In this document: in pieces, positions 1 to 36,342 of the stretch
How positions within the stretch are numbered: the stretch's first letter is position 1
How the letters are laid out: the number at the start of each line of letters is the position of its first letter
Source of the DNA: an uncultured Alphaproteobacteria bacterium
GTDB lineage: Bacteria > Pseudomonadota > Alphaproteobacteria > Rhodobacterales > Rhodobacteraceae
Direction of reading: 5' to 3'
Assembly: GCA_902537415.1 (NCBI GenBank)
Contig: CACBBC010000016.1
Span: 1 to 36,342, forward strand
DNA length: 36,342 bases
The notes under the pieces: generated by a model
The model's database searches: none
Told to the model about the DNA's origin: nothing
Seen by the model: only the letters and a program-made list of their open reading frames with translations
Position numbers and translations under genes: made by a program

Positions 1-160
1 GGTTTCCTCTCAGAAATGGCTTATCACCAAAAAAATCATAAAGATGAGAGAGAAAAACCGTGTCAGCAAGTATGTCATTTTTTCGTCGATCTGCATACCT
101 TTCTCTTCTGAAAATTTTAGCAGGCTCAACTTTATTTTCGCGCCGTATAGTAAAGTGCAC
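1..160 (-). CDS. Partial unknown gene downstream of pccB
   Basis: A minus-strand frame stays open from just after pccB to the window edge and reads as a basic, protein-like sequence (contains FTIRRENKVEP and LADTVFLSHLYDFFGDKPF). There is no ATG. The first usual start codon is GTG at 160; the frame itself is open further up, to about 230, so a rarer start such as ATT is possible. The gene follows pccB on the same strand and could be in its operon. I do not recognise the family, and the C-terminus lies outside the window. A plus-strand frame across the same bases is low-complexity and hydrophobic and looks like a shadow. Confidence 0.4.
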   Translation of the reverse strand, partial: MHFTIRRENKVEPAKIFRRERYADRRKNDILADTVFLSHLYDFFGDKPFLRGN

Positions 161-216
161 CTTTGTTTGCTTTATTCCCGATGGAAATCCCCTATGCTTA
201 AAAATTTTATACCTCG

Positions 217-1749
217 TTATAGTGGAATATTGTCATGTTTTTTTTGTGGGTTTGATAATTTTTTATTCCTTAGGCTGGCGAACGCTCTCGCAATTCTACG
301 CCGTGTATTTCTTGGCATAATAACCTCATCTATAAATCCCTTTTCAGCCGCAACAAAAGGGTTGGCAAATCTCTCTTCATAAACTTTTCTATGGTTTTCT
401 AGCTTTCCACTATCGCCAAGATCCGCTCTATGTATTATTTCAACAGCACCCTTTGCCCCCATAACTGCAATTTCAGCAGTTGGCCAAGCATAATTGAAAT
501 CACCTCTGAGGTGCTTAGATGCCATAACATCGTATGCTCCACCGTATGCTTTTCTTGTTATAACAGTAACTTTAGGCACTGTAGCTTCTGCGTAAGCGAA
601 TAAAAGTTTAGCGCCATGCTTAATTACACCGCCATATTCCTGAGAGGTACCAGGCAGAAATCCTGGAACGTCTACGAAAGTTAAGATTGGTATCTCAAAT
701 GCATCACAGAAGCGAACAAATCGGGCAGCTTTACGAGAACTATCTATATCAAGACAGCCTGCTAGCACCATAGGTTGATTTGCTACAACTCCTACAGTTG
801 ACCCGTTCACCCTAATGAAACCAACTAGAATGTTCTTAGCAAATTCCTTCTGAATTTCAAAGAAGTCATTTTCATCAGCTATTTTAATTATCAATTCCTT
901 CATATCATATGGAGTGTTGGGGTTTTCAGGAACTAATGTATCCAGGGAATTTTCTGATCGGTTTATAGAGTCGTATACTTCTACAGTAGGGCTCTTGTCA
1001 GTATTATTAAGTGGAATAAAGTCGAAAAATCTTCTCACTTGTTTAAGCACAATGATATCGTTGTCATATGCCGCATCAGCAACACTTGATTTGCTGGTAT
1101 GCGTCTTTGCTCCGCCAAGTTCTTCTGCAGTTACCACCTCATTTGTAACAGCTTTGACTACATCTGGACCAGTGACAAACATGTAGCTTGAATTTTTTAC
1201 CATGAAAATAAAATCAGTCATAGCAGGCGAATAAACTGCTCCACCAGCACAAGGTCCCATAATTACGCTTATTTGCGGCACAACACCGGAAGCCAAAGTA
1301 TTTCTTTTGAACACCTCCGCATATCCAGCGAGAGAAGCCACACCCTCTTGTATTCTTGCACCACCGCTATCATTCAATCCAATCACTGGCGCCCTGTTTT
1401 GAACGGCCATATCCATAATCTTACAAATCTTTTTTGCATGACTTTCTGATAAAGATCCACCTAAAACAGTAAAATCTTGACTGAAAACATATACCAATCT
1501 ACCGTTGATCGTTCCCCACCCAGTGATTACCCCGTCACCCGGGATTTTTTGAGTTTCCATACCAAAATCAGTACAATTATGAGTTACAAACATATCAAAT
1601 TCTTCGAATGAATTACGATCAAGCAAAACCTCTAAGCGTTCCCTAGCTGTAAGTTTTCCTTTCTCATGCTGTGCTTCTACTCGTTTCTTTCCCCCACCAA
1701 GTCGTGCCTCTTCCCTACGTTTCTCAAGTTGCTGTAAAATGTTTTCCAT
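217..1749 (-). CDS. pccB: Propionyl-CoA carboxylase beta subunit (carboxyltransferase)
   Basis: This 510-residue protein is the biotin-dependent carboxyltransferase subunit. It moves CO2 from carboxybiotin to propionyl-CoA to give methylmalonyl-CoA in the cytoplasm. Length and layout fit the family: two crotonase-like halves, SGGARIQEG at about 128–136 and [11 protein letters not shown] at about 165–175 in the first, and [10 protein letters not shown] at about 369 and GGAYDVM at about 403–409 in the second (acyl-CoA and biotin sites). The start is ATG at 1749, 24 bases after the yebC stop, so the two are probably co-transcribed. The alpha subunit (biotin carboxylase, pccA) is not in the window and may lie beyond the left edge. 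A methylmalonyl-CoA decarboxylase or a geranyl/methylcrotonyl carboxylase is less likely, given the close match to PccB. Confidence 0.93.
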
Positions 1750-1773
1750 AATTGTCCTTACACGATAATATTT

Positions 1774-2520
1774 TTAACTTGAAAGAGCTTCAAGGTCTTC
1801 ATCTGAAGCCTCAAAGTTGCTAGTAACAGATCTCACGTCATCATCGTCTTCCAAGGCTTCGATCAATTTGGCTACTTTTTGTAATTGCTCGATACCTATT
1901 TTAATTGGTTCTTTGGCTTTCCATATTATCTTACTGCTTATATCTTCAAAATGACATTTCTCCATAAAGTTAGCAATGGTGTTTAATTCTTCTGTAGAAC
2001 AATAAATAAATGCCCTTTGATCATAAAACTCAACATCGTCTGCCCCTGCGTCTATTGCTTTTTCAAAAACTTCATCTTCACTTTGTGCCTTGAGATCGAA
2101 TGCGATTAACCCACATTGATCAAATAAGAATCCCACAGACCCACTTTCACCGAGGTTCCCACCATACTTAGAAAATAAAGAGCGCACATTAGACGCTGTT
2201 CTATTTCTGTTGTCAGTTAATGCTTCCACTATCACTGCAATGCCGCCAGAGGCATAGCCTTCGTATCGAATCTCATCCATATTTTCAAAATCTGAACTTT
2301 GAGACTTTTTAATTGCCCGATCTATAACATCTTTCGGCACAGAGTTCGATTTTGCCTCTCTTACTGCTAAACGTAATCTAGGGTTTTTTTCTGGATCAGC
2401 ATCGCCCATTTTTGCTGCAACCGTTATCTCCTTGGACAACTTGGAGAACAACTTAGATCTGGCCGCGTCTTGTCGACCCTTTCTATGCTGAATATTTGCC
2501 CATTTACTATGACCGGCCAT
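1774..2520 (-). CDS. yebC: YebC/PmpR family protein
   Basis: A 248-residue YebC/TACO1 family protein. The signature N-terminus [18 protein letters not shown] begins at ATG 2520, so the longer frame that starts five codons upstream is not used. Family length is about 245. The acidic C-terminal third ([17 protein letters not shown]) is typical. The family was first described as transcriptional regulators (PmpR). More recent work on YebC and mitochondrial TACO1 points to a role in translation through proline-rich stretches. It lies between ymdB (57 bases upstream) and pccB on the same strand. In many proteobacteria yebC sits with ruvC; that is not the case here. Confidence 0.93.
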
Positions 2521-2577
2521 GTAAGTTTCTACCATAAAAATTTTTCATAAAACAACAAAAAAAACTATTATTCGTTA

Positions 2578-3381
2578 TTATGCTGAGCGTCCTAAAACTC
2601 CGCCGATCCTAATTGCTTTTATCTTTTTTGCCTTACCGTTTTTATTCAAATCCACTGTTACTCCGCACAGAGTGGCCTCTCCATTTGCCGGCGTAAATCT
2701 TCCACTAATTTGATTTTTCAAAAATCTCCGCATTGGTTCGGCTTTATCCATACCAATGATACTATTATAGTCACCAGACATTCCTGCATCAGACTGAAAT
2801 GCCGTTCCATTTTCTAAAATTCTTGTGTCCCCTGTAGGCACATGTGTATGAGTACCAATTACTAAACTTGCTTTGCCATCACAAAAATGGCCCACGGCCA
2901 TTTTCTCGGAGGTTGCCTCTGCATGTACATCTACAATTATACAATCCACATTTAGGCCAAGCTTATATTGAGAAAGTATATCTTCCAAGAATGGAAATGG
3001 GTCCAAGAATTTTTTTTTCATAAAAACACGTCCCAAAACCTGCAACACAAGTATTTTCTTATCATTTACCGAAAAAATTTGCCAGCCTTGCCCAGGACAA
3101 TCATCTGAATAATTAATTGGTCTAACTATTTGTTTTGTGTGTGCTAATAAAGGTATTATTTCTTTATTGTCATAGGCATGATCTCCTAGAGTGATGCAAT
3201 CGACAGAAGCATTCAACAAATCTTCTGCGTGGTTTGCAGATAGCCCTGCTCCAGAAGTTGCATTTTCTGCGTTCACGACAACAAAATCAATTTTTTCAGA
3301 AGAAACGAATTGATGAAGACTACTCTCTATTTTTTGCCTTCCTGTTTTCCCAACAATATCACCAAAAAAAGCTACTTTCAT
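2578..3381 (-). CDS. ymdB: YmdB-family metallophosphoesterase
   Basis: A 267-residue calcineurin-like phosphoesterase of the YmdB/TIGR00282 type. In Bacillus YmdB acts as a cyclic nucleotide phosphodiesterase (2',3'-cNMP and others). Visible metal-site motifs, in order, are FFGDIVGKTGR at the N-terminus (Asp), VVNAEN (Asn), LGDH (His), VDVHAEATSEK and GTHTHVPTGD (the two-His motif) near 190. Full length, no signal peptide, cytoplasmic. ATG start at 3381, 17 bases from the fau stop. The neighbourhood (fau upstream, yebC downstream) suggests a housekeeping operon. The physiological substrate in alphaproteobacteria is not established. Confidence 0.88.
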   Translation of the reverse strand: MKVAFFGDIVGKTGRQKIESSLHQFVSSEKIDFVVVNAENATSGAGLSANHAEDLLNASVDCITLGDHAYDNKEIIPLLAHTKQIVRPINYSDDCPGQGWQIFSVNDKKILVLQVLGRVFMKKKFLDPFPFLEDILSQYKLGLNVDCIIVDVHAEATSEKMAVGHFCDGKASLVIGTHTHVPTGDTRILENGTAFQSDAGMSGDYNSIIGMDKAEPMRRFLKNQISGRFTPANGEATLCGVTVDLNKNGKAKKIKAIRIGGVLGRSA

Positions 3382-3398
3382 GTTCTAGGTTTCTTCAT

Positions 3399-3983
3399 TT
3401 AAAATTGTTGGAAATAATCCATTCCTCTTTCAGTTAAAACTGCGTCTAGAGGAACATCATGAACCTCTGATGGTAGATCGTGATAACTTTTTTGCCCTGA
3501 AAACGCAAGTCCGATATATTTTACTCGCTTATTTCTTCTTAAATATTTTATTGTTCTATCGTAGAAGCCTCCACCATAACCTAGCCTCATTCCCTTAGAA
3601 TCATAAGCTAGAAGAGGACAAATGATTAGATCAGGAATTAAAGTCTGATCATTATCAGGTACAGATATTCCATAATGTCCAACAACCATTTCCTCTCCTG
3701 GACGCCAAGGTTTGAATATTAAAGGTTGTTTTTTATTTACAACCATTGGCAAGCAAACGGTTTTGTTTTTCATATCAAGATACTGTATCAACGAAAGGGG
3801 AATTATTTCGCTATTTATGGGATGATATAAAGCTACAACAAGATCAGACTTTTGACTCGAAATCCATTCATGGAAAAAGTGTGTAATTCTTTTGGCATAT
3901 TCCTCGTAGTGCAAAGCTTCATAGATTTTCCTTCTTTTACTAATCGCAATTTTTCTATGTTGTACTTTATCGATTTCAAACAA
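3399..3983 (-). CDS. fau: 5-formyltetrahydrofolate cyclo-ligase
   Basis: Converts 5-formyl-THF to 5,10-methenyl-THF with ATP (folate one-carbon metabolism). Conserved motifs are seen: YHPINSEI, LPMVV, FKPWRPGEEM, GISVP, DLIICPLLAYDSKGMRLGYGGGFYDRTI (read in pieces) and the C-terminal DVPLDAVLTE. The open frame reaches up to 4097, but those 38 extra codons coincide with a 6S RNA gene and are absent from the family. The likely start is TTG 3983 (or TTG 3986), preceded by AGAGGTGG a few bases upstream. This gives about 194 residues, the normal family length. The 6S RNA–fau order is a conserved proteobacterial arrangement, and the two may share a transcript. Confidence 0.88.
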   Translation of the reverse strand: MFEIDKVQHRKIAISKRRKIYEALHYEEYAKRITHFFHEWISSQKSDLVVALYHPINSEIIPLSLIQYLDMKNKTVCLPMVVNKKQPLIFKPWRPGEEMVVGHYGISVPDNDQTLIPDLIICPLLAYDSKGMRLGYGGGFYDRTIKYLRRNKRVKYIGLAFSGQKSYHDLPSEVHDVPLDAVLTERGMDYFQQF

Positions 3984-4001
3984 CAAACCACCTCTATAAA
4001 A

Positions 4002-4162
4002 AGGTGAGAACCAGCAAAACCGTATTTTTTTATCCTCGAGAGCCTGAATTAACAGGTGGGCATCGGGTATCAGAGGCCACGACCTTGACAGAGCCAACTC
4101 CCTTTCGAGATTTTAAGGCCACTAGGATTAAACTTTTACAAGAACGCCAGAACTCACAAACA
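4002..4162 (-). ncRNA. ssrS: 6S RNA (ssrS)
   Basis: About 160 bases directly upstream of fau, the classical site of 6S RNA. The ends pair: GUGAG (minus 4157–4153) with CUCAC (4008–4004), then a UU/UU internal loop, then CUGGC with GCUGG. Inside, AUCCU pairs with AGGAU and GGCCUU with AAGGUC. The 3' half carries GAUGCCCACCUG-UUAAUU-CAGG, a hairpin placed like the 3'-side central-bubble hairpin of E. coli 6S. GCCUUAAAA also recurs in the E. coli RNA. A TATATA -10-like element lies at minus 4174–4169, so transcription could begin near 4162. 6S RNA binds the sigma-70 holoenzyme and mimics an open promoter. The exact ends are my estimate. Confidence 0.72.
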
Positions 4163-4355
4163 CGACCATATATAATCTAAAAAAATTTTAAACAAGTTTT
4201 TAAACTAGCAGTTTTTATTGTACAGATAGGCCTTTAATGTAGAATAACACATGTATATCTAGCCAGCACAATAATATTCTAAAATAACTTTGTGTCTTTC
4301 AAAAAAAGCTGTTATTAAGTTCTTTTTTAACTTACTAATTACGGATATAAGTTAT
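4163..4355. other. Intergenic gap between 6S RNA and tRNA-His
   Basis: About 190 AT-rich bases between two divergent transcripts. They should hold the promoter of the 6S RNA (-10-like TATATA at 4169–4174, reading minus) and that of the tRNA-His/efp/suhB transcript on plus. I see no convincing -35/-10 pair for the tRNA and no coding frame worth calling. Confidence 0.5.
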
Positions 4356-4432
4356 GCCGATGTAGCTCAGTTGGTTAGAGCACTAGATTGTGGATCTAGG
4401 GGTCGTTGGTTCGAATCCAACCATCGGTACCA
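4356..4432 (+). tRNA. tRNA-His (GTG anticodon)
   Basis: A complete 77-base cloverleaf. The acceptor GCCGATG pairs with CATCGGT (with a G-T at the first pair), the anticodon stem is CTAGA/TCTAG with loop TTGTGGA (anticodon GTG), and the T arm is GTTGG-TTCGAAT-CCAAC. The CCA is encoded (4430–4432). The base before position 1 is T and the discriminator is A, so the universal G(-1):C73 identity pair of tRNA-His is absent. This is a known trait of one large alphaproteobacterial group. Its 3' end is only 23 bases from the efp start. Confidence 0.95.
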
Positions 4433-4455
4433 ATCTCGAAAAACAAGTAAAAAAT

Positions 4456-5019
4456 ATGGTCAAAATAAATGGAAATGAAATAAGAAAAGGAAATGTTATC
4501 GAGCATAAGAATGGTTTATGGATTGCAGTGAAAACATCTCATGTTAAGCCAGGTAAAGGTGGCGCTTTTGCTCAGGTAGAATTAAAAAACATTAGAACAA
4601 ACTCTAAATTAAATGAACGGTTCCGGTCAGCTGATAAGATTGAAAGAGTAAGACTTGAACAAAAGGACTACCAATTCTTATATAAAAGTGATGTAGACTT
4701 TATATTTATGGATAATAAAACTTTCGAACAAATCACAATCAAGGAAGATGCCTTAAACGTCATCTCCAATTTTCTCACAGAAGGATTAGTAGTTCAAATT
4801 GAATTTTTTGAAAATGAAGCTTTAAACGTTTCATTGCCTGAAAAATTGTCTTGTGTTGTAAAAGACACTGAACCTACAATTAAGGGACAAACTGCTGCAA
4901 ACAGCTCTAAACCAGCAATCCTCGATAACGGTTTGCGAATTATGGTTCCTCAATTTATTGCTGAAGGGGAATCAATAATAGTTTCTACTGAAACATGCGA
5001 ATATCTTGAGAGATCTTAA
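4456..5019 (+). CDS. efp: Elongation factor P
   Basis: A 187-residue EF-P, which binds the ribosome E/P site and rescues stalling at polyproline. The start is ATG 4456 (MVKINGNEIRKGN); the longer open frame upstream runs through the tRNA gene and is excluded. The loop VKPGKGGAF places Lys34 at the usual modification position (lysylated by EpmA/EpmB in many proteobacteria; neither enzyme is in this window). The three beta-barrel OB-type domains and the C-terminal EGESIIVSTETCEYLER are complete. There is no obvious ribosome-binding site in the 23 bases after tRNA-His, which suggests a shared primary transcript. suhB follows after 19 bases. Confidence 0.95.
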   Translation: MVKINGNEIRKGNVIEHKNGLWIAVKTSHVKPGKGGAFAQVELKNIRTNSKLNERFRSADKIERVRLEQKDYQFLYKSDVDFIFMDNKTFEQITIKEDALNVISNFLTEGLVVQIEFFENEALNVSLPEKLSCVVKDTEPTIKGQTAANSSKPAILDNGLRIMVPQFIAEGESIIVSTETCEYLERS

Positions 5020-5038
5020 GCACACCCAAAGGCGTTTT

Positions 5039-5842
5039 ATGCAAAACAATACTGCCAATTTAAACATAATGATAAAAGCTGCTAGGAAAGCCTCTAAATC
5101 ACTTATTAGAGATTTTAACGAAATCGAAAAGCTTCAGGTTGTATCAAAAAAAGCAGGTGACTTCGTATCAAAAGCTGATTTGAGAGCAGAAAAGATTATC
5201 AAAGAGGAATTACTTTCTGCGCGACCAAGTTACGGCTGGTGCGCTGAAGAAAGTCAGGAAATAGATGGAGAGGACCCTACGAGGAGATGGATAGTGGACC
5301 CATTAGATGGAACAACCAATTTTTTGCATGGCATTCCTCATTGGGCTATATCTATCGCTCTGGAGCACAAAAAGGAAATCGTTGCAGGAATAATTTATGA
5401 TCCTATTAAAGATGAATTGTTTTCTGCGCAGAAGGGCGGTGGGTCTTGGTTGAATGAACAAAGATTAAGAGTATCTAACAGAACTACGTTCCAGGAAATG
5501 TTGTTTTCTACAGGTATTCCTTTCGGTCAAAATGATAATCTACAAAATTCTCTTTCATCTATTGGTACTCTTATGCCTAGTTGCTCAGGGATAAGAAGAA
5601 ATGGTGCAGCTGCTTTGGATTTAGCATACGTTGCTGCTGGCAGATTTGATGGTTTTTGGGAACAAAACTTATCTCCCTGGGATATGGCAGCGGGAATAAT
5701 TCTTGTGAAAGAGGCAGGAGGGATTTTAGAAAGTATAGAAACAGATCAATCCCCCTTGGAAACCGGAAATATTATTTGCTCAAATAATCAGGAGACTGTC
5801 TTTAAAAAATTTTCTGAAATTATTAGATCTTCAATCCACTAG
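5039..5842 (+). CDS. suhB: Inositol monophosphatase family protein (SuhB)
   Basis: A 267-residue Mg2+-dependent phosphatase of the inositol-monophosphatase/SuhB family. Metal-site motifs are AEES (Glu70, Glu71), VDPLDGTTNF (from Asp87) and WDMAAG (214–219). The start ATG 5039 follows an AAAGG-type site; the frame is open 11 codons further up, but this would overlap efp. SuhB hydrolyses inositol-1-phosphate and in E. coli also acts in rRNA antitermination. efp–suhB is a common alphaproteobacterial pair. The 3' end overlaps the convergent ygfZ-like gene by 12 bases. Confidence 0.92.
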   Translation: MQNNTANLNIMIKAARKASKSLIRDFNEIEKLQVVSKKAGDFVSKADLRAEKIIKEELLSARPSYGWCAEESQEIDGEDPTRRWIVDPLDGTTNFLHGIPHWAISIALEHKKEIVAGIIYDPIKDELFSAQKGGGSWLNEQRLRVSNRTTFQEMLFSTGIPFGQNDNLQNSLSSIGTLMPSCSGIRRNGAAALDLAYVAAGRFDGFWEQNLSPWDMAAGIILVKEAGGILESIETDQSPLETGNIICSNNQETVFKKFSEIIRSSIH

Positions 5843-6631
5843 AGTTAGTGGTTGCCCAAAAACAGTTAATTTCTCCTCTTTGAAATCTTCCTTAATTTTA
5901 ATCAAACAGTAATTATTAGAAATACTGTATATTTCTCCCACAACCTTGCCATTAAAATAAATTTTTTTGTCCATCTTGTTTTCAGGAATGGTTGGAATAC
6001 GTCCACAATAAAGTTTATTTTTTAACTTCGCCTTATGTTTCATTCGTGCAGTCACTTCTTGGCCTATATAACAACCTTTTTTGAAGTCCACGCCTTTAAT
6101 TTTTTCAAAGTTCAACTCTAAAATATATGATTTCTCAGGGATCAATTCTATCCCTGTTTCCGGAATAAGGCTCTTTATTCTATTAGTCTCAAACTCCTCA
6201 AACCCTCTTCTCTCATTTGCAAACTCCTCCTTGAAATCATAACAACGCCAGCCCAGCATATTTGCTCTTGGGTCAGCAAAAGAACAGGTTTCTTGCGGCA
6301 CAGAACTAAGCACAACCTGACATGCTATATCAAAAATAGTCACATCAGAATTGAGTTTATAAAATTCTAGAAATTTTTTGAATGCTACAGCTCTAGACTG
6401 ATGGATATCGATAAAAATTTCCTTATTACCCAAAGAAAAAACAAAAAAATCAAACAAATATTTGCCTTGGGGAGACAAAATCGCAGTGTAAACAATACCC
6501 TCTTTCGATACTTTCTCAATATTGTTCGTAGTTAGTGCTTGTAGAAAATCAATTTTATCCTCTCCTTCTATGGCTAGAGTGGCTCTATTTTTGTCAACAA
6601 AGAAAAAATCAGTAACACCCGTTTTAATCAT
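5831..6631 (-). CDS. ygfZ: YgfZ/GcvT-like folate-binding protein
   Basis: A 266-residue member of the YgfZ (IBA57) family, tetrahydrofolate-binding proteins that help build or repair certain Fe–S clusters. The family motif KGCYIGQEV is present with Cys187. The N-terminal segment FLQALTTNNI with ILSPQGKYLFDFFV matches the GcvT-like fold. The ATG at 6631 overlaps the end of the upstream ABC exporter gene by 8 bases, which suggests translational coupling. The function is assigned by motif only, but the motif is specific. Confidence 0.88.
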   Translation of the reverse strand: MIKTGVTDFFFVDKNRATLAIEGEDKIDFLQALTTNNIEKVSKEGIVYTAILSPQGKYLFDFFVFSLGNKEIFIDIHQSRAVAFKKFLEFYKLNSDVTIFDIACQVVLSSVPQETCSFADPRANMLGWRCYDFKEEFANERRGFEEFETNRIKSLIPETGIELIPEKSYILELNFEKIKGVDFKKGCYIGQEVTARMKHKAKLKNKLYCGRIPTIPENKMDKKIYFNGKVVGEIYSISNNYCLIKIKEDFKEEKLTVFGQPLTLVD

Positions 6632-8381
6632 CGTTTTTCTTTTCTACTTGTGATTTGAATAAATTGGAATAAAGAGAATTCTCCAGCAATAACTTACTAT
6701 GCTTACCCTGTCCCACAATTTTTCCATTGTCCAAAACCAGTACTTTGTCGCTATCAACTATAGTAGATAATCTATGTGCTATTGTAATTGTAGTTGAATG
6801 CTTTGCAAGATTACTAAGGGATTTTTGAATCAACTCCTCTGACTTACTGTCCAAAGCCGAGGTTGGCTCATCTAAAAGAAGAAGGGGACTGTTCCTCAGG
6901 AAGGCACGGGCTATAGATATTCTTTGGCGTTGCCCTCCTGATAGAGTTGATCCTCTTGGGCCAACAACTGTGTTTAAACCATCTTTTAACTCATTAGTAA
7001 ATTCGTCAACATAAGCCATTTTAGCTGCCTCTCTGATTTCTCCGTCAGAAGCTGTTGGCTTTCCAAATCTAATATTTTCTAGTATTGTTTCGTCAAACAC
7101 CATCCCATCTTGACGTACAACAGAAATAAGGGAACGCAGATCCTTTAAGCAGAGCGCTTTAATATTAATTCCGTTAAGCTTTATAAGCCCACTACTTGGG
7201 TCTATCAACCTTGTAATAAGATTAAACAAAGTTGTTTTTCCGCTACCAGAATAGCCAACAACCGCATTTGATGTGCCCTCTTCAATCCCAAAAGTTATAT
7301 TTTCAAGAACTTTTTTATCTTCATAAGAAAAGTGTACCCTATCGAACTCAACTCCTATCTTATCAAATTTTTTTTCGACGCTGGACAATTTTGGAAAAAC
7401 TATTCTCGATTTTTCCTCAAAAATTTTAAATACACGTTCTAAGCTAGCCATGGCAACCTGAATATTACCTGAGACATTACTCAATCTTCTGAGAGGTTCA
7501 AAGATTAATGCCATAGCAGTGAAAAAACTCATGAACTCTCCTATAGTCTTTGACCCTGATGTGATATCGATAGCTCCAAAAACCATCACAGCTAAGAACC
7601 CGATTGCTGCTATGACATCAATCATGGCTGGGATACCCGCCATTCCAGCCTCGAGTCGAAGCCTTACTTTATGCGTAAGCTGAAGGATATCAAAAAATTT
7701 GTTGCGTTCACGCCCCTCAGCTCGGTTAAGCTTAATATCCGTTATGCCGTGGAATATCTCATCCAATCGTACGTTCGCTTTCGACTCATAGTCCCTATTT
7801 TCTCCTGCTCTGGATCTGACTAAGCCTTGTAGAAGCAAAATTGGTAAAACTAAAAATGGGAGGCCCAGAAAGGCAATTAACGACCATTTCCAATCAATAA
7901 AAAAAACGACAGCAAGCAAAGAGATTAATGAAAATCCGTCTCTTCCAACTGTCATAAATGCTTCTGCAACTGACTCAGATAAAGCTTTGCTGTCAGCTCT
8001 TACCCTATCCATAAGAATACCTGGTGAGTTTTTTTGATGGAACCCAACATCCATATTTAAAAGATGTGATACCATTCGATCCTGAATAACTTTAATAATT
8101 TTCTGAGAGACATTTACTGTCAAAAGCCTGTGAACGAATCCTGCTATGGCCCTAATTGAAAAAATGGAAAAGATTACGACTGCTACAAATAGGATGCTCG
8201 ATGTATCTTTAGAAACCAAAACATAATCAAATAAAAATTTAATTGAATAAGAAAGCAGCCCCAACATCGATCCTTCTATTGACATAAAAATCAATGCTAT
8301 AAATAGAAGAGCGAAATGCTCTCTTACGTATAAACTCCAGAACCATTTAAAAAGAGGCTTTTTGTCATCTTCAATATTCAT
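6624..8381 (-). CDS. MsbA-type ABC exporter (fused permease and ATPase)
   Basis: About 585 residues from ATG 8381. An N-terminal six-helix exporter domain (roughly 1–310) is followed by a nucleotide-binding domain with Walker A GYSGSGKTT (about 377), signature LSGGQRQR (about 479), Walker B LLLLDEPTSALD (about 497) and the H-loop IAHR (about 533). It acts as an inner-membrane homodimer. MsbA relatives flip lipid A or other lipids, but the substrate cannot be told from the sequence. The frame extends upstream to a TTG at 8435 preceded by AAAGG, which would overlap the phosphatase gene by 44 bases. I prefer ATG 8381 because the residues before it do not look like exporter sequence. It is the middle gene of a tight phosphatase–exporter–ygfZ unit. 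Confidence 0.88.
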   Translation of the reverse strand: MNIEDDKKPLFKWFWSLYVREHFALLFIALIFMSIEGSMLGLLSYSIKFLFDYVLVSKDTSSILFVAVVIFSIFSIRAIAGFVHRLLTVNVSQKIIKVIQDRMVSHLLNMDVGFHQKNSPGILMDRVRADSKALSESVAEAFMTVGRDGFSLISLLAVVFFIDWKWSLIAFLGLPFLVLPILLLQGLVRSRAGENRDYESKANVRLDEIFHGITDIKLNRAEGRERNKFFDILQLTHKVRLRLEAGMAGIPAMIDVIAAIGFLAVMVFGAIDITSGSKTIGEFMSFFTAMALIFEPLRRLSNVSGNIQVAMASLERVFKIFEEKSRIVFPKLSSVEKKFDKIGVEFDRVHFSYEDKKVLENITFGIEEGTSNAVVGYSGSGKTTLFNLITRLIDPSSGLIKLNGINIKALCLKDLRSLISVVRQDGMVFDETILENIRFGKPTASDGEIREAAKMAYVDEFTNELKDGLNTVVGPRGSTLSGGQRQRISIARAFLRNSPLLLLDEPTSALDSKSEELIQKSLSNLAKHSTTITIAHRLSTIVDSDKVLVLDNGKIVGQGKHSKLLLENSLYSNLFKSQVEKKNDD

Positions 8382-8391
8382 ACTAATAATT

Positions 8392-9105
8392 TTATCTAGG
8401 AATTTTGAACCAATGGGAATTTTTTCTAAAATCAACGTACCTTTGTGTCATCTCTTCTCTATGGTAACGTGTCTCTGCCCAATCCAGAAAGTCAATCCTG
8501 TCTTTTTTGAAAGCATGCCTATATTCCATAAGCATAAAGTCTAAAATGCCCGCCGTCCAACCGCCTAGGTGTAAAAACTTAAAGGAAAGTTGCTTTTGAG
8601 CTATTTCCACGGGTGTGTTTAGAACCAATAAGAAATAAAGAGCTGAGCCTAAACCTGCTCGATCTGATCCCGACTTACAGTGCATCAAAAATGGTTTTTT
8701 TATCTTCTTAAAAACTTCATTTATTTCGAAAATTTTTTCTTTTTCAGGTAATTTAGATGAGTACAACCTTATATTAATCAAGTTTATCCCAACCTCCTCA
8801 CATATATTTTTTTCAATAAAAAAAGCTCCTTGATTAGACTCTCCTCTAAAATTAATAATTGACCGAATACCTTTTTCTTTTTGCCACTCCACTATCCGCT
8901 TCTCAGAGGGCTGATTAGATCTGAATACTCCGGGAGCTATTTCAAAATTGTTATGGTAAAGGATCCTAAGAAACTCATGATCTATCCAAAAAGCATGTTT
9001 TTCGGCAGACTTCTTATTTGAGGAAGAGAAAGTTTTTTCTAAATCACTTCTCCAGTTTTCATCAAACTTTTCAAACTTTTGCTTTAATTGAAACAATATG
9101 CTCAT
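8392..9105 (-). CDS. Tyrosine/dual-specificity phosphatase-like protein
   Basis: A 237-residue cytoplasmic protein with a cysteine-phosphatase P-loop HCKSGSDRAG (Cys143 to Arg149, CX5R). In front of it is the domain start FRSNQPS...GIRSIINFRGE, as in Siw14/DUF442-like phosphatases. No signal peptide or membrane segment is present. The substrate is unknown; relatives act on protein phosphotyrosine, inositol pyrophosphates or lipid phosphates. It is the first gene of the unit with the MsbA-type exporter, and phosphatases of this kind are often seen beside such exporters, so a link to envelope lipid or glycan is possible but not shown. ATG 9105; the 113 bases up to the divergent aminotransferase gene should hold both promoters. 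Confidence 0.75.
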   Translation of the reverse strand: MSILFQLKQKFEKFDENWRSDLEKTFSSSNKKSAEKHAFWIDHEFLRILYHNNFEIAPGVFRSNQPSEKRIVEWQKEKGIRSIINFRGESNQGAFFIEKNICEEVGINLINIRLYSSKLPEKEKIFEINEVFKKIKKPFLMHCKSGSDRAGLGSALYFLLVLNTPVEIAQKQLSFKFLHLGGWTAGILDFMLMEYRHAFKKDRIDFLDWAETRYHREEMTQRYVDFRKNSHWFKIPR

Positions 9106-9218
9106 CCTTTTCCGCGATTAGTATTACAACACTTCCAAACCAGCAAGACTTTTTGATTGCAAATAGCTATAACATTTGTTTATAGGTTACATTAACAATC
9201 AAGATTGGTGAAATAATA

Positions 9219-10430
9219 ATGAAAGTTTCTAACGGACGCATACACAGAGCTCTTCCCGGACCATCAATAATACCAGATAAGGTACTTCAAGCTATGCAAA
9301 GACCTGCTCCCAACATATACGGAGGCGAGCTCGAAGAGATTACTATGAGCATATTATCGGATATTTCTAAATTAGCTGGTAGCAAAGGCAGAGTAGCGCT
9401 GTATATATCAAATGGTCATGGGGTGTGGGAAGCGGCCTTAACAAATCTCTTTAATGAAGATGACAAAATTCTAACTATTTCAAATGGTGTTTTTGGCAAG
9501 CACTGGGGTAATATTGCTTCAAAGCTGGGGATAGAGGTAGTTCATTTAGAATACGGAATGGATATGGCTTTTGAATTCAATGACCTCGAAAAAGCTCTTT
9601 CCGAGGATAAAGATAAAAAGATTAAAGGTATTTTGGTTGTTCAAACAGACACCGCTTCTTCTATGCTTTTAAACATAGAAGAAATAAGTAAATTAAAACA
9701 AAGTTTGGATCATCCAGCCTTGTTATTAGTAGACAGTATTGCATGTTTTGGATGTGATGATATGAAAATGGATGAATGGGGTGTTGATCTACTTTTAACA
9801 GCATCCCAAAAAGGTCTGATGACTCCGCCTGGCTTAGGATATCTAGTGATAGGAGAGAGAGCTGAGATCCAAGCAAAAAAAGTCACAAAAAAATCAGCTT
9901 ACTGGGATTGGGGTCCTAGACTTGATCCAACAAATTTTTATGAAATTTATTTCGGAACTGCGCCAACACACTTACTATTTGCTCAAAAGGCAGCACTAGA
10001 GATTATGAACGAAGAAGGTAAAGATAGCATTATCAAGAGGCATGAAATTTTAGCTAATACAGTCTGGAAAGCCGTTGATATATGGAGTCAAGAAGAAGTG
10101 TTGAAATTTAATGTTCCTAATAAAGAAAATAGATCTCACGCTGTTACCACACTTGTTGCAAAAAACTATGATCTTCTGCCATTTAAAAACTGGGTGGAGA
10201 AAAATACTGGGGTTGAATTGGGGATTGGATTAGGATTTGAGGGTCCAGAGTACTTTGATGGCAATTCTGCGTTCAGAATTGCACATATGGGCCACCTTAA
10301 TCCTCACATGCTTCTTGGGGTTTTAGCCTCTTTAGAAATGGGTCTTATAGCAGCTAATATACCATTTAAAAAGGGTGGCCTAGAAAATGCCATTGGCTAC
10401 TTAGCAAACTCTATAAATTATGAGAGTTAA
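9219..10430 (+). CDS. Serine–glyoxylate aminotransferase (class V)
   Basis: A 403-residue PLP enzyme of the alanine/serine–glyoxylate aminotransferase group. The N-terminus has the substrate loop RALPGPSIIPDKVLQAM. The SNGHGVWEAAL segment binds PLP phosphate, VDSIACFG carries the cofactor-pairing Asp, and TASQKGLMTPPGL carries the Schiff-base lysine (Lys198). Such enzymes make hydroxypyruvate and glycine from serine and glyoxylate, in photorespiration-like or serine-cycle metabolism. No serine-cycle partner genes are nearby. The 3' end overlaps the convergent hisC-like gene by 4 bases. Confidence 0.88.
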   Translation: MKVSNGRIHRALPGPSIIPDKVLQAMQRPAPNIYGGELEEITMSILSDISKLAGSKGRVALYISNGHGVWEAALTNLFNEDDKILTISNGVFGKHWGNIASKLGIEVVHLEYGMDMAFEFNDLEKALSEDKDKKIKGILVVQTDTASSMLLNIEEISKLKQSLDHPALLLVDSIACFGCDDMKMDEWGVDLLLTASQKGLMTPPGLGYLVIGERAEIQAKKVTKKSAYWDWGPRLDPTNFYEIYFGTAPTHLLFAQKAALEIMNEEGKDSIIKRHEILANTVWKAVDIWSQEEVLKFNVPNKENRSHAVTTLVAKNYDLLPFKNWVEKNTGVELGIGLGFEGPEYFDGNSAFRIAHMGHLNPHMLLGVLASLEMGLIAANIPFKKGGLENAIGYLANSINYES

Positions 10431-11524
10431 AGATTCTTAATTATCCTATTCATTGCATCATCTAAGACCGTTAAATCGTTATTTGTGCCTGCGGTTATTC
10501 TTATAAACGAATTTAGAGGCTTGACACTTGGCATGCGGACAAAAATCTTTTCTTGAATTAAACTGTTCATTAACTTTGCCGCAAAGTTACCATCACCACC
10601 ACTATTTATCGGCACAAAGTTTGTTCTTGAAACTAATGAGTTAAACCCAAATTTCATGAAGATGGAGGAAATATCTTTTTTTGATTTGTCAACTTTTTTC
10701 AAAACAACCTGTAAATACTCCTGATCCTCCAATGCTATTTTGGCAGCGATTTGACCAAGTCTGTTTACTCCGAAGTGATTTCTTACTTTATTAAACGCCT
10801 CAACCAATTTCTTATTTCCAATTCCGTAGCCTATCCTTAACCCGGCCAAGCCATAGGCCTTAGAAAAAGTTCTAAATCTAATAACGTTTTCCCGTTCTAT
10901 GTCAATCGGAGCTAATTCATTCACATCTACAAAGTCTGAGTATGCTTCGTCGAGACAAAGTATTGTTTTGTCAGGTATATTATCTATTAAATCTTGTATT
11001 CTTTCTTTACAGTGAAAAGTTCCCATTGGATTATCTGGGTTAGATAAATACAAAATTTTCGCTTTGCTTTTCTTTGTAGCACTTAGCAACGCGTCAAGAT
11101 CCTCATAATTATTATTGTAAGGAACAAGAGACATATTGCCTCCAAAGCCATCCACATGATATTTAAAAGTTGGGTAAGCGCCAAGGGAAGAAACAACCTT
11201 ATCGCCTGGTTCAATAAAAAGCCTCACTAGGTTTCCCAAAAGACCATCAATACCTTCCCCCACCGTAAAGCTGTCTCTAGGCATCTTATAGAACTCTGAT
11301 AATGTCTGTAAAAGGTCAAAACTCTCAGGATCTCCATATTTCCAGACATTTTCAGCTTGAGCCGTTATCGCATTAATAACTCTTTCAGAGGGACCGAACA
11401 CACTCTCGTTAGCGCCCATCCTAGCATCGAAACTGAATTTATTTTCTCTCTCTTGACTTTCTGGCCCTACGAAAGGTACCGATACAGGTAAGTCATTAGC
11501 TATCTTAGTAAACTTAGGCTTCAA
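10427..11524 (-). CDS. hisC: Histidinol-phosphate aminotransferase-like (class I/II)
   Basis: A 365-residue fold-type I aminotransferase. Motifs are GANESVFGPS (substrate loop), SNPDNPMGT, LDEAYSDF and FRTFSKAYGLAGLRIGYG with the PLP lysine Lys222. The best family match is HisC (histidinol-phosphate to imidazole-acetol phosphate), but several aromatic aminotransferases share these motifs, and it is not in a his operon. The likely start is TTG 11524, whose bases overlap the valS stop (TTGA). A GGAG lies 11 bases upstream inside valS, so reinitiation is plausible. There is no upstream ATG option, and the first internal ATG would remove part of the family N-terminus. Confidence 0.78.
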   Translation of the reverse strand: MKPKFTKIANDLPVSVPFVGPESQERENKFSFDARMGANESVFGPSERVINAITAQAENVWKYGDPESFDLLQTLSEFYKMPRDSFTVGEGIDGLLGNLVRLFIEPGDKVVSSLGAYPTFKYHVDGFGGNMSLVPYNNNYEDLDALLSATKKSKAKILYLSNPDNPMGTFHCKERIQDLIDNIPDKTILCLDEAYSDFVDVNELAPIDIERENVIRFRTFSKAYGLAGLRIGYGIGNKKLVEAFNKVRNHFGVNRLGQIAAKIALEDQEYLQVVLKKVDKSKKDISSIFMKFGFNSLVSRTNFVPINSGGDGNFAAKLMNSLIQEKIFVRMPSVKPLNSFIRITAGTNNDLTVLDDAMNRIIKNL

Positions 11525-14259
11525 TTGTTAATTTTCTCCAATCCTTTTAACAAGGATTTCTGTTTGTTTAATTTTGACTTAAGATCTTCATGATCAGACT
11601 CAAATTTTTCTATAACGGTTTTTGGAGCTTTATCTCTAAAGTTTTTATTTTTTAGTTTTTCTGACAATTTTATATAATCACTCTCTAACTTTTTTAACGT
11701 TGCATTTACTCTCTCTTTTTCAAGTTCTAAATTAAAATCTGATTGAACAGACACAAAGGCCTCTATCTTACCTCCTGAAATTGCCAAAGCGTTTTCGGGT
11801 TTTCTTTGAACTTGCTTGATTTCTAATAGCCTGGCTAACTTGCAAATAATTTTTTCATTCTCCTTAATATAACTATACTGCTTGGCCTCCAGATCAACCA
11901 CGAATAAATCTGTTTTTCCACCTGAAAGTAAATTAAAATCTGACTTGGTAGATCTTATATCCTCAATAAAAGATATAACATTTTCTATTTTATTAACCTG
12001 ATTTTTGTCTATCGAGTTAACACTTATTGTAGGCCAATTACTGTTAGATAAGAGTCCTTTATCCTTTCTAAAATGCTCCCAAAGCTCCTCAGTGACAAAG
12101 GGCATTATAGGATGAAGCATCTTCAAGCACGCTACAAAAACCCAGGACAATGTTTTTCGTGTTTCTTGAACGGTATTTTCATCTTCATTGTTTAAAAGAG
12201 ATTTGGAGAACTCAATATACCAATCACAGAAAACACCCCACGTGTGATTGTAAAGGTTATTAGCGATATCGTTAAACCGAAATCTTTCATAGCTTTGATT
12301 AACTGAGCTCAAAATATCTTGAGTTTTACCTATTATCCATTTATTTGGTGGTGCCTCGACACTTGAAATATCAAACTCATCATCAAAATGACAACCATTC
12401 ATTTCCAAGTATTTTGCTGCATTCCAAATCTTGGTAACGAAATTTCTATATCCCTCAATTCTTGATTCCGATAATTTTAAATCTCGTCCGGTAACTGCCA
12501 TAGCTGTTAAGGTAAACCTGAGGGGATCAGCTCCATATTTATCAATTAGGTCTAGCGGATCAAGCACATTACCCAGAGATTTGGACATTTTTTTTCCATG
12601 CTCGTCTCTTACCAAAGCATGAACATAGACTTTTTTGAAGGGAATTTGTCTTACGGTTGCAAGTTGCATCATTATCATTCTTGCAACCCAGAAAAAAATA
12701 ATATCGAAACCCGTTACCAAAACACTTGTGGGATAGTATCTTTCCATAAAGCCTTTTTCATCAGGCCATCCAAGCGTTCCGATAGGCCAGATGCCTGAAG
12801 AAAACCAAGTATCAAGCACATCTTGATCTTGAGATATATTGCTATGTCCTGCCAATTTTTTGGCTTCTTCAAAACTTTCTGCACAGTATTCATTTCCTTC
12901 ATCATCATACCAGACTGGTATCTGGTGCCCCCACCACAATTGCCTGGAAATACACCAGGGCTCAATATTTTCTAGCCAGTTGAAATAAACTTTTTTGTCT
13001 CGTTCTGGGATAATTTCTATTTTATTCTTCCTAACAACATCAATAGCTTCTTTAACAATTTTTTTCGAGTCAACAAACCACTGGGTAGTTAAAAAAGGCT
13101 CAACTACTACTTTTGATCTATCACCATGTGGGACAAAGTGCACGTCTTCCTTCTCAGCTTCAAAAGAACCTTTTTCTTTCAGTAATCGTAAGATTTTCTT
13201 TCTTGCCTCAAATCTTTCAAGTCCATTTAATTGGTAAATATCTACAGACGGCTTAATTTCATTTGCAAAATCTTCATTATCTTTAATTTTAATATTTGCA
13301 CTGGTATCAAAAATATTGATCGCTTTTAAATTATGCCTTTCTCCAACCTCCCAATCATTAAAGTCATGGGCAGGAGTGATCTTCACAGCACCCGTGCCTT
13401 TGGTAGGATCCGCATAATCATCTGCTATCACTGGGATCTTTCTTCCAACCAATGGTAATATTACTGATTTCCCAATCAAATCCCTGTATCGCTCATCACC
13501 AGGGTTAACAATCACAGCAGTATCTCCAAGAAGTGTCTCTGGTCTAGTTGTTGCAACAACTACATGATCCATAGGCATCCTTTTTAAAACCACTCCATTC
13601 TCATCGGTTTCTACTCCAAAATTGAATGTACCTTCTTCCAGAAAATACTTTAATTCCCAGATTTTCCCTCGAACCTCTATTTGCTCAACTTCTAGATCCG
13701 AAATGGCGCTTTGAAATTTTGGGTCCCAATTTACTAATTTTTTACCCTTATAAATCAATCCTCTGTTGTAAAAATCTACAAAAACTTTTATGACAGCTTT
13801 ATGGAACTCAGGATCCATGGTAAATCTATTCCTGCTCCAATCGCAGGATGCTCCTAACCTCTTCAACTGGTCAATTATAGTATTTCCAGACTTTTCTTTC
13901 CAATTCCAAACCTCTTCAAGAAATTTTTCACGACCCATTTGCTGTCGGCTTTTATTCTTTTTCTCTAACTCTCTTTCAACTACCATTTGAGTTGCAATTC
14001 CAGCATGGTCCTGACCAGGTTGCCATAAAACATCATAGCCGTTCATTCTATGATATCTCACCAAAACATCCTGTATTGTATTGTTAAAGGCATGGCCAAT
14101 GTGCAAGCTGCCCGTAACATTTGGTGGAGGGATCATTATAGAAAATGGTGGTTTGCCTTTTTCGCCATCTTTGCCTGACCTAAAAGCTTCTGCCTCTACC
14201 CAGCGATCATTTATTTTTTTTTCAGCCTCTTCAGGGTTGAATTTATTTGGAAGGTTCAT
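11521..14259 (-). CDS. valS: Valyl-tRNA synthetase
   Basis: A full-length 912-residue class I synthetase that charges tRNA-Val. HIGH is at 53–56 in PPNVTGSLHIGH, the editing domain contains VVATTRPETLLGDTAV, the conserved WCISRQLWWGH precedes the second half of the catalytic domain, and KMSKS is at about 557–561. The C-terminus is the usual coiled coil (about 830–905). ATG 14259. The 150 bases upstream contain a TATAAT on the minus strand (about 14387–14382) that could be a promoter -10, so valS may be transcribed separately from the upstream popZ-like gene as well as with it. Confidence 0.97.
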   Translation of the reverse strand: MNLPNKFNPEEAEKKINDRWVEAEAFRSGKDGEKGKPPFSIMIPPPNVTGSLHIGHAFNNTIQDVLVRYHRMNGYDVLWQPGQDHAGIATQMVVERELEKKNKSRQQMGREKFLEEVWNWKEKSGNTIIDQLKRLGASCDWSRNRFTMDPEFHKAVIKVFVDFYNRGLIYKGKKLVNWDPKFQSAISDLEVEQIEVRGKIWELKYFLEEGTFNFGVETDENGVVLKRMPMDHVVVATTRPETLLGDTAVIVNPGDERYRDLIGKSVILPLVGRKIPVIADDYADPTKGTGAVKITPAHDFNDWEVGERHNLKAINIFDTSANIKIKDNEDFANEIKPSVDIYQLNGLERFEARKKILRLLKEKGSFEAEKEDVHFVPHGDRSKVVVEPFLTTQWFVDSKKIVKEAIDVVRKNKIEIIPERDKKVYFNWLENIEPWCISRQLWWGHQIPVWYDDEGNEYCAESFEEAKKLAGHSNISQDQDVLDTWFSSGIWPIGTLGWPDEKGFMERYYPTSVLVTGFDIIFFWVARMIMMQLATVRQIPFKKVYVHALVRDEHGKKMSKSLGNVLDPLDLIDKYGADPLRFTLTAMAVTGRDLKLSESRIEGYRNFVTKIWNAAKYLEMNGCHFDDEFDISSVEAPPNKWIIGKTQDILSSVNQSYERFRFNDIANNLYNHTWGVFCDWYIEFSKSLLNNEDENTVQETRKTLSWVFVACLKMLHPIMPFVTEELWEHFRKDKGLLSNSNWPTISVNSIDKNQVNKIENVISFIEDIRSTKSDFNLLSGGKTDLFVVDLEAKQYSYIKENEKIICKLARLLEIKQVQRKPENALAISGGKIEAFVSVQSDFNLELEKERVNATLKKLESDYIKLSEKLKNKNFRDKAPKTVIEKFESDHEDLKSKLNKQKSLLKGLEKINN

Positions 14260-14409
14260 CTCAACTTGTATCCTACTGAGTACTGCACTCGGCTACAAAC
14301 GCTAGCTTGACTTTGGAATTAGAATCTTTTTTCAAACGGTTCGTTAATAGCACATGTTGATCAATAAAAATCTTCAATGACATTATAGATACAACTTCTT
14401 TATATTGAG

Positions 14410-14874
14410 CTATGGAGCATTGACTTTATTTTTTTTAAGCTCATTAATTATTTCTGCCTTAGTATGTTTACTGCTTAAATTTAATTTGTTTTTCTTTGAT
14501 AATGAAAGAAGATCGGCCTTTGTTAACAAGCTTAAGCCAGAATTGCTCTTTATTCCTACGTTTGTTTTTCTTTTTTCTGACTTTAAACTATCCGGTTTAT
14601 TATTTGACTGAAAATTCTTAAGTTCACTTCTTACAATTTTTCTTATTAAACTCTCCAGTTTCTTATCATTTAGATCAAAAGATTGAGGGGAGTATCTTTT
14701 TTCACCTTCGGTTACCAAGTTTTCCTTTTTTAGTTTTATAGTCTTATATTCACTCACCTTGAATAGTGTTTCCTTCTCCCCTGAAACAACAGTTTTAATG
14801 TCACCAAGAATTTCTTTAAGATCGACTTTGCCATTTTCTTTTTTCTCTTTTTTTGCAGTGTTTTTTTCAGCCAT
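14410..14874 (-). CDS. PopZ-like (DUF2497-type) protein with SAP/Rho_N-like C-terminus
   Basis: A 154-residue, lysine-rich protein. Residues 18–32 (DLKEILGDIKTVVSGE) match the pattern of the PopZ N-terminal helix (EEILASIRRIISED in typical members). Residues 71–89 (KKLESLIRKIVRSELKNFQ) resemble the first helix of the PopZ C-terminal assembly region. The position between tolC and valS is where popZ/DUF2497 sits in many alphaproteobacteria. The rest of the C-terminal assembly helices is missing. Instead, 116–149 (LLTKADLLSLSKKNKLNLSS and onward) looks like a small SAP/Rho_N/HeH-type helix-extended-loop-helix nucleic-acid-binding domain. PopZ organises the cell pole and anchors ParB/parS. Whether this protein can form a polar network is unknown. 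Confidence 0.55.
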   Translation of the reverse strand: MAEKNTAKKEKKENGKVDLKEILGDIKTVVSGEKETLFKVSEYKTIKLKKENLVTEGEKRYSPQSFDLNDKKLESLIRKIVRSELKNFQSNNKPDSLKSEKRKTNVGIKSNSGLSLLTKADLLSLSKKNKLNLSSKHTKAEIINELKKNKVNAP

Positions 14875-14898
14875 TAAACATTCCTCATAGCAATCAAT

Positions 14899-16161
14899 CT
14901 ATTGTCGCAGCTGTAGCCTAGTTCTCAGAGTACCTATCTCGGCTAACAAGTCAAATTTTGCAATTAATATATCTGTAGTGCTAGCAACTAATTCAACTTC
15001 AGAATTCAGGAAATTTTGATATGCTTGATCAGTATCTAGCGATGTCTTTCCTCCAAGCCTCCATTCTTCAAATACGCTCTCATAAAGCTCTTTCAAAGCG
15101 TTGGTTTCTTCTTGCTTAGCAATGACTGCGGACTTTAAAGCCATTAAATCCAACCACTTTGTTGTAATATCTCTTTGCAACGTTTTTTTTCTTACCGCAA
15201 TATCAATCGCTTTTGCTGCCAGTTTATTCGAGCCAATTTTAACCCTAGCTTTTTTCTGGCCACCACTATAAAGAACAAGGCTAGAGGTTAAAGAGATCCG
15301 TCCGGAACCAATATTATTTCCTAAGGTCTGACTATCACCATAAGACAAACTTCCAGAAAGGCTTAGATTTGGTAACTGAGATTTTTCTATGGAACTTAAT
15401 TCGGCTCTTAGCGCTTGCTCTTCAAGCGTAAGAACTTTCAAAGCAATGTCATTCTCTATTCCATTTTTAACGCTGATCTCTAATGTCGAAGGTTCTTTTA
15501 TTTTCATTTCTGGAAGCGAAGGTTTATCAGAAATTTTACCCACCAAAGTCTTATAACTTTCTCTAAGCTTCTTAACGTTTGCTTGTCCCACTTTTAGTTG
15601 TGCCTCAGCGCCGGAAATTGAAGCTTTGGATCTCAGGAGGTCTGACCTTGTGGCCTCTCCTAAATCAAATCTATTCTTTACTGCCAAGAATTGCTGCTTC
15701 CTTATCCCAAGGCTACTTTCATAAAGATCCACAATTTTTATCGCCTTAAAAAGTTCTAAGTGTACTTTGACTACGCTCAGTATCAGCTCATCTTCAAGCT
15801 TTTTAAACGAAAGTTTTGAGGCCTCATTCAAATGAATAGATGATGTCTTTTTTGCTTTGAGTGATCCAAAGTCAAACAAAGTATATGAAGAATTCAACGA
15901 AATGCTGTAGCTATCTGTATCCTGGTTTGTATCAAAATTAGATGATCGAGCCCCAGTGCCACTTAAAGAAAGACTTGGTAACATTATTCCTTTTTGAATT
16001 AAGAAATTCTGATAGCTATTATCAAGCAATACTTTCTGGCTCTTCAAGCTCTCATTATATTCCAATGCCCTTTTTACAGACTCTTTTATGCTCTGTGTGA
16101 ATGCCTCTTTGCAGAAACAAAAGATTACCAGAGTTAATATTATAAAAGTTTTAATATTCAT
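14899..16161 (-). CDS. tolC: TolC-family outer-membrane efflux protein
   Basis: 420 residues with a clear signal peptide (about 1–22, cleavage near AFTQ). The internal repeat is typical of the outer-membrane efflux protein family: long helices with ALEYNESL early and KVLTLEEQALRAELSSIEKSQLPNLSLSGSLSYG (read in pieces) in the second half. Trimeric channel in the outer membrane for type I secretion and RND/ABC efflux. The pcm–tolC order is conserved in alphaproteobacteria. The pcm stop is 16 bases upstream, so they are co-transcribed. The partner pump is not in this cluster; the MsbA-type exporter is 6 kb away and need not be related. Confidence 0.9.
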   Translation of the reverse strand: MNIKTFIILTLVIFCFCKEAFTQSIKESVKRALEYNESLKSQKVLLDNSYQNFLIQKGIMLPSLSLSGTGARSSNFDTNQDTDSYSISLNSSYTLFDFGSLKAKKTSSIHLNEASKLSFKKLEDELILSVVKVHLELFKAIKIVDLYESSLGIRKQQFLAVKNRFDLGEATRSDLLRSKASISGAEAQLKVGQANVKKLRESYKTLVGKISDKPSLPEMKIKEPSTLEISVKNGIENDIALKVLTLEEQALRAELSSIEKSQLPNLSLSGSLSYGDSQTLGNNIGSGRISLTSSLVLYSGGQKKARVKIGSNKLAAKAIDIAVRKKTLQRDITTKWLDLMALKSAVIAKQEETNALKELYESVFEEWRLGGKTSLDTDQAYQNFLNSEVELVASTTDILIAKFDLLAEIGTLRTRLQLRQ

Positions 16162-16177
16162 TAAATTTTCTACCTAT

Positions 16178-16828
16178 TCAAAAGGTAAATTCCTTTTCCA
16201 TTTTAAAATCATTCAACAAAACACAATTTGCTTCAAAAAGGTTTCTCCACTGCACTCCAGATTTTGTTTTTATACCTAGCCTGCATTGACCTAAAATTTT
16301 TTCTTTAAATACTGCTATGATCCTACCCTCGAGTTTAAGCTGATTTATGATTTCCTCATTTATATATTCAACAGCACCCTCAATTAAAATTGCATCATAG
16401 GGTCCCTCTTCCTCCGCGCCTTCGTTAATATTGCCCTCTAGAACTAAAATATTATCGTACCCATTTTCAATTAATCTAGCTTGAGCTTCTTTTGCAAGGT
16501 CTGGTATTTCAACAGCAACAACAAAATTTGCCAACGATGACATTAGGGCACAACTATAGCCGTATCCCGCGGCAAGACTTAGAACATTATCTGCTGAGTT
16601 GAGGTCTAAAAATTGGAGCATTTTAGCAAGAAGCCAAGGACTCATTGATGTTCTATCATTTTGTATTAGCAACTCAGTTTCACTGTAAGACAAGCTGGCT
16701 AGGTTGCTAGGTAAAAACTTATCTCGTTGAACATCTCCTAAAGCTGACAAAAGCTTTGGATCAGTCACATTAGCAGGCCGAATTAAGTTATCCACCATAT
16801 TCTTTCGTGCTTTTTTGTAGTCAAACAT
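16178..16828 (-). CDS. pcm: Protein-L-isoaspartate O-methyltransferase-like
   Basis: A 216-residue protein of the PCMT family. The N-terminus MFDYKKARKNMVDNLIRPANVTD and RDKFLPSNLASLSYSETELLI follow the family well. The SAM-binding motif I is altered: LSLAAGYGYSCAL in place of LEIGTGSGYQTAV, so the acidic residue and first glycine are changed while G-x-G-Y remains. Motif II-like DAILIEGAV is present. The family repairs isoaspartyl residues in aged proteins. In alphaproteobacteria the copy next to tolC is often annotated pcm, but its activity is rarely tested. With the altered motif I am less sure that it is catalytic. First gene of the pcm–tolC–popZ-like–valS–hisC series. Confidence 0.75.
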   Translation of the reverse strand: MFDYKKARKNMVDNLIRPANVTDPKLLSALGDVQRDKFLPSNLASLSYSETELLIQNDRTSMSPWLLAKMLQFLDLNSADNVLSLAAGYGYSCALMSSLANFVVAVEIPDLAKEAQARLIENGYDNILVLEGNINEGAEEEGPYDAILIEGAVEYINEEIINQLKLEGRIIAVFKEKILGQCRLGIKTKSGVQWRNLFEANCVLLNDFKMEKEFTF

Positions 16829-16942
16829 TTGATGAACTCAACCAATAATTTATGAAGATAAAGTAACAAAGAAAGACTTACATAATATTATATGTTCTTG
16901 CAATGAATTAAATTATTTAATATTGGTATTGTCTAATAAATG

Positions 16943-17016
16943 GGCGACGTGGCGGAGTGGTTACGCAGCGGACTGCAAATCCGTGGACACCGGTTCAAAT
17001 CCGGTCGTCGCCTCCA
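16943..17016 (+). tRNA. tRNA-Cys (GCA anticodon)
   Basis: A 74-base cloverleaf with encoded CCA. The acceptor GGCGACG pairs with CGTCGCC, discriminator T, anticodon loop CTGCAAA (GCA), T arm CCGGT-TCAAATC-region. It lies 34 bases before the mrp start. A TATAAT directly after the tRNA (17019–17024) could be a promoter -10 for mrp, so co-transcription is not required. Confidence 0.95.
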
Positions 17017-17050
17017 TTTATAATTACTACAGAAAGTATAGCTGATAAAA

Positions 17051-18103
17051 ATGTCCCACTTCGTGAACAAAGAATACATTATCAATATTATTAAAAAAAT
17101 TGAGGATCCTGGAAATTTTGATCTTATTGGAAAGATCGAATCCATAGATGTCTCTGAACAGGAAGTTAGAATAATTGTAAAATCAGAATTTACAAGCGAT
17201 ACGGAAAAGTTAACGCATCTATGGAAATCTATGATTGAAAAAGATAATAAAATTACAAGTTGTTCTGTAATTTACACTAGGCACAGAACTCCCAACCTAA
17301 AACAAAATATGCCTTCAAAAAATCAACAGTTTTTGAATAAATTTGACTTATCTCACCTAGGAAAAATATTATTTATTGCCTCGGGTAAGGGAGGTGTAGG
17401 AAAATCTACCATATCAAGTAATATAGCTGCACAAATAGCAGAGATGGGTTTTAAAGTGGGACTAATGGATGCAGATATCTATGGGCCGAGTCAGCCAAAA
17501 ATGTTGGGACTAAATAACTCCAAGGTCGAAATAAAAAACAAAAAAATTAGCCCAAAGAAAATAGGCAATTTGAGTATGATGTCCATGGGAATGTTATTCC
17601 CAGAGCATGAGGCCATAGTCTGGCGAGGGCCTATGCTAATGAAGGGGATACAACAATTGCTTCTTGATGTTGCATGGGATAATCAAGATTATTTCATAGT
17701 CGATCTACCCCCAGGAACTGGGGATATACATATAACTCTGGCACAAAAGGTATTAGTATCTGGAGCGATTATAGTATCGACTCCCCAAGATATTTCTTTG
17801 ATCGATGCAAAAAAGGCAATTGCCCTCTATAATAAGACAAATACTAAAATCCTAGGTTTAATCGAGAACATGTCATATTTTGAATGTTCAAATTGTGGAG
17901 AGAAGCATAATATCTTTAGTAGCGGTGGCGTAAAAAAAGTTTCTAACAGTGAAAATCTAGCCCATTTAGGGAGTATACCCCTTTCAAAAGACATAATGGA
18001 ATGCGCGGATAATGGAACGCCTTATGTTTTACACAATCCTGAAGGCAAGGAACTATTCGGTGTGATTGTTAAGAATATTTTAAAGCAATTAAATCACGTT
18101 TAA
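17051..18103 (+). CDS. apbC: Mrp/ApbC-type Fe–S cluster carrier ATPase
   Basis: 350 residues. An N-terminal MIP18/DUF59 domain (about 5–80) is followed by a Mrp/NBP35 P-loop ATPase. The deviant Walker A ASGKGGVGKST is at 110–120, MDADIYGPSQPK at about 139–150, and VDLPPGTGD at about 217. The CxxC that holds a labile Fe–S cluster is in ECSNCG (Cys279, Cys282). It acts in cytoplasmic Fe–S cluster delivery. No clear ribosome-binding site precedes ATG 17051. The stop overlaps the convergent moeA stop by 4 bases. Fe–S supply fits with the neighbouring molybdoenzyme maturation genes, but this gene is common elsewhere too. Confidence 0.93.
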   Translation: MSHFVNKEYIINIIKKIEDPGNFDLIGKIESIDVSEQEVRIIVKSEFTSDTEKLTHLWKSMIEKDNKITSCSVIYTRHRTPNLKQNMPSKNQQFLNKFDLSHLGKILFIASGKGGVGKSTISSNIAAQIAEMGFKVGLMDADIYGPSQPKMLGLNNSKVEIKNKKISPKKIGNLSMMSMGMLFPEHEAIVWRGPMLMKGIQQLLLDVAWDNQDYFIVDLPPGTGDIHITLAQKVLVSGAIIVSTPQDISLIDAKKAIALYNKTNTKILGLIENMSYFECSNCGEKHNIFSSGGVKKVSNSENLAHLGSIPLSKDIMECADNGTPYVLHNPEGKELFGVIVKNILKQLNHV

Positions 18104-19326
18104 AAGAATGATTGATACGGAATAAAGTCTACAAGGTCTCCCTTTTCTATGTTTTGTTCACAGTCACTAAGCTTAATGATGCCGTTTGACCACGATAGAC
18201 TGGAAAGTCTACCCGATCCCTCAAATGGATAAATTGAAACGAACCCATCTTCTTGATTAAGCTTAGCTCTCAAAAACTCTGATCTGCCTGACCTCTTATG
18301 CTTCACAAAATTTGCCTTTGTTTTAAAAGAAAAAGGCTTAAACCAAGATTTTTCTCCCCCAAGTCTACCAAGGGAAGGACGTAATATAATAAGTGCGCAA
18401 ATAAATGCCGCCACTGGGTTTCCTGGTAATCCAAATACATACTTATTTCCTAACTTTGCACAAATAAAAGGCCTTCCAGGTTTAATCGCAATCCTCCAAT
18501 TAATCACTTGCGCCTCTCTATTAAGAAATTGCGCAACAAAATCTTCTTTTCCTGTTGAAACACCACCTGTTGTCACAAAAACATCAACACGCTCCAAATT
18601 ATCATGGATCTTATCTCTCAATAGATCTAAGTTATCTCCCACCGAACCTATACTTACTACAGAATGACCCCAACTTTTTAACACCCTATTTAGTGGAACG
18701 AAATTTGTATCAAATATAAAGCTACTACTACTTTGCCTTTCTATGTTAGACTTGAGCTCATTTCCGGTGGTTATTAGTCCAACTTTTAGTGGTTTGACTA
18801 TTGGTACAGACGAATTTCCTGAGCCAATTAGTGCAGCTAGATCTGTTATTCTTATTTGGTTACCTTTTTTAAATAAAAGATCACCTTTTTTAAAATCCTC
18901 TCCCTGCAATCTTATATTATTTTCTCGAACATCATTCTGGATAAAATAAATCTTTTGATCTTGTTGTTTCGTGTTCTCCTTGAAAATAATTCTGGTTGTT
19001 CCTGATGGTATAGGCGCGCCAGTTAAAATCTTAATTCCCTCGTTTTTTTGTAAAGCGACAGTAGCTTTACAACCTGGTTTCACCAAACCCTCTAAAAGTG
19101 AGAAGTTGTCAATAGTTGCTTTAGTGTCTTCATTTAAGGCAAAACCATCTATAGCTGAATTATCAAAAGGTGGATTGTCATATTTAGCAAAAATATCTTT
19201 TGACAATATTCTGTTGACGCAGTTATCCACTCTAACTCTAGTTTCCCCTGAAACAGCTTTCAATTCAGCCTTCAGATCCAAAAACAACTTACTTAGGGAA
19301 GTTAATTGAAAATTTGTGGAGCTCAC
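18100..19326 (-). CDS. moeA: Molybdopterin molybdotransferase MoeA
   Basis: A 408-residue enzyme that inserts molybdate into adenylated molybdopterin to form Mo-cofactor. Motifs are NPPFDNSAIDGFAL (family NPPFDNSAMDGYA), ILTGAPIPSGTTRIIFKE, TTGNEL, VTTGGVSTGKEDFV and FGLPGNPVAA. The four-domain length is normal. The start is GTG 19326, with AAAGGTG about 9 bases upstream inside the end of mobB; the two genes are 3 bases apart. Part of the minus-strand group fdhD–mobA–mobB–moeA. The moaA–E synthesis genes are not in the window. Confidence 0.93.
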   Translation of the reverse strand: MSSTNFQLTSLSKLFLDLKAELKAVSGETRVRVDNCVNRILSKDIFAKYDNPPFDNSAIDGFALNEDTKATIDNFSLLEGLVKPGCKATVALQKNEGIKILTGAPIPSGTTRIIFKENTKQQDQKIYFIQNDVRENNIRLQGEDFKKGDLLFKKGNQIRITDLAALIGSGNSSVPIVKPLKVGLITTGNELKSNIERQSSSSFIFDTNFVPLNRVLKSWGHSVVSIGSVGDNLDLLRDKIHDNLERVDVFVTTGGVSTGKEDFVAQFLNREAQVINWRIAIKPGRPFICAKLGNKYVFGLPGNPVAAFICALIILRPSLGRLGGEKSWFKPFSFKTKANFVKHKRSGRSEFLRAKLNQEDGFVSIYPFEGSGRLSSLSWSNGIIKLSDCEQNIEKGDLVDFIPYQSFF

Positions 19327-19329
19327 TCT

Positions 19330-19830
19330 TTATTCACCTTTCGCAGTTTTTACTATGAAGTCACAAATCTTCCCAATATTGTCTCTTTCAAATTGTGGTA
19401 ATACTGTATTCTCGATTTTATGTTGATTAAATATCAATCCACATATGGTTTTGTCAGTTTCATATAGTGGCTTTCTCTCGCTAATATTATTAACAACTTC
19501 AACTTTTTTGTGACCGCTAACTTTAAAGCCTTCTACTATAACTATATCAACTGGAATAATTTGTTTTATGAGATAATCGAGACCAGTTTCGTGCTCAGAA
19601 ATTGCTTTAGAAAATTTGATCCATTTTGTATCAGACGCTAGTATTGTCTCTTTCGCACCAGCATTAAAGTGCCTGAAGGAGTCTGTACCCTGCCGATCTA
19701 GTGAAACATTGTGGTGGGAATGCTTAATTGTAGATACCGTTAAATTTCTTAGGTTAAATTCCTTTATCAATTTTTCAATCAAAGTTGTTTTTCCTGTATT
19801 TTTCCAACCAACTACTCCTATAATTTTCAT
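19330..19830 (-). CDS. mobB: Molybdopterin-guanine dinucleotide biosynthesis protein B
   Basis: 166 residues. The N-terminal Walker A VGWKNTGKTTL is followed by STIKHSHHNVSLDRQGTDSFRHFNAGA (read in pieces), which matches the MobB signature (KH.HH....D..GkDS...R.AGA), and IVIVEGFK. MobB is a GTP-binding accessory of MobA in making the guanine-dinucleotide form of Mo-cofactor. ATG 19830 overlaps the mobA stop (19827) by 4 bases, indicating translational coupling. Confidence 0.92.
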   Translation of the reverse strand: MKIIGVVGWKNTGKTTLIEKLIKEFNLRNLTVSTIKHSHHNVSLDRQGTDSFRHFNAGAKETILASDTKWIKFSKAISEHETGLDYLIKQIIPVDIVIVEGFKVSGHKKVEVVNNISERKPLYETDKTICGLIFNQHKIENTVLPQFERDNIGKICDFIVKTAKGE

Positions 19831-20453
19831 TTTTTTATAAGATACTCCTTAAAAATTGTAATATCGTCAGGCGTATTGATATTAAAGAATGGGTCTATCA
19901 AATCGTTTGTAAAACAAACGCTAGAAGTTTTATGTTTTTCACTCCAAAATGTAACCTTTCTTACGCCTCTTTCTAACTCCCTTTTTAGATCATCGTGAAG
20001 ATATGTTTTCCATAAACCAAAAACTGGATGCAAATACTTCCTTTGCTTATGGTCTTTTAATGATGCTGCGAAAACAATGTCTGAATTAGTCTCTTCCATC
20101 TTTTTATATAGTTCTTTTGACAAGTTTTTTGGGAATAATGGTGTGTCAACAGCAACAGTAATAACCTTTTCATAACCTATATCTCCTGCCCACTTCATGG
20201 CAGTCAATATTCCTGCCAAAGGACCGTAGAATCCCCCCAATTGATCATGAAGTATTGGCAAACCGTATCTTTTATATTTCAATGAGTGTGAATTAGTATT
20301 TATAGCCACTCTGCGAGACTGTAACTGAAGCCTTTCTATAGTCATATCCAACAGTGTTTTATCGCCCACTTCGAGAAACGATTTGTCTTTGCGCTTCATT
20401 CTTTGTGAACGCCCTCCTGCTAAAATAACGCTAGGAAGATTAAGATAGCACAT
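19827..20453 (-). CDS. mobA: Molybdenum cofactor guanylyltransferase MobA
   Basis: 208 residues from ATG 20453 (MCYLNLPSVILAGGRSQRM). It adds GMP to Mo-cofactor. The GTP-binding start VILAGGRSQRMKRKDKSFLE is clear; the usual glycine after RM is a lysine here. AVDTPLFP corresponds to the family D-x-P metal-site motif. The frame is open to a GTG at 20510, but the extra 19 residues would overlap fdhD by 34 bases and precede the family N-terminus. An AAGG lies 8 bases before ATG 20453, which supports the shorter form. Confidence 0.9.
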   Translation of the reverse strand: MCYLNLPSVILAGGRSQRMKRKDKSFLEVGDKTLLDMTIERLQLQSRRVAINTNSHSLKYKRYGLPILHDQLGGFYGPLAGILTAMKWAGDIGYEKVITVAVDTPLFPKNLSKELYKKMEETNSDIVFAASLKDHKQRKYLHPVFGLWKTYLHDDLKRELERGVRKVTFWSEKHKTSSVCFTNDLIDPFFNINTPDDITIFKEYLIKK

Positions 20454-20476
20454 AACGTTAACCTTATTTCTAAATG

Positions 20477-21334
20477 TTAAAGCAAAACTCTTTCGAACCC
20501 ACTTACACACATAAATCTTTTTCCCTTGAACCTCCCAATCATCGAAAGGTTAAACTTTCTTGCGAGATGCACCGCAGACTTAGTAAAACCAGAGCGCGAG
20601 ACTAATATTGGCACCCCCATACTTATCGCTTTTAATACCATTTCAGATGTAAGTCGACCTGTTGTATATAAAATCTTATCAGTTGGATCAATTTCTTCTT
20701 GCACAATCCACCCGCTTATTTTGTCAATAGCATTATGCCTGCCAACATCCTCCATATATACTAAAATTCGATCTCTTTCACAAAGCACACTTCCATGGAT
20801 CGCGCCAGCCTCCAGATATAAACTGGGCAGGCCTATAATTTCTTTTACTAAGGCTCTGATGTCATTTATTGAATATTTTTTTAAGTTTTGTTTAGAGATC
20901 GGTTTGATCTTATTATACATATCTCCGAACACTGTTCCCATCGCACAGCCAGATGTTTTAATTTTCTTGACATTTTGAGCCTCAAAGAAAGTTTGTTTGT
21001 ATGTTCTTACAACAACAGCTGAAAGCTCCTCGTTAAATTCAACTTCTTTGATTTCGGCTTTTGAACTAATTATATTTTGATTAAACAAAAAACCAACAGC
21101 CAAATACTCGGGGTAATCACATACTGTTAAGGCTGTAAGTACTTCCTGAGAATTAAGATAAATAGTTAATATTTTTTCATCGATTAAATTGATGTACTTT
21201 ACCTTATTCTCTTCATTAAAAACTCTTACCTTTGAAACTAACTTAGGAATATTTTCCTCCGGCGTTAAAAAATTGACTTTCTTTTGATATTTGTCCATAT
21301 ATGAATACTTGTTTATCTCTACAACATTGTCCAT
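20477..21334 (-). CDS. fdhD: FdhD sulfurtransferase for formate dehydrogenase maturation
   Basis: 285 residues from ATG 21334. FdhD passes sulfur from a cysteine desulfurase to the Mo-bis-MGD cofactor of formate dehydrogenase. Family segments: ALTVCDYPEYLAVGFLFNQ, AGAIHGSVLC, YMEDVGRHNAIDKISG, TTGRLTSEMV and VPILVSRSG. The catalytic loop reads TSGCAMGTVFG: Cys130 is present, but the second cysteine of the CxxC found in E. coli FdhD is not. E. coli data give most weight to the first cysteine. First gene of the moco group and divergent from a TusA-like gene 24 bases away. No formate dehydrogenase subunit gene is in the window. Confidence 0.93.
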   Translation of the reverse strand: MDNVVEINKYSYMDKYQKKVNFLTPEENIPKLVSKVRVFNEENKVKYINLIDEKILTIYLNSQEVLTALTVCDYPEYLAVGFLFNQNIISSKAEIKEVEFNEELSAVVVRTYKQTFFEAQNVKKIKTSGCAMGTVFGDMYNKIKPISKQNLKKYSINDIRALVKEIIGLPSLYLEAGAIHGSVLCERDRILVYMEDVGRHNAIDKISGWIVQEEIDPTDKILYTTGRLTSEMVLKAISMGVPILVSRSGFTKSAVHLARKFNLSMIGRFKGKRFMCVSGFERVLL

Positions 21335-21358
21335 CAAATTGTGTTATCTAGGTCATTT

Positions 21359-21610
21359 ATGAAAAGCCAGAAAAAGTATTCACTCGTTATCAATACTACC
21401 GGACTAAGGTGTCCCCTACCTTTATTAAAGGTTCAAAAAAACATTTATTCGCTTAAAAAAAATCGTGAGGCACTTATCATCACTGATGATCCGATGGCAG
21501 AAATAGACCTAAAGCATTTCTGTTCAAATAATAATTATTTACTAAAAGAGATAAAAAAAAATAATCGGGACGGTGATGCACAATTCTTTTCAATAAAAAA
21601 GTATCAATAA
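21359..21610 (+). CDS. tusA: TusA/SirA-family sulfur carrier
   Basis: 83 residues from ATG 21359. The family core NTTGLRCPLPLLKVQK has the active cysteine in CPLP, and TDDPMAEIDLKHFC fits the alpha/beta fold. TusA proteins carry persulfide sulfur, for example to tRNA thiolation or toward Mo-cofactor synthesis. The frame is also open to a GTG at 21341, but only ATG 21359 has a purine-rich AGG upstream. It starts 24 bases from fdhD on the other strand. The position suggests a role as sulfur donor in the same pathway; this is inference. Confidence 0.88.
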   Translation: MKSQKKYSLVINTTGLRCPLPLLKVQKNIYSLKKNREALIITDDPMAEIDLKHFCSNNNYLLKEIKKNNRDGDAQFFSIKKYQ

Positions 21611-21667
21611 ATATGATAAGCAATTAAATTTACTAGTTAATTTATAACAATAAAAGAAAGGTTTTTC

Positions 21668-22657
21668 GTGTTTAGATTTTTCACAACAAGAAAATGGGCT
21701 TTGTGGGCTTGGTTAGGCTCTGCATTAATTTTATCATCACTTTGGATCCAAGTAGAGATTGATGTTAAGATCAATGAATGGTTTGGCGAATTCTATGATA
21801 TGATTCAGAAAGCCTTAGCGACACCCAATGCTGTAACTATAGAAGAGTATTGGGCTAGCTTGTTTAGTTTTATATATCTAGCAGGCATATACGTAGCTAT
21901 TGCAGTTGCAGTGAGTTTTTTTACAGCACATTTTTTGTTTAGATGGCGTACTGCTATGGTAGAGTGGTACCATTCAGTATATGACCAGGCACGTACTATT
22001 GAGGGTGCCGCTCAGCGTGTACAAGAAGATACAATTAAGTTTTCAAGAATAATGGAAGGACTTGGTACAAGTTTCATCGAAAGTATCATGGTGCTTGTTC
22101 AGTTTATTCCAATCTTATTTGGACTGTCAGTTGGTATACCAATATTCTTTTTTGGAGATTGGCAATACGGATTAATTACTGGGGCAATTGTTTGGTCGGT
22201 AGGGGGAACTTTGTTCTTAATTGCTTTGGGTTGGTTGCTCAGACTGGTAGGAGTTGAATATGACTTACAAAAAAAAGAGGCTGCTTATAGAAAAATATTA
22301 GTTATCGCTGAAGACGATGAAACCATAAGACCAAAGACAATAGAGGAACTATTTGACGGTGTAAGAGGCATTCATTTTAAATCATATCTGCGCTATCTAT
22401 ATTTTAATGTAGGCAGAATTGCATATTTGCAAGCAAACGTATTAAGTGCCTACGTATTTCTTGCGCCAGCCATTGTGGCGGGAGTTGTTACGTTAGGGGT
22501 AATGCAACAAATAATTAGAGCATTTGGAAGAGTTGAGGGTTCAATGCAGTACTTACTGAAAGCATGGCCAACTATTATCGAACTCTTAAGTGTTTATAAG
22601 CGACTGAGAGAGTTCGAAAGTCAAATTAAAGCGACCGTCCCAATTAGCTCCAATTAA
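21668..22657 (+). CDS. SbmA/BacA-family peptide transporter, N-terminally short
   Basis: 329 residues with at least five membrane segments. The sequence follows E. coli SbmA closely from its third transmembrane region on: NEWFGEFYDMIQKALATPN, FRWRTAMVEWYH, IEGAAQRVQEDTIKF, EAAYRK, AGVVTLGVM and the end ELLSVYKRLREFE. SbmA/BacA proteins are proton-driven importers of peptides such as microcins and proline-rich antimicrobial peptides, and BacA is needed for symbiosis in rhizobia. SbmA is 406 residues; about 80 N-terminal residues (two helices) are missing here. The GTG start at 21668 has AAAGAAAGG about 7 bases upstream. In-frame stops lie just above, so this is a genuine short form or an old deletion. 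Monocistronic, ending at the terminator at 22735. Confidence 0.88.
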   Translation: MFRFFTTRKWALWAWLGSALILSSLWIQVEIDVKINEWFGEFYDMIQKALATPNAVTIEEYWASLFSFIYLAGIYVAIAVAVSFFTAHFLFRWRTAMVEWYHSVYDQARTIEGAAQRVQEDTIKFSRIMEGLGTSFIESIMVLVQFIPILFGLSVGIPIFFFGDWQYGLITGAIVWSVGGTLFLIALGWLLRLVGVEYDLQKKEAAYRKILVIAEDDETIRPKTIEELFDGVRGIHFKSYLRYLYFNVGRIAYLQANVLSAYVFLAPAIVAGVVTLGVMQQIIRAFGRVEGSMQYLLKAWPTIIELLSVYKRLREFESQIKATVPISSN

Positions 22658-22734
22658 GGCAAAATAAAATACATTTTTCTATAAGATGAAAATAGAAAGA
22701 GGTGGAATTTAGGGCTACCCAAAAATAAAATAAA

Positions 22735-22776
22735 AGCGGTTTTGTGCAATTTCCGACACAAGACCGCTATTATTTT
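22735..22776. terminator. Bidirectional intrinsic terminator
   Basis: A 12-bp inverted repeat: AGCGGTTTTGTG (22735–22746) and CACAAGACCGCT (22757–22768), with one G-T pair and a 10-base loop. It is followed on plus by ATTATTTTT. On the minus side the A-rich stretch AAAATAAAATAAA gives a U-run. It sits between the convergent sbmA-like gene and the lipoprotein gene. Confidence 0.82.
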
Positions 22777-23171
22777 TAATAATGAATGTGGAACGGCTTT
22801 TTCTTGCAGAGATAGATTTTACCAACTAAGCCTGATGAGGTTGCACTTTCTGCCCATCCGATTATAGAAATGGCATTTCCTCCCACCAAAAGAGCCCTAT
22901 TTCTGAGACCTATTATCGCTTCAGAATAATTTATATTGGAGGCATATGACAGTTTTATAACCTCAGTACAGCTTCTTTCATCGCGTAAAAGTCTGTCTGG
23001 ATGTAATGAAACATATTTAATGCCCTTAACGGGCGTTACTCCGGTGCCTGCCTGACCTGTGGCTGACGAAACTACGCTTTCGCCTATCGAGGCTGTTGTT
23101 AATCCGTAAGGATTGGTTCCCTGACATGCAGTCAAAATTAAACCAAAAACGATTAATACTAATATACGCAT
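22776..23171 (-). CDS. Small lipoprotein, RcsF/DUF4156-like
   Basis: 131 residues. A signal sequence with lipobox LTAC (Cys16) predicts an outer- or inner-membrane lipoprotein. The second half has RSCTEVIKLSYASNINYSEA, LRNRALLVGGNAISIIGW and GKIYLC. This spacing of cysteines and the LRNRA...GGNA helix resembles RcsF and DUF4156 lipoproteins. RcsF is an envelope stress sensor; that role is not implied here. The stop overlaps the T-run of the terminator. The nearest upstream gene is 177 bases away, so it is probably its own transcript. Confidence 0.7.
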   Translation of the reverse strand: MRILVLIVFGLILTACQGTNPYGLTTASIGESVVSSATGQAGTGVTPVKGIKYVSLHPDRLLRDERSCTEVIKLSYASNINYSEAIIGLRNRALLVGGNAISIIGWAESATSSGLVGKIYLCKKKPFHIHY

Positions 23172-23348
23172 AAGATACTCTCCTTCAACTTACCCATAGA
23201 CGTTTACGACTTAAGAAAAATTTTATTAGTAACTTTTTTGACTTCTAAAAATTGTTGCAAAATTACTACAAAATTAATTCTCAAAAGAGCTCTTCTATCC
23301 AGGCAAACACTTTTTGAAAAATATACCTAAGAAGCAATTGAATAATAA
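23172..23348. other. Intergenic gap, nothing recognised
   Basis: 177 AT-rich bases between two minus-strand genes. It should contain the promoter of the lipoprotein gene. I found no convincing hairpin, operator or coding frame. Confidence 0.4.
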
Positions 23349-23660
23349 TTAGTGAAAAGTTCTAGACGTTTCTTGCTTGTTTGTTGAAAAAAGATCATCA
23401 GCGATATCGAATACATCATTTTGATCGTTGATGGGCTGTTTTTGGTTATCAAAAACATTTTCCATTTGTAGTGAGATATTAGTTAAGAAAATGCTAGCTT
23501 TTTCCAAACATTCTATAAGGTCTGAGTCACTTTGCGCTTCCATATAGTCTAAGACTGCGTTAGCAACTCTACTTTTGAATATTTCAATGTCTTTCGTTAC
23601 ATGATCTCCTGAAGCCAACACGTTAGTGTTCATAATAATTTTATTGCTATTTTTTTTCAT
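23349..23660 (-). CDS. Unknown 103-residue protein
   Basis: Cytoplasmic, acidic, mostly helical by eye, with no signal or membrane segment. Residues 25–65 (IEIFKSRVANAVLDYMEAQS and after) look like a small helical bundle. The C-terminus is polar and low-complexity (NDQNDVFDIADDLFSTNKQ). I do not recognise the family. It is divergent from fliL, 130 bases away, so it may belong to the flagellar set; no sigma-54 site was found in front of it. Confidence 0.6.
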   Translation of the reverse strand: MKKNSNKIIMNTNVLASGDHVTKDIEIFKSRVANAVLDYMEAQSDSDLIECLEKASIFLTNISLQMENVFDNQKQPINDQNDVFDIADDLFSTNKQETSRTFH

Positions 23661-23790
23661 AAATTTTACTCAACGTTGCTTTACACAATTTATAAAACGA
23701 CGAATTCTTTGATAATTTAGGAAATAAACTTTTTTTCATGACAGTCGTTTATTTTTGGCAGATCATTAAACACAATAGTATGTTTTGCAC

Positions 23791-24429
23791 ATGGAAGACG
23801 ATTTAGACAATACAGAAACTAAGACAGAAGAAGCCCCCAAGCCAAAAAAAAGAAAGAAGCTGATAATACCATGGAAATTGTTAGCTCTTTATATTCTACC
23901 AGCTGCTGTCGTTTTTATAATTTTCATTGTAATGCACAACTCTTTGGTACAGCCACCTCTCTCTAGGGAAGAAATTATGGTTCTTATAAATGATAGAAAT
24001 GAAGAAGAGCACTCTGAGGGCAATTCTGACAAAGAAATTGAGCCAGCTAAAACCACCGAGAAGGAAATCCAACAGGGTTCAGATATTCCATTTATTGGGC
24101 CTCAACATTATTATCATTCTTTTACGGGCGCTTTAGCAACGGACTTAAAAAATGACTCTGGCATATTAACAATCGAATTAGCCGTTTCAATATTTATGGG
24201 AAAATTGAATGCCGAAACATATTTTGAAAGCTTCAAGAATTTTGAACCGGCTTTAAGGTCTGCAGTTTTAGCTTTAATGAGAACAAAAACAAAGGCACAA
24301 CTTGATACGAATCAAGGCAAAGAAGCACTAAGGCTAGAGATTCTTAAGACAATTAATGATGAATTGATAAAGCTTGGTGCAAAACCTGAGATACAAACTG
24401 TTCAACTAACAAAACTATTATTGATTTAA
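23791..24429 (+). CDS. fliL: Flagellar basal-body protein FliL
   Basis: 212 residues from ATG 23791 (a TTG two codons upstream is not needed). Lys-rich N-terminus, one membrane segment (about 29–47), an acidic linker, then a periplasmic FliL domain (about 95–212). The domain contains FIGPQHYYHSFTGALATDL, then LTIELAVSIFMGKLNAETYF and ALMRTKTKAQLDTNQGKEAL. FliL forms rings around stator units and raises torque. In many alphaproteobacteria fliL is followed by fliM; here a small unknown gene follows instead, and no motor or stator genes are in the window. Confidence 0.85.
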   Translation: MEDDLDNTETKTEEAPKPKKRKKLIIPWKLLALYILPAAVVFIIFIVMHNSLVQPPLSREEIMVLINDRNEEEHSEGNSDKEIEPAKTTEKEIQQGSDIPFIGPQHYYHSFTGALATDLKNDSGILTIELAVSIFMGKLNAETYFESFKNFEPALRSAVLALMRTKTKAQLDTNQGKEALRLEILKTINDELIKLGAKPEIQTVQLTKLLLI

Positions 24430-24440
24430 GGATTTTAAAA

Positions 24441-24680
24441 ATGGAGTTAAAGGAAACAAACCATTTACTTAGATCGGTAGATAAAAATGTAGTAAAGCCA
24501 TCAGAAAGAGATAATTCTGATAGGCAAAGCATCTATGATATGTTTTTCATTGTAGAAAAAGATGAGGCTGATAATAGCATTAACAGTAAAACTTCTGATG
24601 TCGATAACGAAGAACGAAAGTTTGGCGATGTTTCCACTTTGGATTGGCTTCAAACCTGGCGATCAACTAAAATAAGTTAA
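24441..24680 (+). CDS. Small unknown protein after fliL
   Basis: 79 residues, acidic and probably largely disordered (DKNVVKPSERDNSDRQSIYD, then VEKDEADNS). It ends in STLDWLQTWRSTKIS, whose tryptophans suggest a short binding motif. An AAGGA precedes ATG 24441, and the gap to fliL is 11 bases, so it is in the fliL transcript. No family recognised. It overlaps the next minus-strand gene by 4 bases at the 3' ends. Confidence 0.55.
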   Translation: MELKETNHLLRSVDKNVVKPSERDNSDRQSIYDMFFIVEKDEADNSINSKTSDVDNEERKFGDVSTLDWLQTWRSTKIS

Positions 24681-24868
24681 GCTTCCTCTTCAGATCCAGG
24701 AAGATAACCTTTGCCCTGAATTGCCTTTGCTCCCATTTTTTTCTCTAAATCTGGATTACCAGTTACAAAATCTGAGAGCCTTTCGTTAACTATCTTTTCC
24801 GCTTCTTCTAAGCTGTCAGCCTCAACTTCAGCAATACCATCAATTACCCAGTGAACTTTAACTTTCAT
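24677..24868 (-). CDS. Small unknown acidic protein (63 residues)
   Basis: Begins KVKVHWVIDGIAEVEADSLE and continues EEAEKIVNERL, a beta-strand–strand–helix pattern seen in several small DUF proteins. It ends YLPGSEEEA. No signal peptide. It overlaps the end of the Sel1-like gene by 11 bases and is the last gene of the NHLP-like–Sel1-like unit. Function unknown. Confidence 0.68.
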   Translation of the reverse strand: MKVKVHWVIDGIAEVEADSLEEAEKIVNERLSDFVTGNPDLEKKMGAKAIQGKGYLPGSEEEA

Positions 24869-25517
24869 AGTCTTGTTCCATAGTTACTATTTTCTTTTCA
24901 TTTTCTATTACTTTGTTCTCAGTAAACTCTTCATACCGCTTTCTGGAAGCCGATTGCACTTTGACGATGGTATCAGGTTCCAGTTCTTTTTCAACTTTAT
25001 CCCTAATATCACCTGAATTCTCGACTCCTATAGCGCTCGCTACATTATACCATAGATAAGCATTTTCAAAATCTTGCTCATCTAGGATAAGTAGATAAAA
25101 ATCGCCTAATTCTGTCAATACCGCTCTATCTTTATTATCAAAGCGTACTAATAAGTGTTCCAGGACTTTTTCTCTAACATCCTTTAATACCTTTTCTGGA
25201 ACTATGTCTTTTAGATCCTCAGTGAGCTCTTCTGCCTTTTCTATTTTTCCAAGGTGGGCTAGAAATGCCCAAAAGAGTGCCTCGCTGTAATTCTTTGTAA
25301 TACCTTTGCCACCATTTATCAAAAACGCCAAGTTATACTGCGCATCATGCTCGTTATTTCTGGCCAACTTTTCAAAGATTGAGACTGCTTTAGCGTATCG
25401 CTTCTCCTTCACAAAATCTGTGGCCATTTTGAAAAGTCGGTCTGATTCTGTAATCTGAGCAAAAGAAGCAGAGAAAAAAAAGATCGTCAAAAAGCTGTAA
25501 AAACATATATGTCGCAT
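24858..25517 (-). CDS. Exported Sel1/TPR-like repeat protein
   Basis: 219 residues with a signal peptide (about 1–20, cleavage near SFAQ). It has TPR/Sel1-like helical repeats: KMATDFVKEKRYAKAVSIFE, then AQYNLAFLINGGKGITKNYS and EALFWAFLAHLG, and a second unit ENAYLWYNVASAIGV (about 150–165). The tail is charged. Periplasmic location is likely. Sel1-type proteins are adaptors. The ATG directly follows the stop of the NHLP-like gene (TAG-ATG), so the two are translated together. Role in flagellar function not known. Confidence 0.78.
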   Translation of the reverse strand: MRHICFYSFLTIFFFSASFAQITESDRLFKMATDFVKEKRYAKAVSIFEKLARNNEHDAQYNLAFLINGGKGITKNYSEALFWAFLAHLGKIEKAEELTEDLKDIVPEKVLKDVREKVLEHLLVRFDNKDRAVLTELGDFYLLILDEQDFENAYLWYNVASAIGVENSGDIRDKVEKELEPDTIVKVQSASRKRYEEFTENKVIENEKKIVTMEQDYES

Positions 25518-25910
25518 CTATCTTCCTGCCATCATCACTAACTGTAAATAAAATACTCGAAGTTTAAACTTTGAATTTGGTTTTTGCTCAAAAACAACGA
25601 TTCTCGGCCGATCTGTATTTTGCTTTTGGAATTCTATAGACATATTTTCTGGAAGAAAAACACCATTAATCTCTAGTGTTTTCTGTGGATCTTGGGAGAA
25701 TTCCCTATGAAAACTTGAGTCGAGCCAAACTCTCGCTAACACTTTGCCTAAAATATCGGGCAAAAGGCTTCTAACTTCATCTCTCGACGTGAGCTTAAGG
25801 TTACCATTAACTAGCTCAAATGGTTTATTAGTATCTTTTGCTCCTTTCACAGCAGGAGGAAGAACTTTCTTAACTGGAACCAAAGCTTTTGATTTTTTCT
25901 CAGACATCAT
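25518..25910 (-). CDS. NHLP-leader-like protein (nitrile hydratase alpha-like fold)
   Basis: 130 residues, no signal peptide. Residues about 50–108 (LPDILGKVLARVWLDSSFHR, then EFSQDPQKTLEINGVFLPEN and RPRIVVFE) follow the NHLP leader/nitrile hydratase alpha pattern: alanine-rich helix, W-x-D-x-x-F-R, DP-x-x-x-L, G-x-x-LP-x-x-x, beta strand. The N-terminal ~40 residues are Lys/Pro-rich. The C-terminus (FKLRVFYLQLVMMAGR) is not the Gly/Cys/Ser-rich core of a usual RiPP. No cyclodehydratase, radical-SAM or transporter genes of RiPP type are nearby, and no nitrile hydratase beta or cobalt-site motif is seen. First gene of a three-gene minus-strand unit, divergent from a rod/hook gene. Confidence 0.6.
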   Translation of the reverse strand: MMSEKKSKALVPVKKVLPPAVKGAKDTNKPFELVNGNLKLTSRDEVRSLLPDILGKVLARVWLDSSFHREFSQDPQKTLEINGVFLPENMSIEFQKQNTDRPRIVVFEQKPNSKFKLRVFYLQLVMMAGR

Positions 25911-25997
25911 GAAACAATTCGACTTTTACGCTAATATAATTAAATCAATTTTTTAACAAGATAAACCCCAAAATATATAATATTGAGTAACGACTTG

Positions 25998-26014
25998 TGG
26001 CACGATTTTTGTAT
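25998..26014 (+). promoter_or_regulatory. Sigma-54-like promoter before the rod/hook gene
   Basis: TGGCACGATTTTTGTA: the -24 element TGGCACG is perfect and the spacing from GG is right (10 bases), but the -12 dinucleotide is GT rather than GC. Transcription would start near 26023, just before the AAAGGA ribosome site of the gene at 26037. Confidence 0.55.
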
Positions 26015-26036
26015 TAAGATTTTCAAAGGAAAAAAA

Positions 26037-26822
26037 ATGTTACCAGTAGTAAGATCGGGTCTGAGTGCCGCTTCCCAAGAAATAGCTGTTATTTCTAATA
26101 ATATAGCTAACGCATCCTCGTTAGGTTTTAAAAGAAGTAATGCAAATTTTTCTGATATTTATACAGAGATGTCAGATGTTAGAAATGCTAACAGAGTTGG
26201 AAACGGGGTTAGGCAGGAGTCACCGAGAAGAAATCATTCCCAAGGATCTCTAATCTTGACTGGAAACGCTCTCGACCTTGGAATGAATGGCCAGGGAATG
26301 TTTATTCTGAATACCGTAGAAAAACTGGGTGAGCTATCATACACTCGAAATGGAGCTATCAATGTTAGAGAAGATGGTAAACTTGTTAACTCTGATGGCA
26401 TTGCTTATCTTGATATAAATGCTCAGGAAATTAGTTTACCATTTCAAGTATTAAATCAAGAGGGAAAGCAACAAAGTCTTTCTGAAGTGAAGGTTACTGC
26501 GGAAGGGTTTTTAAGGGCTACCTATGGAATAGATAATTATGTAACTATCGCCCAAGTAGGTCTTGCAAGGTTTGCAGATGAAACTCAATTAAAATCTAGA
26601 GGTGATAACATTTTTACTGCTACCCCAGAATCAGGTGAAGCAACGATTGGTGCAGGGAAAGACTTTGGTTTTGGCAAAATAAATGCTGGCAGCCTCGAAG
26701 CATCAAACACAGATATTACTGCTGAGCTAACTCTTCTACTCAGAGCGCAACAAGCATTTAATGGTTCCGCAAAAATGATGCAAGCCGATGCAGATGTTAC
26801 AAGGCGATTGATGGACACATAG
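26037..26822 (+). CDS. Flagellar rod/hook protein (FlgE/FlgF/FlgG family)
   Basis: 261 residues from ATG 26037, which has AAAGGA 8 bases upstream. The frame extends 18 codons higher, but that would lie across the promoter. The N-terminal rod/hook heptad SGLSAASQEIAVISNNIANA is followed by GFKRSNANFSDIYTEM. In the middle are NALDLGMNGQGMFIL and YTRNGAINVREDGKLVNSDG, and the C-terminal helix has SLEASNTDITAELTLLLRAQ. Length fits FlgF or FlgG more than FlgE. I cannot tell which rod part it is, so no symbol is given. It builds the periplasmic axial structure by self-assembly after export through the FlhA-containing gate. Confidence 0.82.
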   Translation: MLPVVRSGLSAASQEIAVISNNIANASSLGFKRSNANFSDIYTEMSDVRNANRVGNGVRQESPRRNHSQGSLILTGNALDLGMNGQGMFILNTVEKLGELSYTRNGAINVREDGKLVNSDGIAYLDINAQEISLPFQVLNQEGKQQSLSEVKVTAEGFLRATYGIDNYVTIAQVGLARFADETQLKSRGDNIFTATPESGEATIGAGKDFGFGKINAGSLEASNTDITAELTLLLRAQQAFNGSAKMMQADADVTRRLMDT

Positions 26823-26825
26823 CAC

Positions 26826-27236
26826 CTACCTCAACGGTAGTATCCATGAAATATCATTGATTTTTCTATTTGTTTCCTCGTGTATGAGCAAATCGCCTTT
26901 AAGGTTTACTCTCAAGCTTTTGTTCAAAAGTATAACTAAAGTAACAGGTCTTACCGATGTCTTTAGTAATAATTCCCTCGTTTTTAGAAATGACTCGAGG
27001 CTAAGATCTATACTTGCTCTCATATAAGGCCTATTAATCTCTATATCTAGTGATCCTTTGTGTTTGGGTACTAGATTACTGGAGGGTTTGATTGTTACAG
27101 AACAAATACCTCTACCAATATTCATAAGCCCGCAAGATAACGTAATCGTTTCTACGCAGTTAAAGCCTATCATATTTAGGTCAGCAGTTTGAACAGACAT
27201 GTGAATGGCTTGAAGGTCTTGAATCTCACCAGTCAT
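26826..27236 (-). CDS. Unknown protein in the flh operon (136 residues)
   Basis: Beta-rich by eye (LSCGLMNIGRGICSVTIKPS, LIIHEE-like strands near the end), no signal peptide, cytoplasmic. No family recognised; a PilZ-like or regulatory beta-barrel is a guess only. It starts 6 bases after the fliA stop and is therefore in the flhA–flhF–flhG–fliA transcript. The stop is 3 bases from the end of the convergent rod/hook gene. Confidence 0.65.
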   Translation of the reverse strand: MTGEIQDLQAIHMSVQTADLNMIGFNCVETITLSCGLMNIGRGICSVTIKPSSNLVPKHKGSLDIEINRPYMRASIDLSLESFLKTRELLLKTSVRPVTLVILLNKSLRVNLKGDLLIHEETNRKINDISWILPLR

Positions 27237-27242
27237 TTGAGC

Positions 27243-27947
27243 CTAGTATGATTTCTTTATAAAGGATCGCAGAAGGGCCACCGCCGATTTTTTTATTTGA
27301 GAAACCCTTCCCGTGGTTAATTCCATAATCTCAGCTATTTCGTATACATTAAGTTCTTCTACATAGTAAAGTTGGATTACCATTGCTTCCTTCGACGGTA
27401 GATCCTTCAAAGCTTGAGAAAGTATAGTTTTGAGTTGTGATCTATCTAAGTTTTCTTCTGGTGTACTTTCTTTTGAAACAAACCACATTGAATATTCATC
27501 ATAAACTTCATCAAGAGACTGATGGACATTTGCATTAAATGCTTTTTCCCAATCCCTATATTCATCTAAAGGAAGCCCCATTTTCTCAGCAATCTCTGAC
27601 GTTGTTGGTTCCCTTTGAAGGCTGGAAACAAGAGACTCTACTGCTTTCTTTTGTTTTTGTTGCATTTGAATAGTAGTACGGCACAGATTGGAGCTCTTTC
27701 TCAAGTGATCCACTATGGCTCCTCGTATTCTCAAAACAGCGTAACTAGCAAATGTGGCACCCTCTTTTGGACTATATTTTTGTGCTGCTGTTACAAGTCC
27801 GAAATAACCAATTTGCATTAAATCTTCTATTTCTATGGCTGACCTTACCCTGCCATGCATATGCCAGGCTATCTTTTTTACCAAATTCATATTATCAACT
27901 ATAAGAGCTTCAACGTTTGGTTCTTGTTCGGGATAACTAGCTTTCAT
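27243..27947 (-). CDS. fliA: Flagellar sigma factor FliA (sigma-28)
   Basis: 234 residues from ATG 27947 (a TTG at 27971 overlapping the flhG stop is the alternative). Region 2: IEIEDLMQIGYFGLVTAAQK and FASYAVLRIRGAIVDHLRKS, as in FliA. Region 3: TTSEIAEKMGLPLDEYRDWE. Region 4: LPSKEAMVIQLYYVEELNVY followed by the helix-turn-helix EIAEIMELTTGRVSQIKKSA. It directs RNA polymerase to late flagellar genes. FlgM, its inhibitor, is encoded at 35138 on the other strand. Confidence 0.93.
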   Translation of the reverse strand: MKASYPEQEPNVEALIVDNMNLVKKIAWHMHGRVRSAIEIEDLMQIGYFGLVTAAQKYSPKEGATFASYAVLRIRGAIVDHLRKSSNLCRTTIQMQQKQKKAVESLVSSLQREPTTSEIAEKMGLPLDEYRDWEKAFNANVHQSLDEVYDEYSMWFVSKESTPEENLDRSQLKTILSQALKDLPSKEAMVIQLYYVEELNVYEIAEIMELTTGRVSQIKKSAVALLRSFIKKSY

Positions 27948-27967
27948 TTTTTTTCCAGGTTGTAAAG

Positions 27968-28750
27968 TCAACTTTTTGAGAAAAATCGTATACCATTATG
28001 TTTATTTTCTCTAGCCTTAATGATATTTTTTGCTACCCTTTGGAAGGCTAGCTTCTCCAATTCTGCTTCCTTTTCTAAGACTATAGGGGCTTTTTTTAAT
28101 ATAGCATTTTGAACTTTTTTAGATCGAGGAATCCCTCCAGCAAACGTTAGGTTTGCATCAAAAAACTTTATGACCGCATTTTGAAATTTATCAAATATTT
28201 TCTGTGCTGACTTTTCGTTATCAACCATATTCACAACGACGGAAAAATTTTGAATATCATACTCTAAATTTGCAGACTTAATAAACGTGTATGCGTCCAT
28301 AAAACTTGTGGGTTCACCGACTAGTACAATAACCAGCTTATCAACGGCGGACGCAAAGGTCATAGATTGATCGGATGCGCCGGCTGGTATGTCAACGACC
28401 AAAGAATCAGTGTATTTTTCTATCGGGTTTATTGAATTAATGAGCTGGAACATGGAATTTTTCTCGACATTTAAAATATCGATTAACCCGCTACCTCCAG
28501 AGATAAATTTGATGCCATTAGGACCAGTTTCAATCACATCTTCAACAGGTAAGCCCTTCTTTAACATATCTCTTATTGTTCTCTTTGGGTTTATGCCTAA
28601 CATTATATGGGCATTTGCCAAGCCAAAGTCAGCATCCATTAATGAAATCTTGGACCCCATTTGAGATAATGTAAGGGCTAAATTTACGGCAATAGTTGTT
28701 TTACCAACACCACCTTTTCCACTAGCTATTGCTATAGAGTTACTCATCAT
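27968..28750 (-). CDS. flhG: MinD-like ATPase FlhG
   Basis: 260 residues. Deviant Walker A ASGKGGVGKTTIA is at residues 9–21, SLMDADFGLANAHIMLGI follows, and VVDIPAGASD is the Walker B-like segment. A C-terminal basic, amphipathic stretch (KARENKHNGIRFFSK) may bind the membrane. FlhG sets flagellar number with FlhF. The usual N-terminal helix with DQAxxLR, which in other FlhG proteins activates the FlhF GTPase, is absent: the protein begins almost at the P-loop. The ATG at 28750 overlaps flhF by 11 bases. Confidence 0.9.
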   Translation of the reverse strand: MMSNSIAIASGKGGVGKTTIAVNLALTLSQMGSKISLMDADFGLANAHIMLGINPKRTIRDMLKKGLPVEDVIETGPNGIKFISGGSGLIDILNVEKNSMFQLINSINPIEKYTDSLVVDIPAGASDQSMTFASAVDKLVIVLVGEPTSFMDAYTFIKSANLEYDIQNFSVVVNMVDNEKSAQKIFDKFQNAVIKFFDANLTFAGGIPRSKKVQNAILKKAPIVLEKEAELEKLAFQRVAKNIIKARENKHNGIRFFSKS

Positions 28751-29900
28751 TTAACTCGTCAGTAATATATGAATCTAAATGAGTTGCCAAAACATTTGAC
28801 TCGGCAAGCGCTAATGAGCTTAATATTGTTTTTGACCCAGTCATAAACCCAACTTTAACATTTTTACTAGCTAATACACACAACTCTCTAGCGTAAAGTT
28901 GACACTCATCAACCTTTGTAAAGGCAATGATTGGCTGAAAGTCCCTATACTTATTAATTTGACTAGTTAGTAGTTGTCTACTACTACCCGAAGGAAGGCA
29001 GAGAACAGTCGCGACTTTTGTTGCACCCAATTGCTCTCTTATATTTTGAACCGTATACTTATTTTCTTCTGCGATTAAAGATAAATCAACTATCTTTTGA
29101 CCCTCACTAATACTTGTAAAACTTTTGCAATTATGATCAATCCGATAGTTGAGTTTTGGTATGTTAAGCAACTTTGAATAATAAGCTAGGTCATCTCGCT
29201 TATTCACAACTTGGCTTTCAGTTGACACTAATGTTGGTTTCACCTGTTTGTTCTCTTCCATAATTCTAGCCGCAAGTTTTGCCGATAATGTCGTTTTCCC
29301 TGCTCCACTCGGGCCAATAACAAATATTACTTGTGATTTAAAAATATCTTGAATCTCATCACAAGCTATTCTGTCAGCAAACGCTCTTACAAATGCACTC
29401 AGTCCTCTATCAAGGCTCAATCCATCGTAAGCTGGCTTTAAAGATGAGACTATTTCGGGTGTAAATTCTAACTGTCGTAGTTTGAGTGAAATAGAATTTC
29501 CTGTCTTTTCATTCAATCCTTTTTCATCAGTTATGACCATTCCAGAGAGCATATTTTGTAAATGTTTTATTTGCCCTTGGAGCTTTACCATTTCTGATGA
29601 CTGGTTTTGGTTGATTAAACTGTTTCCTGGGTCGCTAGCATCATATTCATTAGATGTTCTACTGTAAATACGATTGCGCTGTTTTTCCCTCAAGAAGTCT
29701 ATTTTTGAATGTAATACATCAGAAAAATTATCTCCAATATCCTTCTTATTCTGTTGTTTAGAAAAGCTATTTGTTGCTTCAATTTCTACCTTATTTCCCC
29801 TTTTTGAAGTAGATACTATAAGTGCGTCTGGGCCCAGCTTCTTTACAACTTCCTCCATAGCACTAGCACTGTCAGATGCTAGAAACTTATATGTGGTCAT
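28740..29900 (-). CDS. flhF: FlhF-like SRP-family GTPase with degenerate motifs
   Basis: 386 residues. FlhF fixes the site of flagellar assembly at the pole. N-terminal B-like region (MTTYKFLASDSASAMEEVVK), coiled stretch, NG domain from about 140. The P-loop GPSGAGKTT (196–204) and G4 TKVDE (328–332) are intact. The G2-like DTxR motif, where other FlhF/Ffh proteins read TxDTxRxxA, is here STESQVVNKRDD (226–237), and the G3 DTAG is replaced by KIVDLSLIAEE. Nucleotide may still bind, but normal hydrolysis is doubtful. Same operon as flhA (24 bases after it) and flhG. Confidence 0.85.
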   Translation of the reverse strand: MTTYKFLASDSASAMEEVVKKLGPDALIVSTSKRGNKVEIEATNSFSKQQNKKDIGDNFSDVLHSKIDFLREKQRNRIYSRTSNEYDASDPGNSLINQNQSSEMVKLQGQIKHLQNMLSGMVITDEKGLNEKTGNSISLKLRQLEFTPEIVSSLKPAYDGLSLDRGLSAFVRAFADRIACDEIQDIFKSQVIFVIGPSGAGKTTLSAKLAARIMEENKQVKPTLVSTESQVVNKRDDLAYYSKLLNIPKLNYRIDHNCKSFTSISEGQKIVDLSLIAEENKYTVQNIREQLGATKVATVLCLPSGSSRQLLTSQINKYRDFQPIIAFTKVDECQLYARELCVLASKNVKVGFMTGSKTILSSLALAESNVLATHLDSYITDELNDE

Positions 29901-29924
29901 TTTTTTCTCCCGTTTTAATTTTCA

Positions 29925-32024
29925 TCAAGATCCTCCATCTATAGTCGCTACAACATTTACCTTTCTATTGTCTGGCAATTCAGTAAATGATAGGACGATC
30001 AAATCCTCGACGTGTTGCCGTATTATTCCTGAAATTTGTCTTCGAATATTTGGTGAAACTACAAGCACGGCAGTATTTCCTTCAGATACAAGCTTCTGAT
30101 TAAGCTCAGAGATATTAGAAATTAGCTTTGTTGCCAATTCGTTATCTAAAACCAAACCTTCCTCACCGTTTTGTTTAGCCATCTTAATAAGCATATGTTC
30201 AAGCTCAGAATTAAAAGTGATAACCGGTAAAGCCTTATTCAAAGGAGCGACCTGTTGTATTAATAGACCTGCCAGGTTAGGCCTAATTGCCTCAGCTGTT
30301 TCAATCACGCTTAAGTTCTTTCCAACCAATCCCGCTAAAGACTCAAGAATAATTCGTAGATCACTTATAGGTACTCTTTCAGAAAGTAATTCTCTCAAAA
30401 CTCCAGTGAGATTATGCAAAGGAACCAATTTAGGGACTAGTGACTCAACAAGACTCGGAGCAGTCTGAGAGAGATTATCTAATAGAGTTTGAACATCATC
30501 TTGACCAATCAACTTGCCTGAATGCTTATAAAAAATCTGGCTCAAATGCGTTGCTAAGACAGACTCAGGAGCTACAACCACGTATCCCTTTTCTTCAGCT
30601 TCATTTTGCTGAGAAGGAAGTATCCATGTAGCATCCATTCCAAACGAAGGATCTTTTACCTCAATTCCATCCAACTTGATGTTTGTATCATCGCCCGGAA
30701 TAGCCAATTTTCTGTCAGGATAAATAATATCATCACCAACTATTGTTTGTCCTATTCGTATTCTATACTGATTAGATGATAGGGTTAGATCATCTCGAAT
30801 TCTAACTGCAGGAATAATAAAACCGAGAGCTTTTGACACTTGCTTTCTTATACCAGTAATTCGTTCAACAAGAGGGCCACCTGTATCATCATCAACCATT
30901 TCTACTAGGCCATAACCTAATTGAACAGACACGGGTGAATAGTCCGTCACATCTTCTAATCTGAGTTGATCTCCATCAGTCTCTTCTTGAATCTTATCAT
31001 CTTCATTTTCACCCTCTATTTTAGTTTCTTTCTTCCTTTCCACTCTGCGAGCAAGAAAGCCGGCAGTTGCTGCAACTATTGCTGATGTGATAAAAAGTAG
31101 ATTTGGCATTCCCGGAACAAAACCTATTAGAAGCAAAACAGCTGAAACAGGAATCCAAGCTCTTGATATGCTCAGTTGGTCACCAATATGAGATGCCATA
31201 TCCTGCTTAGAGGAAACACGAGTTACAATGATTGCCGTCGAAATTGCTAATAGTAACGACGGGATTTGAGCTACCAGACCGTCCCCAATTGATAAAAGAA
31301 TATACGTCTCAGCTGCGGTAGAAACGGGCAAGTCATATTGACTTATTCCGATAATTAATCCACCGATAATGTTAATGGCTAAAATTAAAATAGATGCAAT
31401 TGCATCACCTTTTACAAATTTTGACGCTCCATCCATTGATCCATAGAAGTCGGCTTCTTGTGCTATTTCCTCTCGCCTATTCGTAGCCTCTTCAGCAGTC
31501 AAAACGCCCGCATTTAAATCTGCATCAATGGCCATTTGTTTTCCTGGCATCGCGTCTAGTGTGAAACGAGCTGATACCTCTGAAACGCGTCCTGCTCCCT
31601 TTGTTATCACAACCAGGTTTATAATGACTAAAATTATGAAGACAAAAATACCCACTGCGTAATTGCCAGAAACAATGAAGTTACCAAAGGCTTCAATTAT
31701 TTGGCCTGCAGCATCGTTACCTGTATGGCCTTGCCCTAATACTACTCTCGTTGAGGCAACGTTTAAGGCCAATCTTAGCACTGTCGCTATCAACAGTAGG
31801 TTAGGGAAACTTGAAAAATCGAGGGGTCTAAAGGTATGCATAGCTACCATTAAAATCACCAGAGAGATCAAAATGTTTGAAACAAAAAAAACATCCAATA
31901 AAAAGACTGGAAGTGGTAACACCATCATAGCAACAAGTACAATAATACCTAGTGGCAAGATACCAGATTTAAGGATATCTGCAACACTGCCCGTCAATGA
32001 GGTACTACTTCTTGTCAATTCCAT
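29925..32024 (-). CDS. flhA: Flagellar export gate protein FlhA
   Basis: 699 residues, normal length. The N-terminal half has about eight membrane helices (to about 330). The FHIPEP-family signature RFTLDAMPGKQMAIDADLNA is in the cytoplasmic loop, with NVASTRVVLGQGHTGNDAAG before it. The C-terminal cytoplasmic domain (about 360–699) forms the nonameric ring that receives chaperone–substrate complexes. It is the first gene of the minus-strand flagellar operon. A GGGAG lies about 12 bases upstream of ATG 32024. A sigma-54 promoter sequence is 120 bases upstream. Confidence 0.97.
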   Translation of the reverse strand: MELTRSSTSLTGSVADILKSGILPLGIIVLVAMMVLPLPVFLLDVFFVSNILISLVILMVAMHTFRPLDFSSFPNLLLIATVLRLALNVASTRVVLGQGHTGNDAAGQIIEAFGNFIVSGNYAVGIFVFIILVIINLVVITKGAGRVSEVSARFTLDAMPGKQMAIDADLNAGVLTAEEATNRREEIAQEADFYGSMDGASKFVKGDAIASILILAINIIGGLIIGISQYDLPVSTAAETYILLSIGDGLVAQIPSLLLAISTAIIVTRVSSKQDMASHIGDQLSISRAWIPVSAVLLLIGFVPGMPNLLFITSAIVAATAGFLARRVERKKETKIEGENEDDKIQEETDGDQLRLEDVTDYSPVSVQLGYGLVEMVDDDTGGPLVERITGIRKQVSKALGFIIPAVRIRDDLTLSSNQYRIRIGQTIVGDDIIYPDRKLAIPGDDTNIKLDGIEVKDPSFGMDATWILPSQQNEAEEKGYVVVAPESVLATHLSQIFYKHSGKLIGQDDVQTLLDNLSQTAPSLVESLVPKLVPLHNLTGVLRELLSERVPISDLRIILESLAGLVGKNLSVIETAEAIRPNLAGLLIQQVAPLNKALPVITFNSELEHMLIKMAKQNGEEGLVLDNELATKLISNISELNQKLVSEGNTAVLVVSPNIRRQISGIIRQHVEDLIVLSFTELPDNRKVNVVATIDGGS

Positions 32025-32143
32025 GACTCTTGCTTCTCCCTGTCAAAAATAAGTCATTATGTGTCAATAATTTAAAAAAATTAACTTGTTAAAATACCTA
32101 AAGGGACTTTTTTAGTCATATTGAAGACCCTCGATAGAGAAAG

Positions 32144-32160
32144 AAGCAACAATCATGCCA
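32144..32160 (-). promoter_or_regulatory. Sigma-54 promoter of the flhA operon
   Basis: Minus strand, reading from 32160: TGGCATGATTGTTGC. GG and GC are exactly 10 bases apart, and the -12 TTGC is perfect. Transcription would start near 32134, giving a leader of about 110 bases before flhA. Confidence 0.72.
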
Positions 32161-32196
32161 TCCCTTATTTTAACAAAAAGAGATAGGAGAGTAAGA

Positions 32197-32212
32197 TGGC
32201 ATAAAAAATGCA
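32197..32212 (+). promoter_or_regulatory. Sigma-54 promoter of the flgP–flgT operon
   Basis: TGGCATAAAAAATGCA with the required 10 bases between GG and GC. Transcription would start near 32223, 26 bases before the ATG at 32249. It is divergent from the flhA site, with 36 bases between the two, so a shared activator region is likely. Confidence 0.7.
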
Positions 32213-32248
32213 AACATCCCTTACACTTTTAAAAGATAAGGTCAAAAA

Positions 32249-32779
32249 ATGAATAAAGAGAAAAAGATCAAGATGCTTATTCCATCAATTGGATTAGCTT
32301 TAATTATAAGTGGTTGTCAGTCCAGTTTTTTAACTAACATGGACGAGAAAGGTACCCAGTCAACCTTAAATGTTTTAAGTAATAAAGGTGAAGATGCCGC
32401 CCATCTGGCTGCTATAAACGAGGTACTGGACGCATCAGTAGCAAATGTACCTACAATAAGTGCTATGGGATATGCGGTAGTTTCATCACAGCCAGGGCGA
32501 TCTGCTAATCAGAAGAGACTAATGGCAATTAGATCTGCAAGAATGGCTGCAATGCGTGATCTCGCGGAGCAAATCCATGGTTTAAAAGTTGAGGGTAATA
32601 CCACAGTAATCGATTTGATGGTACAAAATGATACGTTCAGAGGTATCGTCTCAGGAACAATTCGAGGAGCAAGAACTGTTAGGATTAATCCAACCGGGAG
32701 TGATACTTATGAGGTTTTATTAGAGATCGATAAAGACACGCTAAGCTATTTGCTAAGACAAGCACGTACCGTGGCATAA
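32249..32779 (+). CDS. flgP: FlgP-like outer-membrane lipoprotein (LPP20 family)
   Basis: 176 residues. Signal sequence with lipobox ISGC (Cys23). The LPP20/FlgP domain covers about 70–172: AVVSSQPGRSANQKRLMAIR, SARMAAMRDLAEQIHGLKVE, then FRGIVSGTIRGARTVRINP and YEVLLEID. In Vibrio and Campylobacter FlgP builds an outer-membrane ring or disc around the flagellar motor. First gene of the plus-strand operon and followed by an FlgT-like gene, as expected for an H-ring pair. The assignment rests on the domain plus context; LPP20 domains also occur in other lipoproteins. Confidence 0.75.
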   Translation: MNKEKKIKMLIPSIGLALIISGCQSSFLTNMDEKGTQSTLNVLSNKGEDAAHLAAINEVLDASVANVPTISAMGYAVVSSQPGRSANQKRLMAIRSARMAAMRDLAEQIHGLKVEGNTTVIDLMVQNDTFRGIVSGTIRGARTVRINPTGSDTYEVLLEIDKDTLSYLLRQARTVA

Positions 32780-32797
32780 AGGAACAAAGCTGTAAAC

Positions 32798-33934
32798 ATG
32801 AGATTACTTGTTTTTTATATGATTTTTGCTCTTGCAGCTATTATTTCAGTTGTATTAAGCAAGGCTTTCGCAGAAGACACCATTAGATTTATAGAAACGA
32901 CAGGGAGAGCCATCATTCAGAATGACGAAAATATTAATAGTTCTCGTCGGAGAGCACTAGAAGACGCACTTTACCTAGCTGCTCTTCATGGAGGCGCAAA
33001 GATTAACGGGTTTTCTGCAGTGAATACGGATACATCAATCCAGGAAAACCTGGTGGTACAACCATCAAGTCAAATACTTGATTACACTATAGTTTCAGAA
33101 GATAAATCGGATACGCACTTCGTTATTAAAATAAGATCTGCCGTTGGTCAACTTAAGAATAAAGGTTGCGAAAATAAAGCCTTAAAAAGCTTATCCATAT
33201 ATCAACCAACTATTGAAATTGATCCCTCCGCCCCCCATTGGGTGCATTCACTTGCTGATGAGTTGATTAATGGCGTCATGACTTCCATAAGGTCTGCATC
33301 TGACATAAATCTTACAGATTACTCTACTATACTGCTTGACCAAGATCAGCTTATATCCACAAACGACGACTATGATTACATTTCTCTTACCTCAGGAAGA
33401 GAGAGAACTCGATACGGAGACTATGCAGCGGTATCATCGATATCAATCTCCGAACGCCAGAAATTGGTTGGCTTTACCTCTTACAATAGTCTTATCATAA
33501 CATTCAATACTGAAATTTATGAAGGTAGTTCCTACTCCCTTTCGTTTTCCAAGAATAAATCTATTGAAGCTCTATTTAAATCTGGTGGCCCCTGGAGAAC
33601 AATTAATCTCTTATTGAAAAGCAGTAAAAGCGACATTATTGAGCCCCTTTTAGTTGCAGCCAAAGAGCACGCGGCCGACATAACTGACAATCTTGTATGC
33701 AGGAAGATTAATAGCATTATAGCAGTAAAAAATGGAAAAATAGAAGTCCCCTTAGGAAAAAGGCATGGAATAAAGTTATCTGCCTTAGCAGTTACCAAAG
33801 GTGAACAAACGCCTTTTAATGTATTAAGAGTAGACCAGGTTTTAGAAAACAAATCAATCCTACTGCCATTGAATAACTCTTTAGAGTTAAATAAACTAAA
33901 TGGAAAATCAATTCAATTTTTAGGTAGTATGTGA
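32798..33934 (+). CDS. flgT: FlgT-like H-ring protein
   Basis: 378 residues with a signal peptide (about 1–25, cleavage near AFAED). Three-part layout as in Vibrio FlgT: N-domain (FIETTGRAIIQNDENINSSR, ALEDALYLAALHGGAKINGF), a TolB-like middle domain (about 130–290), and a C-domain (LVCRKINSIIAVKNGKIEVP, GKRHGIKLSALAV). FlgT forms the H-ring on the LP-ring and supports stator assembly in sodium-driven Vibrio motors. Its stop TGA overlaps the start of the next gene. Fast divergence keeps the confidence moderate. Confidence 0.75.
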   Translation: MRLLVFYMIFALAAIISVVLSKAFAEDTIRFIETTGRAIIQNDENINSSRRRALEDALYLAALHGGAKINGFSAVNTDTSIQENLVVQPSSQILDYTIVSEDKSDTHFVIKIRSAVGQLKNKGCENKALKSLSIYQPTIEIDPSAPHWVHSLADELINGVMTSIRSASDINLTDYSTILLDQDQLISTNDDYDYISLTSGRERTRYGDYAAVSSISISERQKLVGFTSYNSLIITFNTEIYEGSSYSLSFSKNKSIEALFKSGGPWRTINLLLKSSKSDIIEPLLVAAKEHAADITDNLVCRKINSIIAVKNGKIEVPLGKRHGIKLSALAVTKGEQTPFNVLRVDQVLENKSILLPLNNSLELNKLNGKSIQFLGSM

Positions 33935-34359
33935 TGCTAAAAAATTACTTTTTCTTATTCTTATTTTTGAAAGCTTTCATAGCTAATAACTATCTAAGCG
34001 CTGAGCCATTTGTTGTACTACAATACAACAATACCTCTGAGTTTTCTGATAGATCGAATGAGTTCGCTCAAGACCCAGATTATTTTAACAAACATAGGAT
34101 ATTGCCCGGAGAAAGTTTAAACTTAATAATCGAGAAATACTATGATGGCAGTGGTTTGAATACAAGTTTTCTTCAGTTAGCTATAGTTTCACTCAATAAA
34201 CATGCCTTCAGGAACAGAAATATTAATTATATGATTGCGGATAAGACCATCCATCTTCCAAGTATTAACCAAATATCGAAGCTCATGAAGGGTATAGATT
34301 TCGAGTTAGATGAACAACTAAATTATAAACAAAATAATATTTATTATTTTGGAGGGTAA
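33934..34359 (+). CDS. LysM/FimV-like exported protein
   Basis: 141 residues. Signal peptide (about 1–22, cleavage near LSAEP). The core HRILPGESLNLIIEKYYDGS followed by QLAIVSLNKHAFRNRNINYM and IADKTIHLP matches the N-terminal LysM-like pattern of FimV/TspA (PGDTL ... NP.AF..gNIN.L..G..L.iP). Peptidoglycan contact in the periplasm is likely. GTG 33931 is directly before ATG 33934; I take the ATG, which makes a TGATG overlap with flgT. A role with FlgP/FlgT in the outer motor rings is inferred from the operon only. Confidence 0.65.
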   Translation: MLKNYFFLFLFLKAFIANNYLSAEPFVVLQYNNTSEFSDRSNEFAQDPDYFNKHRILPGESLNLIIEKYYDGSGLNTSFLQLAIVSLNKHAFRNRNINYMIADKTIHLPSINQISKLMKGIDFELDEQLNYKQNNIYYFGG

Positions 34360-34360
34360 A

Positions 34361-35104
34361 GTGGTCATTAAAAGGGTGCTACTACTGATTGCAATTTGGT
34401 GCAGCTTCACAATTGAAAGTTTATCCTCGCAGGAAAGAATCTCTGGTACAAATTTAGTTGATTTAATAATTGAAAGGTTAAGTGAGCAAGGGTTAAGTGC
34501 TCAACCTGTTATTAAGAAAAATAGAGTTTTTACTGGGTGTTCAAGTGATAAGATTGTTATCTCTAAGAGGGATAAATCTTGGAAAACAATTAGACTTACG
34601 TGCACGGATAACAATTCATGGCACTATAGCTTTAGAAATAAGGTAACTGGGTCCCCAGAAAAAGATAAGATCAATGTAGCACAAAATTTCTCCGAAAAGA
34701 GCAAATCACAAAATACGCGAGCTGTCTTTATTCTGGCAAAACAAAAACTAAAGGGTGATAGAATTGAGGAGGCTGACTTAATTTTGACCTATAAAAACAA
34801 ATTACTTTCAAGGGGAGCTTTTGAAGACTTAAAACTTGTGTTAGGAAAACGCCTCAAAAAAAGCTTGCAAAAAGGATCAATCTTGAAGGCCATTCATTTG
34901 AACCCAGACTGGCTAGTTTATAAAAATCAAAGAATAATAATTGAGAATAACATCGGAGAAATTTATGTTGCAATGGAAGGATTAGCACTTAGTAATGGTG
35001 CCAAAGGCGATAGAATATTAGCAAAAAATATATCTAGCAACAAAACTGTTGAAGGATTTGTAAGTAGTGAGAAAAAAATATCAATTTTTCGTAAAACTAA
35101 TTAA
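34361..35104 (+). CDS. flgA: Flagellar P-ring chaperone FlgA
   Basis: 247 residues from GTG 34361, which has GGAGGG 4 bases upstream (the TTG at 34349 lies inside that site). Signal peptide (about 1–21). The FlgA/SAF-type C-terminal half contains KQKLKGDRIEEADLILTYKN, KRLKKSLQKGSILKAIHLNP, VAMEGLALSNGAKGDRILAK and the ending VEGFVSSEKKISIF. FlgA helps FlgI polymerise into the P-ring in the periplasm. It begins one base after the stop of the LysM-like gene. Confidence 0.87.
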   Translation: MVIKRVLLLIAIWCSFTIESLSSQERISGTNLVDLIIERLSEQGLSAQPVIKKNRVFTGCSSDKIVISKRDKSWKTIRLTCTDNNSWHYSFRNKVTGSPEKDKINVAQNFSEKSKSQNTRAVFILAKQKLKGDRIEEADLILTYKNKLLSRGAFEDLKLVLGKRLKKSLQKGSILKAIHLNPDWLVYKNQRIIIENNIGEIYVAMEGLALSNGAKGDRILAKNISSNKTVEGFVSSEKKISIFRKTN

Positions 35105-35137
35105 TTTTATGTCGTATAATAATTCAGGAGAAAAAAA

Positions 35138-35440
35138 ATGGTTGGATCAATAAAAAACATTACTGGACAGAGAGTAGAAGTGTCGAGGGTAATGACAGAA
35201 AGCAAAGGACAGTCTGAGAAATTAAGCGACACTGTTCCTTCTACCATTTCTGGATCTAAGGTTGATGCTGTATTAACAAGTAAATCTAGAGAGGCATTGA
35301 AAGTTATGGCTGAAAATCCTTCGATTAATATGGAAGCTGTTGAAAGAATAAAACAAAAAATAAAAGATGGTGAATACCCTATTGACTTCGACAAGCTGGC
35401 TGACAAACTACTCGAGTCTTATTGGAATTCAGAGTCTTAA
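35138..35440 (+). CDS. flgM: Anti-sigma-28 factor FlgM
   Basis: 100 residues. The C-terminal sigma-binding half has MAENPSINMEAVERIKQKIK followed by DGEYPIDFDKLADKLLE, the FlgM signature (V..IR..I..G.Y.vD...IA..l). The N-terminal half is polar and probably unfolded, which suits export through the hook. CAGGAG precedes the ATG. It partners FliA, encoded at 27243 on minus. A TATAAT at about 35114 may be an extra -10 for flgM; no clear -35. Confidence 0.9.
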   Translation: MVGSIKNITGQRVEVSRVMTESKGQSEKLSDTVPSTISGSKVDAVLTSKSREALKVMAENPSINMEAVERIKQKIKDGEYPIDFDKLADKLLESYWNSES

Positions 35441-35467
35441 AAGCAAACCCAAAGTTTAGATTTTAAA

Positions 35468-35773
35468 ATGTCTTTGCCAACAGCCCACAGTTACATAATT
35501 GAAACCTTAATGGAGCATTTGTCTTCTATAGAGAAAAATTTTCTGAAACCAAATATATTGCTTGAACACTTAACAAAAACCGAAAAAGTACTAGATGAAA
35601 TGGTAGAAGTTCTAAGTAAAAAAGATTTTTTAGAAGAAATTGTAACAACACAAAAAGCAGATATAGTCCTACTTGTTCAAAAATTAGCCAATTTGGAAAA
35701 GGCTTCACAGGAAAAGCTAAACTGGGCGAGCCAGTTTTCAGATTATTTACAATCAAATGTCAATACAAAATAG
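35468..35773 (+). CDS. flgN: FlgN-like export chaperone
   Basis: 101 residues, all-helical, with three long helices (about 5–30, 32–60, 62–98: TLMEHLSSIEKNFLKPNILL and ATLE-type repeats). Position directly after flgM and size fit FlgN, chaperone of the hook-filament junction proteins FlgK and FlgL. FlgN sequences vary greatly, so this is mainly from context. Confidence 0.6.
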   Translation: MSLPTAHSYIIETLMEHLSSIEKNFLKPNILLEHLTKTEKVLDEMVEVLSKKDFLEEIVTTQKADIVLLVQKLANLEKASQEKLNWASQFSDYLQSNVNTK

Positions 35774-35810
35774 CTTGTCTTGATACGATAATACAATACA
35801 ATCTTCCTTC

Positions 35811-36245
35811 ATGGATCTTCAAGTTTTAATATTAGACTATATTCTTACTGAAAGAGCTGGGATGATATTACTCCTTGTCGCTACGATCTTCTTTGTATTG
35901 CAGCAGAATAAAACACTTACCGCAATTGAAAACGAGCTTTTACACGTCAAAAGTAAAATTAATAAGCTCGTGAACCGAACTGACGACACAACTTCAGATA
36001 TTAGTTCATTGAGCTCGAGAATCTCAAACCTTTCAGGTGCTGTTTCAGAGGCCAACACAGTAGCTGAGGGCACTAAAAAAGAATTAAGTATGCTTGCCGA
36101 GGGGATAAGTAATGAGTCGATTTTTAACGAAGCAATAGATCTTGCTAGGAAGGGTAGCTCAGTCGAAGATATAGTAAAACAAACCAAGCTTAGTAAAGAT
36201 CAAGCAGAAACAATAGTAAGGTTTCATGGCTCTGCAATGAAGTGA
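35811..36245 (+). CDS. Membrane-anchored coiled-coil protein, DUF2802/SwrB-like
   Basis: 144 residues. One membrane helix near the N-terminus (about 15–30, GMILLLVATIFFVLQQ), a coiled coil (about 35–95) and a C-terminal helix-turn-helix-like motif NEAIDLARKGSSVEDIVKQT with LSKDQAETIVRFHG. The motif has the pattern of DUF2802/DUF6115 proteins and of SwrB, which are linked to flagella in other bacteria. In Bacillus, SwrB helps activate the export apparatus. Last gene of the plus-strand flagellar run. Confidence 0.65.
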   Translation: MDLQVLILDYILTERAGMILLLVATIFFVLQQNKTLTAIENELLHVKSKINKLVNRTDDTTSDISSLSSRISNLSGAVSEANTVAEGTKKELSMLAEGISNESIFNEAIDLARKGSSVEDIVKQTKLSKDQAETIVRFHGSAMK

Positions 36246-36305
36246 TTTATAGTAGAACTGCAGGCAGATTTTAGAAAATTTTTTTTCTTTTTCAACCTAC
36301 TGAGT

Positions 36306-36342
36306 TTAATTTGTCTCCTTGCTCTCATCTTCTAAGTCTGTT
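36306..36342 (-). CDS. C-terminal end of a possible minus-strand gene
   Basis: A minus-strand frame enters from the right edge and ends in TDLEDESKETN at stop 36308–36306. The charged composition looks like a real C-terminus, but 12 codons are not enough to say. No function can be given. Confidence 0.25.
   Translation of the reverse strand, partial: TDLEDESKETN

Follow-up and report, generated by a model that had tools for sequence, protein, structure and literature searches.

In Caulobacter crescentus, PopZ binds its clients through an N-terminal helix, is made fluid by an acidic linker, and is driven to condense by C-terminal helices (PMC9512792). Three C-terminal helices are predicted, and, according to that study, removing any of three C-terminal fragments markedly lowers visible condensates. 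The same study describes the architecture as conserved across all alphaproteobacteria, the oligomerisation domain highly so, and an acidic, proline-rich linker as a feature of PopZ in Caulobacterales (PMC9512792). PopZ contacts the nucleoid via ParB, as stated in another report (PMC9926476). According to two further papers, a conspicuous PopZ ortholog is lacking in many Rhodobacterales (PMC5182065), and R. sphaeroides has no PopZ (PMC6414705). Among the matches listed in our literature search, which lay mostly outside the subscription literature, no title reporting a Rhodobacterales PopZ was found; nor did that search, of the same scope, find PopZ and the SAP domain treated together.

The stretch of DNA analysed here (the window) is 36,342 nucleotides long and belongs to a genome assembly of 1.61 Mb that is 65% complete. 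Its genus presumably comprises small-genome marine bacteria of the Rhodobacteraceae (the family referred to below); the related records are mostly single-cell or metagenome assemblies, whose isolate codes point to a marine origin. An intact ORF on the minus strand (14410..14874), with an ATG start, encodes a protein of 154 amino acids. Its upstream neighbour codes for a tolC-type outer membrane efflux protein (14899..16161, minus strand; PF02321, E = 2.9e-39), preceded by pcm, the gene for protein-L-isoaspartate O-methyltransferase (16178..16828, minus strand; PF01135, E = 6.3e-30), and its downstream neighbour is valS (11521..14259, minus strand; PF00133, E = 6.3e-149). The order pcm, tolC, ORF and valS thus runs along one strand throughout. 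A scan for promoters and terminators returned signals no commoner than in shuffles. We report herein that, judging from profile comparisons, genus homologs and gene order, the 154-amino-acid gene is most likely the orthologue of popZ in its genus, and that its product is a PopZ-type protein with a predicted HeH tail.

Homologs were found in 18 of the 22 genomes of the genus by profile search, and the single protein as query retrieved the same 18. At every one of these loci (L001-L018) the gene is flanked by pcm and tolC, and at 17 of them by valS; the contig of the single locus without valS ends inside the gene. A first-pass annotation had assigned a PopZ-like protein to the popZ locus, with tolC on one side and valS on the other, and this placement holds across the genus. 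In the four genomes without the gene, tolC was likewise not found, while a control genome did yield tolC, so the locus is missing from these incomplete assemblies. An alignment of 17 genus proteins (A1, from which the truncated relative L017 was excluded) shows three conserved blocks, at about residues 19-53, 73-86 and 117-149. The ORF is under purifying selection. Among the 11 closest of the 17 aligned genomes, dN/dS is about 0.30 for the whole ORF, and 0.12, 0.44 and 0.27 for residues 18-56, 70-91 and 113-150, respectively, all values being sums over genome pairs that are not independent; the value of 1.5 at residues 57-69 rests on 13 codons only and is untrustworthy. In the 22 genus genomes, most of them incomplete, a search for a second PopZ-like gene gave one weak match elsewhere with PF10691 (E = 0.39) and none at E 1 with the family PopZ profile.

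No stock Pfam or NCBIfam model matched PopZ in the window protein, in nine genus relatives or in the protein at L057, a tolC-valS locus of another small-genome genus. PF10691 found no match in the window genome and, when run on 61 genomes, did not detect this gene in the window's genus; the window protein accordingly does not reach the cut-off of a curated PopZ model (PF10691 or NF052660). A PopZ profile match over residues 15-90, on which the first-pass annotation was to stand or fall, was absent with the library models and was obtained with lineage profiles only. A genus-only profile of residues 1-95 (17 rows) was searched against a set of 4,972 ORFs, each 40 amino acids or longer, from the window and loci L001-L099. 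By PF10691 matches, locus and eye, 33 of the 4,972 were labelled PopZ-type, one gene (L040/L060) being counted twice; 37 copies of the gene itself were set aside before ranking, and most genomes are present twice. The choice of loci deliberately favoured PopZ, yet PopZ-type ORFs make up only 33 of the 4,972. Outside the gene itself, the first 18 matches of the genus-only profile were all PopZ-type, as were 27 of the first 32; with a whole-protein genus profile, the corresponding numbers among the 4,972 ORFs were the first 16 matches and 25 of the first 32. E-values that stood out with the 1-95 profile were confined to L057 (3.7e-7), L027, a PopZ of another family (0.0038), and L024 (0.019).

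Comparison of profile with profile points the same way. Genus residues 13-60 were aligned by hhalign with the PopZ N block of other alphaproteobacteria at a probability of 68.7, with the N block of the same family at 31.6, and with both sets together at 75.2; in each of these three comparisons the score was reached by none of 150 column-shuffled decoys. Genus residues 61-96 matched the helices of the family PopZ with probabilities of 93.8 (first helix) and 55.6 (second), and those of other PopZ with 29.1 (first) and 81.4 (second), and the four scores were reached by 0/150, 0/150, 0/100 and 0/150 decoys. Descent from PopZ is therefore detectable with the genus-only profile and with hhalign against decoys. 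Other tests gave weaker signals. Full-length hhalign of the genus against the family alignment gave a probability of 35.4 and covered the helix only, the N block being absent. With the family N-block profile, no member of the genus came up at E 10. When single genus sequences were scored with N-block profiles, the best E was 0.65, which is below significance, and the family C-block profile gave a best E of 0.0072 among genus members and 0.42 for the window protein. Searching 394 family genomes with profile A2, which includes the genome of L057 (G078) as a row, returned two genus genomes, G078 itself by construction, and three weak matches (E = 0.04-0.3).

The core of the N block, residues 18-33 (DLKEILGDIKTVVSGE; 14776..14823, minus strand), is by hhalign and decoys the putative counterpart of the client-binding helix 1 of PopZ. 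Residues 34-56 (14707..14775, minus strand) are conserved in the genus alignment and are predicted to form a short beta-hairpin, with AlphaFold2 placing strands at 36-41 and 44-48 at low confidence. In the family PopZ, LVLTPALRV is a second conserved motif after the N block; the segment IKLKKENLV within residues 34-56 is possibly equivalent to it and to VLELTE of other PopZ, a match made by eye. Residues 70-91 (14602..14667, minus strand) form a single predicted helix that, by hhalign, decoys and model, matches one of the C-terminal pair of PopZ. Family profiles score it 29.4 against the first of the pair and 19.4 against the second, the latter by a thin margin over a decoy maximum of 18.3, whereas profiles of other alphaproteobacteria score it 22.9 against the second and 16.5 against the first. 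The retained helix can thus be either of the two by sequence. The N-terminal block and the one C-terminal helix that the first-pass annotation took to be PopZ-like are both upheld by the lineage profiles, with 0/150 decoys for each. Its further proposal, that the remaining PopZ helices were replaced, stands in so far as only one helix of the pair was detected; which one is kept divides the profiles.

The other helix of the conserved pair has no match in the tail. Residues 108-154, compared with six profiles of the PopZ C terminus, scored no better than shuffled decoys, of which 10 to 50 in 60 reached the score of the tail, so the absence of the remaining helix that had been claimed agrees with every PopZ helix profile tried. 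Inspection by eye of three frames in the 150 bp before valS or after the stop codon of the G078 gene disclosed no relics of a lost helix.

Residues 92-112 (14539..14601, minus strand) make up a basic linker with a net charge of +4 by charge count. They are followed by residues 113-150 (14425..14538, minus strand), for which AlphaFold2, Foldseek and charge point to an HeH (SAP/Rho_N-like) domain. The AlphaFold2 model of the whole protein has a pLDDT of only 60.3 and a pTM of 0.30, with block means of 78-88 over residues 111-150; the tail alone (residues 108-154, 47 amino acids) is modelled as a helix-loop-helix with a pLDDT of 85.9 and a pTM of 0.66. AlphaFold, which had been put forward as a check, was thus informative for the tail and much less so for the protein as a whole. 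The predicted helices span residues 119-128 and 139-148 (positions 12-21 and 32-41 of the tail modelled alone), in line with the helix-extended-loop-helix of SAP, HeH or Rho_N type described in the first-pass annotation. When the tail model was compared with the PDB by Foldseek, 35 matches were returned, all with E of at least 1.8. Of these, 23 were FAN1 (9), MANF/CDNF (7), T4 endonuclease VII (2) and Rho (5), proteins that we take to carry SAP or HeH-type domains, with query TM-scores of 0.57-0.72; one match title names a MANF SAP complex, and the remaining 12 were other proteins. Foldseek with the whole-protein model gave two matches with E above 7 and no useful fold, and a profile of the tail, searched against PDB sequences, gave one chance match (E = 0.98). 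Among 17 genus members, no SAP, HeH or Rho_N Pfam model rose above its cut-off, Rho_N being detected in one of them at E = 0.047. The tail is a predicted HeH (SAP/Rho_N-type) domain, and it appears specific to the genus. In Pfam it comes nearest not to SAP but to DUF2624, a family of unknown function, whose matches in 16 of the 17 members lie below its cut-off (best E = 0.00019; 21 bits for the window protein, cut-off 24.7). An origin of the tail by copying from another gene of the genus was also considered, but the 22 genomes showed no second copy with an E below 0.04.

The protein also differs from its PopZ relatives in charge. The window protein has a net charge of +16 and three prolines in 154 amino acids, and the 17 genus members range from +6 to +19 (pI 9.3-10.0), versus -28 to -95 (pI 4.1-4.4) for 11 PopZ-like proteins of the family. 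Per 100 amino acids, this amounts to +10.4 for the window protein versus -9.8 to -21.3 for the family. Residues 113-154 carry a net charge of +6 and residues 92-154 one of +10, and an acidic, proline-rich disordered linker is absent from the window protein. As controls, the N-terminal stretch of ValS gave -0.3 in the window versus -0.7 to -5.3 in 28 family loci (L082, whose contig ends early, being excluded), and TolC gave +2.6 in the window, with -1.5 and -6.2 for two members of the family. The swing in PopZ charge is far too large to come from a shift of a few units throughout the lineage.

Set beside Caulobacter PopZ (DUF2497, PF10691; NF052660), the window protein shares the tolC-valS locus, the N block and one C-terminal helix, but has no acidic proline-rich linker, has one conserved helix that was not found, and has an HeH tail added. 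The right reference is the family's own divergent PopZ (profile A4, built from the 11 family proteins), rather than Caulobacter PopZ. The family PopZ shares the adjacency to tolC and the N block (IEDVLSSIRRLVSE), and its helix LRELVSEIVRQELQG resembles LESLIRKIVRSELKN of the window protein; unlike the window protein, it has a second helix (ERITRNVRKLVRREI), a long acidic linker and no HeH. At L057 of G078 (genus g58), the tolC-valS locus holds a 133-codon frame that has the N block and the matching helix, but stops after that helix without HeH and is slightly acidic (-4.5 per 100 amino acids). Judging by where it ends, the second helix and linker may have been lost in one step and the HeH gained in another, though two genera do not prove the order. 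The predicted tail, for its part, shares helix, extended loop and helix with SAP, Rho_N and HeH domains, but differs in having neither a significant Foldseek E-value nor a sequence-model match at cut-off.

The sequence supports a history in which the PopZ-type N block and one C-terminal helix were kept, while the acidic linker and the other helix were lost. Since the tail is in addition basic and is predicted to have a fold that commonly serves in DNA or RNA binding, an adaptor tethered to the nucleoid or to RNA is favoured over a self-assembled matrix. In such a protein the N block would still dock PopZ clients, the single C-terminal helix would support no more than weak self-association, and DNA or RNA would be bound by the basic HeH tail. 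The small adaptor would concentrate pole clients on the nucleoid or RNA, and would stand in for the self-assembling acidic matrix, which reaches the chromosome only through ParB. We put at about even the chance that this popZ orthologue is a small pole adaptor of that kind, with client docking kept, self-assembly weak and the basic HeH tail on nucleic acid. The data concern descent, locus, charge, selection and predicted fold, and it is client binding, assembly, nucleic-acid binding and localisation that we infer. It is a more tentative proposal, and a doubtful one, that the pole organiser has been rebuilt, trading its acidic scaffold for a basic HeH tail on the chromosome or RNA, so that nucleic acid would place the clients and not a condensate tethered by ParB. 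A charge inversion together with a nucleic-acid-type fold in place of an assembly helix would amount to a natural experiment on what is essential in a polar hub.

SAP folds can also bind protein. PopZ may accordingly be in reduction here, with client binding kept and the HeH tail acting as a protein-binding or dimerising module and no nucleic-acid binder. Among its nearest folds, Foldseek lists MANF and CDNF domains complexed with BiP, a chaperone, which would suit such a tail, and the short PopZ-like protein of G078, which stops after the helix at the same locus without HeH, would suit reduction. On the other hand, residues 92-154 are strongly basic (+10), as suits nucleic acid, and a tail conserved across the genus with a dN/dS of 0.27 argues against mere decay; we consider a protein-binding tail rather unlikely. 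The tail could also be a strongly diverged PopZ C-terminal helix pair, with nothing replaced and three C-terminal helices as in Caulobacter. The model of the window protein has a comparable number of long helices (70-91, 119-128 and 139-148), three being predicted for Caulobacter PopZ (PMC9512792). Yet the tail is no better than shuffled decoys against any PopZ helix profile tried, the block that contains helix 70-91 already matches the conserved pair, and the tail model resembles SAP/HeH domains, albeit at weak E, all of which makes a diverged pair improbable.

There is also the prospect that the likeness to PopZ is a coincidence, an unrelated small basic protein having replaced popZ. No library model matches, and the single-sequence and full-length profile scores are weak, as a coincidence would have it. 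But the genus profile ranks PopZ proteins first, both blocks match in the correct order with 0/150 decoys, the locus is the same, and L057, in another genus but at the same locus, matches the genus-only profile; coincidence seems to us a long shot. The small adaptor descended from PopZ is the account that we prefer.

The family PopZ itself is widespread. At E <=0.001, profile A4 finds a match in 345 of 394 family genomes, about a dozen of these matches being weaker than 1e-10, and in 308 of the 346 more complete genomes; with the 11 source genomes of A4 subtracted, 334 of 383 match. The 394 genomes were sampled evenly from a larger group, and at most five candidates were scored per genome. Of the 30 best A4 loci (L139-L168), nine of which are A4 rows, 29 have tolC immediately upstream on the same strand; in the thirtieth, the contig begins shortly before the gene. 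Compared with the PopZ of other bacterial families, the family PopZ reached probabilities of 97.4 for the N block and 95.3 for the C block, the latter with a score of 42.5, where the best of 100 decoys scored 17.2. The NCBIfam model PopZ_fam matches 10 of the 11 family members (best E = 1.8e-6), the first member scoring 23.8 bits against a cut-off of 125; PF10691 matches 7 of the 11, and all ten family proteins at L042-L051 fall below its cut-off. Most sampled genomes of the family thus appear, from these profile matches, to encode a divergent PopZ-like gene, against the published absence in Rhodobacterales and R. sphaeroides, and this may matter more than the HeH variant.

Several other loci of this kind deserve mention. 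Full-length forms lie between tolC and valS at L058 (G025) and L119 (G036). In G104 (L118), which is near by ValS, there is no PopZ between tolC and valS; the gap is filled by an oppositely oriented ORF of 762 amino acids (positions 1415-3703 of L118), and A4 found no PopZ in that genome at E 0.001. The frame ending at position 1924 of L124 (G103) has an apparent duplication of the first C-terminal helix, LRDVVRELLREELAGG then LRLLIADVLREELQG. Within the same family, a long protein before valS at L040 (G029) passes the PF10691 cut-off with 39.9 bits, and is therefore of the classical type.
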